Shown here piece by piece: positions 1-64,000 of a stretch of 64,000 bases of DNA (position 1 is its first letter; each line of letters begins with the position of its first letter). Source of the DNA: an uncultured Paracoccaceae bacterium (GTDB lineage Bacteria; Pseudomonadota; Alphaproteobacteria; Rhodobacterales; Rhodobacteraceae); the NCBI GenBank assembly GCA_947488605.1, contig CANKZJ010000001.1, forward strand, positions 620,001-684,000. Direction: 5' to 3'. Both the position numbers and the translations under genes were made by a program. Below the pieces are notes generated by a model, which saw nothing but the letters and a program-made list of their open reading frames with translations, was not told the DNA's origin and did not search any database.

Positions 1-2741
1 AGCGCCGCAACCAAAAAGTCGTCGAACGCGCCCCTGCCCCGTATCTGAGCGGTACGCAGCGCGAGCAGTTGTGCAACTTGGGCAAGAAAATCTGCCAGCA
101 TGTGAACTATGAATGCGCCGGTACTGTCGAGTTTCTTATGGATATGGACAATGGTGAATTCTACTTCATCGAAGTGAACCCCCGTGTGCAGGTCGAACAC
201 ACGGTCACCGAAGAGGTCACCGGCATCGATATCGTCCGTGCCCAAATCCTGATCGCGGAAGGCAAATCACTGGTCGAGGCGACAGGCTGTGCCAGCCAAT
301 ATGACGTCAAACTTGATGGACATGCCTTGCAATGCCGGGTCACGACCGAGGATCCGCAAAACAACTTTATCCCGGACTATGGCCGTATCCAGATGTACCG
401 CTCGGCTACTGGCCCAGGCATCCGCCTTGATGGTGGCACGGCATATTCGGGTGCAGTGATCACGCGCTACTATGACAGCCTGTTGACCAAAGTCACCGCG
501 CGTGCGCCCACACCGGAAATGGCGATTGCCCGGATGGATCGCGCCTTGCGCGAATTCCGTATTCGCGGCGTTTCGACAAACATCGCCTTCGTGGAAAACC
601 TGCTCAAGCATCCAACTTTCTTGAACAACGAATACCACACGAAATTCATTGACGAGACACCGGACCTCTTCAAGTTTTCCAAGCGTCGTGACCGTGCGAC
701 CAAGATCCTCACCTATATCGCTGATATCACCGTCAACGGACACCCCGAGACCGCAGGTCGCCCGCGCCCCGCGGCAGATGTGAAACCGCCGCGCCCGCCG
801 GTCAAACCGACAACAGATGTGACACCCGGTACCCGTAATATTCTGGATCAATTCGGACCCGAAGCCGTGGCCGACTGGATGCGCGACCAAAAGCAGCTGT
901 TGATCACCGACACGACAATGCGCGACGGGCACCAATCCCTGCTTGCCACGCGTATGCGGTCGATTGACATGATCAATGCCGCCCCCGCCTATGCCGCCAA
1001 TATGCATCAGCTTTTCAGCGTCGAATGCTGGGGTGGTGCGACCTTCGATGTAGCGTACCGCTTTTTGCAGGAATGCCCGTGGCAACGCCTGCGCGACATT
1101 CGCGCGGTGATGCCAAACATCATGACGCAAATGTTGCTGCGCGCCTCAAATGGCGTTGGCTACACCAATTACCCCGACAACGTTGTGCAAAGCTTTGTAG
1201 CTCAAGCAGCGACATCAGGTGTCGATGTGTTCCGCGTCTTCGACAGCCTAAACTGGGTTGAAAACATGCGTGTCGCGATGGACGCGGTGATTAAGGCTGA
1301 AAAAGTCTGCGAAGGCACGATCTGCTACACGGGCGATTTGATGGACCCGAACCGGTCCAAATATGATCTGAAATACTACGTCGGCATGGCCAATGAGTTA
1401 GAGGCCGCTGGCGCACATGTGTTGGGCCTCAAAGACATGGCAGGCCTGATGAAACCGGCAGCCGCGACAGCCCTAGTCAAGGCGCTGAAAGAAGAAACAA
1501 GTCTGCCGATCCATTTCCACACCCACGACACATCCGGTGCCGCGATTGCAACCGTGCTTGCGGCCTCGGCCGCTGGTGTGGACTGTGTGGATGCGGCAAT
1601 GGATGCATTGTCTGGAAACACATCGCAACCGACGCTGGGATCAATCGTCGAATCCTTGCGTGGCGACGAACGCGACACCGGCCTTGATATCAAAGCAATC
1701 CGCGAGATCAGCAACTATTTCGAACAGGTGCGCGCCCATTACGCAGCGTTTGAAAGCGGGCTGCAGGCCCCCGCATCCGAAGTCTATCTTCACGAAATGC
1801 CCGGCGGGCAATTCACAAACCTCAAGGCGCAGGCACGATCGCTGGGGTTGGAAGAGCGTTGGCATGAAGTGGCCCAAACCTATGCGGATGTAAATGCGAT
1901 GTTCGGCGATATCGTGAAGGTCACGCCATCGTCCAAGGTCGTTGGTGACATGGCGCTGATGATGGTCAGCCAAAACTTGACCCGCGCGCAGGTCGAAGAC
2001 CCCAAAGTCGACGTGGTCTTTCCCGACAGTGTGATCGAGATGTTGCACGGCAATCTGGGGCAACCCCCCGGCGGTTGGCCCAAGGAAATTCAGAAGAAAA
2101 TCCTCAAAGGTGATAAGCCAATCACAGACCGGCCCGGTGCGCTGTTAGAACCCGTTGACCTTGAGGCGACACGCGCTGATCTATCGGCACAGCTTGAAGG
2201 TAAGCCGGTCGATGATGAGGATCTCAACGGCTACTTGATGTATCCCAAGGTGTTCCTAGATTACGCAGGCCGCCACAGGACCTACGGCCCTGTGCGCACG
2301 TTGCCGACGCGCACTTTCTTTTACGGGATGGAGCCTGGTGAAGAGATCGTTGCCGAGATTGACCCCGGCAAGACGCTGGAAATCCGCATGCAGGCCGTTG
2401 CCGAAATGAACGAAGATGGCGAGGTGAAGGTGTTTTTCGAGCTCAACGGGCAACCACGGACCATCCGGGTCATGAACCGCCTCGCCGCTTCAGAAAAAAT
2501 CTTGCGGCCGAAAGCTGAGGACGGGAATGCAAACCATATCGGTGCGCCAATGCCGGGGGTCGTGGCAACTGTCGCGGCGGTTGCTGGCAAGGCGGTCAAA
2601 GAAGGTGATCTGCTGCTGACCATCGAAGCAATGAAAATGGAGACAGGTATTCATGCCGAACGCGACGCAGTGATCAAAACGGTACATGTGCAGGCAGGCG
2701 GTCAGATCGACGCAAAAGACCTCTTGATTGAATTTGAATGA
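1..2741 (+). CDS. pyc: pyruvate carboxylase, 5'-truncated by window start (biotin carboxylase C-terminal part, carboxyltransferase, biotinyl domain)
   Basis: Frame is open from base 3 (RRNQKVVERAPAPYLS...); biotin carboxylase motif FIEVNPRVQVEHTVTE, carboxyltransferase DTTMRDGHQSLLATRMR, biotin attachment EAMKMET near C-terminus. Confidence 0.97.
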   Translation, partial: RRNQKVVERAPAPYLSGTQREQLCNLGKKICQHVNYECAGTVEFLMDMDNGEFYFIEVNPRVQVEHTVTEEVTGIDIVRAQILIAEGKSLVEATGCASQYDVKLDGHALQCRVTTEDPQNNFIPDYGRIQMYRSATGPGIRLDGGTAYSGAVITRYYDSLLTKVTARAPTPEMAIARMDRALREFRIRGVSTNIAFVENLLKHPTFLNNEYHTKFIDETPDLFKFSKRRDRATKILTYIADITVNGHPETAGRPRPAADVKPPRPPVKPTTDVTPGTRNILDQFGPEAVADWMRDQKQLLITDTTMRDGHQSLLATRMRSIDMINAAPAYAANMHQLFSVECWGGATFDVAYRFLQECPWQRLRDIRAVMPNIMTQMLLRASNGVGYTNYPDNVVQSFVAQAATSGVDVFRVFDSLNWVENMRVAMDAVIKAEKVCEGTICYTGDLMDPNRSKYDLKYYVGMANELEAAGAHVLGLKDMAGLMKPAAATALVKALKEETSLPIHFHTHDTSGAAIATVLAASAAGVDCVDAAMDALSGNTSQPTLGSIVESLRGDERDTGLDIKAIREISNYFEQVRAHYAAFESGLQAPASEVYLHEMPGGQFTNLKAQARSLGLEERWHEVAQTYADVNAMFGDIVKVTPSSKVVGDMALMMVSQNLTRAQVEDPKVDVVFPDSVIEMLHGNLGQPPGGWPKEIQKKILKGDKPITDRPGALLEPVDLEATRADLSAQLEGKPVDDEDLNGYLMYPKVFLDYAGRHRTYGPVRTLPTRTFFYGMEPGEEIVAEIDPGKTLEIRMQAVAEMNEDGEVKVFFELNGQPRTIRVMNRLAASEKILRPKAEDGNANHIGAPMPGVVATVAAVAGKAVKEGDLLLTIEAMKMETGIHAERDAVIKTVHVQAGGQIDAKDLLIEFE

Positions 2742-3124
2742 CGCTCGTTGTCACGCCAATCTATGCGATCTTGTTGACGCTGCTGTTTCTAGTGTTGGCT
2801 GCACGGGTCATCATCGAACGACGCAGCAATAAATTTGCCTATGGCAATAATGACAGCAACCGCATCGAAGCTAAAATCAGGGCCCATGCGAATTGGGCGG
2901 AATACACCCCAATTGCCCTGCTGTTGCTACTTATGGCCGAGCTGCAGGGTACTGCTGCGCTCTGGCTCCATCTAACCGGGATCATCTTGCTAATTGGCCG
3001 CGTCGCTCATGGTTATGGCATGTCGGTAAAACCGAAGGACTTTCGATTTCGGTTCTACGGCATGATGCTCACCGTCACCGCGATACCACTTGCGATGATC
3101 CTCAATCTGGTGGCTCTTTTGTGA
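2738..3124 (+). CDS. MAPEG family membrane protein
   Basis: 128 aa, about 4 hydrophobic segments, RIEAKIRAHANWAEYTPIALLLL motif; ATGA overlap with pyc stop. Confidence 0.8.
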   Translation: MTLVVTPIYAILLTLLFLVLAARVIIERRSNKFAYGNNDSNRIEAKIRAHANWAEYTPIALLLLLMAELQGTAALWLHLTGIILLIGRVAHGYGMSVKPKDFRFRFYGMMLTVTAIPLAMILNLVALL

Positions 3125-3510
3125 CCCAGCATTTGGCCCTGATGTCGCTATTGGTGCCCGACTATGACGCTGGGATTGCCTTCTTTACGGACGTTATGGG
3201 GTTCACCCTGCTAGAGGACACCGATTTGGGTGACGGCAAGAGATGGGTGCGGGTTGGTCCAAAAGGGGCGCAGACCGCGTTCTTGCTGGCCAAAGCAGTG
3301 GGTGACGCGCAAATCGCCGCGATCGGAAACCAAGGCGGCGGACGCGTCTGGCTATTTTTGCAAACCGATGATTTCGACCGTGATTACATGCGCATGCAAA
3401 ATAACGGCGTCGCATTTGATGACGCCCCACGCGATGAGCCTTACGGAAGAGTGGCGGTCTTTAGTGATCCCTTCGGCAACAGGTGGGATCTGATCCAGTT
3501 CAAGGGGTAG
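3121..3510 (+). CDS. VOC (glyoxalase/bleomycin resistance) family protein
   Basis: GTG start at 3121 inside the longer ORF 2893..3510; LVPDYDAGIAFFTDVMGFTLLEDTDLG...FSDPFGNRWDLIQ. Confidence 0.85.
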   Translation: MTQHLALMSLLVPDYDAGIAFFTDVMGFTLLEDTDLGDGKRWVRVGPKGAQTAFLLAKAVGDAQIAAIGNQGGGRVWLFLQTDDFDRDYMRMQNNGVAFDDAPRDEPYGRVAVFSDPFGNRWDLIQFKG

Positions 3511-3514
3511 TTCA

Positions 3515-4327
3515 TTGCAAAAAATCATCATCTTCAGTGATTTACATATCTGCGCACCAGGCGAGCGTATCATCGGCCTGGACCCCTCGGCGCGGTTTGA
3601 GATGGTTCTGGAGAGTGCTTTGAAAGATCATCCTGACGCAGCTGCGATCATTCTTCTTGGGGATCTGACACATCATGGTCACCCGGACGAATATCGCGAA
3701 CTGCACCGGATCATCGCGAATGTTCGCACCCCGATCATTCCAATGATGGGCAATCATGACGAACGTGATGCCTTTCTTGGGCAATTTCCCGATGCACCGC
3801 GCATGACGACAGGGCATCTGCAGCACCATTTTGATGTTGAAAACCACCGCGTCATCACGCTCGATTCCCTTGATGGGCCACCCTACCGTGTCGGGCATCA
3901 TGTGGGGCGTCTATGCCCTGAAAGATTAGCCTTTTTGGAAGATGCACTTGCGACCCGCGACGGCAGGCATGCGACCGTGTGTATTCACCATCCCCCATTT
4001 GATACGGGGATTCTTGGGATGGATGTCATCAAGCTCGAAAATGGTGATGAATTGCTCGACCTGCTTGCCAAACACGGAAACCTTCATCTGATCTGCGGTC
4101 ATGTCCACCGCACGATCAACGGTCAAACATGCGGTGTGCCTTGGACTGTCTTCAAAAGTCCTTGCCATCAGGGCTTGATTGACCTCGCAACCCCAAACTC
4201 GCATCTTTCAACCGATGAGGCCGGCGCTTATGGGCTTGCCTTGCTTTGTGATGAAGGTGTGATCATCCACCATCAAGACGTCGGCACAGCTGCGCGCGTC
4301 TTCGGTGACTATGGTTCGGAAGACTAA
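3515..4327 (+). CDS. metallophosphoesterase (CpdA-like 3',5'-cyclic nucleotide phosphodiesterase family)
   Basis: FSDLHIC, LLGDLTHHG, MGNHDERD, CGHVHR metallophosphoesterase motifs. Confidence 0.87.
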   Translation: MQKIIIFSDLHICAPGERIIGLDPSARFEMVLESALKDHPDAAAIILLGDLTHHGHPDEYRELHRIIANVRTPIIPMMGNHDERDAFLGQFPDAPRMTTGHLQHHFDVENHRVITLDSLDGPPYRVGHHVGRLCPERLAFLEDALATRDGRHATVCIHHPPFDTGILGMDVIKLENGDELLDLLAKHGNLHLICGHVHRTINGQTCGVPWTVFKSPCHQGLIDLATPNSHLSTDEAGAYGLALLCDEGVIIHHQDVGTAARVFGDYGSED

Positions 4328-4422
4328 GCACGCCCCGCCCAGAATAGAAAAACTAAGGTTTCATGTGATTTTGGTCTTGCAGATTAGTGAGACTCTTTAT
4401 AGATCAGCCCAACGAAACGGAT

Positions 4423-4497
4423 GCGGGCGTAGCTCAGGGGTAGAGCATAACCTTGCCAAGGTTAGGGTCGAGAGTTCGAATCTCTTCGCCCGCTCCA
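4423..4497 (+). tRNA. tRNA-Gly (anticodon GCC)
   Basis: Acceptor stem GCGGGCG/CGCCCGC, anticodon stem TAACC/GGTTA with loop TTGCCAA, T-arm GAGAGTTCGAATCTC, encoded CCA. Confidence 0.96.
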
Positions 4498-4509
4498 TTT
4501 CGAAGACCA

Positions 4510-4537
4510 AAAGGGCCGCAGTTCGCTGCGGCCCTTT
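4510..4537. terminator. Rho-independent-like terminator after tRNA-Gly
   Basis: 12-bp perfect stem AAAGGGCCGCAG/CTGCGGCCCTTT with TTCG tetraloop. Confidence 0.75.
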
Positions 4538-4569
4538 GGCGTTTGTGGAACAAACAAACAGTTTACTCG

Positions 4570-5268
4570 TTAACGCGCCTCAGCAGCGACCATTTGCTCT
4601 GCGCGCATAAGATGCGGCAAAGGGTTGTTTCGAAACAGCGCTGCGACCTCTGACATCACGACGTCTTCGACCCTTTCGAGAGTAATTTGTTGGTCGAAAC
4701 CAGCGATTTCAGCCATTTCAGGGGCGGCAATGGCAACATCGGCGTAACAGGGTGCGCCGCTTTCAGTATCGTCTTCTGGGGGCATCAGATCTGACGCCGC
4801 AAGGATGAGCCTATCCGCGTTGAATGCATGTTCTTCCCCAACAAGTTCATCACCTTGTTCAGCCAAATCATCTGCTACGTTTTGTGCCACCCGTGCTTTT
4901 GTGACGTCCAATGCGCTCACAGATGACAAAGCCAGTTTGCTAATCAGTTCAGCGGACGACTCCGCACCCACAACCCCATAAAGGCTTGGGATTAAATCAA
5001 AGAGATCATCCGTTTCCTCTGCTGTCCGGTCCGACAGCAAAATGGTGCTCAGATAAGGGTTTTTCCGCTCACCTGATAGCCCAATGGCGTGGGTCAACTG
5101 CCCCTCAAACCGTTCGTCCATGACAAGCAGGTCAATCGCGTCGATGCGAATAAGTGCATGCGCGACGGCCAGCGTATCGACCGACAGAATTTGAAATCCT
5201 TTGTCGATCAAGGCACGTGCAGTTGCGACACCAGCATCGGCGTCATTTCGTAGAATGAGGGCTTTCAT
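4570..5268 (-). CDS. response-regulator receiver-like protein, orphan
   Basis: Start set at MKALILRND preceded by CAGGAGAATCCG; IDLLVMDERF resembles a receiver phospho-acceptor region. Confidence 0.55.
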   Translation of the reverse strand: MKALILRNDADAGVATARALIDKGFQILSVDTLAVAHALIRIDAIDLLVMDERFEGQLTHAIGLSGERKNPYLSTILLSDRTAEETDDLFDLIPSLYGVVGAESSAELISKLALSSVSALDVTKARVAQNVADDLAEQGDELVGEEHAFNADRLILAASDLMPPEDDTESGAPCYADVAIAAPEMAEIAGFDQQITLERVEDVVMSEVAALFRNNPLPHLMRAEQMVAAEAR

Positions 5269-5414
5269 CGGATTCTCCTGATAAATGGCAGCTGGGGTCA
5301 TCATAAGAATCGAACCCTTAAATTTTGCTGAAAAGTCATAGATGTTTTTCGCAGGCTTGGCCCCTGCCCCACTTTCATTCTATAGAGCAGTTGTAGAACA
5401 AAGGACGCGAGCAG

Positions 5415-6002
5415 ATGCGGACAGCAACGATCACACGGCAAACGGCCGAGACGGACATTACCGTCACCATCAACCTTGATGGCGCTGGTACCTATGACAA
5501 TCAGACCGGTGTTGGGTTCTTCGACCACATGCTGGATCAGTTGTCGCGCCACGCCTTGATCGACATGACTGTGCGTGCCTCTGGCGATCTGCACATTGAC
5601 GATCACCACACGGTTGAGGATGTGGGCATTGCCCTTGGGCAGGCACTGACCGAGGCGCTGGGTGACAAACGCGGTATCCGCCGATACGGCAGCTGCCACC
5701 TTGCAATGGATGACGCGCAGGTACGTTGTGCGCTGGACCTTTCCGCGCGCCCCTACTTGATCTGCAACCTTGATCTGCCTTTTGGCAAGATCGGCACGTT
5801 TGATACCGAACTGGTGCGCGAATTCTTTCAGGCACTGAGCACGCATGGTGGCATTACGCTGCACATTGATAAGCTGCACGGGTTCAACGCCCACCACATT
5901 GCCGAGGCCGCGTTCAAAGCTGTCGCACGTGCGTTGCGCGAAGCGGTCGAGACCGATCCGCGCAAAGCAGACGCGATCCCATCTACCAAAGGCAGCCTAT
6001 GA
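5415..6002 (+). CDS. hisB: imidazoleglycerol-phosphate dehydratase
   Basis: [50 protein letters not shown]. Confidence 0.97.
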
Positions 6003-6637
6003 CCACCGTCCTTGTCGATTACGACAGCGGCAACCTGCATTCTGCCCAAAAGGCCTTTGAACGCATGGTCGCCGAGGTCGGATCGGGGCCGATCATCGTA
6101 ACGTCCGATCCCGACGTGGTGGCCAAGGCCGACCGGATCGTGCTGCCCGGCGACGGCGCTTTCCCGCATTGCCGGGCGGAACTTTCTGCGCGCAGCGGTC
6201 TCGCCGAGGCAATCGTTGAGGCCGTTGCAACCCGTGCCCGGCCTTTCTTTGGTATTTGCGTCGGTATGCAAATGATGGCGACGACCGGACACGAGTATGA
6301 AGAAACCCCAGGATTTGATTGGGTTGCTGGGGATATTCGCAAGATCTCTCCAGCGGATCCCGCGCTTAAAGTTCCGCACATGGGTTGGAATAATCTGGTG
6401 GTGGACCAGCCCCACCCGGTTCTCGACGGCATTGCATCAGGGGATCATGCTTATTTCGTGCACTCATACGCAATGGATGTAGCCAACCCCAAAGAACGGT
6501 TGGCGCATGTAGATTATGCGGGCGACGTGACGGCGATCATCGGGCGTGACACGATGATCGGCACGCAGTTTCACCCCGAGAAAAGCCAAGAAGCGGGTTT
6601 GCGCATGATCGGCAACTTTTTGCGGTGGGCGCCCTAG
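5999..6637 (+). CDS. hisH: imidazole glycerol phosphate synthase subunit HisH
   Basis: [26 protein letters not shown] glutaminase nucleophile, [10 protein letters not shown]; overlaps hisB stop. Confidence 0.96.
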
Positions 6638-6733
6638 CGCGCCCATTTGTGATATTGAATAGCGACACTGCAGGAACAACAGTGGCACTCATCAGCCCAG
6701 TCCAAAGGGAGCCTTACCCTGCAACAGAGAGTA

Positions 6734-7213
6734 TTGCATATGTTGAACCGCCGCTATTTCTTGATCATGGCCACGGCCGGCTTGGCCGCATGTGGGCGTC
6801 GTCGCGACAGCCCTAGCACAAGCCGTGCTGCTGATATTCCACTCTACCCCAATGAGACCCCGGAATTGCGCCGGTTGATCAACAAATATGCCGATGTGCA
6901 TAATATCCCGGTGACGTTGTTGCACCGGGTAATTATTCGCGAGAGCACGCATCGGCCAGGCGCTCGTAACGGGCCATACTACGGCTTGATGCAGATCCTA
7001 CCCGAAACGGCGCGCACCATGGGATATCGCGGATCACCCGACGGCCTGCTGGATGCAGAAACCAACCTGATCTACGCCGGGCGGTATCTGCGTGGAGCAT
7101 GGTTGGTGTCAGATGGCGACGAGCAAACGGCAGTGAACTGGTACGCGCGCGGCTACTACTTTGAGGCGAAACGACGCGGGATGCTGGTAGAGACTGGGCT
7201 AAGGTCGGGGTGA
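6734..7213 (+). CDS. lytic transglycosylase SLT-domain lipoprotein
   Basis: Lipobox-like LAAC; ESTHRPGARNGPYYGLMQILPETARTMG SLT motif. Confidence 0.85.
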   Translation: MHMLNRRYFLIMATAGLAACGRRRDSPSTSRAADIPLYPNETPELRRLINKYADVHNIPVTLLHRVIIRESTHRPGARNGPYYGLMQILPETARTMGYRGSPDGLLDAETNLIYAGRYLRGAWLVSDGDEQTAVNWYARGYYFEAKRRGMLVETGLRSG

Positions 7214-7327
7214 ATTGAAGCGCGCGGAATAACGGCTATGCGGGACTTTTGAGATATTCGTTTTTGCCCCTTCGCTGACGCCGCATCAGCGCGCATCTGC
7301 ATCGCGGTCACCCCTGCGATACCGCGT

Positions 7328-9010
7328 ATGTCTCTGAAGCAGTCTTTGAAAACGGCGATTGAGGGTTCAACCGATCGCCGCAATAACCTACGTGAACTTG
7401 CGGCGGGAGACCTGATCAACCACGAAATTGACATAATGGCGCGGTACGTGGCGCGGCATAGGGGAAACGGTTTAAAGCCGTCGCTCAAAAAACAGGTTCA
7501 TTGCCACAGGACAGCCCGGATGCGCATGATAATTGCTTTCATTTCTTTGGGCACGACACTCTATTTTTGCGGGCGTATGTTTTACCTTAAAGAGATAGCC
7601 AAAGTGCCGCTAACGGTCGATATGCTTTGGCTTGTGGTGTGGGCGGCCGTATCCTGCTTAATCTTCTTGGGTTTCGCGGACAGCCTTCCTGGCAAGACTA
7701 GGCGTGCCTCACAAACGTCAAACACTCGGTCCCGACGCGACATTCCTCCTGTCCCCACGAAACGAAAATCAAAGTTCGATGGCATCTCACATATGACGCC
7801 TTTGACGACCGCGGCACCAGATGTTGATGCAATTCTGGCCGAGCTCGAAGCCATGAACGGGGAGGCAGATCGCCCAGCATACCTTCCTGCATGGGCCATC
7901 TTGCTGCGTGACCCCTTTGTCAAAGATCAACAGGCGACATCATGGTTTGGCGGTCGGCCAAAGGTGCCAGATGGTTTTGAATGGCCAAGTGATAGCGCGC
8001 ATGGGCCACTACATTTTGTTGCGCAATTTGACCTTGCAACGATCATTGCCGAGCCGCAGACAGGTCAACGTCCGGCATCATTACCGGAATCGGGGGCCAT
8101 TCTGTTCTTCGTCGGCATGCCAGACTCAGAAACGGAGCAGGCAACACGCATTCTTACAGCGACAGACATGGCAGATGCGCAAGAGATGCCTGAACCTTAC
8201 GACATTGGATCACTGCATGATATTGGGTTCTGGATTGATCCCCCGGTGTTTCCCAAATGGCCCTTGGACCTTCAACCCTATCTTGATGATGGGAAAACTG
8301 CGCCGCAAATTTCGCCGAAACCCTCCAAAGACCCCGCCGACTGGATCACAAATTGGGGGCTTGCCGCATACGACGCAGAGCTCGCAATCAAGGCTGTCGA
8401 AGATGATGCGATACGTTGCGTATCGATTTTTAACTCGGTCGAGCGGAATGCAATGAAGCAAGCAGGGCTCAGCCTCAACGATCAGCAAGCCAAGCACCGC
8501 AGTACAATGGCGCAAGAACGGCCTGCGCTGTTGGAGGCGCTCAAACAGTTTCGTGCTATTGCGGGCAGTCAGGATCCTTGTACACCTATCGATCCCGTGA
8601 CGCGCGACGATATTTGGAAACTTCGGAATGCCGTTGCTGCCAAACTGGACAGCTTCGCAGTAAGATACGCGCTGAAAGCGAACCCAGCATCCGTTTATAA
8701 GTCCTTACGTCGGAAATATATGCACCGCGTCGACCGCAAAGACTACGCCAAAGTCCCCGAAGAGTATCGTGCGTTTCTGGGCGCACAGATTAGTGCATGG
8801 CATAATCATCGTCTTTTTGGCCGCGCACTCCCGCCTGTTACGGACTTCCCTGATTTGCGCGGCCTTGATTGCCTTGTGTCGTTTGAAGCCCAAGACTTGA
8901 TGGCGACTGAGACGGAACATGAAAACGGCTTTTCCATCTGGGCCGCACGGACACAAATGGCGCAGGGTGCATATGCGAATGGAACATATGTGCCGCATGT
9001 AAGTGTCTGA
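7328..9010 (+). CDS. DUF1963/YwqG-like protein with N-terminal membrane segments
   Basis: Two hydrophobic stretches then FGGRPKVPDGFEWPSDSAHGPLHFVAQFDL and GAILFFVGM typical of YwqG-like proteins; exact start uncertain. Confidence 0.6.
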   Translation: MSLKQSLKTAIEGSTDRRNNLRELAAGDLINHEIDIMARYVARHRGNGLKPSLKKQVHCHRTARMRMIIAFISLGTTLYFCGRMFYLKEIAKVPLTVDMLWLVVWAAVSCLIFLGFADSLPGKTRRASQTSNTRSRRDIPPVPTKRKSKFDGISHMTPLTTAAPDVDAILAELEAMNGEADRPAYLPAWAILLRDPFVKDQQATSWFGGRPKVPDGFEWPSDSAHGPLHFVAQFDLATIIAEPQTGQRPASLPESGAILFFVGMPDSETEQATRILTATDMADAQEMPEPYDIGSLHDIGFWIDPPVFPKWPLDLQPYLDDGKTAPQISPKPSKDPADWITNWGLAAYDAELAIKAVEDDAIRCVSIFNSVERNAMKQAGLSLNDQQAKHRSTMAQERPALLEALKQFRAIAGSQDPCTPIDPVTRDDIWKLRNAVAAKLDSFAVRYALKANPASVYKSLRRKYMHRVDRKDYAKVPEEYRAFLGAQISAWHNHRLFGRALPPVTDFPDLRGLDCLVSFEAQDLMATETEHENGFSIWAARTQMAQGAYANGTYVPHVSV

Positions 9011-9258
9011 GCGCATTCATGGGGCGGGCACGATTGGCCTCGCAGCGTAGTGACTGAATGACTGGTTTTTCCGCCGCATGGCGGCACCAACGATCATGCG
9101 ACTGCCGCATTTTCAACGCTGCGTCCTCGCGCGGCGAAAAAATCGAAGGTTCAACTTGGGTTTAATACGGACGATGATGATTTCTGGCACCAAGGATGAC
9201 AACGCTAGCACGACCACGTGCCGACTGTTTCTGCGCTATGCCGGAATTGTAGCTTTAG

Positions 9259-9487
9259 TTTGCGGACATTGAAATTGCGCCTACACTAAGTTTCCCAAAC
9301 GAAGGAATGGAACTTGCGGATACCGCTGGCTTGAATATGAACGACCTCCTGAGTGTATTGAGGTCTGGGGGGTGACCGTCTTCTTGCAACTGATTTTGAC
9401 AGCAGCGGTTTCGAACAGCTTCTACTAAATGTTGAAATCGGTCACGTTGCACCCCGCAAAGACAACAAAATTGAGTTCTTTTCCTGA
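9259..9487 (+). pseudogene. possible remnant of NAD-binding 3-hydroxyisobutyrate/beta-hydroxyacid dehydrogenase C-terminal region
   Basis: Two frames joined near 9373: ...NEGMELADTAGLNMNDLLSVLRSGG / DRLLATDFDSSGFEQLLLNVEIGHVAPRKDN, which reads like the HIBADH C-terminal domain pattern. Confidence 0.35.
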
Positions 9488-9533
9488 TAGCTATAGCAGT
9501 ATGTGACAGCAACTTGGGCTGGAGAGAAAGCTG

Positions 9534-10697
9534 ATGAGCGTGGATTTAATTGGAAGGGTGCAATCGCCGCGTATCATTCGGATCGGTGGTGGTGCCGCAC
9601 AGGAAGTCGCCGAGGTCTTATCTCAACTTGGCCTGTCACGCCCATTGATTGTAACGGACACAAATCTGATTGCGCTTGGGCATGTTGCGACAGTCACCGA
9701 TGTATTGGACAGCTCTGACATTCCTTGGCAGATCTTTGATGAAGTCGTCGAAGACCCGACTGACAGTTGCGTGGACGCGGGACTTGCTGCGCTGGGCCGC
9801 GACGATTTTGACTGCATCATCGGGCTGGGCGGTGGTAGCCCGATGGACGCCGCCAAAGCGATCAGTTTCATGAGCGTCAACCCCGGCCATGTCAGGGACT
9901 ACAAAGCGCCGCGCCAAATTGATCGCTGTGGGCCGCCGGTTATCTTGATACCGACGACGGGTGGCACCGGATCAGAGCTGACCCGCTGGTGCGTGATCAC
10001 GGACACGGCACAACCTGAGAAATACAATCTGTCTGGTCTTGCTTGCGTGGCGACGGCGGCACTGATCGACTGGACATTTACGACCACCAAGCCGCTGCGC
10101 ATCACAGCAGACACCGCCGTTGATAGTTTGACCCACGCGATTGAGGCCTATGTGAGCCGCAAAGCCTTTGCCTACACGGACGCATTCGCGCTTGCTGCGA
10201 TGCCCGCAATAGCTAAACACGTCCGCACCGCCTGCAAAGAGCCTGAGAACGCAGAGGCACGCGCCGCTTTGATGCTGGCCGCGTCACAGGCAGGGATGGC
10301 CTTTTCCAACGCCTCGGTCGCTTTGGTCCATGGAATGAGCCGCCCCATTGGTGCGCATTTTCATGTGGCACACGGGCTATCGAACGCGATGCTATTGCCT
10401 GCAATCACAGAGTTTTCGATCGGGTCGTCGCAGGCGCGGTATGCGACCTGCGCGCGCGTCATGGGATGGGCTGATGATGGTGACACTGATGCGCTCGCCT
10501 GTGACAGGCTTGTGCAAGAGCTCAAGACACTGAACGCGGATTTGAAAGTGCCCCGTGTCGGTGAATTAGGGCATAGCGCCACCGAAGAGATGCTCGCATT
10601 AATGGCAGCACAAGCGCTCGCGTCCGGCTCGCCGCAAAACAATCCGCGCATTCCAACCGCAGACGAGATCGTGCAACTTTATCATCAAGTATGGTGA
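9534..10697 (+). CDS. iron-containing alcohol dehydrogenase
   Basis: IIGLGGGSPMDAAKAI, IPTTGGTGSELT, DSLTHAIEAYVS, ALVHGMSRPIGAHFHVAHGLSNAMLLP. Confidence 0.93.
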   Translation: MSVDLIGRVQSPRIIRIGGGAAQEVAEVLSQLGLSRPLIVTDTNLIALGHVATVTDVLDSSDIPWQIFDEVVEDPTDSCVDAGLAALGRDDFDCIIGLGGGSPMDAAKAISFMSVNPGHVRDYKAPRQIDRCGPPVILIPTTGGTGSELTRWCVITDTAQPEKYNLSGLACVATAALIDWTFTTTKPLRITADTAVDSLTHAIEAYVSRKAFAYTDAFALAAMPAIAKHVRTACKEPENAEARAALMLAASQAGMAFSNASVALVHGMSRPIGAHFHVAHGLSNAMLLPAITEFSIGSSQARYATCARVMGWADDGDTDALACDRLVQELKTLNADLKVPRVGELGHSATEEMLALMAAQALASGSPQNNPRIPTADEIVQLYHQVW

Positions 10698-10799
10698 AGC
10701 CGCTAAGTTTCATCAGCGGCTAAGATGACGGCAACAACGTGAACACGCTAAGTCAATGAGCGGACTGTCTGTTCATGCCTCACGCCTTATCACCGCAGA

Positions 10800-11348
10800 T
10801 CAGTTACTGGCGTTTTTCCATTTGACCGGCGTCACATAAAGGATGTTGTCATCGACACTGACCATGACATCACCGTCCTGAATGTTGACTTGTAGCTTCA
10901 TTGCGCGGCTTGCGAGTTGTGCCAGTGCGCTGGTGTCGTTTTCGGACAGATTTACCACCTGAAGGTTGTCAAACCGGCTGGTGCTGTTCTTGATTTTCTC
11001 CCACCACATGTCAGCCGTTCGGCCACCATAGGCATAAACAATCACCGCGTCGGACTTGCCGCTGGATTGACGCACTACCTTCTCACTGGGAAGCCCCAAT
11101 GCGACCCATAATTCTAGCTCGCCACTGAGGCTTTTCTGCCAGATATCCGGCTCGTCGTCGGTTGAAATACCCTTTGTCATTTCCAAATGCTCATGGGCAT
11201 TCAGCGCAAAGGCGAGGAGCCGCACCATCAGTCGTTCATCCGTCTCCGAGGGATGTTTGGCAACGGTCAGCTTATGGGTCTCATAGTAGTGACGATCCAT
11301 ATCCGAGACGGAAAGCTCAACCTTATAGATCGTGGATTTTTGCGCCAT
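10800..11348 (-). CDS. yaeQ: YaeQ family protein
   Basis: MAQKSTIYKVELSVSDMDRHYYETHKLTVAKHPSETDERLMVRLLAFALNA. Confidence 0.92.
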   Translation of the reverse strand: MAQKSTIYKVELSVSDMDRHYYETHKLTVAKHPSETDERLMVRLLAFALNAHEHLEMTKGISTDDEPDIWQKSLSGELELWVALGLPSEKVVRQSSGKSDAVIVYAYGGRTADMWWEKIKNSTSRFDNLQVVNLSENDTSALAQLASRAMKLQVNIQDGDVMVSVDDNILYVTPVKWKNASN

Positions 11349-11447
11349 GATGTGCCCCAGACTAGCGATGATAGTGATGCCTAAGGCGTCTGGAGCCATT
11401 GTGAAAGGAGATAACGAGGCTCTTGAATTCCGACCGTCAATCAGTCG

Positions 11448-11840
11448 CTAGTCCTGCCTGACATATGTGACGGTACAATCTGCGGCGTCGCTTAACACAA
11501 AACGGGTCGGGCTAAGCTCCATAAGGTTAAGCGGAGACATCGCATCATTCGCCATCTGCAATTTGAACAACCCATTCCCATCCACGTCCCAATCGCCGCC
11601 ATGCCACTGCGCACCTTCTTCGACCGCACCGGGTGCGGCGTAAACTCCGCCGTCGTGGAATTCCAAATTCGTCGGATAGAAACGGGCGCAATCATCAGTC
11701 GTTTGCTTGGTCCATTTTCCAATGAGCGCATTGGTTTCAGAACTCATTTCGCGTCCTCCCGCAGATATGTTGTACCCGATGATAAAAGAGAAAGTGGCCA
11801 CCAGGGCGGCCACTTTCATTACTGACTTCACGGAGATCAT
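11448..11840 (-). CDS. small exported hypothetical protein, translationally coupled to the upstream metalloprotease-like gene
   Basis: N-terminal hydrophobic signal-like segment, beta-rich WTKQTTDDC...CTVTYV; ATGA overlap with the 11837..13918 CDS. Confidence 0.6.
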   Translation of the reverse strand: MISVKSVMKVAALVATFSFIIGYNISAGGREMSSETNALIGKWTKQTTDDCARFYPTNLEFHDGGVYAAPGAVEEGAQWHGGDWDVDGNGLFKLQMANDAMSPLNLMELSPTRFVLSDAADCTVTYVRQD

Positions 11841-13918
11841 GCACTCATCTCGTCCGCAATCTTTTTAACGGACTTGTTGCCATCTGATGCGGTCGCAAGA
11901 GCTTTTCCAAGTGTCTTAGGCGCTTTCTTCAGCACCGTTGCCGGGGCGCCATCCAAAAGCTCGGCCACCCGGTTGGCTTCTTCTTGGCTTAGCACTGGCC
12001 GTGACCCCAACGCCTTGAGCGCGTCAGAGGGGCTTGCCTTGCGTTTGCCAAAGCGCCGGCCGGCCTGCTTGGCCTTGACGATCGCAAAGTGAGGCGCGAG
12101 CACCGAATTTGCCATTGCCGCATCAAGGGCGGCAATCCCTTCTTCCAAGTGGTCACCACCAATCGCCAGCGTCAGCAAGAGATCGGGCTCTGACAGGGTC
12201 GCTTTGGCGGCCACCGCATGCGCATCATCAACCGGAGGGGTGATCATCACACTGTTTGAACCTGCGACATTTACTGTGATCCCGGATATTTCCCATGACA
12301 GATTGACGGCAATGTTATGCAGACCCGGTGTGGAAAAGAGTGCGCCATCAAGGCCGCGCAACAAAGTCATATCTCCGGTCATTTTCGCACCCGGCTTAAG
12401 CACTGTCACTTCATGTTCTTCAATGCAGCGCATCAAAGACCGGAAGCTACGCCGTGTCTGGTTGGGATCACTGACAATACCCGTCACATGCTCGGACTTC
12501 AGTGTCAGATGGTCAGGCACTTCGATTGCGCTGTCAGAGTGGTTGGTAAGCGTCATCTTGACCCGCACAGGCGCACCAATTGGGACGGCATCCAACAAAG
12601 GCTCAATCCGCAACTCAAGCGGCCCGCCTAAGTCCATTGCATCCGTCGGGCTGATTGGTGCCGAGGCATAACTGGACCCAAATGGAATGACACCTGGGCG
12701 TACCCAAGGGTCTGGCATATGACGCAAACGCTTTGCGTCTGCGGCGTTGAACGACCATTGAATGTTTGACGGGAAAGTGCCCGGGCTGGATGCAATAGTA
12801 CCCGTGGTGTTCATGAAGCCGTTGTCAGCAGTGTTGTGATACAGGCCCAAAGCATGGCCCAATTCATGAACCGCCGTGCGGAAATAGGGTGCATCGGCAT
12901 CGCCAAAGCGCATGCCCCTTACAGTTCCCCACGTGTTGGTATTGGGGATGGTCCAATGAGATGACACCGCCGCACCTTCACGCGGGATATTGTTGCTGTC
13001 GCCTGAAAATGCGTCATACATTATCCCACGCGACGTGCTGTCCAGTCGACGCACCGCGAGAATATGATAGCGCCATTCGTTGTCTAAATCCGAAGAATCG
13101 CGCCGCGCCAGCATGGCAGAATGCAGTTCTGCATCGGACCAAGATTGGCCTGATGGCTCTGTCAGATTGGTGTCGGACTGATAGGCGTTCAAATCCCAAT
13201 CGACCGCTTTAAACACATCTTTCCAGTCTAACCCGCTACCATTGCTGCCGGGATATTCCGACGCACTCACCCGGTCGATTTCCAGCGAGGCCTTGCGCAA
13301 GTATTTTGAGACCCAACCCATTGTAATCGTGCCCAGATCAACGCCAGAAGGCGATTTCAGCGTGCCTTCAAGATACGTCGCACCAGAGGGGAAGCTGGAT
13401 GGTGCCGTTTTAAAGGACATCACGGCCGAATGCAGCCCCGCGTTGGTCCAGCTATTGGTCGCGGTGTCGAAGTCGTACTTTTCAAACTTCATCGTGAAGG
13501 AATTCCCGAAGGTGTAGAATTCCAGGATTTGGGTCACTCGCAAATAGCATTCATAGTTGCTGCGCCGAAAAATAGGGATACCCGCCGAAGGGCTTGGATC
13601 AGGGTTGGGTACAATCTGGAATGTTGGCCAAGACTTAAAGGTATAAGCATTATGACGATAAAAATCACCCGAAGCCGTGACACCCGATCCATGACGCTCA
13701 ATGCGCATGGTGCCGTTGTACCGGGTCCAGAATAATCCCTTGGGACGCCACTGCATAAAGTAGGCGCCCTTTTTGAGGGACTTGATCGTGAAGATCGGAG
13801 TGAACCGTTGATAGTTGTTTTGCAGTTCGGGGCGTCGCAGGTTCGATAGCGGTCCATCAGATCGCTGATCAACAATAATCTCTTGAGGTAGATCGGGATT
13901 TTGGGCGTGATTTTCCAA
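11837..13918 (-). CDS. metzincin/matrixin-like zinc metalloprotease domain protein
   Basis: FRTAVHELGHALGLYHNTADNGFMNTT: HExxHxLGLxH zinc site followed by a downstream Met; 693 aa; no obvious signal peptide. Confidence 0.72.
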   Translation of the reverse strand: MENHAQNPDLPQEIIVDQRSDGPLSNLRRPELQNNYQRFTPIFTIKSLKKGAYFMQWRPKGLFWTRYNGTMRIERHGSGVTASGDFYRHNAYTFKSWPTFQIVPNPDPSPSAGIPIFRRSNYECYLRVTQILEFYTFGNSFTMKFEKYDFDTATNSWTNAGLHSAVMSFKTAPSSFPSGATYLEGTLKSPSGVDLGTITMGWVSKYLRKASLEIDRVSASEYPGSNGSGLDWKDVFKAVDWDLNAYQSDTNLTEPSGQSWSDAELHSAMLARRDSSDLDNEWRYHILAVRRLDSTSRGIMYDAFSGDSNNIPREGAAVSSHWTIPNTNTWGTVRGMRFGDADAPYFRTAVHELGHALGLYHNTADNGFMNTTGTIASSPGTFPSNIQWSFNAADAKRLRHMPDPWVRPGVIPFGSSYASAPISPTDAMDLGGPLELRIEPLLDAVPIGAPVRVKMTLTNHSDSAIEVPDHLTLKSEHVTGIVSDPNQTRRSFRSLMRCIEEHEVTVLKPGAKMTGDMTLLRGLDGALFSTPGLHNIAVNLSWEISGITVNVAGSNSVMITPPVDDAHAVAAKATLSEPDLLLTLAIGGDHLEEGIAALDAAMANSVLAPHFAIVKAKQAGRRFGKRKASPSDALKALGSRPVLSQEEANRVAELLDGAPATVLKKAPKTLGKALATASDGNKSVKKIADEMSA

Positions 13919-14547
13919 AGTCTTTCTCCTTAATGAAAATTGATAAAACTGCTGGCTGCAGTGATTTGGCAGAAACAGGTATGTAAAAAAACCCTGATCT
14001 ACGAAGGCCGAATGTCTCAGTCAGCGATTAAAATTATAGCAGAAAATCGCGATTATTGATAGTAGGGCTTTCCGTACCAAACCAGAAGTTCAGATGCTTT
14101 TGCGCTGCGAAATACGCGCGCTATCACCGAGATACACTTTATGGCCGCTTTTTGGCTGTTCCGCGCCGCCACAACACGCGCCAATCAAGCGTACGACTCT
14201 GAGGTGCGCCATCTGCCGTGATCCAGTGTGCTATGGTCACAAATCTTCCTGCAAAGTACTATCGTTCGTCATGGGAAATTTTGAACAGCCAAAGAGGAAT
14301 GCCTTCTGTTCCTAGGAGCTGAACTGAAAAACGAACACTCACTTCATACTTGAATCAATTTCAAGCTAAACCCTTGTTTGCTGTGCGCGGCATCAAAATT
14401 CCGGACATTCACGCAAAGCGAAGCGATTTAGCCAATCAGAAAATTCAGCATTTCTGGCAGCAGGGTGTTGCCTTGCAAATTACTTTCCAAGGCAAACAAG
14501 ATATTGCTGCGGTCTTCGCCGCCAACACTCACTTCGATCTCCGACTC

Positions 14548-15579
14548 TTATTGTTGCGAGAAGAATTCCGCTACGACTTCTATGATCATCTCGTGTTTGG
14601 CTGCGCGTGGTGCGCCGCCATCTGCACAGATGATCTCATCTCCCGGTTCTTCTTTTGCCAAGATTTCAAATCCTCCGGGCTTACAAAGCCCCAGAAAATC
14701 AAAATGCGAAAGCGTTTCGGGTTCAATGTATCGCGCAACACCTGCAGGCAGTGCGGCTACCAATGCACGCGATTCAATGTCGAGCGTGAGGCCGGAACTC
14801 ATTATTGGGGCACCAAAGACCAGCATGGGGCGGTCTATCTGACGAAGGCTGGTGTCTGAAAAGCTCTGGGTTCCTCCCAAATCAAATACTGCAAAGGCTT
14901 TGATCCGAGGATCAGACAAGTCTGCCTCCATCTGGGCACGATCTTCTGGGGTTTGTGCGATTTGCCAACCTGCAAGAATACCGCATGCCAGTTCGCCGGG
15001 TGTTTCATCACAAAACCTCTGCAGACTGGCGGCGTCATAACGCGCGCCCGCCAATGCGATTGCAGCGAACCCGCCCAACGAATGACCAGCCATGAAAACG
15101 CGGTCGGAATCAACAAGTCTTGCAAGGTCAGGCGAGGTGGTCGCGTGGTCGATCACGCGGGATACGTCCTTGGGCCGTTCCCACAATTGTCGCGTCAAAT
15201 CCGGATCACGCGACCAGGTCGAGGTGCCAGGGTGATTGATCGCCGCAACGACATAGCCTCGCTCTGCCAAGGCACTCGCAAACCATGCCTGATTGTAGGA
15301 ATTGCCAAACATACCGTGTGACAGGACGACAAGAGGGAATTGGCCGGAAGCTGGTTCCGCTTCCATTACAACTTGCGTCCCTACCCAGACTTCACTTTCG
15401 AAGTCATATGACAGAGGCGCGGTCGCATCTGTTGGGTACCAAACAAAACCAGACAGATCGCGACCGCTAACCGCGTCAGGGATATCCAGGTTGGCCATAC
15501 CGGGTTGATAAGGTTGGGCCTGTGCTGCGGCGGCAAATGCAGCACAGACACCTGCCAGTATGTAAGATATGCGTTTCAT
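14548..15579 (-). CDS. exported alpha/beta hydrolase (PAF-acetylhydrolase/dienelactone hydrolase-like)
   Basis: Signal peptide MKRISYILAGVCAAFAAAAQAQ, VVLSHGMFGN, FMAGHSLGGFAAIALAGARYD; GGAGCTTTCC before ATG. Confidence 0.85.
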   Translation of the reverse strand: MKRISYILAGVCAAFAAAAQAQPYQPGMANLDIPDAVSGRDLSGFVWYPTDATAPLSYDFESEVWVGTQVVMEAEPASGQFPLVVLSHGMFGNSYNQAWFASALAERGYVVAAINHPGTSTWSRDPDLTRQLWERPKDVSRVIDHATTSPDLARLVDSDRVFMAGHSLGGFAAIALAGARYDAASLQRFCDETPGELACGILAGWQIAQTPEDRAQMEADLSDPRIKAFAVFDLGGTQSFSDTSLRQIDRPMLVFGAPIMSSGLTLDIESRALVAALPAGVARYIEPETLSHFDFLGLCKPGGFEILAKEEPGDEIICADGGAPRAAKHEMIIEVVAEFFSQQ

Positions 15580-15659
15580 GGAAAGCTCCAAAATTGGTTT
15601 GCGATGACCGCAAGACTGAGCCGCGGGCAAAATTGTAACAACCGTTCGGGCTGTCTATA

Positions 15660-15707
15660 CCTGTCCTTGATCTTGATTGAGGACAGGCCGGGATAGAAAG
15701 AGGACAG
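15660..15707. promoter_or_regulatory. candidate operator between the divergent hydrolase and AraC-type regulator genes
   Basis: Inverted repeat CCTGTCCT-N12-AGGACAGG (15660-15687), with extra CTGTC at 15651 and AGGACAG at 15701-15707. Confidence 0.5.
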
Positions 15708-16760
15708 ATGGACGACGCTGCGCTCGCGAGTTTTCCGCTACCGATGGCGACGGCGTTACTTTGCGCCGTGATCGCGGTTCTGATCTGGCGTTTGGATTTG
15801 GGACTTCGCAGCGCTAACGCACTGTTCTCCGCGTTCTTTGGCTTGGGCGCGGTAACTTCTTTTCTGGTTGGTCTGCGGTTTGGGTACGGGTTCGAGGCAT
15901 TGATCCCTTTGCAACGTACACTGCCCTTACTTCTTGGCCCTATGATGTATTTGGGCTTTGTGTCGTTGACGATCGACAGACGCAGACTGCCGATGATGAT
16001 CTTACTGCATCTTGGCACACCGGCTGTCCTGATGGTGTTTCTGGTGCTTCTTGCCGAAGAACTCAGAAACCTCGATTGGATCATCAGTGTCAGCTATCTG
16101 GTTTACGGAGTAGGGCTCTATCTGTTGTGGCGGAAAGGCCCCGACGCACTGGTTCACGCACGGGTCGATGTGACGAGGAACCTGTCCAACTGGCTTTTGC
16201 GAGGCATAGGTTTTCTTGCCTTTATTCTCATTCTGGACACCGCAATTGCGATCGATTTTGCAGTCAACCAAGGGGTCAACGTGGCAAGTCTGATCTCTTA
16301 TGGCACAATCCCACTGGTCCTGTTGCTGCTTGCTACTTTGATAACGCTCCCGTTGGTTTTCAATCGGTCGCCTGCGCTCGCATCGCAGCCACGTGTGCCT
16401 AACAAAGATGATGTCGAGATCGTTGCCAAGTTGGAGACACTAATGGACGATCATCAGCTTTTTCTGGACCCCGAAATCACCGTGCAGCGTCTTGCCAAAC
16501 GCCTCAGCATTCCGGCGCGCAGCTTGTCAGGTGCGATCAACCGAACGCAGGGTAAGAACATGTCCCAATATGTGAACACCTTTCGTTTGGCCTATGCGGC
16601 ACGGCAACTGGTTGAGACCAACAAAAGTGTGACCAAAATCGCGACACAATCCGGGTTTATGGCCCGTTCAAACTTTTACCGCGAATTCCAAAGGGTCTAT
16701 GGACAGTCACCGGTCGCGTATCGCGCGTCCTGCAAGCCCATTAAGAACATCGCATTATGA
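15708..16760 (+). CDS. AraC family transcriptional regulator with N-terminal multi-TM domain
   Basis: Several hydrophobic segments, then C-terminal HTH: ITVQRLAKRLSIPARSLSGAINRTQGKNMSQYVNTFRLAYAARQL...SGFMARSNFYREFQRVYGQSPVAYR. Confidence 0.9.
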   Translation: MDDAALASFPLPMATALLCAVIAVLIWRLDLGLRSANALFSAFFGLGAVTSFLVGLRFGYGFEALIPLQRTLPLLLGPMMYLGFVSLTIDRRRLPMMILLHLGTPAVLMVFLVLLAEELRNLDWIISVSYLVYGVGLYLLWRKGPDALVHARVDVTRNLSNWLLRGIGFLAFILILDTAIAIDFAVNQGVNVASLISYGTIPLVLLLLATLITLPLVFNRSPALASQPRVPNKDDVEIVAKLETLMDDHQLFLDPEITVQRLAKRLSIPARSLSGAINRTQGKNMSQYVNTFRLAYAARQLVETNKSVTKIATQSGFMARSNFYREFQRVYGQSPVAYRASCKPIKNIAL

Positions 16761-17116
16761 TAGTCAGATTCCGTTAGGTCCTGAATGACCCTACTCGATC
16801 GACGTATTTGCCTGCTATTCAACCATAATTACTCGCGCCCCATAGTGACAGATGCTGCATCTCGCACCAACGTCGGCTTGTCGCGTGAACAACAATGCGG
16901 ACAGGGATCAGCCTGGCGGCTCTTGCTGTCATAGTTGAATGCTTAGGTGACGTTTAGGGACAGACTGAAAAACGACGTGCCGTGACTTCATCGGCATGAA
17001 ATTGCGCATGATCGCGAATTCTAAAACCGACGATCTTGAAAACAATTTTCTCATGACCCACATCACCAGCGCATGAAAGGAAAGGCCTTTCATGAACCAA
17101 AAATGGAGGTAAACAA

Positions 17117-17359
17117 ATGCGTATACTAGCTATCGCAATTGCGACCGCTCTGTTCGCGGTCCCCGCAGTTGCTCTTACGGTTTCGGACGTCGATACCGAT
17201 GGCGACAGCCTAATTTCCTTTGCCGAAATGGCAGTATCATATCCCGGCCTGACGGAAGAAGCGTTCGCCGACGTCGACACCAGCGATGATGAGTTCGTCG
17301 ACGAAGACGAACTTGCTGCCGCGCTCGAGTCCGGTTTGATTGAAGAGCCTGTAGATTAG
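17117..17359 (+). CDS. small exported EF-hand-like protein
   Basis: 80 aa, signal peptide, DTDGDSLISFAEM and DTSDDEFVDEDEL acidic EF-hand-like loops; GGAGG upstream. Confidence 0.7.
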   Translation: MRILAIAIATALFAVPAVALTVSDVDTDGDSLISFAEMAVSYPGLTEEAFADVDTSDDEFVDEDELAAALESGLIEEPVD

Positions 17360-17403
17360 TCTGCTTGGTCATGTCCATTTCTGAAAGATTGGAGGTGAAA
17401 CAC

Positions 17404-17577
17404 ATGGCAATGAGTACCAATGCGCCCAAACAGAGCCCTTGGTTGGTCTGGGGTGGAGCCGCGGTGGCTGCGATCGTTGTGATTGGAGCACTGGGTTACT
17501 GGTTCGATTGGTTTGGCAGCGATGCCACCGCAACAGTGGCACCGGCAGTCGAACAGATTGCACCGGCAACTGAATAG
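17404..17577 (+). CDS. small single-TM hypothetical protein
   Basis: GGAGGTGAAACAC before ATG; WLVWGGAAVAAIVVIGALGYWF TM segment, Ala/Val/Pro-rich tail. Confidence 0.55.
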   Translation: MAMSTNAPKQSPWLVWGGAAVAAIVVIGALGYWFDWFGSDATATVAPAVEQIAPATE

Positions 17578-17599
17578 ACACCAGACCGTTGAAAGAAAT

Positions 17600-17629
17600 A
17601 GCCCCTGGCGGATGTCTTCGCCGGGGGCT
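17600..17629. terminator. Rho-independent-like terminator
   Basis: AGCCCCTGGCG...CGCCGGGGGCT stem-loop directly after the small TM gene. Confidence 0.65.
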
Positions 17630-18012
17630 TCGTTTAGGGTGAGGCCGGCCAAGGCTGCATCAGAAAAAAGAGGGCGCTGTTCAGTATCACGGGCCATAGA
17701 CGCGGCACGACGGCCAGAGGGACGGCATCTTTCAAATCTTGGTCCACTTCTCACACTCTGCGCACCTAAGCATCTGTTTTGCGGTCGATCTGGGCGTTTG
17801 GGAAAAAATTTCCAGTGGGGGACTTGACGGTGGAAAAGCATGTTCCCACATCAACAACGGGGATGCCGATGGTGGGTCCCCAGGTAGTGGAAACAGGGCG
17901 ATTGGCTTATTGTGGTCGCCCGACGAACTGCCAATACGGTTTGTGACAGTCATTGTCGCGCCGATGGTGTGTGCGTTGCTTCCACCCTGCAACCCGCCTT
18001 TTGGACCTCTCC

Positions 18013-18110
18013 ACATAGCTGATCTATGTCCGCTGCTTTTCACAGCGCCCAGCGCTGTGCTCATCGCACCGGTCAACTGATCGGTGTCACTTGAGCTTTG
18101 AAAAGGAGGA
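18013..18110 (+). promoter_or_regulatory. candidate structured 5' UTR / ROSE-like RNA thermometer upstream of hsp20
   Basis: Consecutive hairpins ACATAG-CTGAT-CTATGT (18013-18029), ACAGCGC-CCA-GCGCTGT (18042-18058), CACCGGTC-AACT-GATCGGTG (18067-18086); CTTTTCA (18036-18042) complementary to TGAAAAG (18099-18105), which abuts and overlaps the AAGGAGGA Shine-Dalgarno. Confidence 0.5.
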
Positions 18111-18114
18111 CGAA

Positions 18115-18555
18115 ATGCTTCACACAACCTTTGCCCCTTTTGGGGCGACCGATCCGTTTGCAGACATGCGCCGGGTACAGGGCGAAATGAACCGTCTCTT
18201 CGATGGTTTCGGAACGTCACGCCAATCAACTGTTTATCCGCCGGTCAACTTTTGGGTGGGCCAAGACAGCATCGTGATGAGGGCAGAGCTTCCGGGTCTA
18301 TCCCAGGACGACATCGAAATTACCGTCAAGGACACGATGATCTCGATCCGGGGAAGCTATCCCGATCATGACGCAGACGAAGAGGCCGCGTGGCACCGTC
18401 GGGAGCGGCCAAAAGGCACGTTTTCGCGATCTGTCGAACTGCCCTTCCGTATTAATGCCGACCACATCGACGCAAGGTTCGAACACGGCGTGCTGACAGT
18501 GGAGATGCAACGACCGGAAGACGACAAGCCAAAGCGTATCAAGATCAAGTCGTAA
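18115..18555 (+). CDS. Hsp20/alpha-crystallin small heat shock protein (copy 1)
   Basis: AAGGAGGA then ATG at 18115; VMRAELPGLSQDDIEITV...FEHGVLTVEM. Confidence 0.92.
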   Translation: MLHTTFAPFGATDPFADMRRVQGEMNRLFDGFGTSRQSTVYPPVNFWVGQDSIVMRAELPGLSQDDIEITVKDTMISIRGSYPDHDADEEAAWHRRERPKGTFSRSVELPFRINADHIDARFEHGVLTVEMQRPEDDKPKRIKIKS

Positions 18556-18583
18556 TCTGACTGAAGTTGAAAGGAGGAAAACC

Positions 18584-18985
18584 ATGGCACAGGAACTGAC
18601 AACACAAGGTGGTCGCGACGTGGCCGCAAGCAACGGCGTGAGCAATCCGATTGAAAAAGCATTCACGCCTGCGGTCGACATTTTCGAGAAAGGTGAAGCC
18701 ACGGTCGTTCTGGCCGACATGCCCGGTGTCACCCCTGACGACATCGATGTGACACTAGAGCGTCAAGTGCTGACCCTGACCGGACGTGTCAAATCGCACG
18801 CGCCCGAGGGCTACCGTCGCCTGTCTTCGGAATATCGCGAGGGTGATTACAGCCGCGTCTTCACCCTGTCGGATGCGGTTGATCAGAAGAAGATCAAGGC
18901 CGATTTCAAGAACGGTGTGTTGCGTCTGGAATTGCCCCGCGCTGCCGAAGCCAAGCCAAAGAAGATTGCGGTGAAAGCTGCCTGA
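18584..18985 (+). CDS. Hsp20/alpha-crystallin small heat shock protein (copy 2)
   Basis: VVLADMPGVTPDDIDVTLERQVLTLTGRV...FKNGVLRLELPRAAEAKPKKIAVKAA. Confidence 0.92.
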   Translation: MAQELTTQGGRDVAASNGVSNPIEKAFTPAVDIFEKGEATVVLADMPGVTPDDIDVTLERQVLTLTGRVKSHAPEGYRRLSSEYREGDYSRVFTLSDAVDQKKIKADFKNGVLRLELPRAAEAKPKKIAVKAA

Positions 18986-19012
18986 CATACGCAAAGAAAG
19001 GAGGATACCAAT

Positions 19013-19522
19013 ATGCAAATCAGCGATCTCATCCCTTGGGGTCGTGACAAGGGTAAGACCCCGGCGAACGACGACCAAAACTCTGACAACCCGCTCGCGT
19101 CGCTTCAACGCGACATCAATAGTGTCTTTGAAGACTTCTGGCAGCGGGTTGAGAGTGGCTGGAATGGTCGGATGAACCCCGTGGGCATGTTCGGACCCAG
19201 CACCGACGTTTCGGAAACGGACGAGAGTGTCGAGGTCGCCGTCGAACTGCCTGGAATGACCGAAGACGATATCGACATTTCCCTCTCAGGCGATGCGATG
19301 ACGATCCGTGGCGAAAAGAAGATCGAACATGAAGAAACGCGCAAAGGCGTCTACATGTCCGAACGGTCCTATGGGGCCTTTTACCGCACGATCCCTCTTC
19401 CGCCCGGCGTTGATACCGACAAGGCCGAGGCGAAATTCAAACGGGGTGTATTGACGGTTACCTTGCCAAAATCCGCAGAGGCCCAGGCAAGAGTTAAACG
19501 CATTCCGGTCCAAGCTGCCTGA
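19013..19522 (+). CDS. Hsp20/alpha-crystallin small heat shock protein (copy 3)
   Basis: VAVELPGMTEDDIDISLSGDAMTIRGEKK...FKRGVLTVTLPKSAEAQARVKRIPV. Confidence 0.92.
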   Translation: MQISDLIPWGRDKGKTPANDDQNSDNPLASLQRDINSVFEDFWQRVESGWNGRMNPVGMFGPSTDVSETDESVEVAVELPGMTEDDIDISLSGDAMTIRGEKKIEHEETRKGVYMSERSYGAFYRTIPLPPGVDTDKAEAKFKRGVLTVTLPKSAEAQARVKRIPVQAA

Positions 19523-19581
19523 AAACTTCGGTGGCCGGAGGCGTCCGGCCACCATTCCCAACCCATTTGAGGAGACAGATC

Positions 19582-20985
19582 ATGCCCGCTATTGCCTCTT
19601 ATCTTGGCCGCACACTGGCGGTTTTTTGTATTTTCACACTGTCATTCGTAGCCCCGGTCGCATCACAAACCGCAGATCGGCCTCTTTTCCAGAACGAGGA
19701 TGGGCTGCCAACGCTTGCCCCGCTTTTGGCTGAGGTCACACCCGCGGTCGTGAATATTTCGGTGGAAAGCCGCCAGACAGCCGAGATGAACCCGCTCTTT
19801 AACGACCCGTTCTTCCAGCGTTTCTTTGACATGCAACCGATGCCTCAACAGCCAATGCCGCGTCAGCAGATGAGCGCAGGATCTGGCGTTATCGTTGATG
19901 CCGCGCAAGGCTATGTGCTGACGAACCACCACGTCGTTGAAAATGGCGACCGGATCGTCGTGACGCTCAAAGACCGTCGCCAGTTTGATGCACAACTGAT
20001 CGGCAGTGACCCCGGAACCGATATTGCGCTGTTGCAGATCGACGCTGACGATATCTTGGCGCTGGACCTAGGAGACAGCGACCGGCTGCTTGTCGGTGAC
20101 TACGTGCTGGCCATTGGCAACCCGTTCGGGCTTGGCCAGACCGTGACCTCCGGCATCGTCAGTGCTCTGGGGCGCAGTGGTCTCAATGTGGATGGCTACG
20201 AGGACTTTATTCAGACGGATGCGTCGATCAATCCGGGCAATTCGGGCGGCGCGCTGATCACGTTGGATGGGCGACTTGTCGGGATCAACACCGCGATCAT
20301 CGCACCCTCCGGCGGCAATGTTGGAATTGGTTTCTCAGTGCCCGCGAACATGGCGCAAGCGGTCATGGACCAACTCATTGAATATGGCGAGGTTCGGCGG
20401 GGCCAATTGGGCGTAACAATTCAGGATTTCACACCTGATCTGGCAGATGCGTTAGGCATCGAAGCAGGCGTCGGTGCGGTCGTGACGCAGGTAGAGCCTG
20501 ACAGCGCAGCCGCACAAGCCGGGTTGCAACCCGGCGATTTGATCGTTGCTGTAGATGGCCGCTACATCGCGGGTTCCGCAGATCTGCGTAGTCAGATCGG
20601 ATTGAAGCGGATCGATAGTAATGTCGAGTTGCAGGTCATTCGCGACGGCGAAACGCTCACGCTCGACGTGACCTTACGCGGCGCGGGCGTGGTCACAGCC
20701 GTAACGGGTGACCGGGTTCTTGATCGGCTGTCGGGCGCGGAAATGCGTGAACTGCAACCGGGTGATCCATTCTATGGCGACCTATCTGGTGTGGTGATCG
20801 CAAGGCTTGATCCGGGCAGCCGGGCGTCGCGTTCGGGTCTGGAGGTTGGCGACATAATTCTCGCCGTCAACCGCGTGCCCGTTGCGTCGATGACCGATCT
20901 GCGGCAGCAACTGGCAAGCGTCGATGGCGCACTGGCCCTGACCGTTCAACGTGGTTCAACGCGGATTTTTCTGGTGATGCGCTGA
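19582..20985 (+). CDS. DegP/DegQ-type periplasmic serine endoprotease with two PDZ domains
   Basis: Signal peptide, catalytic triad contexts TNHHVV, DIALLQI, GNSGGALI; PDZ repeats; ATG at 19582 after GGAGACAG. Confidence 0.93.
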   Translation: MPAIASYLGRTLAVFCIFTLSFVAPVASQTADRPLFQNEDGLPTLAPLLAEVTPAVVNISVESRQTAEMNPLFNDPFFQRFFDMQPMPQQPMPRQQMSAGSGVIVDAAQGYVLTNHHVVENGDRIVVTLKDRRQFDAQLIGSDPGTDIALLQIDADDILALDLGDSDRLLVGDYVLAIGNPFGLGQTVTSGIVSALGRSGLNVDGYEDFIQTDASINPGNSGGALITLDGRLVGINTAIIAPSGGNVGIGFSVPANMAQAVMDQLIEYGEVRRGQLGVTIQDFTPDLADALGIEAGVGAVVTQVEPDSAAAQAGLQPGDLIVAVDGRYIAGSADLRSQIGLKRIDSNVELQVIRDGETLTLDVTLRGAGVVTAVTGDRVLDRLSGAEMRELQPGDPFYGDLSGVVIARLDPGSRASRSGLEVGDIILAVNRVPVASMTDLRQQLASVDGALALTVQRGSTRIFLVMR

Positions 20986-21276
20986 TATCCGCGCATTGTC
21001 GCGCATCTGAACGGCTTGCGGAACATTCGCACCGCGTTTGAGACCGGGTTAGAGGCTTTGGGCGTCAGAACAGTCGCGCCGGAGGGTACGCCATTTGATC
21101 CAAAATACCATGAGGCTATGGGAACCCAGGAAACGGCAGATACAAAGCCCGGTCAGGTGCTGGTGCTGCACCGCCCGGGTTTCGCAATCGGTCAGCGGTT
21201 GATCCGGCCTGCGCATGTCACCGTAAGTGCAGCGCCAGTTACCAGACGCGTGGCCGGATCAAGTTGTGACCCATGA
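20986..21276 (+). pseudogene. GrpE C-terminal-domain remnant
   Basis: HLNGLRNIRTAFETGLEALGVRTVAPEGTPFDPKYHEAMGTQ...KPGQVLVLHRPGFAIGQRLIRPAHVTV matches the GrpE C-terminal half; the coiled-coil N-terminus is absent; same frame as the preceding degP stop codon. Confidence 0.7.
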
Positions 21277-21519
21277 GGAGAAGACGTTGCTGAACCTGAT
21301 CGAAGCGAAAGCGGAGGGAACTGACAGATATACAGAAAAGAGCTCGAAGAACGGAGATCCGATTATTGCTGAAGAAAAAGAGTGCAACCGTGTCCATTGC
21401 TCAGCCGATGGCCTCGGTTAAGGCGGGAGTGTTCTGCGGACGCTCAGCCCGAGAGGGTCGGAAGCACTGGACGCGCCAGTCTCAGAGGTGATGACGACCG
21501 ACGTCCTTAATTAACCTGA

Positions 21520-21632
21520 CGTCCTTACAGCCACCATCAATGGCCATAAGCAAGAACACATCGATCAACTGCTTAGAACTACGCCGCATAGGTGGCGCCC
21601 AAGCATCGCTTACACAAAGTTCAACTGTTAAG
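21520..21632 (+). pseudogene. possible transposase (IS66-like) 3'-end remnant
   Basis: LTATINGHKQEHIDQLLRTTPHRWRP resembles the C-terminus of IS66-family transposases; no intact ORF or inverted repeats located; boundaries approximate. Confidence 0.3.
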
Positions 21633-22343
21633 CATTTTCACTAAACGCCCAAATTCTGCTGAATCAAAACGTCGTACTGTTTCTCCAAACCCAAGACGAG
21701 CATACCTTGGGTCCAATGGGGTCGAAGTGGAACATGACGTATGGAACGAGGTGATTTTGGTCTGCTCCAGAATAATCCCGATATTTTTACTATTGATCCC
21801 TGCCCCGGCCATGATCTCTATCCGGCCTGCGGCGGCGGCGTGCAAATTTTTCAGCCCCGCAATCCCCTCTGCTGCTGTCTTGGCGCCCCCCGAGGACAGA
21901 ATTCGCTTTGCGCCATAGCCGATCACAACCTCCATTGCGGCTTTGGGATCATCCAGCACGTCAATGACGCGGTGCAACGTCACATCAAGTCCATCTGCCG
22001 CCCTGACCATTGAATCGAGTGCGGATTGATCCAATGCGCCATTGCGTTCGGCACCGATTACGACGCCATGAAGCCCCACGTCGCGCGCAGCACGAATACT
22101 GGAAACAGCCACTGCGAGATCCGCTGGTGTCATCTCAAAATCACCACTGCGCGGTCGGATCAAGACATGTGTTTCAATGCCTGACGTCGCAGCGCTTTCC
22201 ATCAGCCCGATGTCCGGGGTAAGCCCGCCCACATCCAGACCACCACATAACTCTATCCGGTCAACGCCAGCGCGGCACACGGCAAGCGCATCGGGAGTCT
22301 CAACACAAATTTCAAGGATATATGGGCTATTCTGCGGCATCAT
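21621..22343 (-). CDS. cutC: CutC family protein
   Basis: LEICVETPDALAVCRAGVDRIELCGGLDVGGLTPDIGLM, VLIRPRSGDF, VTLHRVIDVLDDP, ILSSGGAKTAAEG, IMAGAGIN. Confidence 0.94.
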   Translation of the reverse strand: MMPQNSPYILEICVETPDALAVCRAGVDRIELCGGLDVGGLTPDIGLMESAATSGIETHVLIRPRSGDFEMTPADLAVAVSSIRAARDVGLHGVVIGAERNGALDQSALDSMVRAADGLDVTLHRVIDVLDDPKAAMEVVIGYGAKRILSSGGAKTAAEGIAGLKNLHAAAAGRIEIMAGAGINSKNIGIILEQTKITSFHTSCSTSTPLDPRYARLGFGETVRRFDSAEFGRLVKMLNS

Positions 22344-23466
22344 GCGCCATCAACGCAGCTAGCGCACCGGCCAACGTATCGGTGACCTGTAGCTTATCTG
22401 ACAGCACAATGAGATCGTGCAAAGGGCGCCCGACAATCTGCGCCAACGCAGGCTGCCCGACCACATGCGCTGGGGTCGTAATTGCCATACGCAAGGCCTG
22501 CTCAAGTGGCGCACCGATATGCTGGACAAGGCGCGCGACACCTTCGGCTTGCGTGACATGTGCACCTGCGAGATTGCCCTCTGCATTCAACAGCCGTCCG
22601 TTATCCAAACGCACGTTTTGGCCATACAGGTCAAACTGCGCGGGGCCGCCCACCGTCGCCATTGCATCCGAAACCAAGAACATCAGATCATCTGCAGGTC
22701 GCGCGCGCAAAGCCAGTTGAACCATACGGTCGTCAACGTGATGCCCGTCGCAAATAATACCAGAGCGGAGTTCTGAGTTCAGGATCGCACCAACCGCACC
22801 CGGCGCGCGACTTGTCATCGGCGACATTGCGTTGAAAAGATGCGTGGCGCAGGTCGCCCCGGCAGCGATTGCTGCTTCCACATCTTCGGCAGGTGCATCG
22901 GTATGCCCCAACGAGACAGATGCACCCATCTTAGCTAAGGCGGCAATCTGCGCATTTGTCGTGGCTTCTGGCGCGAGCGTAATCAAAACAGCGATATCAT
23001 TGCGCCGCAGCCGTGCCACGACGTCCATCGTGCGCGCATCCATAGGCCGAATATGATCCGCGTTATGCGTCCCGCGACGTGCTACGGAAATATGTGGTCC
23101 CTCAATATGTAGCCCGACAATACCCGCGTCACCGTGCGCAGCAATTGCCGCAGCGGCGGCTTGGTCCAAGACGTCAGGGTGGTCAGTGATCACTGTCGGC
23201 ATCAGAGCTACAGTGCCGCATTGCCGGTGTGCGGCCGCTATCGCCGACATGCCAGTACGGGATGGTGTGGTGTTTAACATCACACCGCCGCCGCCATTCA
23301 CCTGCAAATCAACGAAACCAGGCGTCAAGCACCCAGCGATATGTCGCGCAGAAGATGGGGCATCAGCGATTTCGGCTACTTGCCCATCAACGATCCTTAA
23401 GGCCTTTCCAGTAAGGACGATTTGTCCGTCAAACAGTCTTTCAGGGGCGATCCAACGTTCTTTCAT
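22327..23466 (-). CDS. nagA: N-acetylglucosamine-6-phosphate deacetylase
   Basis: PGFVDLQVNGGGGV, GLHIEGPHIS, LGHTDAPAEDV, THLFNAMSPMTSRAPG, VSDAMATVG. Confidence 0.95.
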   Translation of the reverse strand: MKERWIAPERLFDGQIVLTGKALRIVDGQVAEIADAPSSARHIAGCLTPGFVDLQVNGGGGVMLNTTPSRTGMSAIAAAHRQCGTVALMPTVITDHPDVLDQAAAAAIAAHGDAGIVGLHIEGPHISVARRGTHNADHIRPMDARTMDVVARLRRNDIAVLITLAPEATTNAQIAALAKMGASVSLGHTDAPAEDVEAAIAAGATCATHLFNAMSPMTSRAPGAVGAILNSELRSGIICDGHHVDDRMVQLALRARPADDLMFLVSDAMATVGGPAQFDLYGQNVRLDNGRLLNAEGNLAGAHVTQAEGVARLVQHIGAPLEQALRMAITTPAHVVGQPALAQIVGRPLHDLIVLSDKLQVTDTLAGALAALMAHDAAE

Positions 23467-24716
23467 GCCAAATCCTCAAAGAAATAGGGTTCAAGCGCGC
23501 ATTCAATCTGCGCATCAATCAACCGCTGAATTTGTGACCCTTTCAACCGCTCCGCCCGTTCAAGGACTATGGGATCAAACACAGATGCCAGCGCTATTTG
23601 TGAGATGGTCGTATCAAAAGCGCCCATCAAATCCTGTACGGCGCGTTTCGCTGCGGGGTGGGGCCAATAATACCGAATGCGGTCCGCTAAGCCGAAATGG
23701 CGCTGATGATAGAGCGCCTTTGCATCGCCAGAATAATGCCCTTGCCAAGAGGCCGGGTCGGCAAGCATGACAGCCTCCATTGTTGCTTGTAGGGCGCCCT
23801 TTTGCGCGCGCAGCTGATCCAACACGTAAAGCGCTTCGCGGTAGGCAAAGGTCAGCGCAGGTCCAACTTTCTGAAATGCGAAGCCCAAGGTGGCCAGCCG
23901 CGGGAACACTGCGGGATCTTGGTAATCCGTCGAGTGCGCCTCAAGACAGATATGCGGGTGATCTTGTAGCGCATCCAGCAGATGCGGATCGCGGTCCATG
24001 GGTAATGCATGCACCGCCGTGGGGCTAAACTCGACGCCGGGTTGCACGACCAGACCGCCGATCATGCCCGCCATATCGCCAAAAGCTGCGTCATGTGCCG
24101 CAAGCGTCGCACGCGCGGCACCCGGCTGCGTTGGTGGGATATCGCCATGCTCGTCCATGCGGGCTCCACCAGGTGGAGGCACTTCGGTTCCAACCACAAA
24201 AAGTAAATCATCACCTGCTGCACAGCACACACGCGCCAGCTGCGCCGACCTTGCAGCTGTCACTTCATCGCCCAATTGCGCAGGTTCTCCTGCGCAGCCT
24301 TCAGAGCAATCAAGGTGGATTTTGCCAAATCCAGCCGCCACATACTCACGCACCAAGGCATCGGCTTTGGCCATTGCGGCCTCTGCACCCATCTTACGCC
24401 ATACCTGAGGGCCAAGGTGGTCGCCACCAAAGATGATCCGCGCGCGATCTACGTCCTGCGCGTCCGCCAGCGCGTGCACAAAATCAATGAAACCAGACGG
24501 CGTGATGCCCGTATAGCCACCATCTTGATTGACTTGATTGGACGTCGCCTCGATCACGATCTGACGGTCAAGACGCTGGGCCATCACGAGCGATGCACGC
24601 AACACATCAGGCTGGGCTGAACACACTGACGGGATCGCCACCGCGTGGCCCGCGCGATTGCGCCGCACAATATCGCGCAAAACATCACTCACGGCTGTGC
24701 GCCTGCCACGCCGCAT
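23463..24716 (-). CDS. D-tagatose-1,6-bisphosphate aldolase non-catalytic subunit-like (GatZ/KbaZ/AgaZ family)
   Basis: IPSVCSAQPDVLRASL, IEATSNQVNQDGGYTGITPSGF, FGGDHLGPQVWR, HLDCSEGCAG; start set at internal Met near 24716. Confidence 0.9.
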   Translation of the reverse strand: MRRGRRTAVSDVLRDIVRRNRAGHAVAIPSVCSAQPDVLRASLVMAQRLDRQIVIEATSNQVNQDGGYTGITPSGFIDFVHALADAQDVDRARIIFGGDHLGPQVWRKMGAEAAMAKADALVREYVAAGFGKIHLDCSEGCAGEPAQLGDEVTAARSAQLARVCCAAGDDLLFVVGTEVPPPGGARMDEHGDIPPTQPGAARATLAAHDAAFGDMAGMIGGLVVQPGVEFSPTAVHALPMDRDPHLLDALQDHPHICLEAHSTDYQDPAVFPRLATLGFAFQKVGPALTFAYREALYVLDQLRAQKGALQATMEAVMLADPASWQGHYSGDAKALYHQRHFGLADRIRYYWPHPAAKRAVQDLMGAFDTTISQIALASVFDPIVLERAERLKGSQIQRLIDAQIECALEPYFFEDLA

Positions 24717-25590
24717 ATGCCGCACCTCGCGCCCCGCTTGTGTCGCCGCCTTGCGCGAGAACCAATGGAGGAACACCAAAATCGCCGATCTGCGCGCGTT
24801 GAGCTGCAATCGCGAGGTCGGTCACAATACCATCTATATGCGTCAATCCTCCACCCAATACGATCAAATCAGGATCAGCTATAAGGGTCAACGCGTGTAA
24901 CAAGTCTGCCGTGAAATCACACCAGATGCCCCACGTGGTGCGTAAATCATCGTGTCGCCGCGCGGCAATCTGCGGGGGTGTAAGATCCTCTCCGGTCAAA
25001 TGTTGCGCCAAGCGCACTAATCCGGGCCCAGCGATATACGTCTCGATACAGCCCATACGACCACAGCCGCATTGCCAGATTGGCAAATCATGTGCCGCAA
25101 CCAAATGCGCCGGTGCAGAGGTATGACCAAACTCACCACCGGTTTGCGTCGGCCCTTGAAGGATAGCACCATCAACGGCGATGCCGCCACCGACACCCGT
25201 TCCAAGGATCAACGCCATAACTGTGCGGTGACCTTTCCCCTGCCCGAACACGGCCTCTGACAGGGCCATCGCCCGACAGTCATTTACATAAGTGACAGAT
25301 CGACCAACCGCTTTGGCAATGTCAGCGGGAAAAGGTTGACCTGTTGCGACCAAATTTGCCGTCAGGGCAAATCCCGTTTGCGGGTTCACCAGGCCAGCAG
25401 CCCCGATACCGACCGGAACAGGTCCACCTGAAACACGTTCCGCCCAATGGATTTGGTCGGCGACTGTCTGCACCAGTTCAGCATAAACGTGCGGTGTATC
25501 ACACCGGTTTCGCTCTTTGACTGACCAAGCATCGTCAAACACCTGCGCCTCGATCTTTGTGCCACCCAGATCAATCCCAATGGCTGTCAT
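24685..25590 (-). CDS. ROK family sugar kinase (N-acetyl-hexosamine kinase candidate)
   Basis: IGIDLGGTKIEAQVF, GTGVGGGIAVDG, GEFGHTSA, CGCGRMGCIETY zinc motif. Confidence 0.93.
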   Translation of the reverse strand: MTAIGIDLGGTKIEAQVFDDAWSVKERNRCDTPHVYAELVQTVADQIHWAERVSGGPVPVGIGAAGLVNPQTGFALTANLVATGQPFPADIAKAVGRSVTYVNDCRAMALSEAVFGQGKGHRTVMALILGTGVGGGIAVDGAILQGPTQTGGEFGHTSAPAHLVAAHDLPIWQCGCGRMGCIETYIAGPGLVRLAQHLTGEDLTPPQIAARRHDDLRTTWGIWCDFTADLLHALTLIADPDLIVLGGGLTHIDGIVTDLAIAAQRAQIGDFGVPPLVLAQGGDTSGARGAAYAAWQAHSRE

Positions 25591-26639
25591 GACGCCACCG
25601 CATAAAGCTGCACACCCGAGACAACCCGGCTTAGCGTCGCCTGTCCGCTAAACGGATCATCCACATTCAGGCCCAGCGCATCAGACCAAGCAACACCACG
25701 CACCTGCGCAACCGCCACACATAAGGGTGCGGCCCACGCAGTGCCAAAGGGCATTGCAATATCAATATCACCGCCCGGTCCAATCGTCTCGACGTGGGCA
25801 TTGGGGAACTGTGCGCGCAATTCCGCCGCTAGATCAGCATCGTAGTTCCGCGTTGGCGCGTTCGGGCTGGTGAACACGACTACATCGGTGGCGTCCGTGA
25901 CAAAGGCCTTGGGTCCATGCCGAAACCCAAGCGTACTGTCCCACAATGCCGGCATCTGTCCCGCTGACAACTCCATAACCTTTAAAGCGGCCTCGCGCGC
26001 AGCGAAAGCCAATGGTCCGGAGCCGACAAAGACCGCCCGCTCTGGCCGCGATCCCACGGCTATTTGTGACAGCAAGCTTTCAAGCTGGTCCGCCATTGAA
26101 GACATACGCGCCTGAAAATCACTAGGCGCATCAAACAGCGCCAGTGCCGTCAGCAACATCGTCGAAAAACTGGATGTCATGGCAAAGCCCGCATCATGCG
26201 TCGCGTCAGGCAAAACAATGACTTGGCAGGGCGCGCGAGACGTCCGCGTCGCCAATGCCCCATCCTTGTTGCAGGTTATGTTAATCCGTGGCGCATCTGG
26301 GGCTAAAGCATCCAAGGCATCAAGCGTCCCGATACTTTCCGTGCTATTGCCAGAGCGGCCGAAACTCACCACCAAAGGATTTGCGCCAGCAAGCATATGC
26401 GCGGGGTTTGCCACAATGTCCGTTGTCGGCACCGACCGTGTCCCCTTTTGGGACGCCGCAATAATATCGCCGATATAGGCGCTGGTCCCTGCCCCACAAA
26501 ACCAGACCTCATCAAACGACTGCGCGGCAATCCAAGCGCGCAGACCTGCCACGTCCAAGGTCGCGCCCCAGCTACGCCAGATATCAGGCTGCGCATGGAT
26601 TTCGCGCCACGTCACCCATTTGGTCAAATCTTGGGTCAT
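25587..26639 (-). CDS. SIS domain protein (AgaS-like amino-sugar deaminase/isomerase)
   Basis: FCGAGTSAYIGD, SFGRSGNSTESI, DSTLGFRHGPKAFV. Confidence 0.85.
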   Translation of the reverse strand: MTQDLTKWVTWREIHAQPDIWRSWGATLDVAGLRAWIAAQSFDEVWFCGAGTSAYIGDIIAASQKGTRSVPTTDIVANPAHMLAGANPLVVSFGRSGNSTESIGTLDALDALAPDAPRINITCNKDGALATRTSRAPCQVIVLPDATHDAGFAMTSSFSTMLLTALALFDAPSDFQARMSSMADQLESLLSQIAVGSRPERAVFVGSGPLAFAAREAALKVMELSAGQMPALWDSTLGFRHGPKAFVTDATDVVVFTSPNAPTRNYDADLAAELRAQFPNAHVETIGPGGDIDIAMPFGTAWAAPLCVAVAQVRGVAWSDALGLNVDDPFSGQATLSRVVSGVQLYAVAS

Positions 26640-27640
26640 GTCGTTTGGGTCACTTTCGAAAGGGTCTCTGGCGCATCAGGGTCCAATCCTAGCGCCAACG
26701 CTGTGTTCAGGATCACCGGATACATCGCCGCCAATAACACCGCCGCAGCAGCCGCAGGTACAAGATCACGCGATGCCAAATCCGATACCCTGATACGGTG
26801 CACATCACAATCAACAGCCCGAAACCGCGCCTCTGCCTGATCCAGACTGTCCTGAATATCAGCAAGCCCTGTATCAAGCATTAGTACCATAAGCGGGTTT
26901 GTCGCCAGTTGCAGCGGTCCATGCAACACCTCAGAACTTGAATAAGCCTCCCCGTGGATTGCGCAACATTCCTTAAGCTTGAGCGCCACCTCGTGCGCCG
27001 CGCCATAGCCCGTATCCCGCCCAATGACATAAACATGCCGGGCACGCAAAAATGCGGCCTGCAATGCGCCGGCTTGCGGATGCCGCGTAGCCATATGGCG
27101 CAGTTCTGTTGCAGCAACTTGCGCTTTGTGTGCATAGGCAGGCTTCAGGGCACCCAGCAATGCCATCCCCGCCGCAACCGATCCAATAACCGATTTCGTC
27201 GCAGGCACAGCCAGTTCAGGTCCCGCACCAATCGGGACCGTTACATCGCAGGCCGTCTCGACCGGGCTGTCCGGCTGATTGGTAATCGCTACGACTTGCG
27301 CGCCAGCGCCAGCAGCACCTTTGGCTGACAAAACGAGATCATCGCTGGCCCCAGATTGACTGATGACCAATGCCGCAGCGCCGTCCAATGCAACGCCCGC
27401 GCCAAGTGAAAAAACCGACGGCGGCAGGGATGTCACCGGAACGCCCAATTCGCGCATGAACTCGTAGGACAGAATATTCGCGGCGGCATCAGACGATCCC
27501 CGCGCGATGGTGTAGATTGCCTTTGGTTTGCGCAATGCACTGGCGTCAACGTGCTGCACGGCTGCCTGCGCGAAAACACCCATACTTTGGGCCGCTTCAG
27601 CCGCCATCAATCGGCCCGGAGTTGCATTTTCCATCGTCAT
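26636..27640 (-). CDS. SIS domain protein (GlmS C-terminal-like amino-sugar deaminase)
   Basis: IARGSSDAAANILSYE, SQSGASDDL, LKLKECCAIHGEAYSSSEVLHGPL. Confidence 0.88.
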   Translation of the reverse strand: MTMENATPGRLMAAEAAQSMGVFAQAAVQHVDASALRKPKAIYTIARGSSDAAANILSYEFMRELGVPVTSLPPSVFSLGAGVALDGAAALVISQSGASDDLVLSAKGAAGAGAQVVAITNQPDSPVETACDVTVPIGAGPELAVPATKSVIGSVAAGMALLGALKPAYAHKAQVAATELRHMATRHPQAGALQAAFLRARHVYVIGRDTGYGAAHEVALKLKECCAIHGEAYSSSEVLHGPLQLATNPLMVLMLDTGLADIQDSLDQAEARFRAVDCDVHRIRVSDLASRDLVPAAAAAVLLAAMYPVILNTALALGLDPDAPETLSKVTQTT

Positions 27641-28896
27641 GCCCGCAATCCATATTGATCAAAATCGGCCCAAGTGGCCGTCATATCGACCATGCTGCCA
27701 GTGACCCGTGCTTCGTCCAGCGCCATTGCAACCAAACCAGCCTCGAGCGCATCAACGACACCCACCGGCAGGGTTTCAGTATCGCCTTTCAAGAACGCCA
27801 CAATGTCATCAACCATCATATGATCAGCGCCATAATGAGCAGACGCCCTTGCGCTATCCATCTGCGTATAGTCGTGATCGGCAATCACACTGCCGTCGCG
27901 CGCAGTGGCCCTTAAGTTGCCACGCACAAAATCGCCTTCGGCCATGCCATGCGTGCCCATCACGCAAAAACGGCGATGTTCATCAGGGACATTCAGATTT
28001 GTATGAAACGCGAGGGACGCACCGTTTTGATAGTGTAAAATCGCGGTCTGGTGGTCGATGATGTCACCGTCGGAATGAAAGGCATCGTCAACATTGTTCC
28101 ACATTGATGGCTTGTGATGCATGATTTCATTTTCGACATTCGCCGTTGGTGCATTATCTGGAACAAACGATTTCCGCCCACCAAAACTTGCAACTTTTGT
28201 TGGGCGAGACCCAGTAACCATGTTGTAGATATCCAGATCATGGCAGCATTTTTCGAGCATGAAACCACCCGACCACGACACCATCCGTCGCCAATCACGC
28301 ATAAAAAATGCGCCATGATAAGGGGCAATATGTTCATTCGCCTCAAGCGATACGATTGGGCCAAGCTCATCCAAAATGGCGCGCAAATCGACAACGTGTT
28401 GAGAGTAGCGTAGAACAAGACCGACCATTACGCGGTCTGTCCCATGCTCTGCCAACAGAGCCGCGAGCTCCATCGTGTCTTCTTTGGTAGTAACGACGGG
28501 TTTTTCAGTGAAGATACGAACACCTGCATCCAAGCCCATCTTAATGTGCTCCAAATGAAAGCTATTCGGCGATCCGATGAAAAACAGATCAGGCTTCGTT
28601 TCCGCAAGCATCTGTTCGAGGTTATCAAACTTGGGCGTTGTCCGCCGCATCTGCGCGCAAGCGGCAAATCCATCTCTCAATTGTTTTATTTTTGGCGCGT
28701 CCGGATATCCGGGAAAAACCTGATCCGGGATCAAATCCTTGACCGCGTCATCGCTTAAAGTGGCCCCGTCGATCTGCAAAGCAGAATCCGGTTGTGGGTC
28801 ATAATACCCAACGAATTCAATGTCCGGCATGGCCTCTTTGAAGATCGACAGGACATGTGTTGCCCGCAAACCAATACCTGCCGTAACTATTCTCAT
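27637..28896 (-). CDS. Gfo/Idh/MocA family oxidoreductase
   Basis: FIGSPNSFHLEHIKMGLDAGVRIFTEKPVVTTKED. Confidence 0.9.
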   Translation of the reverse strand: MRIVTAGIGLRATHVLSIFKEAMPDIEFVGYYDPQPDSALQIDGATLSDDAVKDLIPDQVFPGYPDAPKIKQLRDGFAACAQMRRTTPKFDNLEQMLAETKPDLFFIGSPNSFHLEHIKMGLDAGVRIFTEKPVVTTKEDTMELAALLAEHGTDRVMVGLVLRYSQHVVDLRAILDELGPIVSLEANEHIAPYHGAFFMRDWRRMVSWSGGFMLEKCCHDLDIYNMVTGSRPTKVASFGGRKSFVPDNAPTANVENEIMHHKPSMWNNVDDAFHSDGDIIDHQTAILHYQNGASLAFHTNLNVPDEHRRFCVMGTHGMAEGDFVRGNLRATARDGSVIADHDYTQMDSARASAHYGADHMMVDDIVAFLKGDTETLPVGVVDALEAGLVAMALDEARVTGSMVDMTATWADFDQYGLRA

Positions 28897-29993
28897 GCGA
28901 CCAGCGCCGGTGCCGCTTTGCGCCGCAAGACGTCGCCCGATGCGTCAAAGACATGGCAATCTTCCGGGGCAACTGCCAGCGTCATCGGCTCCCCCTCTTT
29001 GATGGCCGCATCTCCCGGCAATGAGGCACAGAACCGGGTATCGCCGCCAATGGTGCCATACGTGATCGAGACACCGCCCAAGCGTTCCAGAACATTGACC
29101 GAAATGTCCAATCCATCCGCGCCAAGCTGTACATGTTCGGGCCGAATGCCGACCTCCACCTTATCGCCTGTGTTCACTGTTGCGGCCTCAACTGGCAACA
29201 CCATCTGATGTCCGCCTGCGAGTTCCACTTTGATGCCAGTCGCATCAGTTCCCTGCACCGTCGCAGGGATTAGGTTCATGTTTGGCTGGCCGATAAAGGA
29301 CGCGACAAATTTTGTCTTGGGGTGATGGTACAACTCCATCGGGGTGCCGAATTGTTCGACCCGACCGCCGTTTAGCACAACGATGCGGTCCGCCATCGTC
29401 ATCGCCTCAACCTGATCATGGGTGACATACACCATCGTGGCATCAAGGCTGCGGTGCAGTTGGCTCAGCTCCACACGCATATCACCGCGCAAGGCCGCAT
29501 CAAGATTAGAGAGCGGCTCATCGAAAAGGAACACTTTGGGATTGCGGACTATCGACCGCCCGATAGCGACCCTTTGGCGCTGACCACCTGACAATTGTCC
29601 GGGCTTAAGATCAAGCTTATCGGTGAGTTGCAAAATGCCCGCGGCCTGTTGCACGCGTGCGTCCAGATCAGCCTTCTCCAGCTTTTGGACGCGCAACGGA
29701 AAGGCGATGTTCTCGTAGACGCTCAGATGCGGATAAAGCGCGTAGGATTGGAACACCATCGATATGCCGCGATCAACCGGATGGGCGGTACTGACGTCCT
29801 CGCCGCCGATGATGATCTGGCCTGATGTCGCCTCTTCCAGTCCTGCGATGATCCGCAAAAGAGTGGATTTTCCACAACCGGATGGGCCGACGAAGACGAC
29901 AAATTCCTTGTCATTGATCGCAAGGCTGATGTCATGCAACACCTTTGCCGCGCCAAATGATTTGCTAATCGCATTCAGATCAAGAGTTGCCAC
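28893..29993 (-). CDS. sugar ABC transporter ATP-binding protein (UgpC/MsmK type)
   Basis: GPSGCGKST, LSGGQRQRVAIGRSIVRNPKVFLFDEPLSNLDAALR, C-terminal TOBE/MOP-like region. Confidence 0.95.
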   Translation of the reverse strand: MATLDLNAISKSFGAAKVLHDISLAINDKEFVVFVGPSGCGKSTLLRIIAGLEEATSGQIIIGGEDVSTAHPVDRGISMVFQSYALYPHLSVYENIAFPLRVQKLEKADLDARVQQAAGILQLTDKLDLKPGQLSGGQRQRVAIGRSIVRNPKVFLFDEPLSNLDAALRGDMRVELSQLHRSLDATMVYVTHDQVEAMTMADRIVVLNGGRVEQFGTPMELYHHPKTKFVASFIGQPNMNLIPATVQGTDATGIKVELAGGHQMVLPVEAATVNTGDKVEVGIRPEHVQLGADGLDISVNVLERLGGVSITYGTIGGDTRFCASLPGDAAIKEGEPMTLAVAPEDCHVFDASGDVLRRKAAPALVA

Positions 29994-30069
29994 AACGCTA
30001 CCTATCTGTTGGAAATTTCATTGAAATACCGGGGCGACGGCGCACCGCCGCCCCGATCAGGGAGGTCCC

Positions 30070-31281
30070 TTAAAGTGCGTCGTCGAGTTCTTCACCCGCG
30101 ATCGTCACCAGATTATCGACAGTGTCGTCTTCGAGCAGGATACCTTGCACCATGTTAGTGAAGACCGACTGCAACGATTTGAAGTCTTCAACCAGCGGCT
30201 CTGGTCCACCTGTTGAGATTGACGCTGTGAAGTTTGGCCAGACGCCTGCCTCGTAGTAGAGGTCGGTTTTACCCATTGCCGCGTAATCAAGGATCGGTGT
30301 CAGACCCCATGAACTATCAAGATCGTACTGGCTGTCGCCAGAGGTGATCCGCTGGGCCAGATCATGTGCAAGCTCTTCATGACCGGACCCTTTGAAGACA
30401 ACGATTGAATCCGTGATCAGGATCGATCCGCTTTCGCCAGAAGGGCCAGCAGGCACCGGTGCCACGATCTGGTTGATGTCTTCATTATGCTGGCCGTAAC
30501 CCCAAGGTCCTTGCACATACATCGCGATCTGACCGTCATTGAATAGGTCTTTAAGCTGATCACGCTCCCACGCTGTTGGACCTTCTTGGGACACTGTTGC
30601 CAGCTTGCCGTAGAATTCCAGGGTCTCACGGGTCTGGGCACTATCAAGGCGGTTTTCGCCCGTGACCGGGTCAATCACAACGCCGCCGTTTGAATAGAGG
30701 TAGTTCAGGAACTGGTGCATCGTGTTGTCAAAGTCTTTACCAGCAAGGCCAACGCCTGCGCTGTCTGTATTGTCAACGACGCCTTGCGCCATTGCGTACA
30801 TCTCATCCCACGTTGTCGGTGCAACACATTCCTGACCAGAGGCTTCGACAATATCACAGTTGATATAAAGCGCCTTGGTCGAGAACGCATGCGGATAACC
30901 CCACTGTGCACCCTCAATCGTGACGGTGTTCAGCACGCCGGGCTGGTAAGGCGTCGCTGGATCAATTTGCGCAGGGACAATCAAGTCATTGTTGGCGAGC
31001 TGGCGCAATGTCCTGCTGCCCATATAGGCGATGGACGGCGGATCACCTGCGGCGGCCAGTGTAAGCGATTTATCTTGGCATGTGCCCCAAGGCACCGCCT
31101 CAAGGTTCACGGTAACACCGTCATTATCGGCGATGAATTGGTCTACGACCGCTTGGTCAGCGTCGCGCACTTCGCCGCCGCACATGATGAAATGTAGCTC
31201 TTGTGCGTGGCCATCCGCCAGCGCGAGCGACGCGCCACTTGATAGCAAAGCAGCTGCACATGTCAGTTTCATAAGTTTCAT
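30070..31281 (-). CDS. sugar ABC transporter substrate-binding protein
   Basis: Signal peptide, family 1 extracellular solute-binding pattern (YPHAFSTKALYINCDI, GKLATVSQEG..WERDQLKDLFNDGQIAMYVQGPWGYGQ). Confidence 0.93.
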   Translation of the reverse strand: MKLMKLTCAAALLSSGASLALADGHAQELHFIMCGGEVRDADQAVVDQFIADNDGVTVNLEAVPWGTCQDKSLTLAAAGDPPSIAYMGSRTLRQLANNDLIVPAQIDPATPYQPGVLNTVTIEGAQWGYPHAFSTKALYINCDIVEASGQECVAPTTWDEMYAMAQGVVDNTDSAGVGLAGKDFDNTMHQFLNYLYSNGGVVIDPVTGENRLDSAQTRETLEFYGKLATVSQEGPTAWERDQLKDLFNDGQIAMYVQGPWGYGQHNEDINQIVAPVPAGPSGESGSILITDSIVVFKGSGHEELAHDLAQRITSGDSQYDLDSSWGLTPILDYAAMGKTDLYYEAGVWPNFTASISTGGPEPLVEDFKSLQSVFTNMVQGILLEDDTVDNLVTIAGEELDDAL

Positions 31282-31308
31282 AGGTAGTCTCCCTTGGTTT
31301 TCGTTTGT

Positions 31309-32151
31309 TTATTCTTTGACAGCACCTGCGGTCAGACCCGCGACGAGGTACTTTTGCAGGAACAAGAAGATGACCATGACAGGCAAAACACCCGTCAAGG
31401 CAGCAGCCATCATCTGGTTCCAGGTGACATCCTGATAGCCAATAAATTCAAACAGGCCGGCAGGCAGAGGTTGCAGTTCACGCTGTTGATTGAACGTGAT
31501 CGCAAAGAGAAATTGCTGGGCATAGGCGCCGATGAAGACGGCGGTACTGACGACGATCAGACCGGGCACCGCAAGCGGCAGCACCACACGGCGCAACGTG
31601 TACATACGTGATGCACCGTCGACGAATGCGGCCTCTTCAAGTTCTTTGGGGATCTTTTCAAGATACGAGCGCAGCAACCAAATACCGGTTGGGATCAAGA
31701 ACGCTACGCCCGGCACAATCATAGCCCAATAGGTGTTCAACAGGCCCATTGTGCGCAAAACGCGGTAAAGCGGGATCAGCAACACAGCCCCTGTGAACAT
31801 GTTCACACCAAGGAAAATCGCAAGCGAGCCGTTCTTGAACGGAAACTCCAGCCGTGCATAGGCATAGGCGGCCGGCACCACAAAGATCATCGTGATCACG
31901 GTAACGGCAGTGGCAATAAAGACCGAGTTGAAAATGTAACGTCCCAACAGCGGCACGGTTTCCCACATGTCACTGTAAGCCTGAAAGCTGAAGTCATCCG
32001 ACCAGAACTGATAAGGGCTCCGAAACAAGTGCTCCAAGGGCCGTAAGGATGCCATGAACATCTCGAAGAATGGCAGAAGGATGAAGATCAGGAAAACCGT
32101 GATCGCGGCATAAATGCCAACCATTTGCAGTTTAGTGTACTTGTCCATCAT
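31309..32151 (-). CDS. carbohydrate ABC transporter permease (MalG type)
   Basis: EAAFVDGASRMYTLRRVVLPLAVPG EAA loop; 6 TM. Confidence 0.94.
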   Translation of the reverse strand: MMDKYTKLQMVGIYAAITVFLIFILLPFFEMFMASLRPLEHLFRSPYQFWSDDFSFQAYSDMWETVPLLGRYIFNSVFIATAVTVITMIFVVPAAYAYARLEFPFKNGSLAIFLGVNMFTGAVLLIPLYRVLRTMGLLNTYWAMIVPGVAFLIPTGIWLLRSYLEKIPKELEEAAFVDGASRMYTLRRVVLPLAVPGLIVVSTAVFIGAYAQQFLFAITFNQQRELQPLPAGLFEFIGYQDVTWNQMMAAALTGVLPVMVIFLFLQKYLVAGLTAGAVKE

Positions 32152-32152
32152 C

Positions 32153-33085
32153 TTATTTGGTCCCGTACTTGCGGTTCACGTATTTCAGCACGTTAAGGTA
32201 AATCAGCGAGAACACACCAAGCAGGATCACGATGATCACCGCGCGCGCCGAGCCTTCGCCAAATTTGAAATTACTGATGGCCGTCTTATAAGTGTCCACA
32301 ATCAAGGTGGTCGTCGCACCGCGCGGGCCGCCTTCGGTTAGTATCCAGATGATCTCGAAGCTGTTGAAAGTGAAAATCGCGGACAGCAGCGACATTGACA
32401 CGATGACGGGCATGATCTGCGGAATTGTGATGCGGCGAAAGCGGTACCAACGCCCCGCCCCATCGACCCACGCGGCTTCGTAAAGATCACGGCTGACGCC
32501 CTGCATTGCGGCCAAGAAAAACAAGGTGACCATCGGTGTGCCGACCCAGACATCGGCGACGACCGCAGAATAGAATGCAGATTGTTTATAGGCCAAAAAT
32601 TCAAAAGGCCCGCCTGTGATGCCTAACGTCATCATCGCGCCGGACAGCACGCCGAAGTAGCCATTATAGAGCCACAACCACCCGATCATGCCAATCGCCA
32701 TAGGAATAATCCAAGGCGGCATCACGAGAACACGAAACAATCCGCGCCCGGGAACAGCGGCGTTCAGCAACGTCGCCCCGATCAATCCCAAGATCAGTTT
32801 CAATGCGACCGACAAGAACATCCAGTAGAATGTCCGCACGATCGTTTCATGGAACTTGCGGCTTTCAGCGAGCTCTTGGTAATTGGCAAGGCCGACATAT
32901 TCCTCGCCGCCCAAGCCCGCTTCCATAAATGACAAACGGATGGTTTCGGCCAACGGCCAGGCAACAATGATGGCGATAAACAACATCGCAGGGCCAATCA
33001 GCAACCACGCGAACACCGCCTCCGGCAACGTCTTTGCCTTTGGCGTGACGTCGCCGTGAATGGCTACGTGCGTCATATCTGCCAT
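32153..33085 (-). CDS. carbohydrate ABC transporter permease (MalF type)
   Basis: EAAWVDGAGRWYRFRRITIPQIMPV EAA loop; TM pattern. Confidence 0.94.
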   Translation of the reverse strand: MADMTHVAIHGDVTPKAKTLPEAVFAWLLIGPAMLFIAIIVAWPLAETIRLSFMEAGLGGEEYVGLANYQELAESRKFHETIVRTFYWMFLSVALKLILGLIGATLLNAAVPGRGLFRVLVMPPWIIPMAIGMIGWLWLYNGYFGVLSGAMMTLGITGGPFEFLAYKQSAFYSAVVADVWVGTPMVTLFFLAAMQGVSRDLYEAAWVDGAGRWYRFRRITIPQIMPVIVSMSLLSAIFTFNSFEIIWILTEGGPRGATTTLIVDTYKTAISNFKFGEGSARAVIIVILLGVFSLIYLNVLKYVNRKYGTK

Positions 33086-33155
33086 GTTGTCCCCACTGTG
33101 ATTTGGCCTCGAATCGACCTCTCCAAAATAGCTTACCTCTGTTTTAAAATTTTAC

Positions 33156-33275
33156 TACCAATATAATACCAAATAATATTTATACTAAAGTATTACAATT
33201 TTTCAACTACTTGAACACCAAAGCTAAGCTTTCATTCTCAATAATGGCTTGCATTGGTATTATTTTATGATACCA
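33156..33275. promoter_or_regulatory. candidate GntR-family operator cluster in the divergent intergenic region
   Basis: TACCAA direct repeats at 33156 and 33167 (11 bp apart), ATACT-AA-AGTAT palindrome (33182-33193), TGGTAT-N9-ATACCA (33255-33275). Confidence 0.5.
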
Positions 33276-33301
33276 CAACGAAATTACACGAAGGACGATA
33301 G

Positions 33302-34057
33302 ATGGCCGACCTCAACACCGAACTCGATCAGGAAAGGTGGTATCGCGATGGCCGTGGGCCGCGCTACAAACAGCTATGCCGCCACATCAGCGGTCTTGTC
33401 TCTTCTGGCGATTTAGTCGCCGAGGATCAGTTACCATCAGAGCGTGAGATAGCTGAAATTGCCAACGTCAGTCGCGTCACGGTGCGCAAGGCCATCGGTG
33501 AATTGGTGACCGACGGGCTTATCGAACAGCGACAAGGTGCCGGGTCATTCGTGCGCGGCAGTGCCGAGAAATTTGAACAATCGTTATCCTCGCTAGTGTC
33601 GTTTACAGAGAACCTACAAGCGCGCGGTATCGCGTCATCCAGTCATGTTCTGCTCAAAGGTTTGTTCCGTCCGACCCCAACCGAGGCGATGGTTTTGGGC
33701 CTTTCACCGCATCATCAAGTCGCGCGTGTTCATCGGCTGCGCAGCGGCGATGGTGTGCCGATGGCGCTGGAATACTCGTCACTGCCCGAAGATGTGCTGC
33801 CGCGTCCTGACAAAATTGATCTGTCACTATACGAGCTTCTGCGCGCGCGCGGCACGGCACCCACACGCGCAATCCAACGCGTGACCGCAGTGAACGCTTC
33901 CGCGCCCGTCGCCGAACATCTAGGGCTCGCTGAAGGGGCGGCAGTTCTGCAAATCGAACGCACTGGGTATCTAACGAATGGGCGGCCGATCGAATTCACG
34001 AGCGGCCTGTACAGGTCTGATATTTATGATTTTGTCTCTGAACTAAGATTGGACTGA
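33302..34057 (+). CDS. GntR family transcriptional regulator with UTRA domain
   Basis: YKQLCRHISGLVSSGDLVAEDQLPSEREIAEIANVSRVTVRKAIGELVTDGLIEQRQGAGSFV wHTH; UTRA-like C-terminus. Confidence 0.94.
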   Translation: MADLNTELDQERWYRDGRGPRYKQLCRHISGLVSSGDLVAEDQLPSEREIAEIANVSRVTVRKAIGELVTDGLIEQRQGAGSFVRGSAEKFEQSLSSLVSFTENLQARGIASSSHVLLKGLFRPTPTEAMVLGLSPHHQVARVHRLRSGDGVPMALEYSSLPEDVLPRPDKIDLSLYELLRARGTAPTRAIQRVTAVNASAPVAEHLGLAEGAAVLQIERTGYLTNGRPIEFTSGLYRSDIYDFVSELRLD

Positions 34058-34058
34058 C

Positions 34059-35846
34059 ATGCAATATGATTGCCGGATCGAGGGCGATTTATTGGTCTGC
34101 ACGCTAACGCCTGACCGCGCGTTAAGGGACGTCGTTTTTTGTTGTTCGGGCATGGCAACGATGGCGCCAGTGTCCGGTGGTAGGTTGGTTAAGTCTCTTG
34201 GTAGCTACACCGAAATCGCCCTGCCAAGTTTGGAAGCGGGACAAATTCATCACCTCAAGATCGCATATACAGGTGGTTATAAACCTGCAAACCGTGCCTG
34301 GATGCCGATGGGTTCTTACCTGAGGCACGCAGACGAAATCATTGCGCTACCGCCCACACCCTTGGGGCGAAGACCGGCGGCACCCATCAGCGCACCGCCT
34401 CTTGTGGGTCTAGCGCTAGCACCGCAGCCGTCTGTTTGGCGCCCAACTGGTCAAAGCGTCTCAATCGATGGCTTTGCTTTCAATGATCAGGCGTTGGATG
34501 CAGTGGCCAAGCTTGCAGATCGCCAGAACATGATGTTTCGCGGATCGCACACCGTCAAAATAGTTCAAACCGATCTGCCAATTGATGCCTACGCGCTAAC
34601 CATTGCCCCCGAAGGCATCACACTCTGCGCCTCTTCTTATGGCGGGCAGTTTTACGCAGGTATCACACTTCTAAGCTTGCTCCAGCAGGGCCAATTGCCA
34701 TGCGGCGAAATCATCGATACGCCGCGATTTGGATGGCGCGGACAACATCTTGATACTGCGCGGCACTACTATGACCCCGCCAGCATCATGGCACTACTTG
34801 ATCTTATGGCGCTTTTGAAACTCAATCGGTTTCACTGGCATTTTGCAGATGACGAAGCTTTCCGTATTGAACTCGACACATTGCCAGAGTTGGCACAAAA
34901 AACTGCACTGCGCGGTGAAGGTCAGGTTTTGCCTGCACTCTTCGCGGGCTCGCCTTGCGAGGGCGGCACTTATTCCAAAGAGACAGTGCGCACGATTATT
35001 GACCATGCCACAGCACTTAACATCGAGATACTCCCCGAGATCGAGGCCCCGGCACACGCATTGGCGTTGACCACAATCTATCCCGATACCCGCGATCCCG
35101 GCGATAACGGAACAGAGGCATCAGTCCAAGGTTACAAGCGAAACGCGCTGAACCCTGCGATGCCTAGGACGTGGCAGATCTTGGAAGCCATCGTTGATGA
35201 GATCAGCGCATTGTTCCCTTTCAATCATCTGCATTTAGGGTGTGATGAGTTGCCAAAAGACACATGGATGAGCAGCCCGCGTGCCCGCGCGCTGATGGCC
35301 GAACACCGATTGGAAACAACACACGACCTACAAGGCTGGACCATAGCAAAGCTTGCGGCTTATGCCGTCAGTAAAGGCCAACGCCCTGCGGCTTGGGAAG
35401 AGGCCGCGCAAGGATCAAACGGCGGCATCGGAAACAACGCAATCCTGTTTAGCTGGACCGGACAAGGCCCCGGAGTAGATGCCGCGCGCGCAGGCTATGA
35501 TGTCGTGATGACACCTGCCCAGCATGTTTATCTCGATATGGCGCACACGGATGACCCCGACGATTGGGGTGCAAGCTGGGCCGCATTTGTCGATCTGCCA
35601 GATACGATTGCATGGGACCCTGTGCCTGACAGCACCGTTGCCGATAACATTATCGGTGTCCAAGGGACATTTTGGTCAGAGTTCACAACACAAGACAACC
35701 AAATGTGGCCAATGCTGATGCCACGGCTACTTGGCGTGGCGATGATGGCATGGCAATCAGATCACCCTAAGATCGAGACTTTGCAAGCTCTTGCGAACAT
35801 GTACGTCATTGGGCGCAACGGTCGCGTGTCACTTTGTTCGTCATGA
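34059..35846 (+). CDS. beta-N-acetylhexosaminidase (GH20-like)
   Basis: GWRGQHLDTARHYYDPASIMALLDLMALLKLNRFHWHFADDEAFRIE; HLHLGCDELP catalytic region. Confidence 0.9.
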   Translation: MQYDCRIEGDLLVCTLTPDRALRDVVFCCSGMATMAPVSGGRLVKSLGSYTEIALPSLEAGQIHHLKIAYTGGYKPANRAWMPMGSYLRHADEIIALPPTPLGRRPAAPISAPPLVGLALAPQPSVWRPTGQSVSIDGFAFNDQALDAVAKLADRQNMMFRGSHTVKIVQTDLPIDAYALTIAPEGITLCASSYGGQFYAGITLLSLLQQGQLPCGEIIDTPRFGWRGQHLDTARHYYDPASIMALLDLMALLKLNRFHWHFADDEAFRIELDTLPELAQKTALRGEGQVLPALFAGSPCEGGTYSKETVRTIIDHATALNIEILPEIEAPAHALALTTIYPDTRDPGDNGTEASVQGYKRNALNPAMPRTWQILEAIVDEISALFPFNHLHLGCDELPKDTWMSSPRARALMAEHRLETTHDLQGWTIAKLAAYAVSKGQRPAAWEEAAQGSNGGIGNNAILFSWTGQGPGVDAARAGYDVVMTPAQHVYLDMAHTDDPDDWGASWAAFVDLPDTIAWDPVPDSTVADNIIGVQGTFWSEFTTQDNQMWPMLMPRLLGVAMMAWQSDHPKIETLQALANMYVIGRNGRVSLCSS

Positions 35847-35971
35847 TGTTTGCGCGTACGGCCATTGCCTGAAGGCTGCGCAACAGCACGTAAAAATCTT
35901 GGAGCCAATGATTTCCTTATGTGTTAGCAAAACCAAAAAATGTTTAACCCGCAAAAAATGGATACTTAAAG

Positions 35972-37111
35972 ATGAGGCAGTTCATCCAAACTTGGCGAGA
36001 GTCGCAGAGATTTCTAAAGAATAAATCCGCGCGCAATGGCATCGTGATTTATTCCGAGGGCGACTCCTATGATCAGTTCTTGCGACCCGTCATAGATGCC
36101 TTGGCCCATACGCATGACGACAAAGTTCATTACCTGACCTCTGACCCCGAAGACCGGATATTGGACAAGACCCCAGCCCATGTCGAAGGTTACTTCATTG
36201 GGAAAGGGGCGATGCGGACTTATACACTCAACAATATGCACGCGAAGGTTCTGGCGATGACAATGCCCGACCTGAACACTTTCCACATTAAACGATCACC
36301 GCATGTTCAGCACTACAATTACCTCCAGCATTCGCTGGTCAGCACACATATGATCTATCGCACCGGTGCATTTGATCACTTTGACTCTGTGATGTGCGCA
36401 GGCCCGCATCATGTGTCGGAAATCAAAGAGTGGGAAACCATGCAATCCCTGCCCGCCAAACAATTGGTCGAGCAGGGTTACCCACCGCTGGATAAGATGA
36501 TGGCGCTATCCAAGACCGCAGCGGTGCCGCCCATCGGCGAAAATGGTCGCCTTAACGTTCTTGTTGCACCGTCTTGGGGACCCGAAGGTTTGATGGAAAC
36601 CCGTGCGATGGAGATCGTCCGTATCTTATTGGATGCAGGCCACTTTGTGCATGTCCGCCCTCATCCCCGCACCCGGCAGATGGCAGCGCAAGCCTTGGCT
36701 GAGGTTGCGACGGCGTTCAAAGATCATCCCAACTTTGAAATGAACGAAGACATCACGGCTTTCGATGCGCTCGTGCAGTCTCATGTGATGATCTGTGATT
36801 GGTCGGGTGTTGCGATGGACTACGCGTTCGGGTTTGAACGACCGGTTTTGTTCATCGACGTACCGCGCAAGGTCAACAACCCCGAATATGTAAAAATGAA
36901 TGCGGTGCCTTTGGAAATTTCCTACCGTGATCAAGTTGGTGCCATTATCCAACCTGATCGCTTGGCAGAAATCCCGGCTGCACTTGCCACGCTATACGCA
37001 AATGCACCAGCGACTCGCGCGAAAATTGCAGCCCTACGGGAAACGCTCTTTTACAACCTTGGAAACAGTGCGAAATACGCGGCAGAGTTTCTGAGCGCGC
37101 GCGCCAAATAG
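35972..37111 (+). CDS. CDP-glycerol glycerophosphotransferase-like (TagB/TagF-like) protein
   Basis: VLVAPSWGPEGLMETRA, VHVRPHPRTRQ, MICDWSGVAMDYAFGFERPVLFIDVPRKVNNPEY. Confidence 0.65.
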   Translation: MRQFIQTWRESQRFLKNKSARNGIVIYSEGDSYDQFLRPVIDALAHTHDDKVHYLTSDPEDRILDKTPAHVEGYFIGKGAMRTYTLNNMHAKVLAMTMPDLNTFHIKRSPHVQHYNYLQHSLVSTHMIYRTGAFDHFDSVMCAGPHHVSEIKEWETMQSLPAKQLVEQGYPPLDKMMALSKTAAVPPIGENGRLNVLVAPSWGPEGLMETRAMEIVRILLDAGHFVHVRPHPRTRQMAAQALAEVATAFKDHPNFEMNEDITAFDALVQSHVMICDWSGVAMDYAFGFERPVLFIDVPRKVNNPEYVKMNAVPLEISYRDQVGAIIQPDRLAEIPAALATLYANAPATRAKIAALRETLFYNLGNSAKYAAEFLSARAK

Positions 37112-37297
37112 AGAAAAGCCCAACCAAACAGCATTCCCTTTTCTAAGATTGCATCGCAGTTCGCCATGCAATTGACGAAGGAGTGCCTTGAAAATGACGC
37201 GACAGTTCAAGAGATTGCGCTTAATTTCCGTTCTAAAGGAAACAATACGCCCCACGACACCCCCAGAATCGGGCTGTCACACTCAGGAGAGACTGAA

Positions 37298-38239
37298 ATG
37301 AAGAAATTATTCCAGACCTTGGCGCTCTTTGTAGCAGCCATACTGACAACGGTTGTTGTCGGAACAGGTCAGGCTCAAAGCCAAGAAGTAGGCTCAGCAG
37401 AAACACCGTTGCGCGTGATGCTGGTCCCAACAGACGGCGGCACTGAAGATGGTACGCTTGCTGACTTCTCCCCGATCTTTAATGCGGTGTCCCGCGCATC
37501 CGGTCTGGAATTCGAAATTCGCGTGGGCCAAAGCTATGCATCCGTTGTTGAGGGTCTAACAAACGATCTCGTCGACATCGCCTTTGTTGGTCCAACTCTT
37601 TACCTGCAAGCCGCAGCTCGCGGCGTGGCAGAGCCTCTTGCTGTTGCCGTCTTGAACGGCGAGTCAGTCTATTACGCTGGCTTCTTTGCTAACCCAGGCT
37701 TTGAAATGCCCGACCTGACCGTGATGAATGGCCGTTCTATGGCATTTGGCGATGTGAACTCTTCATCAAGCTTTACCATTCAGGTTGGCATGTTGCTTGA
37801 AGCAGGCGTTGACCCAGCACGCGATCTGTCCAAGGTTTTCCTGACAGGCGGACACGCAAACAGCCTAAACGCATTGGCAGAAGGCCTTGTTGACGTCTCT
37901 GCGGCCTCATTCAACTCCTACCAAAAAGCAGTTGATTCAGGTGCAATCAGCACAGATGACGTTGTGCCAGTCGCACGTAGCGTGCCAATTCCGTACCCAC
38001 CGTTCATCATGCAGCCTTCACTGCCTGAAGACGTCAAAGCACGTCTGCGTAACGGTTTTGATACTGTTCATGAAGATCCGAACGTCACACCTGAAATGAT
38101 CCGTGGTTTTGGTGGTATCTTGGTTGACCGCTACACATCCGACATCACGCATGAGACGTTCCTTGCGGTGCAGCGGATGCTCGATCTCGCAACGCCTGAG
38201 ATCAAAGGCGAGATGCTCAAGCGCGCAGCAGAAAACTAA
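37298..38239 (+). CDS. phosphate/phosphite/phosphonate ABC transporter substrate-binding protein (PhnD-like)
   Basis: ATG at 37298 after AGGAGA; signal peptide; LRVMLVPTDGGTEDGTLADFSPIFNAVSRASGLEFEIRVGQSYASVVEGLTNDLVDIAFVGPTLYL, FGDVNSSSSF. Confidence 0.9.
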   Translation: MKKLFQTLALFVAAILTTVVVGTGQAQSQEVGSAETPLRVMLVPTDGGTEDGTLADFSPIFNAVSRASGLEFEIRVGQSYASVVEGLTNDLVDIAFVGPTLYLQAAARGVAEPLAVAVLNGESVYYAGFFANPGFEMPDLTVMNGRSMAFGDVNSSSSFTIQVGMLLEAGVDPARDLSKVFLTGGHANSLNALAEGLVDVSAASFNSYQKAVDSGAISTDDVVPVARSVPIPYPPFIMQPSLPEDVKARLRNGFDTVHEDPNVTPEMIRGFGGILVDRYTSDITHETFLAVQRMLDLATPEIKGEMLKRAAEN

Positions 38240-38275
38240 GATAGAGCAGCGCAGTCAGCAAAACTGGAGTGACCG

Positions 38276-39082
38276 GTGATCCGTTTCGATAAAATATCCA
38301 AGTCATATCCAGATGGTACGACTGCGCTGCGCGATATCAGCTTTGAGGTACCCAAAGGGCAGTTCTGTGTTCTTTTGGGTCACTCGGGTGCTGGTAAATC
38401 AACCATTCTGCGTTTGATCAACGGTTTGGTTGAACCATCGGATGGCGATGTTTCCGTCGATGGCACGAAAATCGCACCCCAGACACTGCAAACTGTCCGG
38501 CGCAAAGTTGCGATGATCCACCAAGAATTCAATCTGTCCGGCAGATCCAGCGTGGCGACCAATGTTATGACCGGCGCGTTGCCGGACGTGCCTGTTTTGA
38601 TGTCCTTGCTGGGCTGGTTTCCTGCCGCCATCCGCAAGAAATGCTGCGAATTAGTCGAGCTTGTAGGACTGCGCGAAGAACACCTCAAGCGGCGTGCCAG
38701 TGCCCTTTCGGGCGGCCAACAACAACGCGTTGGTATCGCACGCAGCTTAATGCTTGATCCATTGGTCATCCTTGCGGACGAACCCATCGCCAGCCTCGAT
38801 CCATCCACCAGCCGCGAGGTGCTTGGACACCTGCGCAAGATCGCACGCGAGCGCGATTGTACGATTTTGTGCTGCTTGCATCAGGTCGAACTTGCCAAGG
38901 AATTTGCTGACCGCATCGTTGGCATCGAAGGTGGTCGTGTGGTCTTTGATCTGGTCCCCAAGGACGTTGACGATAAGACCCTTCGCTTGATCTACAAGAA
39001 TTACGACGACCCTGCTGGGGAAAAGACCCTCATGGAAGCAAACGTTGATAAAGCACTTAGCCCCGCGATCATACCCGGATGA
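38276..39082 (+). CDS. phosphonate-type ABC transporter ATP-binding protein (PhnC-like)
   Basis: GTG start; LGHSGAGKSTILRLINGLVEPSDGDV, LSGGQQQRVGIARSLMLDPLVILADEPIASLDP. Confidence 0.93.
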   Translation: MIRFDKISKSYPDGTTALRDISFEVPKGQFCVLLGHSGAGKSTILRLINGLVEPSDGDVSVDGTKIAPQTLQTVRRKVAMIHQEFNLSGRSSVATNVMTGALPDVPVLMSLLGWFPAAIRKKCCELVELVGLREEHLKRRASALSGGQQQRVGIARSLMLDPLVILADEPIASLDPSTSREVLGHLRKIARERDCTILCCLHQVELAKEFADRIVGIEGGRVVFDLVPKDVDDKTLRLIYKNYDDPAGEKTLMEANVDKALSPAIIPG

Positions 39083-39103
39083 TCCATTTCGTTGAGGGAA
39101 AAT

Positions 39104-40138
39104 ATGTCTGTCGAGAATGAAATGAAAAGGGCAGCGGGGAAAGAACGTCCCAGCTCTGCTTGGGAAATCTCGCCGCCTTACGGCACCAAGACTGTCTTGG
39201 TTGTCATTGTGGTCGCTATCTTCATGTACTTTTCGGGTAAGAACAGCGAAATTGATCGCATGTTCTATCTGCTTGGCGAAGCAGCCGGGAACGTCGTCGG
39301 ACTGAACGAGTCTTCGCAAGTCGTGAATGGGACTCAGACGATCGCGAATGCAATGTTCCCGTTGCAGTTTTCCGAAGTCACCGAGGTTTCGCGGATCGAG
39401 AACTTTGATCCCGAAGATTTGCCGATGTTTGCGCGTGTCGAAACACAAGAAGCCACGACGACTGTCGTTGACCCTGCCACGCTTGCAATTTCAAAGACAG
39501 TGACCGAACGGACCGTCGTTTATAACCCGGTCGGCTACCTTTTTCATGTCGTCGACAAAATGATCGAGACCATCGAAATTGCAATTTGGGCGACCTTCTT
39601 TTCGATCATTATCAGCATCCCCCTCGCCTATTACTCGTCCGCGAACTACACGCCGAACCGCATCGTTTACGGCTTTGCGCGCGGCATCGTCAGCTTATTT
39701 CGCGCCATTCCAGAACTGATTTCGGCGATGTTCCTTGTGCTGGCTTTTGGCTTTGGCCCCATCGCAGGTATCTTGGCGCTCGCATTCCACTCTGCCGGGT
39801 TTTTAGGGAAATTCTATGCAGAAGACATCGAGAACGCCGACAAAGGCCCCCAAGAAGCACTACGCGCAGTGGGAGTCTCAAAAGTGAAGACCCTGCGTTA
39901 TGCTGTTCTCCCTCAGGTCTTGCCCCAATATGTCGCCTACAACATGTATATTCTGGACCGGAATGTGCGCATGGCAACGGTCATCGGGATCGTTGGTGCC
40001 GGCGGTATCGGACAGGAACTCAAAGGGCGTTACGATATGTTCGAATATGGACATGTTGCGACCATCTTGGTCATGATTTTTATCACCGTCTTCGCACTGG
40101 ACCAGATCGCCGGTCGCATTCGTTCAAAACTTATCTAG
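39104..40138 (+). CDS. phosphonate-type ABC transporter permease (PhnE-like)
   Basis: IVSLFRAIPELISAMFLVLAFGFGPIAGILALAFHSAGFLGKFYAEDIENADKGPQEALRAVGVSK; RNVRMATVIGIVGAGGIGQEL. Confidence 0.93.
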   Translation: MSVENEMKRAAGKERPSSAWEISPPYGTKTVLVVIVVAIFMYFSGKNSEIDRMFYLLGEAAGNVVGLNESSQVVNGTQTIANAMFPLQFSEVTEVSRIENFDPEDLPMFARVETQEATTTVVDPATLAISKTVTERTVVYNPVGYLFHVVDKMIETIEIAIWATFFSIIISIPLAYYSSANYTPNRIVYGFARGIVSLFRAIPELISAMFLVLAFGFGPIAGILALAFHSAGFLGKFYAEDIENADKGPQEALRAVGVSKVKTLRYAVLPQVLPQYVAYNMYILDRNVRMATVIGIVGAGGIGQELKGRYDMFEYGHVATILVMIFITVFALDQIAGRIRSKLI

Positions 40139-40161
40139 CTTGCCTTGAATTGGAGAAGAGC

Positions 40162-40587
40162 ATGAACATCGTATACTCTTATTTTGTTATGGATATCGTT
40201 CACAGAGGTCATCTGTTGATGATGAAGAACTCCAAGGCAATCGCCGGTGTAGATGGCCGCTTGATCGTTGGAATCGTATCGGACGAAGCCGTGATTAAGC
40301 AAAAAGGCCGCGCGCCAGTGCTGAGCTTTTCTGAGCGTCTGGAACTGGCACAGGCAATCAAGTACGCGGACGTGGTTGTAGCGCAAGAAGACTATTCTCC
40401 GCTGCCCAATGTCCGGAAGATACAGCCAAACATTCTCATGGAAAGCGAAAGTCATGACGAACTGAGCATCCAAAAGGCGCGCGACGAGATGGAGTTGCTT
40501 GGTGGCAGCGTGATCGTGATGCCCTATTTCCAAGGTCAGTCTTCAACAGACATTAAAAACAAAATCGCAGCGCAACAAAACGACTAA
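40162..40587 (+). CDS. TagD-like cytidylyltransferase family protein
   Basis: MNIVYSYFVMDIVHRGHLLMMKNSK contains the HxGH nucleotidyltransferase motif; C-terminal QGQSSTDIKNKI resembles the RTxGISTTxI element. Confidence 0.8.
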   Translation: MNIVYSYFVMDIVHRGHLLMMKNSKAIAGVDGRLIVGIVSDEAVIKQKGRAPVLSFSERLELAQAIKYADVVVAQEDYSPLPNVRKIQPNILMESESHDELSIQKARDEMELLGGSVIVMPYFQGQSSTDIKNKIAAQQND

Positions 40588-40685
40588 ATGCGTACTTGAC
40601 GATCGTTCGCCTAACGGCATCAATACGTTGCGCTTAGTCCGATCATACAGCTAAACTGCACTGTCTTGACCCAATCGGAACATGC

Positions 40686-41687
40686 ATGGCGCGCGCGATC
40701 AAAACAACCAAACACTTCAACATCATGATCGTCGGCCAAGGTGGGCGTCTTGAATTTGAGGCGCTATTGTTTGTGGCCTCTTTGCGCGCGCACTCACCAA
40801 AGTTTTCGGGCCAAGTCATCGTGGCCGAACCACAGCCCGGACCGTTGTGGGATCGCGATCCGCGTATGTCAGCGCCCATCACAGCGCAACTCGAAGCGAT
40901 GGGCGCGCAAGTGGTTCCCTTTCAGTCCATCCATTTTGGGCAATCCTACCCCCAAGGCAACAAGATCGAAGGCTTGCAAACTTTGCCAAAAGGCGAGCCT
41001 TTCGTATTCTTCGACACCGATACGCTCATCACCGGCGAACTATCGAACATACCATTTGATTTCGAACGACCGGCGGCCTCTATGCGCCGTGGCCCGACTT
41101 GGCCAGTTGAAGAGCTCTACTGGCCCGGCTACACCGCGATTTGGAAATCGCTTTATGACCGCTTTGGTCTGAATTTCGAAAGCTCGCTCAATCTGGCACA
41201 GCCGGATGAGTATTGGGAACGCTATCTCTATTTCAACGCGGGCTGGTTTTTTGGGGCTGATCCCACAGCCTTTGGTCAAAGGTTTGCGGAATTTGCCGTC
41301 AGCGTCCGCGATGACCCGCCGCCAGAGTTGGTTATTCAACCGCTTTACCCTTGGCTGGATCAGATCATTTTGCCGCTAGTCATCAACAGCTTTGGCGGGG
41401 GGCGGCCCGGTCCAAACTTGACCGGGCTGGATGGTGCGACCACCTACCATTACCGGGTTCTGCCGTTATTCTATGCCACTGCATCGGACACCCAAATCGA
41501 AATCTTGGAAGAAGTGACCGCACCCAATAAAATCAAGAAACTGCTGAAGTTACACGAGCCTTTCAAGCGCATGGTCTATCAAGGACGTGGGCACAAAGTG
41601 CGCGCCATGTTTGATCGGGATAATCTGCCAAAGCACGAAAAAGCGATCAGAAATCAGATCAAATCTGCCGGTTTTTGGATGCGCTAG
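40686..41687 (+). CDS. GT-A-like nucleotide-diphospho-sugar transferase/hypothetical protein
   Basis: EPFVFFDTDTLITGEL DxD-like motif; YFNAGWFFGADP. Confidence 0.55.
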   Translation: MARAIKTTKHFNIMIVGQGGRLEFEALLFVASLRAHSPKFSGQVIVAEPQPGPLWDRDPRMSAPITAQLEAMGAQVVPFQSIHFGQSYPQGNKIEGLQTLPKGEPFVFFDTDTLITGELSNIPFDFERPAASMRRGPTWPVEELYWPGYTAIWKSLYDRFGLNFESSLNLAQPDEYWERYLYFNAGWFFGADPTAFGQRFAEFAVSVRDDPPPELVIQPLYPWLDQIILPLVINSFGGGRPGPNLTGLDGATTYHYRVLPLFYATASDTQIEILEEVTAPNKIKKLLKLHEPFKRMVYQGRGHKVRAMFDRDNLPKHEKAIRNQIKSAGFWMR

Positions 41688-42079
41688 GGGCGCTTTGCCA
41701 CCACATCAATTTCGACCAAGGCCCCGACCGCCAAACCGGTGACGCCAATGCATGTCCGCGCGGGCAGTTTTCCTTTCGCAAAGAAGCTTTGGTAGGTGTC
41801 GTTCATTTCAGCATAGTCGCGGTCGAATTCCGTCAGATACACCCTTGCCTGTGCTACGTTTTCCAACCCAAGTCCCATCCCCGCCAACACAATCTTGAGG
41901 TTCTCCATCACCCGGATCGTCTGCGCCGCGACACCCTCAGGAAGGGCACGGTCAGGTTCGCCGGGCCACGTCGGCATTTGCCCGGTCAGAAAAACCCAGC
42001 CGTCCACTTCGGACGCATGAGAAAATGTCGCAACCGGCTGCGGCGCGCCCTCAATCATATGAAATGTTGGAAGTGGCAT
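41684..42079 (-). CDS. RidA/YjgF family protein
   Basis: ATFSHASEVDGWVFLTGQMPTWPG...RVMENLKIVLAGMGLGLENVAQARVYLTEFDRDYAEMNDTYQSFF...PARTCIGVTGLAVGALVEIDVVA. Confidence 0.92.
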   Translation of the reverse strand: MPLPTFHMIEGAPQPVATFSHASEVDGWVFLTGQMPTWPGEPDRALPEGVAAQTIRVMENLKIVLAGMGLGLENVAQARVYLTEFDRDYAEMNDTYQSFFAKGKLPARTCIGVTGLAVGALVEIDVVAKRP

Positions 42080-42104
42080 TAGATATCCTTTGGTTTGCGT
42101 GCGT

Positions 42105-42524
42105 TCATGCACCGGTGGCGAAAATTCCGCTGGTGTCGGCATAGCCTTTCACCTCTATCGGGTTTCCAGATGGGTCCCGAAAAAACATTGTCCACTGCTC
42201 GCCCGGCTCGCCTTTGAACCGTACAGAGGGTGCAATAATGAAATCGGTCTGTCGTTCCTCCAGCCGTCCAGCCAATGCTGTCCAGTCTTCCAAGGGCAGC
42301 ACAATCCCGAAATGCGGCATTGGCACCATGTGATCGCCGACTTTGCCAGTGGCTTCGGTTTTGAACGGTGTGCCCAGATGCAGGCTTAGCTGATGCCCGA
42401 AGAAATCAAAATCGACCCAAGTTTCAGTCGATCGCCCTTCGGCAGCACCCAAAGCACCGGAATAGAATTCTCTTGCTTCGTCCAGATCCGAAACGTTGAA
42501 CGCCAAATGGAAGGGATGTGGCAT
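42105..42524 (-). CDS. VOC family protein (glyoxalase/bleomycin resistance-like)
   Basis: PFHLAFNVSDLDEAREFYSGALG...FFRDPSGNPIEVKGY. Confidence 0.9.
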   Translation of the reverse strand: MPHPFHLAFNVSDLDEAREFYSGALGAAEGRSTETWVDFDFFGHQLSLHLGTPFKTEATGKVGDHMVPMPHFGIVLPLEDWTALAGRLEERQTDFIIAPSVRFKGEPGEQWTMFFRDPSGNPIEVKGYADTSGIFATGA

Positions 42525-42611
42525 GATCTTGTCCTTTGCTCACAAGGGCCGTTGAGGTGGTATGCGTTTCCGCCTACACCTTGCGCCAAAGAATTTCAAA
42601 GGGAGAGACCC

Positions 42612-43904
42612 ATGACCGACAGCCCAAGCTATGGCTTTGATACATTGCAAATTCACGCAGGCGCACGTCCTGACCCCGCGACAGGTGCACGCCAAGTGCC
42701 GATCTATCAGACAACAGCCTATGTATTTCGCGATGCAGACCACGCAGCCGCGCTCTTCAACCTGCAAGAGGTGGGCTATATTTATTCCCGCTTGACGAAC
42801 CCAACGGTCGCCGCATTGCAAGAACGTATCGCGACACTTGAAGGTGGTGCTGGTGGTGTGTGTTGCTCATCGGGTCACGCGGCCCAGATCATGGCGCTTT
42901 TCCCGCTGATGCAACCGGGTCGCAATATTATCGCATCCAGCCGTCTTTATGGTGGCACTGTCACGCAGTTTAGCCAGACCATCAAGCGTTTTGGTTGGTC
43001 CGCAAAATTCGTCGATTTTGATGATCATGCGGCCGTAAAAGCCGCTATTGATGATGATACGCGTGCCGTCTTTTGTGAAACAATCGCCAACCCCGGCGGA
43101 CATATCACGGACCTGGATGCTATCTCTGCGATCTCTGATGAAGCCGGTATTCCACTCATAGTCGATAACACCTCTGCCACGCCATATCTGTGCCGCCCGA
43201 TTGAGCATGGCGCGACGCTGGTCGTACATTCCACCACGAAATACCTGACTGGCAACGGCACAGTGACAGGCGGTTGCGTTGTCGACAGCGGCAAGTTTGA
43301 CTGGGCTGCGAATGACAAATTCCCATCCCTCAGCGAACCGGAGCCTGCTTACCACGGTATGAAATTCGCCGAGACGTTTGGCCCGCTGGCCTTTACATTC
43401 CACGGCATCGCAATCGGTCTGCGCGATCTAGGTATGACAATGAACCCGCAAGCGGCGCATTACACGTTGATGGGGATCGAGACGCTGTCGCTGCGCATGG
43501 ATCGCCATGTCGAGAACGCGCAAAAGGTTGCAAAATGGCTCGAGGACGATCCGCGCACGGACTACGTGACTTATGCAGGTCTGGAGAGTTCGCCTTATTC
43601 CAAACTGATCCCAAAAATCTGCCCCAAGGGTGCCGGAGCTTTGTTCACGGTCGCTGTAAAGGGCGGCTATGACGCTTGCCTTAAGCTGGTTGATAGCTTG
43701 GAAATCTTTAGCCATGTTGCCAACCTTGGTGATGCCCGCAGCTTGATTATCCACTCAGCTTCCACCACGCACCGACAGTTGACCGCCGAGCAACAAGAAG
43801 CCGCAGGCGCAGGTCCCGGCATCGTGCGCCTGTCGATCGGAACCGAGGACGTCGATGATATCATCGCCGATCTGGATCAGGCTTTGGCCAAAGCGACAGC
43901 CTAG
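42612..43904 (+). CDS. metY: O-acetylhomoserine aminocarboxypropyltransferase/sulfhydrylase
   Basis: FDTLQIHAGARPDPATGARQVPIYQTTAYVFRD; PLP motif VVHSTTKYLTGNGTVTGG; RLSIGTEDVDDIIADL. Confidence 0.93.
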   Translation: MTDSPSYGFDTLQIHAGARPDPATGARQVPIYQTTAYVFRDADHAAALFNLQEVGYIYSRLTNPTVAALQERIATLEGGAGGVCCSSGHAAQIMALFPLMQPGRNIIASSRLYGGTVTQFSQTIKRFGWSAKFVDFDDHAAVKAAIDDDTRAVFCETIANPGGHITDLDAISAISDEAGIPLIVDNTSATPYLCRPIEHGATLVVHSTTKYLTGNGTVTGGCVVDSGKFDWAANDKFPSLSEPEPAYHGMKFAETFGPLAFTFHGIAIGLRDLGMTMNPQAAHYTLMGIETLSLRMDRHVENAQKVAKWLEDDPRTDYVTYAGLESSPYSKLIPKICPKGAGALFTVAVKGGYDACLKLVDSLEIFSHVANLGDARSLIIHSASTTHRQLTAEQQEAAGAGPGIVRLSIGTEDVDDIIADLDQALAKATA

Positions 43905-44007
43905 GAAAATGACACCTGCCCGCGCTCTTGGCGTGGGCGGGTTTCTGCTATAGGGTTTACACATGGGGGCAAAACGCGTTTTGCCTGTGGGACCAACATG
44001 CTAGAGC

Positions 44008-46755
44008 GTGACAATGATCACCAATTTTGCGCTATCGCTTTCGTTTGAGGGCATTGAGCTATTGCACCGCGTCCAGCGCGGATGGCGCAGGATTGGTCGT
44101 GCCGATGTTGCAAGTGACACACTCGAAGCCGACCTTGCCGATTTACGCAAGAAGGCCGAAGAACTAGCACCCGGTGGTCTTGCCACAAAACTGATCATTC
44201 CACTTGATCAGATCAAATATACTGCCATCGACGGCACGCTGACGACCCAGTCCGATATCGATGCCAAACTTGAAGGCGCGACACCCTACGCTTTGGATGA
44301 ACTGGTGATCGACTGTGAACGCTTTGGCGGGCGCACACACATCGCCGCTGTCGCCCGCGAGACGCTCAAAGAAGCAGAGGTTTTTGCGGCAGCACACGGA
44401 TTTAATCCTGTGTCCTTTGTTGCAGTGCCAGAGCCTTTCACCTTCCAAAAAGAGGTCTTCTTCGGTCCGACCGAGATGATGCCAAGCATCCTTGGGCCAG
44501 ACGCCGAAGTGACGCGCGACGAGATGGCGGTCATGATCGTCGGTACACGGATCAAATCGCGTTTGCTTGTTTTCGATCTGCCTGAAGAGGTCGAAGAAGA
44601 AGTCTACAAAGATGATCTGACAGAGCTTCTGTCTGGCAGCTTCAAACCGTCTGCCGCAAAAGAAGAAGATAACACCCCGCCTGAGGTCGTCGAGGACAGC
44701 GCGCCCGAGGACAGACCTGAAACCAACATCACTGATGAGATTGAGGTTGTTGATGAAGTGAGCCTCGCTGAGGACGAACCGGAGATCTTGGGTGACACCG
44801 ATGCTTCTGCTGAAGACGCAACAGCAACACCCAAACAGGCAATCTGGGTTGATCACATTCCCGCAGAATACCATGCGCCGCCAGTCTCCGATACTGTTCT
44901 GGTGCACGAAGCAGAGGTCGCGGACGAAGCGATTGAAGTTTCACCAGTTGTCGCGCTCGTTCCGGAAAATCCAGAACTTTTTGTACCCGCACTTTTTGAT
45001 ACGATCATTGCAGAAGTTCATCCGCAAGCTGCGCAAGCCCCAAAGGCTACCTTGCGCGCAGCACCGGACGCAGGTTCCATCAATGCGCCCAAACTTGGTG
45101 TCATAGCACCGACAGCAAATCGCGACAGCGCGCCGACACAAACGGGTCGCAGCAAGGCACCATTGATTATCGCCGTTGCAGCAAGCTTGGCTGTTATTGT
45201 GGGTGGAGTGATTTGGTCGCAACAACAAGCCACGACTGAACCAACCGCGCAAGAAGCGAGCCTCGCGCCGGATGTGGCCACAGCTATCGCCGAGAACGTC
45301 GCAACGCCCCAGATCGCGCCAACACCAGACGAACCTGTTGTTGCGACCCTCGAAGCGGGACCTATCATTCCAGAGGTTTCGATCACAGATTTCGGCGTGG
45401 ATGATACGGACGGTGGTGCGCTTCCTGCTTTTACCGAAGCAACGACAGCGCAGACTGGCACAGCGCCATCACGCACCTTGTTTGCAGCGCCCGATCAGCC
45501 GCTGGCGGCCGTGCAGAACCCACCCGCACCGGAGCCGGCTCCGGCTCCGGCTCCTGAAGTCGCACAAGCCTCAGTTGGCGCACCTGTCCTTCGCGGCACA
45601 GTCCTCAGCCCAGCTGACGCCGAACGCATCTATGCCGCCACGGGTGTATGGCAACGATCCCCACGTTTTTTGGACGTACCTTCCGGTGTCATTGCCTTCG
45701 ATTTCCAGTCGCCCGAAAGCTATGAAGCGCCAAGCCGCGTCTCTCAACCACAGGTCCCACCCCTAACCGGTCTTGAGACCGACCTCAGCTTTCTGGCACC
45801 TGCTGATCCACCGCCAGCGACCGCCGTTTTTGCACGTGATGAGAGTGGGTTTATTCAAGCCACACCCGAGGGCACTTTGACCCCCGACGGCGCGCTGGTG
45901 ATCGCGGGCTTGCCTGATTTGGTCATCAACCCGCGCCCAGATCTGACGCAAGAACAGCTTGACCGCATGGCCCTGCTGGCACCTGCCCCCGAAGGTGTGG
46001 ACTTGATCGCGGGATCACCAGACGTCATCCCGCCATTGCGTCCGGCAAATGCGCAACTTCCAACGGTGATTGAAGAAGCAGTCGCAGAAGCGGCCACGCC
46101 AGACACCTCCGCAATCACTCAACCAACACCGGGCAGCGTTGGGATAGCCGGGCTTGAACTTCAGAATGACGGATCCCTTGCACTTGATTCGTCGACTGTC
46201 GAAGACACATCCGAAACAGACCTAAGACCGCTATTGCGCCCGCAAGAGCTGGCTTCTGCAGTCGATCCGGGCACGCCAGATATTACAGATATCATCGCGG
46301 GCCTCGACATCGACGACGCGACACTTCGATTTGATAACAGCACGCGATTGGCCGTGGTTCTGTCGGTTCGCCCCGATCGTCGCCCCAGCAACTTTGAAAA
46401 CACCGTCGCCGCCGCACAGGCGCGATTGGTGACCGCCCCAACAGTCTCACCCGCGGCACCTGCGCCTGTCACCGCAGCAGCACCGGTGCCCCGCCAAAAC
46501 TTCGGCCCCGTCCCCGGTGGCGTTGCGCGGGCAGCCACACAAGAAGACGTCATTCGATTGCGCGATATCAATTTGATCGGTGTTTATGGCAGACCAAATG
46601 CACGCCGCGCCTTGGTCCGGTTGAGCAACGGCAGCTATGTTCGCGTGGAAATCGGCAGTGCGCTGGATGGCGGCCAAGTAACCGCGATCGGTGATGACGC
46701 GTTGAACTACGTCAAACGCGGACGAACATATGCGATTGAACTGCCGTCTGGGTGA
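44008..46755 (+). CDS. large membrane protein with PilM/GspL-like N-terminus, single TM, Pro/Ala-rich linker and PilP/GspC-like C-terminus
   Basis: TM APLIIAVAASLAVIVGGVIW; C-terminal IRLRDINLIGVYGRPNARRALVRLSNGSYVRVEIGSALDGGQVTAIGDDALNYVKRGRTY. Confidence 0.55.
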   Translation: MTMITNFALSLSFEGIELLHRVQRGWRRIGRADVASDTLEADLADLRKKAEELAPGGLATKLIIPLDQIKYTAIDGTLTTQSDIDAKLEGATPYALDELVIDCERFGGRTHIAAVARETLKEAEVFAAAHGFNPVSFVAVPEPFTFQKEVFFGPTEMMPSILGPDAEVTRDEMAVMIVGTRIKSRLLVFDLPEEVEEEVYKDDLTELLSGSFKPSAAKEEDNTPPEVVEDSAPEDRPETNITDEIEVVDEVSLAEDEPEILGDTDASAEDATATPKQAIWVDHIPAEYHAPPVSDTVLVHEAEVADEAIEVSPVVALVPENPELFVPALFDTIIAEVHPQAAQAPKATLRAAPDAGSINAPKLGVIAPTANRDSAPTQTGRSKAPLIIAVAASLAVIVGGVIWSQQQATTEPTAQEASLAPDVATAIAENVATPQIAPTPDEPVVATLEAGPIIPEVSITDFGVDDTDGGALPAFTEATTAQTGTAPSRTLFAAPDQPLAAVQNPPAPEPAPAPAPEVAQASVGAPVLRGTVLSPADAERIYAATGVWQRSPRFLDVPSGVIAFDFQSPESYEAPSRVSQPQVPPLTGLETDLSFLAPADPPPATAVFARDESGFIQATPEGTLTPDGALVIAGLPDLVINPRPDLTQEQLDRMALLAPAPEGVDLIAGSPDVIPPLRPANAQLPTVIEEAVAEAATPDTSAITQPTPGSVGIAGLELQNDGSLALDSSTVEDTSETDLRPLLRPQELASAVDPGTPDITDIIAGLDIDDATLRFDNSTRLAVVLSVRPDRRPSNFENTVAAAQARLVTAPTVSPAAPAPVTAAAPVPRQNFGPVPGGVARAATQEDVIRLRDINLIGVYGRPNARRALVRLSNGSYVRVEIGSALDGGQVTAIGDDALNYVKRGRTYAIELPSG

Positions 46756-46915
46756 CGCCCCGTGCAGCGATGACTCCTCTGTAACCAAGACACCGGCACT
46801 CTTGGAAATCCACAATGTTCCCTTTCAAATGATTGAACGCTCGTTACACTCAACACAAAGGTGATTGCCGCCTGCGGGCCAAACACCGCGCGGCATTGAG
46901 AGCAAACAGGCACAT

Positions 46916-48796
46916 ATGGAAACTTTTCTGTTTCAGGCGACGATCTACCTCGGTGCGGCTGTCATCGCAGTGCCTCTCGCTGCGCGTCTGGGTCTGGGGT
47001 CAGTCCTTGGGTATTTGCTTGCTGGCATTGTGATTGGACCGCTCACTGGGTTGGTTGGGTCTGAGACGCAAGATCTTCAGCATTTTGCTGAATTCGGCGT
47101 TGTGATGATGCTGTTCTTGATCGGGCTTGAGCTGGAACCACGCGCACTATGGAACATGCGGCACCGGTTATTGGGCTTAGGTGGGATGCAAATTTTGCTG
47201 ACAATGGCTGCGATTAGCGGGGCCAGTCTTGCTTTCGGATATGACCTTGCGACATCTGTGGCCATCGGAATGATCTTTGCATTGTCATCAACGGCGATCG
47301 TCTTGCAAACTTTGACCGAGAAAGGTCTCGTTCAGACCAGCGGCGGGCGCGCGACGTTTTCGGTGCTATTGGCGCAAGACATTGCTGTCATTCCGATGCT
47401 GGCGCTGCTGCCTCTACTAGCTATCCCTGCTGTTGCAAGTATCGCGTCTGACGGATCACTCGTGCGGACAATTGATGATCACAGCGACGGGCATCATGCC
47501 ACGTTAAGCCTTGTCGAAGGATTGCCCGGCTGGGGAGTGACTTTGGTGACGCTCGGCGCAGTTGCGGTTGTGATCCTTGCGGGTGTCTTCCTGACCCGCC
47601 CGGTTTTTCGCTATATTCACCATGCCCGCCTGCGCGAAATGTACACAGCCCTTGCTTTGCTGATGGTCGTAGCCACTGCCGTGCTGATGACAATGGTTGG
47701 TCTCTCGCCGGCTTTGGGCACGTTCCTTGCAGGCGTCGTTCTTGCCAACTCAGAGTTTCGCCATGAGCTGGAAAGTGATCTGGCTCCGTTCAAAGGGTTA
47801 TTGCTCGGCCTGTTCTTCATCACTGTTGGCGCAGGCATTGATTTTGATCTGCTGTTTGTCGATCCGGCGGGGATTATCGGCGTCGCTATTGGTGTGATGG
47901 TGATTAAAGGCGTGATCCTTTTGGGACTGGCATTGGCCTTCAAACTGCACAAAAAAGACCGCTGGCTGTTTACTCTAGGATTGGCACAAGCGGGTGAATT
48001 TGGCTTTGTTCTGATCTCATTCTCGCTCCAGCAAGGTGTACTGGCTGGAAGCCTTGCTGGAAAACTCTTGCTGGTGATCGCGCTTTCCATGCTGATCACC
48101 CCACTGCTTTTCATTGTCTATGAACTGATCATCAAACGTATGGTCGATGTTGAAGAACTTGAGCATGACGAGGTCGACGAGCGCGGCACCGTGATCATTG
48201 CGGGAATTGGCCGTTTCGGGCAAATCGTGAACCGTTTGGTCCAAAGCGCAGGGTTTGACACTGTTGTCGTCGACAATAATCTGACCACCGTGCAGATGAT
48301 GCGCAAGTTCGGGTTTCGCGGATTCTTTGGCGACCCCACGCGCCCTGACTTGTTGAATGCCGCTGGGCTAGAAGATGCAAAAGTTCTGGTTGTCGCCATC
48401 GATGACAAATCATCAGCGGTGAAACTTGTCCGCTATGCCCGAAAGACCAGACCTGATCTGCACATTATCGCCCGTGCCCGTGACCGCGCGCATGTGCACG
48501 AGCTTTATGACGCCGGTGCAGACGATATCGTCCGCGAGATGTTTGACAGTTCGCTACGTGCCGGACGCTATGCGCTGGAAAACCTAGGGCTGACCGAATT
48601 TGAAGCCTCAGAGGTCGAGCAAGCGTTTTACCAACATGATCGCACCGCGTTGCGGGAACTCGCAGCACTATGGAAACCCGGCGTGCCAATCTCAGAACTG
48701 CCAGAATATGTGGCGCGGGCGCGCGAACTCAATAGCAGTCTCGAGATGGAATTGACGGCCCGCCAGCAGGCGAATGAAAGCAAGAAAAAGGATTAA
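46916..48796 (+). CDS. monovalent cation:proton antiporter-2 (CPA2, KefB/C-like) with TrkA-N domain
   Basis: Multi-TM, FGVVMMLFLIGLELEP, GLAQAGEFGFVL; TrkA-N IIAGIGRFGQIVNRLVQ. Confidence 0.93.
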   Translation: METFLFQATIYLGAAVIAVPLAARLGLGSVLGYLLAGIVIGPLTGLVGSETQDLQHFAEFGVVMMLFLIGLELEPRALWNMRHRLLGLGGMQILLTMAAISGASLAFGYDLATSVAIGMIFALSSTAIVLQTLTEKGLVQTSGGRATFSVLLAQDIAVIPMLALLPLLAIPAVASIASDGSLVRTIDDHSDGHHATLSLVEGLPGWGVTLVTLGAVAVVILAGVFLTRPVFRYIHHARLREMYTALALLMVVATAVLMTMVGLSPALGTFLAGVVLANSEFRHELESDLAPFKGLLLGLFFITVGAGIDFDLLFVDPAGIIGVAIGVMVIKGVILLGLALAFKLHKKDRWLFTLGLAQAGEFGFVLISFSLQQGVLAGSLAGKLLLVIALSMLITPLLFIVYELIIKRMVDVEELEHDEVDERGTVIIAGIGRFGQIVNRLVQSAGFDTVVVDNNLTTVQMMRKFGFRGFFGDPTRPDLLNAAGLEDAKVLVVAIDDKSSAVKLVRYARKTRPDLHIIARARDRAHVHELYDAGADDIVREMFDSSLRAGRYALENLGLTEFEASEVEQAFYQHDRTALRELAALWKPGVPISELPEYVARARELNSSLEMELTARQQANESKKKD

Positions 48797-48808
48797 AGCG
48801 CGGGTCGG

Positions 48809-49819
48809 TTACCCGTCACTCACGCCCGCCTCCGCAAATGTCGCCATACCTGAGTGGCAGGCAATCGCACCTTTCAGCACTCCAATCGCCAAAGCCGCAC
48901 CAGACCCTTCGCCCAACCGCAGGCCAAGGTTCAAAAGAGGCTGTTTACGAATGCCGTCCAACAGGCGTTGATGCGCGCCCTCGGCACTTAAATGGCCAGC
49001 CACCGTATGATCCAACGCGCCATCAACCGCTTTGGCAAGGCTGGCAGCCGCAGCACAACAGATGAATCCATCAAGGATCACAGGGATCCGGTGATGCCGC
49101 GCGGCGGCAATCGCCCCGACCATCGCCGCAAGTTCGCGCCCACCCAAGCATCGCAACGCTTCAAGAGGGTCAGATATCTTATGCAACGCAAGGCCCTGCT
49201 CCACGACTTGGGTTTTCCGCGCAAGCCCTGCATCGTCAACGCCAGTGCCACGCCCAGTCCAATCGGCCGCTTCGCCGCCCAGAACGGCGGCCGCAACCGC
49301 AGCTGCCGACGTGGTGTTCCCGATCCCCATTTCGCCGGTGACCAAGAGATCAGCATCTGGATCGACAGCGTTCCAGCCTGTTTGCAGCGCATCCACAAAT
49401 TCAGCCTCAGTCATCGCGGGTGCTGTCGTGAAATCCGCAGTCGGCGTGTCGAGCGATAGCGGGTAGACGTCCATCTTCGCGCCGAACTCTTTGCAGAGTT
49501 GGTTAATCGCAGCGCCACCATGTTCAAAGTTCGCGACCATTTGTACCGTGACTTCCGGCGGGAAAGCCGAGACGCCTTGCGCACAAACCCCGTGGTTGCC
49601 GGCAAAAATGATAACCTGCGGTGCCGTGATCCGCGGCTGTGCATCGCCGCGCCAGCCCGCATACCAAATTGCGAGGTCCTCTAAGCGCCCCAGCGCACCC
49701 GGCGGTTTGGTCAATTGCCCGTTGCGGTCCTGTGCCGCTTGCGTTGCAGCGGCGTCCGGTCCGGCGGCTTTTGCCAAGGCATCACGGAAGGTCGAAATTG
49801 TGGTAAATGGCGCTTGCAT
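48809..49819 (-). CDS. cobT: nicotinate-nucleotide--dimethylbenzimidazole phosphoribosyltransferase
   Basis: [62 protein letters not shown]. Confidence 0.96.
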
Positions 49820-49896
49820 CGCATCCTCACTCGGCTCAATCTTTAGCTCTGTTTAACGCACGTAGCCCCGATGAACAGGCCCTGAAAGGACGCATT

Positions 49897-50654
49897 TTGT
49901 ACAAACCCGACAATGCCCTCATCGACCGGATCGACCTGCCCGCAGCGTTGGGGTTGCTGACACGTTTGCCGGTCATCGTCGATGGCACACGTGCGATGGA
50001 ACGGGGCGCTGCGTCGGCTTGGGCGTATCCCTTGGTAGGCGTGGTCCTTGGGGTAATCTTGGCCGCTGCGACAGCTATTTTAATCTGGATGGGTTTACCG
50101 TCTGGCATCGTCGCGGGTGTCATCCTCGCAGGTTCTGTGATCATGACAGGCGCGATGCACGAAGACGGATTAGCCGATAGCGCGGACGGGCTGTGGGGTG
50201 GCTGGGACCGCGCGCGCCGCCTTGCGATTATGAAAGACAGCCATATCGGCGTGTACGGTGTTTGCGCGATTGCATTGTCGCTACTGCTGCGCTGGCTGGC
50301 GCTGGTCGTGATCATCTCGATGGGGGCGTACTGGGTGGCCTTTATTGCTGTTGGCGCGCTGAGCCGAACAGCGATGGTGGGTCTCATGGCCGTTCTGCCG
50401 CATGCCAGATCAGACGGTTTAAGCCAAAGTGTCGGACGTCCACCGGCCAATGCAGTCTGGGTCGCCGTTGGAATTGCCATCGGGTTTGCTGTTTTGTGCG
50501 GCTACCCATGGCTGCTGTTCGTGGCACTGATTGCGACGCTGATTTGCGGCGCAATCGCACGCGCCAAAATTGGCGGGCAAACCGGCGATATTTTGGGCGC
50601 AACGCAGCAAATCAACGAAATTATGCTGCTTTGCGCTATCGTGACGATGATAAC

Positions 50655-50658
<4 letters not shown>
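49897..50658 (+). CDS. cobS: adenosylcobinamide-GDP ribazoletransferase
   Basis: AWAYPLVGVVLG, MHEDGLADSADGLWGGWDRARRLAIMKDSHIGVYG; TTG start chosen after GAAAGGA. Confidence 0.94.
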
Positions 50659-51685
<1,027 letters not shown>

Positions 51686-51856
51686 TTATGGAAACATCGT
51701 TTGTCAAAAACCTAAGTAGTGCAGCAAACTTAAGCTAGCCACCCCAAATATACGTTACGTTTGCGCTAACGTCCGTGTGAACTGTGGACTCTCGGAATTC
51801 AGTCGATAACTTTACGTCATCTTGGGTCGGGGAGGCCCAAACATAGGGAGAGATCA

Positions 51857-52870
51857 ATGAAGTATCTATCAAAGGCCGTTCTCGCGGCGAGCATCGCTAT
51901 TGGCGCACCAATGGCACAGGCGCAAGACGCCGAAGAAGCGAGCTATATTCTTGCGACAGCATCCACCGGCGGCACGTATTATCCCGTTGGCGTGGCACTT
52001 TCGACACTTGTGAAGGTGAAACTGGAACCAAGCCAGAAAATCGGCATGTCAGCCATCAGCTCTGCCGGGTCTGGTGAAAACGTTCGCTTGATCCGTGAAG
52101 GCGAAGCACAGTTTGGCATTCTGCAAGGTTTGTTCGGTTTCTATGCCGCATCAGGCACCGGACCTGTTGCGGAATCTGGCCCACAAGATCACCTGCGCTC
52201 GGTCACAATGCTGTGGCAGAACGTAGAGCAGTTTGTTGTGGCGTCCGATGTTGCAACCACTGGCACGATCGAGGACATGGTCGCGCTGAAGGGTGAAGCC
52301 ATGGCGCTGGGTCGCCAAAACTCTGGCACAATCGGATCGAACGCGACGATCATGGCAGGCTTTGGTGTTGATATCGAAACAGACTATGAACTGGTCTTTG
52401 CGGGCTACGGCCCATCAGCTGAAGCGCTGCAAAACGGTCAGGTCAAAGGCATCAGTACACCCGCAGGTGTTCCAACAGGCGCGGTAAGCCAGCTTATGGC
52501 AGCCGCAGGCGACAGCGTGACGATGTTGAACTTCACACCTGAGCAGGTTGAACAGGCTGATGGCGGACGTGGACTTTGGACACCGTATCTGATCCCAGCG
52601 GGCACCTACCCGGGCCAGACAGAGGACATCAACACAATCGCGCAGCCAAACTTCTTGGCGACACACGCGGATTTGCCAGAAGAGAACGTCTACCAGATCA
52701 CCAAGACGATCTATGAAAACCTGCCCTTCTTGCAAGCGATCCACCCAGCCACAAAGGCGATGGCGCTTGAAGCTGCAATTGCTGGTTTGCCAGTGCCCCT
52801 GCATCCTGGTGCAGCACGGTTCTATCAGGAACAAGGGATTGAAATCCCAGAGCGCCTGATCGCAAACTAA
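51857..52870 (+). CDS. TAXI family TRAP transporter solute-binding subunit
   Basis: Signal peptide; YILATASTGGTYYPVGVALSTLV; SAISSAGSGENVRLI. Confidence 0.94.
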   Translation: MKYLSKAVLAASIAIGAPMAQAQDAEEASYILATASTGGTYYPVGVALSTLVKVKLEPSQKIGMSAISSAGSGENVRLIREGEAQFGILQGLFGFYAASGTGPVAESGPQDHLRSVTMLWQNVEQFVVASDVATTGTIEDMVALKGEAMALGRQNSGTIGSNATIMAGFGVDIETDYELVFAGYGPSAEALQNGQVKGISTPAGVPTGAVSQLMAAAGDSVTMLNFTPEQVEQADGGRGLWTPYLIPAGTYPGQTEDINTIAQPNFLATHADLPEENVYQITKTIYENLPFLQAIHPATKAMALEAAIAGLPVPLHPGAARFYQEQGIEIPERLIAN

Positions 52871-52877
52871 AAAATTC

Positions 52878-52910
52878 AACGGCCCGTGTGATCATCACGC
52901 GGGCCGTTTT
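52878..52910. terminator. stem-loop between TAXI binding protein and TRAP permease
   Basis: AACGGCCCG / CGGGCCGTT 9-bp stem followed by TTTT. Confidence 0.7.
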
Positions 52911-52929
52911 GCATATAAGGGGACGCATA

Positions 52930-55029
52930 ATGTCCGACGAAACCCCCGCCGCGGATGACCTGCAGCGCAGCTTTACCGGTTTGCCAAACTCCGCCCTCAC
53001 AATCCTTTGTTTTTTGATCGCGGTTGGGCACATTTATGTGGCCTTTGATCCGATCATTTCCGAATTCCAACGCAACGCTTACCACTTTGCGGGCTTTGCA
53101 TTTCTCGCGGCGGTCCTGAACCCCATCGTCAAGGGCAAGACACGTAGCAAACCTGTTCTCGTGTTTGACCTGACCTTGGGCAGCTTGGTCGCCATTGCAG
53201 CAATATACTTGCCCTTCGCCGAACAAGGCATCTACGACCGCGGTGTCAAGTTCTCGACCCTCGATTGGATCGCTGCCGTCATCTGCGTCATCGGCGCGAT
53301 CGAGCTGACGCGGCGATTGACCGGTTTGGTGATCCCTTGCCTGATCATCATTGCGATCACGTATATCGGCTGGTGGGGGCAGTTGATTGGTGGTGTGTTT
53401 TCCTTCCCAGGTCTCAGCTGGGAATCCATCGCGTTTCGCTCGATCTATGGCGATGACGCAATGTTCGGGACAATTGCGCGGATTTCATCGACGTTCGTGT
53501 TTCTCTTTATCATCTTCGGCGCGTTCCTTCTGCGCTCTGGTGCAGGTGATTTCGTGATCAATATCGCGCGTGCGATTGCCGGGCGTTTGGTCGGTGGTCC
53601 GGGTATTGTCGCCGTCATCGCGTCGGGTTTGACCGGAACAATCTCAGGCTCGGCGGTTGCAAACACTGCGTCCACTGGTGTCATCACGATCCCTTTGATG
53701 AAGAAAGCTGGGTTTCCTGCCAAGTTTGCAGGCGGTGTGGAAGCAGCTTCTTCAACAGGTGGTCAGCTTATGCCGCCGATCATGGGCGCAGGCGCATTCG
53801 TGATGGCAAGTTTCACGCAAATTCCCTATGAGACCATCGTCGCGGTCGCGGCGCTCCCTGCTCTGCTTTACTTCCTGTCGGTCGTATTCTTTGTTCGCAT
53901 CGAGGCACGCCGTCTTGGGCTGCCACCGATGGAAAGCGATGGCGAAACGATTGGCTCTGCCTTCAAGAAAGGCGGCGCGAGTTTTGTGATACCAATCAGT
54001 GCGCTGATTGGTATGCTCGTGTCCGGTTTTACACCTGCATTTGCAGCAGTCTTTGGCATTCTTGCCGTAATCGGCTCAAGCTGGCTGACCCAGAACCCTA
54101 TGGGCCCTCGCGCCGTGTTTGAGGCGCTTGTGATGGGGACCAAAGGCATGATCATGACGGCTGTCTTGCTGTGTGCCGTGGGCCTTGTTGTCAACGTCAT
54201 CGCGACCGCAGGCATCGGCAATACATTCAGCTTGATGATTGCAGATTGGGCAGGCGGCAACCTGTTGATCGCCATCGTCATGGTCGCACTTGCCAGCCTT
54301 GTGCTGGGGATGGGGCTGCCGGTGACTGCGGCCTACATCGTGCTCGCAACGCTCTCCGCCCCTGCCCTTGCGGGCATGATTGCGGACCGTTTCGTGATCG
54401 AAGCATTGGCAGCCGGCACCTTGGGTGATGCAGGCAACGCGGTGTTGATGTTTGGCGTCCCTGACCCATCCGTCCTTACGGGTGCGCTAAACCTCGAAGA
54501 GGCCGCCGCGATCATCAAAGCGCTGCCTCTTGAGGTTGCGGCGCCCCTGCGCGATCTGGTGGTCCCCCAAGACATCACCGTCGCGGCGTTACTGTCCGCG
54601 CATATGATCATCTTCTGGCTGAGCCAAGACAGCAACGTCACACCCCCCGTAGCCTTGGCTGCCTTTACCGCCGCAGCAATCGCAAAAGCGCCCGCAATGG
54701 CGACGGGTATCGCAAGTTGGAAGCTAGCCAAGGGTTTGTATATTGTCCCCTTGATGATGGCTTACACCCCGTTCTTGTCGGGTGACTGGGGCGTCATGGT
54801 TGTCATCTTCGGCTTTGGTGTCGTCGGCATCTACGCGCTTGCAGGTGCCCTACAAGGCTGCATGGAGGCCCCACTCAACATCGTAACGCGCGTTGTTTTG
54901 GGTGTCGCTGGTGCTGCATGTCTCTGGCCTGCACCGCTGATGGTGCATCTGATTGCCGCGGCTGTCGTGATTGCATTATTGGTTTGGAATGCGCGACAAC
55001 CAAAGGCGGCGATGGCTGCCGAAAGATGA
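52930..55029 (+). CDS. TRAP transporter permease, fused 4TM/12TM type
   Basis: GLTGTISGSAVANTASTGVITIPLMKKAGFPAKFAGGVEAASSTGGQLMPPIMGAGAFVMA. Confidence 0.95.
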   Translation: MSDETPAADDLQRSFTGLPNSALTILCFLIAVGHIYVAFDPIISEFQRNAYHFAGFAFLAAVLNPIVKGKTRSKPVLVFDLTLGSLVAIAAIYLPFAEQGIYDRGVKFSTLDWIAAVICVIGAIELTRRLTGLVIPCLIIIAITYIGWWGQLIGGVFSFPGLSWESIAFRSIYGDDAMFGTIARISSTFVFLFIIFGAFLLRSGAGDFVINIARAIAGRLVGGPGIVAVIASGLTGTISGSAVANTASTGVITIPLMKKAGFPAKFAGGVEAASSTGGQLMPPIMGAGAFVMASFTQIPYETIVAVAALPALLYFLSVVFFVRIEARRLGLPPMESDGETIGSAFKKGGASFVIPISALIGMLVSGFTPAFAAVFGILAVIGSSWLTQNPMGPRAVFEALVMGTKGMIMTAVLLCAVGLVVNVIATAGIGNTFSLMIADWAGGNLLIAIVMVALASLVLGMGLPVTAAYIVLATLSAPALAGMIADRFVIEALAAGTLGDAGNAVLMFGVPDPSVLTGALNLEEAAAIIKALPLEVAAPLRDLVVPQDITVAALLSAHMIIFWLSQDSNVTPPVALAAFTAAAIAKAPAMATGIASWKLAKGLYIVPLMMAYTPFLSGDWGVMVVIFGFGVVGIYALAGALQGCMEAPLNIVTRVVLGVAGAACLWPAPLMVHLIAAAVVIALLVWNARQPKAAMAAER

Positions 55030-55032
55030 CTT

Positions 55033-55416
55033 ATGGCCCACCAAGGAAGCTGCCTTTGCGGCAAAGTGACATTTACAGTTGAAGGTGACCTGCCGGAATT
55101 GAGCGCATGTCACTGCACTGCCTGTCGAAAACACTCAGGTCATTATGAGGCGTCCGTGGATATCGCGCGGACTGCGCTGACGCTGCGCGGTGAAGACAGC
55201 ATCGGGTGGTATCAATCCTCTGAAAAAGTCCGCCGCGGTTTTTGCAAAAACTGTGGGTCAACATTGTTCTGGGACCCAATCTTCCAAGACTGGACTGCTA
55301 TTGCCATGGGGGCTTTCGATACACCGACGCAAACCAAACTCGCGCGCCACATCTTCGTGTCCGAGAAAGGCGACTACTATGACATCGCCGATGGTCTGCC
55401 TCAAAACGAGACCTAA
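55033..55416 (+). CDS. GFA (glutathione-dependent formaldehyde-activating enzyme-like) family protein
   Basis: GSCLCGKVTFTVEG, CHCTACRKHSG, FCKNCGSTLFW. Confidence 0.93.
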   Translation: MAHQGSCLCGKVTFTVEGDLPELSACHCTACRKHSGHYEASVDIARTALTLRGEDSIGWYQSSEKVRRGFCKNCGSTLFWDPIFQDWTAIAMGAFDTPTQTKLARHIFVSEKGDYYDIADGLPQNET

Positions 55417-55417
55417 C

Positions 55418-55447
55418 AAAAAAGGCGACCAACGCGGGCCGCCTTTT
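55418..55447. terminator. bidirectional terminator between convergent genes
   Basis: AAAAGGCG / CGCCTTTT stem in the convergent intergenic gap. Confidence 0.65.
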
Positions 55448-55469
55448 CGTACAGTTTTCGGGGTTCGCG

Positions 55470-56951
55470 CTACTCTTCGAGCACAAGCGCCACAAAGCGT
55501 GGATCACCGCCGCGACGCACCAGCAGAAGGATAGACTTACGTCCGGCTTCTGTTGCCGCTTCGATCCGCCCTTCAAGGTCAGCCACGGTTGTGACGGATT
55601 CTTGACCCGCTTCGGTGATCACATCACCTTCAAGCAGGCCTTTGGATGCGGCCTCAGACTCTGGGTTAATCGCCGTGATGACCAGACCTGCGTCGACAGT
55701 CAGCGAGAACTGATCTGTCAGTTCCTCGGTGACCTCTGAGAGTGTCAAACCTAGAATTTCAGCTTGCTCCGGCTCTGCTTCTTCCTCTGTCGATGCGGGG
55801 AAGGCAACAGCCTCGGATGTCTCGCGACGCCCTAGAACAACGGTCAGGTCCGCCATGTCACCATCGCGCAAGACAGCAACGGGTACTTCTTTGCCCACAG
55901 GTGAGTTACCAACGATCCGGACAAGTTCGCGCGTGTCTTCAATCTCGATCCCATCGAAATTCAGGATCACGTCACCGGCCAACATGCCTGCATTTTCGGC
56001 AGGGCCAGCCGGCACATCAGTGACCAGCGCACCGCGTGCAAGATCCAATCCTTCGATAGCGTCGACCATATCAGGTGTGACATCTTGGATGCGCACACCC
56101 AACCAGCCACGACGGGTTTCGCCAAACTCAATCAGCTGATCAACAACATTGGTCACAACAGCCGACGACATCGCAAAACCGATACCAATGGAGCCGCCAT
56201 TGGGCGACAAAATCGCCGTGTTCACGCCGATCACTTCACCATCCATATTGAACAGCGGTCCACCAGAGTTACCGCGGTTAATCGCAGCGTCGGTCTGGAT
56301 ATAGTCGTCATATGTGCCGGAAAGTGCGCGGTCACGTGCTGACACGATACCAGCCGAAACCGAGAAACCTTGGCCCAGTGGGTTACCCATCGCCATGACC
56401 CAATCGCCGACGCGCGAACCAACAGCAGTACTGTCGCCAAATTCGACAAATGGCAAACCTTCGAGATCCACTTTCAGAACCGCAATATCCGTGTTCGGAT
56501 CTGTCCCGATTAATTCGGCAGGAACACCCGCTTCACCACCTGGAAAAAATTCGATCAGGATTTCATCAGCGCCTTCGATGACGTGGTTGTTGGTGACGAT
56601 ATAGCCATCGTCAGAGATAACAAAACCGGAACCGAGCGCCGAAGATCTGCGTTGTCCCTCACCGGGGCCGCGGTCCAGATCATCAAAGAAATCCTCAAAC
56701 GGTGACCCGTCCGGCACCAAACCTTGTGGGCCGGTGCGACCAGCAATTGTTGTGCTGGTCGTAATGTTCACCACTGATGGGCTTACTTGTTCGGCCAGAT
56801 CGGCAAATGTTGCCGGTCGGCTTTGTGCGTTGGCGACGGTGACCTGCGCCAGCACCAGCGCGAATGCCACTGCTAATGTCGTCACGAATGCCATCAACAG
56901 GCGGCGGGCGCGTTGTTGGTCTTGTTGAATTGCGATTGCCTTGGGCTTCAC
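55470..56951 (-). CDS. Do family serine endopeptidase (DegP/MucD)
   Basis: GTG start after AAAGGAGA; TNNHVIEGADEI, NTDIAVLKVD, NRGNSGGPLFN, two PDZ domains. Confidence 0.94.
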   Translation of the reverse strand: MKPKAIAIQQDQQRARRLLMAFVTTLAVAFALVLAQVTVANAQSRPATFADLAEQVSPSVVNITTSTTIAGRTGPQGLVPDGSPFEDFFDDLDRGPGEGQRRSSALGSGFVISDDGYIVTNNHVIEGADEILIEFFPGGEAGVPAELIGTDPNTDIAVLKVDLEGLPFVEFGDSTAVGSRVGDWVMAMGNPLGQGFSVSAGIVSARDRALSGTYDDYIQTDAAINRGNSGGPLFNMDGEVIGVNTAILSPNGGSIGIGFAMSSAVVTNVVDQLIEFGETRRGWLGVRIQDVTPDMVDAIEGLDLARGALVTDVPAGPAENAGMLAGDVILNFDGIEIEDTRELVRIVGNSPVGKEVPVAVLRDGDMADLTVVLGRRETSEAVAFPASTEEEAEPEQAEILGLTLSEVTEELTDQFSLTVDAGLVITAINPESEAASKGLLEGDVITEAGQESVTTVADLEGRIEAATEAGRKSILLLVRRGGDPRFVALVLEE

Positions 56952-57149
56952 GGGGCAAATCTCCTTTGTCTTTGGACATGGGGCGCGAGAAAGCGGTCCC
57001 TTCAATTACTGATGTTCTATGTAGGGCGGTAATTGTGCAACGCAAACTTACCTACTCATTGCTCAATAGGACGTGAATTTTCGTGTAGTTCTTGCAATAA
57101 TTTTCAGTTTCACCTCTTGTGGCGCAGTTAAACCAAGACCCTAGGCTAA

Positions 57150-57833
57150 GTGAACACGATGTTATCCCAAATCCTTTCGCCCTCTGTCCTGATCTTACTT
57201 GCCGGAGGCGTTCAGATTTGTGGCTATTTGCTCATTAATCAGACCTATCTGCGTCTGACGATGCTGTGCAGTACGTCTCTGTACATTCTATATTACTTCC
57301 ATGCCGCAGAGACGCCACTTTGGGGTGCGATCATCATTTCGAGCATGACGCTGGTCACCATTCTCATTGGTTTGGCAACGCTCTATGCGCGTAATTCAAG
57401 CTGGTCCGTGCCCGATGCACACAAGGATATCTATCCTCTGTTTGACGAATTGATGCCCGGTGATTTTGGCAAAGTCATGCGTTTGTCAAAGCGCGAAACA
57501 CTGACCGAAGACCGTATTGTAACACAAGAGGGCGATGATCCCGAGACGCTGATTTTTGTCACAAAGGGGACTTTCTTGGTGCAAAAAGGTAAAGTGCGTT
57601 TCGATGTGCCCGGACCCACGTTCATTGGTGAAGTCGCCTATCTGCGCAATGCGCCCAGTGCGGCAACAACCACTTTGCGGGCCGGAAACGAGATTGTGGT
57701 GTGGTCACGTAGCACCTTGGCGCGAAACACACGCACCGCCCCGCGTTTGAAACTGGCGTTTGATGCGCTGATTTCCCGCGATCTTGCGAAGAAAGTATCC
57801 TTGGCCGTCTCGCCCGACGCCGAACACCATTAG
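57150..57833 (+). CDS. Popeye (POPDC)-like membrane protein with cyclic-nucleotide-binding-fold domain
   Basis: Three N-terminal hydrophobic segments then CNB-like domain PLFDELMPGDFGKVMRLSKRETLTEDRIVTQEGDDPETLIFVTKGTFLVQKG...PTFIGEVAYLRNAPSAATTTLRAGNEIVVWSRSTL. Confidence 0.65.
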   Translation: MNTMLSQILSPSVLILLAGGVQICGYLLINQTYLRLTMLCSTSLYILYYFHAAETPLWGAIIISSMTLVTILIGLATLYARNSSWSVPDAHKDIYPLFDELMPGDFGKVMRLSKRETLTEDRIVTQEGDDPETLIFVTKGTFLVQKGKVRFDVPGPTFIGEVAYLRNAPSAATTTLRAGNEIVVWSRSTLARNTRTAPRLKLAFDALISRDLAKKVSLAVSPDAEHH

Positions 57834-57842
57834 CGCAATGCA

Positions 57843-57870
57843 AAAGGGCCGGCATTTCTGCCAGCCCTTT
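57843..57870. terminator. terminator between convergent genes
   Basis: AAAGGGC..GGCATTTCTGCC..GCCCTTT stem. Confidence 0.7.
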
Positions 57871-57897
57871 CAAAGTCATCTAACTTGCCGCGTGAGA

Positions 57898-58776
57898 TTA
57901 CTCAGACGCGCGGCCTTGATCGGACTTCAAGTAGTTGAAGAACTCGTTGTCAGGCGACAGAACCATCGTTGAATTGCCCGGTGTAAGTGACCGCTGATAG
58001 GCCGTCATGGAACGGTAGAATTCAAAGAATTCCGCATCACGACCAAAGGCTGCTGCGAAGATTTCGTTTCGCTGCGCGTCGGCTTCACCTTGGATGATCT
58101 GGCCTTCACGTTGTGCCTCTGACACGAGTTCGATCACGGTACGATCTGCACCCGCACGAATACGTTGTGCGGCCTCATTACCACGTGCGCGCTCGTCTGC
58201 CGCTTCGCGATCACGTTCTGCTTTCATACGCTCGTATGTGGCATTGAGGTTTTCTGGTGGTAGGTCAGTGCGCTTCAAACGCACGTCGATCACCTGCAAA
58301 CCTAGCGCGCGCGCTTCGGCAATCGCAGAGTTACGGATACGCAACATCAGTGCTGCACGATCAACTGACAAAATGTCGTTTGACGATACTGAACCCAAAA
58401 CTTCACGCGTTTCAGCACGCAAAATACTGTCGAGACGACGGGCTGCGGCCTCTTCGCCGCCAACACCAACGGCGCGACGGAACTGCTCAACATCGGCAAT
58501 GCGATAACGGGCAAAGGCATCGACGACCAAACGGCGATCATCAGATGGTGTGACCTCAAGTGGTTCCAGATCACGGCTCAGGATACGGTCGTCATAGCGC
58601 ACGACCTCTTGGATCAGTGGGATTTTGAACCCCAGACCCGGCTCTTCCTGAACCTTTACGATTTGACCGAACTGCAGAACAAGCGCCTTTTGGCGTTCGT
58701 CTACGATGAAGACTGATGACAATGCACCAATCACAATGACCGCGACTGCGGGCAGAAGAAATGCTGACTTACGCAT
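57898..58776 (-). CDS. hflC: FtsH protease modulator HflC
   Basis: SPFH/prohibitin family; VFIVDERQKALVLQFGQIVKVQEEPGLGFKIPLIQEVVRYDDRIL. Confidence 0.95.
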   Translation of the reverse strand: MRKSAFLLPAVAVIVIGALSSVFIVDERQKALVLQFGQIVKVQEEPGLGFKIPLIQEVVRYDDRILSRDLEPLEVTPSDDRRLVVDAFARYRIADVEQFRRAVGVGGEEAAARRLDSILRAETREVLGSVSSNDILSVDRAALMLRIRNSAIAEARALGLQVIDVRLKRTDLPPENLNATYERMKAERDREAADERARGNEAAQRIRAGADRTVIELVSEAQREGQIIQGEADAQRNEIFAAAFGRDAEFFEFYRSMTAYQRSLTPGNSTMVLSPDNEFFNYLKSDQGRASE

Positions 58777-59918
58777 TAGTTTGATCCCTCAGTTGTGTTG
58801 CGACGCAATTCGTTCAGTGGCAGGTAAGGCACAACGCCCTGCGAACCACCGGCACCTTCGTCAAGCAAGATAATATCGACACCACCAAGGACGCTTTCCA
58901 TGGTTTCCAGATACAGACGCTTGCGCGTGACTTCAGGCGCTTGTTCGTATTCGCCCAAAACTGCGAGGAAACGGCTGGCTTCACCTGTCGCTTCGTTCAC
59001 CACCTGAGCGCGGTAACCTTCGGCTTGCTCGAGGATTTGAGCGGCTTGACCACGTGCTTCGGCAACCACTTGGTTTGCATAAGCATCAGCCACGTTTTGC
59101 ACACGGTCACGTTCTTGCTCGGCATCCTGAACCGCGCGGAATGACGCAATAACCGGCTCTGGCGGGTCAGCTTTGTCAAAGTTCACACGGATGATGTTCA
59201 CACCACTGTTGTAGCTATCCAACGTTGTCTGAATCGAGTCGCTCAGCCGGTCAGCAATCGCACCACGGTCCCTGTTCAGGATCGGAGCAAGTTCTGACTG
59301 TGAAATAATCTCACGCATCGCAGATTCTGCTGTTGCCGCAATCGTTTGTGGCGGATCAGCGAGGTTAAAGAGGTAAAGCTGCGGATCGGTGATGTTCCAA
59401 ACAACCTGGAAATCGATGTCCACGATGTTTTCGTCACCAGTCAGCATCAAACCTGCGTCCATGCCGGATCGGCTGGTGCCAATGTCGATGTTCCGCTCGG
59501 TTGTTACCGCGATCACTTCGCGGGTCACGATCGGCCAAGGCGCAAAGTTCAAACCGGATTCGCCAACTTCAAGGAACTCACCCAAGAACAACTCGACCGA
59601 GCGTTCTTCTGGGCGCACCGTGTAGAATGACGCGTAGAGCCAAAGGGCAAGTACCGCCAAAAGACCCAGACCGACAGTGCCGCGTGTGATCTGTGGACCA
59701 CCGCCCCCGCTGCCGGCTGGGCGGTTTCCGCCACCGCCGCCGCCGCCCATAAGGACGCGCAACTGCTCTTTGCCTTTGTTGACCAGTTCATCAATCTCGG
59801 GAATGTTTGGTCCGTCATTATTCGGTGGACGACCACCGCCATTGCGGTTGTCATCGTCACCGCCGCCTGAGCCTTTGTTTCCGCCGCCCCCCCAAGGGCC
59901 ACCAGTATTACCTGCCAT
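58776..59918 (-). CDS. hflK: FtsH protease modulator HflK
   Basis: Gly-rich N-terminus, SFYTVRPEERSVELFLGEF, SPFH domain, adjacent to hflC. Confidence 0.95.
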   Translation of the reverse strand: MAGNTGGPWGGGGNKGSGGGDDDNRNGGGRPPNNDGPNIPEIDELVNKGKEQLRVLMGGGGGGGNRPAGSGGGGPQITRGTVGLGLLAVLALWLYASFYTVRPEERSVELFLGEFLEVGESGLNFAPWPIVTREVIAVTTERNIDIGTSRSGMDAGLMLTGDENIVDIDFQVVWNITDPQLYLFNLADPPQTIAATAESAMREIISQSELAPILNRDRGAIADRLSDSIQTTLDSYNSGVNIIRVNFDKADPPEPVIASFRAVQDAEQERDRVQNVADAYANQVVAEARGQAAQILEQAEGYRAQVVNEATGEASRFLAVLGEYEQAPEVTRKRLYLETMESVLGGVDIILLDEGAGGSQGVVPYLPLNELRRNTTEGSN

Positions 59919-59997
59919 TGTTTTCCTATGCTTCCTTTTAGCGATCAACCGCTTGCGCGGGCCTTCTCCATGCCATGTGTGGCTTGATGATGCGAAT

Positions 59998-61434
59998 TCA
60001 AGCGGTTCGCATCGGTTCCTTCATCGTCACGAGCTCTTCGGCCATTGTCGGGTGAACGGCAACGGTCCGGTCAAAGTCTTCTTTTGTAGCGCCCATCTTG
60101 ACCGCAATACCCACCAGTTGGATCATTTCGCCTGCATGATCCGCGACGATATGACAGCCCAGAACCTTGCGGGTTGCGACACTGACAACAAGTTTCATCA
60201 AGACCCTGTCATCGCGACCAGCGAACGCGTGGTTCATTGGCTTGAACGAGGTGCAATAAATCTCAACCGGTTCAATCTCGCGGGCTTGTTCTTCGGTCAG
60301 GCCGACAGTGCCAAGCTCTGGCTGCGTAAAGACGGCAGATGGGATCAATTCATGATCCACCGCGGTTGGATTGCCCTTAAAGACGGTTTCGACAAACGCC
60401 ATGCCTTCGCGGATGGCGACGGGCGTCAGTTGCACACGGTTCGTCACGTCACCGATTGCATAAACCGATGGCACAGCCGTCTGGCTATATTCATCAACGA
60501 CAATCTCGCCGCGCCTGCCGACTTCAATACCAGCCTCGGGCAGTCCCATATGTTCGGTATTGGGTGCGCGTCCGGTCGCAAACATGACCTGATCATAGAC
60601 CCGCTCTGTGCCATTCGTCGCTTTCACCCAGATGCCGTTGCCATTTCCGGCACCGGCCACAGCAACGGGACGGCCACCCTCCATCGGTACACCATGCGAT
60701 GTGCCCTCAAGGTCTGCATCAGTCGCTTGACGCATCTCGACGATGTTTGTGCCAAGATGAAGATCAACACCTTTGGAACGCATGCCCTCAGCCACCAAAC
60801 CGCGCGCTTCGTCGTCAAAGCCGCGTAGAATTTGCGCGCCGCGATAGAATTGCGTCACTTCGACGCCAAGCCCGTTCAGGATGCCTGCGAACTCGGACGC
60901 GATGTACCCGCCACCAATGATCAAGATCGACTTTGGCATCTCATCGAGAAGGAAAATCTCATTCGATGTAATTCCCAGATCAGAGCCCGCCATTTCAGGC
61001 ACCACAGGACGGCCGCCAGTGGCGATCAGAATATGCTTTGCCGTTACTTCTTTTCCGGCCGAAAGCGTCACGGTATGCGGGTCTTTCAGTGACGCGCGTG
61101 CGTCGAAAATCTCGACGTTGGAGCCACTCAGAAGCTTGCGGTAAATCCCCTCAAGCCGGTCTAACTCTTGATGCAGTTGCGCGCGGAACTTGGGCCAATG
61201 AAATGGCCCCTCCTCTACGTCCCAACCGTAAGCGCGGGCATCGTCAAACATCTCGGAGTAACCAGACGCGAAAACCATCAACTTCTTTGGAACGCAGCCC
61301 CGAATGACACAAGTACCGCCCATGCGGTATTCTTCTGCCAACGCCACTTTGGCACCCGTCGCAGAGGCCACGCGCGCCGCGCGCACACCGCCAGAGCCAC
61401 CCCCGATGACGAAAAGGTCATAGTCAAAAGTCAT
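59998..61434 (-). CDS. gor: glutathione-disulfide reductase
   Basis: FVIGGGSGGVRAARVA, GGTCVIRGCVPKKLM redox-active Cys pair, AVHPTMAEELVTM. Confidence 0.95.
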   Translation of the reverse strand: MTFDYDLFVIGGGSGGVRAARVASATGAKVALAEEYRMGGTCVIRGCVPKKLMVFASGYSEMFDDARAYGWDVEEGPFHWPKFRAQLHQELDRLEGIYRKLLSGSNVEIFDARASLKDPHTVTLSAGKEVTAKHILIATGGRPVVPEMAGSDLGITSNEIFLLDEMPKSILIIGGGYIASEFAGILNGLGVEVTQFYRGAQILRGFDDEARGLVAEGMRSKGVDLHLGTNIVEMRQATDADLEGTSHGVPMEGGRPVAVAGAGNGNGIWVKATNGTERVYDQVMFATGRAPNTEHMGLPEAGIEVGRRGEIVVDEYSQTAVPSVYAIGDVTNRVQLTPVAIREGMAFVETVFKGNPTAVDHELIPSAVFTQPELGTVGLTEEQAREIEPVEIYCTSFKPMNHAFAGRDDRVLMKLVVSVATRKVLGCHIVADHAGEMIQLVGIAVKMGATKEDFDRTVAVHPTMAEELVTMKEPMRTA

Positions 61435-61473
61435 AGGATAGCTCCGATTAGTATTGGTATTTCATGGTGGGGC

Positions 61474-62262
61474 TTAGTCAGAAATGTCGACGAAGATGTT
61501 ATCATCATCAAGTACATCAAAACGAACAACCTCGGAGGTGTCGTTGGTGATGTCACGGACGGTCACTTTGCCGTCACCATGCCCTACGACGACGACATCG
61601 CAAATGTCGATGAACAGGCCGTTCTCGACAACGCCGGGGATCTGGTTGATCACAAGGCTCAACTGACGCGCATCGCTGATCCGTTTGAGATGCAGATCAA
61701 GGATAAAGTTACCTTCATCGGTCACATATGGTTTCTTGCCTTGCATCCGCTGGACGATATCACGACCCAAAACATCCACGCCCGTTAACATCTCTTCTAT
61801 CAGACCCTGCGTGACCGGAAGGCCAAAAGGCACGACCTCAATAGGCAAAGGAAACGCACCAAGCGTGTCTACTTTTTTCGTCGCATCCGCGATGACAATC
61901 ATGCGGTCGCTAGCGGTTGCTACGATTTTTTCGCGCAAATGCGCACCGCCGCCGCCTTTGATCAAGGTCAGCTCATCATCGTATTCGTCAGTGCCATCAA
62001 TCGTGATATCCAGCCACTTTGCTTCTTCCAAGGTAATCACGTCTATTCCAACCTGACGCGCCAGCTTAGCGGTGCGGTTTGAGGTTGGCACACCTTTAAT
62101 TTTTAGTCCGTTTTCCCGAACCATCTCGCCCAAGCATTGCACCAGCCAAGCCGCAGTAGAGCCCGTGCCAAGTCCGACTTTCATACCGGATTTCACGTAT
62201 TCGCTGGCTTGCTTAGCGGCGACGAATTTCGCCTTGTCGATGAGGGACAATTCGCTGGACAT
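61474..62262 (-). CDS. rpiA: ribose-5-phosphate isomerase A
   Basis: VGLGTGSTAAWLV, DITIDGTDEYDDELTLIKGGGGAHLREKIVA. Confidence 0.96.
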   Translation of the reverse strand: MSSELSLIDKAKFVAAKQASEYVKSGMKVGLGTGSTAAWLVQCLGEMVRENGLKIKGVPTSNRTAKLARQVGIDVITLEEAKWLDITIDGTDEYDDELTLIKGGGGAHLREKIVATASDRMIVIADATKKVDTLGAFPLPIEVVPFGLPVTQGLIEEMLTGVDVLGRDIVQRMQGKKPYVTDEGNFILDLHLKRISDARQLSLVINQIPGVVENGLFIDICDVVVVGHGDGKVTVRDITNDTSEVVRFDVLDDDNIFVDISD

Positions 62263-62427
62263 ATCTCGCACTCCGAAAATTGAGTTCAGCAGGCTTATAA
62301 CTAGGTTTGCAACGGGGTGCGAGGCCCCAATTCAGCATATTTCATACATCGCGCACGCCCGCGCGATTCATGGTGAAAACGTCGCATTTGCTAGGGCGGT
62401 AAACACCAATTGCGATAGCGTCTGATC

Positions 62428-63114
62428 ATGACAGCAATCATGCGCCTTCACTATGCCCCCGATAATGCCTCGCTTTGCGTGCGATTGGCCTTGGAAGAGC
62501 TGGGTTTGACCTATCAAACACATCTGATTGACCGCGCCCAAGGTGAGCAGAAATCTGAAGCCTATCTTGCGCTGAACCCAAACGGGCTTATCCCAGTGTT
62601 GGAAACGCCGCAGGGTCCAATGTTCGAGACCGCAGCAATCCTCATCTGGTTGTCGGACAAATACGGGACACTTCTACCGCCAGTTTCTGCGCCCGACCGT
62701 ATGCATGCGGTCCAATGGATCATATGGCTGGCCAATACGCTGCACCCAACCTTGCGGATGATGTTTTACCCCGATCAATATACTAATGCTGATGAAGCCG
62801 CGACACGTCGCAAGGCAGGCAAACGCCTGATCGCCCATTTCGATGTGTTGTCGCAGGCAAAGACGACCCCTTGGCTGGACGATGACACGCCCAGCGCCCA
62901 TGGCTGCTACTTAGCTCCGATGCTGCGCTGGTCCGCTCTTTACGGTGGTGGTGCGGACTGGTTTGATCTGTCGCGCTGGCCGCGCCTGATGGATTTCACC
63001 AAACGGTTTGAGGCGCGCGATGTTGCCAAACGTATCGCAGTGGCCGAAGGTTTGGGCGCGACCCCATTTTCCGCGCCATCACCCTGTCATCCACCAGAAG
63101 GAACAGCCCTTTAG
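62428..63114 (+). CDS. glutathione S-transferase family protein
   Basis: MRLHYAPDNASLCVRLALEELGLTY, LNPNGLIPVLETPQGPMFETAAILIWLSD. Confidence 0.92.
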   Translation: MTAIMRLHYAPDNASLCVRLALEELGLTYQTHLIDRAQGEQKSEAYLALNPNGLIPVLETPQGPMFETAAILIWLSDKYGTLLPPVSAPDRMHAVQWIIWLANTLHPTLRMMFYPDQYTNADEAATRRKAGKRLIAHFDVLSQAKTTPWLDDDTPSAHGCYLAPMLRWSALYGGGADWFDLSRWPRLMDFTKRFEARDVAKRIAVAEGLGATPFSAPSPCHPPEGTAL

Positions 63115-64000
63115 ATGTTTTTATCCGTATTCGATATGTTCAAAGTCGGCGTAGGCCCTTCTTCTTCTCATACGATCGGGCCGATGGTTGCAGCCGCTCG
63201 TTTTCTGGATCACTTGCGCGCACAGCCCTTTGGTGTTGCTGGCTTGCAAGCGTCATTGCACGGCAGTCTGGCGTTCACCGGGGTGGGGCATGCGACGGAC
63301 CGGGCTGTTATCCTTGGGTTGGCCGGATTTCGGGCAGATCATTACGATGCAGACAAGGCGGAAGCGGAACTCGCGCGCATTGCGACCGATCACACGGTGT
63401 CGCCCGATGGTCTGGAGACGCTGAAATTCCATCCCAAAGATGACCTGATCTTTGACTACGGCCCCGCCCTGCCCGGCCATGCGAACGGGATGATTTTGCG
63501 CGGTACTGACGCCCAAGGCGACGTGATCACCCAAATCACTTACTATTCTATTGGCGGCGGGTTTGTCCTGACCGAGGCTGAGTTGAATGCCGGCAAAGAC
63601 AGCGACACAGGCGCACCTGTGCCTTTCCCCTTCCACTCCGCCCAAGAAATGCTGGATATGGCGAATATGTCCGGCAAGACCATTGCCGAAATGAAGCAAA
63701 CCAACGAGCTTTCTAGGATGCCCGGCGCCGACCTCGACAAAGGTCTGGACCGGATTTGGGAGGTGATGAACGACTGCATCACACGCGGATTGCAAACCGA
63801 TGGGATACTCCCCGGTGGGCTGTTCGTCCGCAGACGGGCAAAGGGCATCTATGACGCGTTGCAGGCAGAGCGCGGCATGAACCTGACTGCGCCACACACC
63901 ATCAACGACTTTATGTCGACCTACGCGATGGCCGTGAACGAAGAGAATGCTGCAGGTGGACAAGTCGTCACAGCACCGACAAACGGTGCGGCTGGTGTCA
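63115..64000 (+). CDS. sdaA: L-serine ammonia-lyase, truncated by window end
   Basis: MFLSVFDMFKVGVGPSSSHTIGPMVAAARFL...TAPTNGAAGV; frame open to the window end. Confidence 0.95.
   Translation, partial: MFLSVFDMFKVGVGPSSSHTIGPMVAAARFLDHLRAQPFGVAGLQASLHGSLAFTGVGHATDRAVILGLAGFRADHYDADKAEAELARIATDHTVSPDGLETLKFHPKDDLIFDYGPALPGHANGMILRGTDAQGDVITQITYYSIGGGFVLTEAELNAGKDSDTGAPVPFPFHSAQEMLDMANMSGKTIAEMKQTNELSRMPGADLDKGLDRIWEVMNDCITRGLQTDGILPGGLFVRRRAKGIYDALQAERGMNLTAPHTINDFMSTYAMAVNEENAAGGQVVTAPTNGAAGV

Follow-up and report, generated by a model that had tools for sequence, protein, structure and literature searches.

What kind of element precedes the three-hsp20 operon in the window (the whole 64,000-nt stretch of DNA analysed here), and is it a ROSE-type RNA thermometer? 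The first-pass annotation had proposed a ROSE-like thermometer at 18013–18114; that segment is indeed structured, but it is the variable 3′ end of an element that measures ~257 nt in all, which is very probably a conserved structured RpoH leader (Table 1). We consider it a real, new variant of the ROSE-type hsp20 leaders with a possible thermometer function. The overall explanation that we favour, an RpoH-driven structured leader that is a ROSE-related long-range thermometer variant, comes close to an even chance without quite reaching it.

Table 1. Features of the hsp20 leader and operon, in positions of the window.
Feature	Position	Strand	Evidence or remark
RpoH (sigma-32)-type promoter, CTTGAC-N16-CCCACAT	17823–17851	+	similar promoter, similarly spaced from P1, in 10 homologous leaders and L004
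Inferred 5′ untranslated leader, ~257 nt	17858–18114	+	promoter spacing; leader lengths 241–277 nt in 11 loci
P1, 5′-terminal hairpin GGGGAUGCCG-AUGG-UGGGUCCCC, bulged G	17859–17881	+	93% of cells paired (11 sequences); partial ROSE_3 match
Conserved core CAGGUAGUGGAA, 5′ strand of long-range helix P3	17881–17892	+	alignments A3, A4
P2 hairpin GGGCGAUUGGC..GUGGUCGCCC	17896–17921	+	5 of 10 pairs change on both sides
P3 3′ strand (UUCCAC and CCUG)	17980–17989	+	5 of 9 P3 pairs change on both sides
Conserved ACCUCUCC element; may pair with P1 5′ strand (alternative helix PA)	18005–18012	+
Variable 3′ domain with the three hairpins first described	18013–18114	+	folds; not conserved in relatives
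Hairpin 1, ACATAG/CTATGT	18013–18018/18024–18029	+
Hairpin 2, CACAGCGC/GCGCTGTG	18041–18048/18052–18059	+
Hairpin 3, CACCGgtca..tgatCGGTG	18067 to about 18086	+
Anti-SD strand CUGCUUUUC	18033–18041	+	8 of 9 Watson–Crick with 18100–18108, G35–G106 mismatch; homologous segments in L037, L101 (MAFFT)
SD-side strand GAAAAGGAG	18100–18108	+	overlapped by SD AAGGAGG, 18103–18109
hsp20, first of three	18115–18555	+	Pfam HSP20, E 2.3e-21
Second hsp20	18584–18985	+	Pfam HSP20, E 1.2e-18
Third hsp20	19013–19522	+	Pfam HSP20, E 1.3e-22
DegP/DegQ-type PDZ serine protease, last gene of apparent operon	19582–20985	+	Pfam Trypsin_2 and PDZ

The leader starts ~155 nt upstream of the hairpins that had been noticed, and its conserved part is located there. 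Because the promoter pattern matches four times across the whole 64-kb window, the evidence for an RpoH promoter is conservation and not the motif match: CTTGA-N15-18-CCCANNT stands at a near-constant distance from the 5′ hairpin in 11 loci and in L004, the leader of another (ibpA-type) hsp20 gene of the same genome. The alignment of leaders has CTTGAC-N16-CCCACAT, then 7 nt, then GGGGATGCC, and from this spacing the transcript would be expected to start at ~17855–17860, giving the leader length of ~257 nt; the ten homologous leaders measure ~241–277 nt. The conserved sequence thus points to transcription of the operon by RpoH.

The 5′ domain (17859–18016) has a covarying structure common to 11 leaders of three-hsp20 operons in the Rhodobacterales, with P1, P2 and P3 in register 5′ of the operon, and no Rfam family matches its fold. 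An upstream block is conserved at 89.6% over 48 nt in L038 and at 79.7% over 64 nt in L040. A covariance model, R1, built from nine leaders detects two outside its training set, in Aestuarium zhoushanense (94.9 bits) and Limimaricola variabilis (75.1 bits), both on plasmids and each 5′ of a three-hsp20 operon. In the 11-sequence alignment 81.8% of cells are paired and 20 of 41 pairs change on both sides (43 cells against 17.7 expected, reached by none of 500 shuffles, with all slid controls far lower), figures that lean towards the model to which this alignment was fitted; P1 and the conserved core were also aligned by MAFFT without structure. For PA, 80.6% of cells are paired across the 11 leaders against 38–58% when slid (24 of 500 shuffles as high), and its covariation is modest, with two pairs changed on both sides. 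The energy model prefers PA over P1 in the window leader and P1 in some other leaders. A second promoter at ~17985–18013 (TGCAACCCGCC..CCTCTCC) was set aside, since pairing in P3 and PA explains the conservation there better.

Strong R1 matches are found in 3 of 397 genomes of the family (Rhodobacteraceae), exclusively 5′ of the three-hsp20 operon, and scores above 30 bits occur at hsp20 copies only. Matches elsewhere are weak, one of them (L068) looking by eye like a ribosomal-protein coding region, and a separate sRNA or genome-wide element was rejected. The operon's first protein is encoded in 6 of 57 species of the window's genus (E <= 1e-30); the leader was not found in the other inspectable carriers of that genus, two of its copies are on plasmids (one predicted conjugative), and protein and leader are accessory. 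Searches in the genera of L041 (Roseovarius) and L039 (Sulfitobacter) yielded no additional strong leader; a short match of 25.9 bits lies at 1501–1578 of L106, from another genome of L041's genus. Seven loci (L009, L010, L042, L045, L046, L048 and L049) have related hsp20 operons without the leader, and in these a gene ending ...DETYPFGL* (or close) stops ~40–100 nt 5′ of hsp20. At L037 (801–2780, − strand) and L101 (789–2630, − strand) a divergent FtsH-type protease gene adjoins the leader, suggesting a protein-quality-control island.

The three hairpins that had been described within ~75 nt upstream of hsp20 are present at 18013–18087, and CTTTTCA (18036–18042) is, as reported, the exact complement of TGAAAAG (18099–18105). 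Hairpins 2 and 3 are compatible with this long-range helix, and together they are predicted to form one compact three-way junction. The 75-nt segment 18034–18108 folds at −35.2 kcal/mol (z = −4.43), a stability reached by none of 200 shuffles; with SD and start held fixed, none of 300 shuffles folds as well as the actual 3′ segment. As a recognisable whole, 18013–18114 was not found in any close relative, and the exact 3′ hairpins are not conserved. These would be features of chance hairpins in an ordinary upstream region, as would an SD complementarity reached by about 3% of shuffles; yet the folding energy lies beyond all shuffles, and the conserved promoter and covarying structure directly upstream place the region inside a structured leader, so that we give chance little credence.

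The SD helix of the favoured reading is longer than the first-pass annotation saw, running from C33–G108 through U34–A107, G35 facing G106 and C36–G105 into UUUUC/GAAAA (base numbers follow the last two digits of positions 180xx and 181xx). The minimum free energy (MFE) structure contains U34–A107, the facing G35 and G106, and C36–G105; C33–G108, read from the sequence, could extend it. ROSE cores are arranged as UGCU/AGGA with two Gs facing each other, and CUGCUUUUC/GAAAAGGAG appears to resemble this across its G–G mismatch. Its 8/9 Watson–Crick complementarity is mildly unusual (63 of 2000 shuffles reach it), and a duplex-energy test of long-range SD complementarity gave p = 0.155. By eye, L037 (UUUCCAU/AUGGAAA) and L101 (CUCCUUUC/GAAAGGAG) have aligned counterparts, with compensating differences in the anti-SD segments (U–A to C–G in L037, G to C in L101), and L040 sets CUGCUU against AAGGAG. 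The helix is recognisable in just 2–3 of 10 relatives, and alignment by eye gave no counterpart in L038, L102 and five more distant leaders. CUCUCC was rejected as a general anti-SD, appreciable pairing with the SD being predicted in L039 only. The proposed masking of the SD by a long-range helix thus stands in that the helix can form and is part of the MFE structure, but it is kept in few relatives and the occlusion is not statistically exceptional.

ROSE elements are defined by U(U/C)GCU paired to the SD in a 3′-proximal hairpin (PMC3669281). The canonical SD-proximal consensus had been reported missing, and the last 110 nt of the leader in fact contain no T[TC]GCT; the variant CUGCU (18033–18037), which differs from the motif solely at its first base, C33, able to pair with G108, is predicted to pair with AGGAG over ~65 nt. 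An Infernal search with the Rfam ROSE models, the check suggested at the outset, gave no match at gathering score in the window or in eight homologous leaders. Rfam gives no more than a partial match to ROSE_3 (12.9 bits, E 5.2), and this coincides exactly with P1, the counterpart of the stable 5′-proximal hairpin I of ROSE elements.

The leader shares with ROSE_3 (RF02523) and ROSE (RF00435) its position 5′ of a small heat-shock protein gene behind an RpoH-type promoter, an SD helix with G opposite G, and a 5′ hairpin with a bulged G (consensus CGGGAUGCCGAAGUCGGGUCCCG against GGGGAUGCCGAUGGUGGGUCCCC). It differs in its ~158-nt 5′ domain (P2/P3/PA) outside the ROSE models, in a long-range anti-SD instead of an SD-proximal U(U/C)GCU hairpin, and in its length of ~257 nt against ~90. 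The description as ROSE-like therefore holds for setting, promoter, 5′ hairpin and a ROSE-core-like (C)UGCU/AGGA(G), but the defining motif and an Rfam match are missing. These two absences, with an SD partner ~65 nt away and not in a short 3′ hairpin, led us to reject a canonical ROSE thermometer, which we regard as very improbable despite the hsp20 leader, the RpoH promoter and the ROSE_3-like hairpin I that speak for it.

L004 offers a comparison within the same genome. Its leader (~1286–1375) has a very similar promoter (CTTGA..TTCCCACAT) and P1, but is 90 nt long and ends in UAUCGCUU..AAGGAU with a textbook ROSE core (UAUCGCUUAAGAAAAGGAU), which is absent from the window leader. The region 1250–1375 of L004 is a canonical ROSE-type leader missed by Rfam at gathering score. 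Plasmid-borne three-hsp20 operons of Ensifer and Bosea (L103–L105) have an RpoH promoter, a similar P1, a similar leader length and a related operon whose first protein is 42–45% identical to the window's, but in the middle of their leaders they carry a ROSE-like core, AUCGCUU..AAGGAGGAU, followed by an upstream AUG/GUG, and R1 does not match them. This arrangement is seen from 1327 on in L103, 1330 on in L104 and 1352 on in L105; in L103 and L104 the upstream start shares the reading frame of hsp20 (the annotated L104 protein is an extended one), and in L105 it opens a 46-residue ORF. The short ROSE-like thermometers of Pseudomonas ibpA likewise combine a stable 5′ hairpin I with an SD in a downstream helix, but measure 61–62 nt, with two hairpins and U(U/C)GCU in the SD hairpin (PMC3669281). 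Our literature search found just the ROSE elements predicted for ibpA and hspD in a Roseobacter-clade strain (PMC3230580). On the Aestuarium plasmid of L101, an Rfam ROSE match of 49.9 bits (585–676, − strand) lies 5′ of a hypothetical protein gene.

The weak ROSE_3 match is worth keeping because P1 is the part shared with L004 and with RpoH leaders. A search of the Alphaproteobacteria for GGATGCCG-N3-6-CGGGTCC led to 28 examined loci. With a 4-nt loop, 6 of 11 lie directly after an RpoH-type promoter, 5′ of hsp20 (L115, L117, L128, L133) or clpB (L132, L134; N-terminal sequences, by eye), and with other loop lengths the promoter is found in 0 of 17 (Fisher p 0.0012, for a loop-length split chosen after the matches had been seen). 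At L132 and at L107/L134, which are the same locus, the hairpin follows RpoH-type promoters ~50 nt 5′ of clpB-like genes. L107 and L108 also give weak ROSE_3 matches, the latter 5′ of a gene with a ClpB-like start.

This distribution bears on the main rival, an mRNA-stability leader in which the 5′ hairpin and compact fold shield an abundant heat-shock mRNA against 5′-end-dependent decay and the SD helix is incidental. It would account for P1 preceding clpB and hsp20 genes elsewhere, for conservation at the 5′ end and not in the SD region, and for SD occlusion that does not exceed background. Hairpin I of ROSE-like elements is described as stable and as not responding to temperature; what it does is only partly understood, and a role in mRNA stability has been suggested for it in the Pseudomonas ibpA leaders (PMC3669281). 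A 250-nt leader, however, far exceeds the needs of a protective hairpin, and P2, P3 and PA are conserved as well; we consider the stability reading rather unlikely, if to be taken seriously.

The SD of the first hsp20 is the 8th least accessible of 31 genes in the window, with 41 of 300 shuffles as closed, and Fisher combination over the 11 leaders was not significant for complementarity (p = 0.12) or SD accessibility (p = 0.62); in L047 and L043 the SD is predicted open. The RNAfold temperature check that had been proposed predicts no melting between 20 and 50 °C, with the SD helix still closed at 50 °C (P 0.98). The accessibility and duplex tests are largely failed by canonical ROSE controls too, L004 alone passing for accessibility (4 of 150), and most of them show no predicted melting either, so these statistical and melting negatives weigh little and speak neither for nor against a thermometer.

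Some relatives are predicted to respond. For L038 the model puts P1 at 0.94 at 15 °C and at 0.06 at 45 °C, with SD accessibility climbing from 0.07 at 20 °C to ~0.5; L102 follows a similar trend, and in both leaders the predicted SD pairing when cold is with the 5′ domain, with partial release on heating. These shifts, and the support for both P1 and PA across 11 leaders, are what a bistable switch would produce, in which GGRGAUG pairs locally (P1) or with CAUCUCC ~150 nt downstream (PA) and so sets SD access, the P3 3′ strand in some relatives either closing P3 or capturing the SD. Against this, PA covaries modestly, and the window leader is predicted to adopt PA at all temperatures, its SD pairing with neither P3 nor CUCUCC; we think such a switch improbable. 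Hardly more probable is a broader proposal, that alphaproteobacterial RpoH transcripts (hsp20, clpB) share a 5′-terminal hairpin tag, GGAUGCCG-N4-CGGGUCC, here built into a 257-nt bistable leader whose 5′ strand picks the local hairpin or the distant CAUCUCC, tying SD access to the condition of the mRNA 5′ end in a new kind of heat-responsive leader that is not ROSE.

The comparison of leaders supports the promoter, the conserved 5′ domain, a P1 common to ROSE_3 and RpoH leaders, and the lack of the literal ROSE motif; the transcript start, SD occlusion in the cell and a temperature response we infer. On the ROSE-related thermometer reading, 17858–18114 would act in cis, as the long structured 5′ leader of an accessory operon for chaperones and a protease (three hsp20 genes and degQ). 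Its conserved 5′ domain (P1 or PA, P2, P3) probably shields the 5′ end and guides how the leader folds, and its 3′ domain would hold the SD in the helix with the ROSE-core-like G–G mismatch. That helix would most likely hold translation down until it is opened by heat or some other destabilising condition, adding a thermometer layer to transcriptional control by RpoH. Temperature regulation of translation through the SD helix is the most likely single mechanism, albeit one that we place somewhat below an even chance.

The leader enlarges the small set of long structured heat-shock leaders, with a covariation-supported model absent from Rfam. Since a canonical ROSE leader and this divergent one occur in one genome, the two can be compared in one host. 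The locus also pulls apart two components that tend to be treated as one in ROSE elements: a 5′ hairpin that accompanies RpoH promoters, those of clpB included, and a hairpin that melts at the SD.
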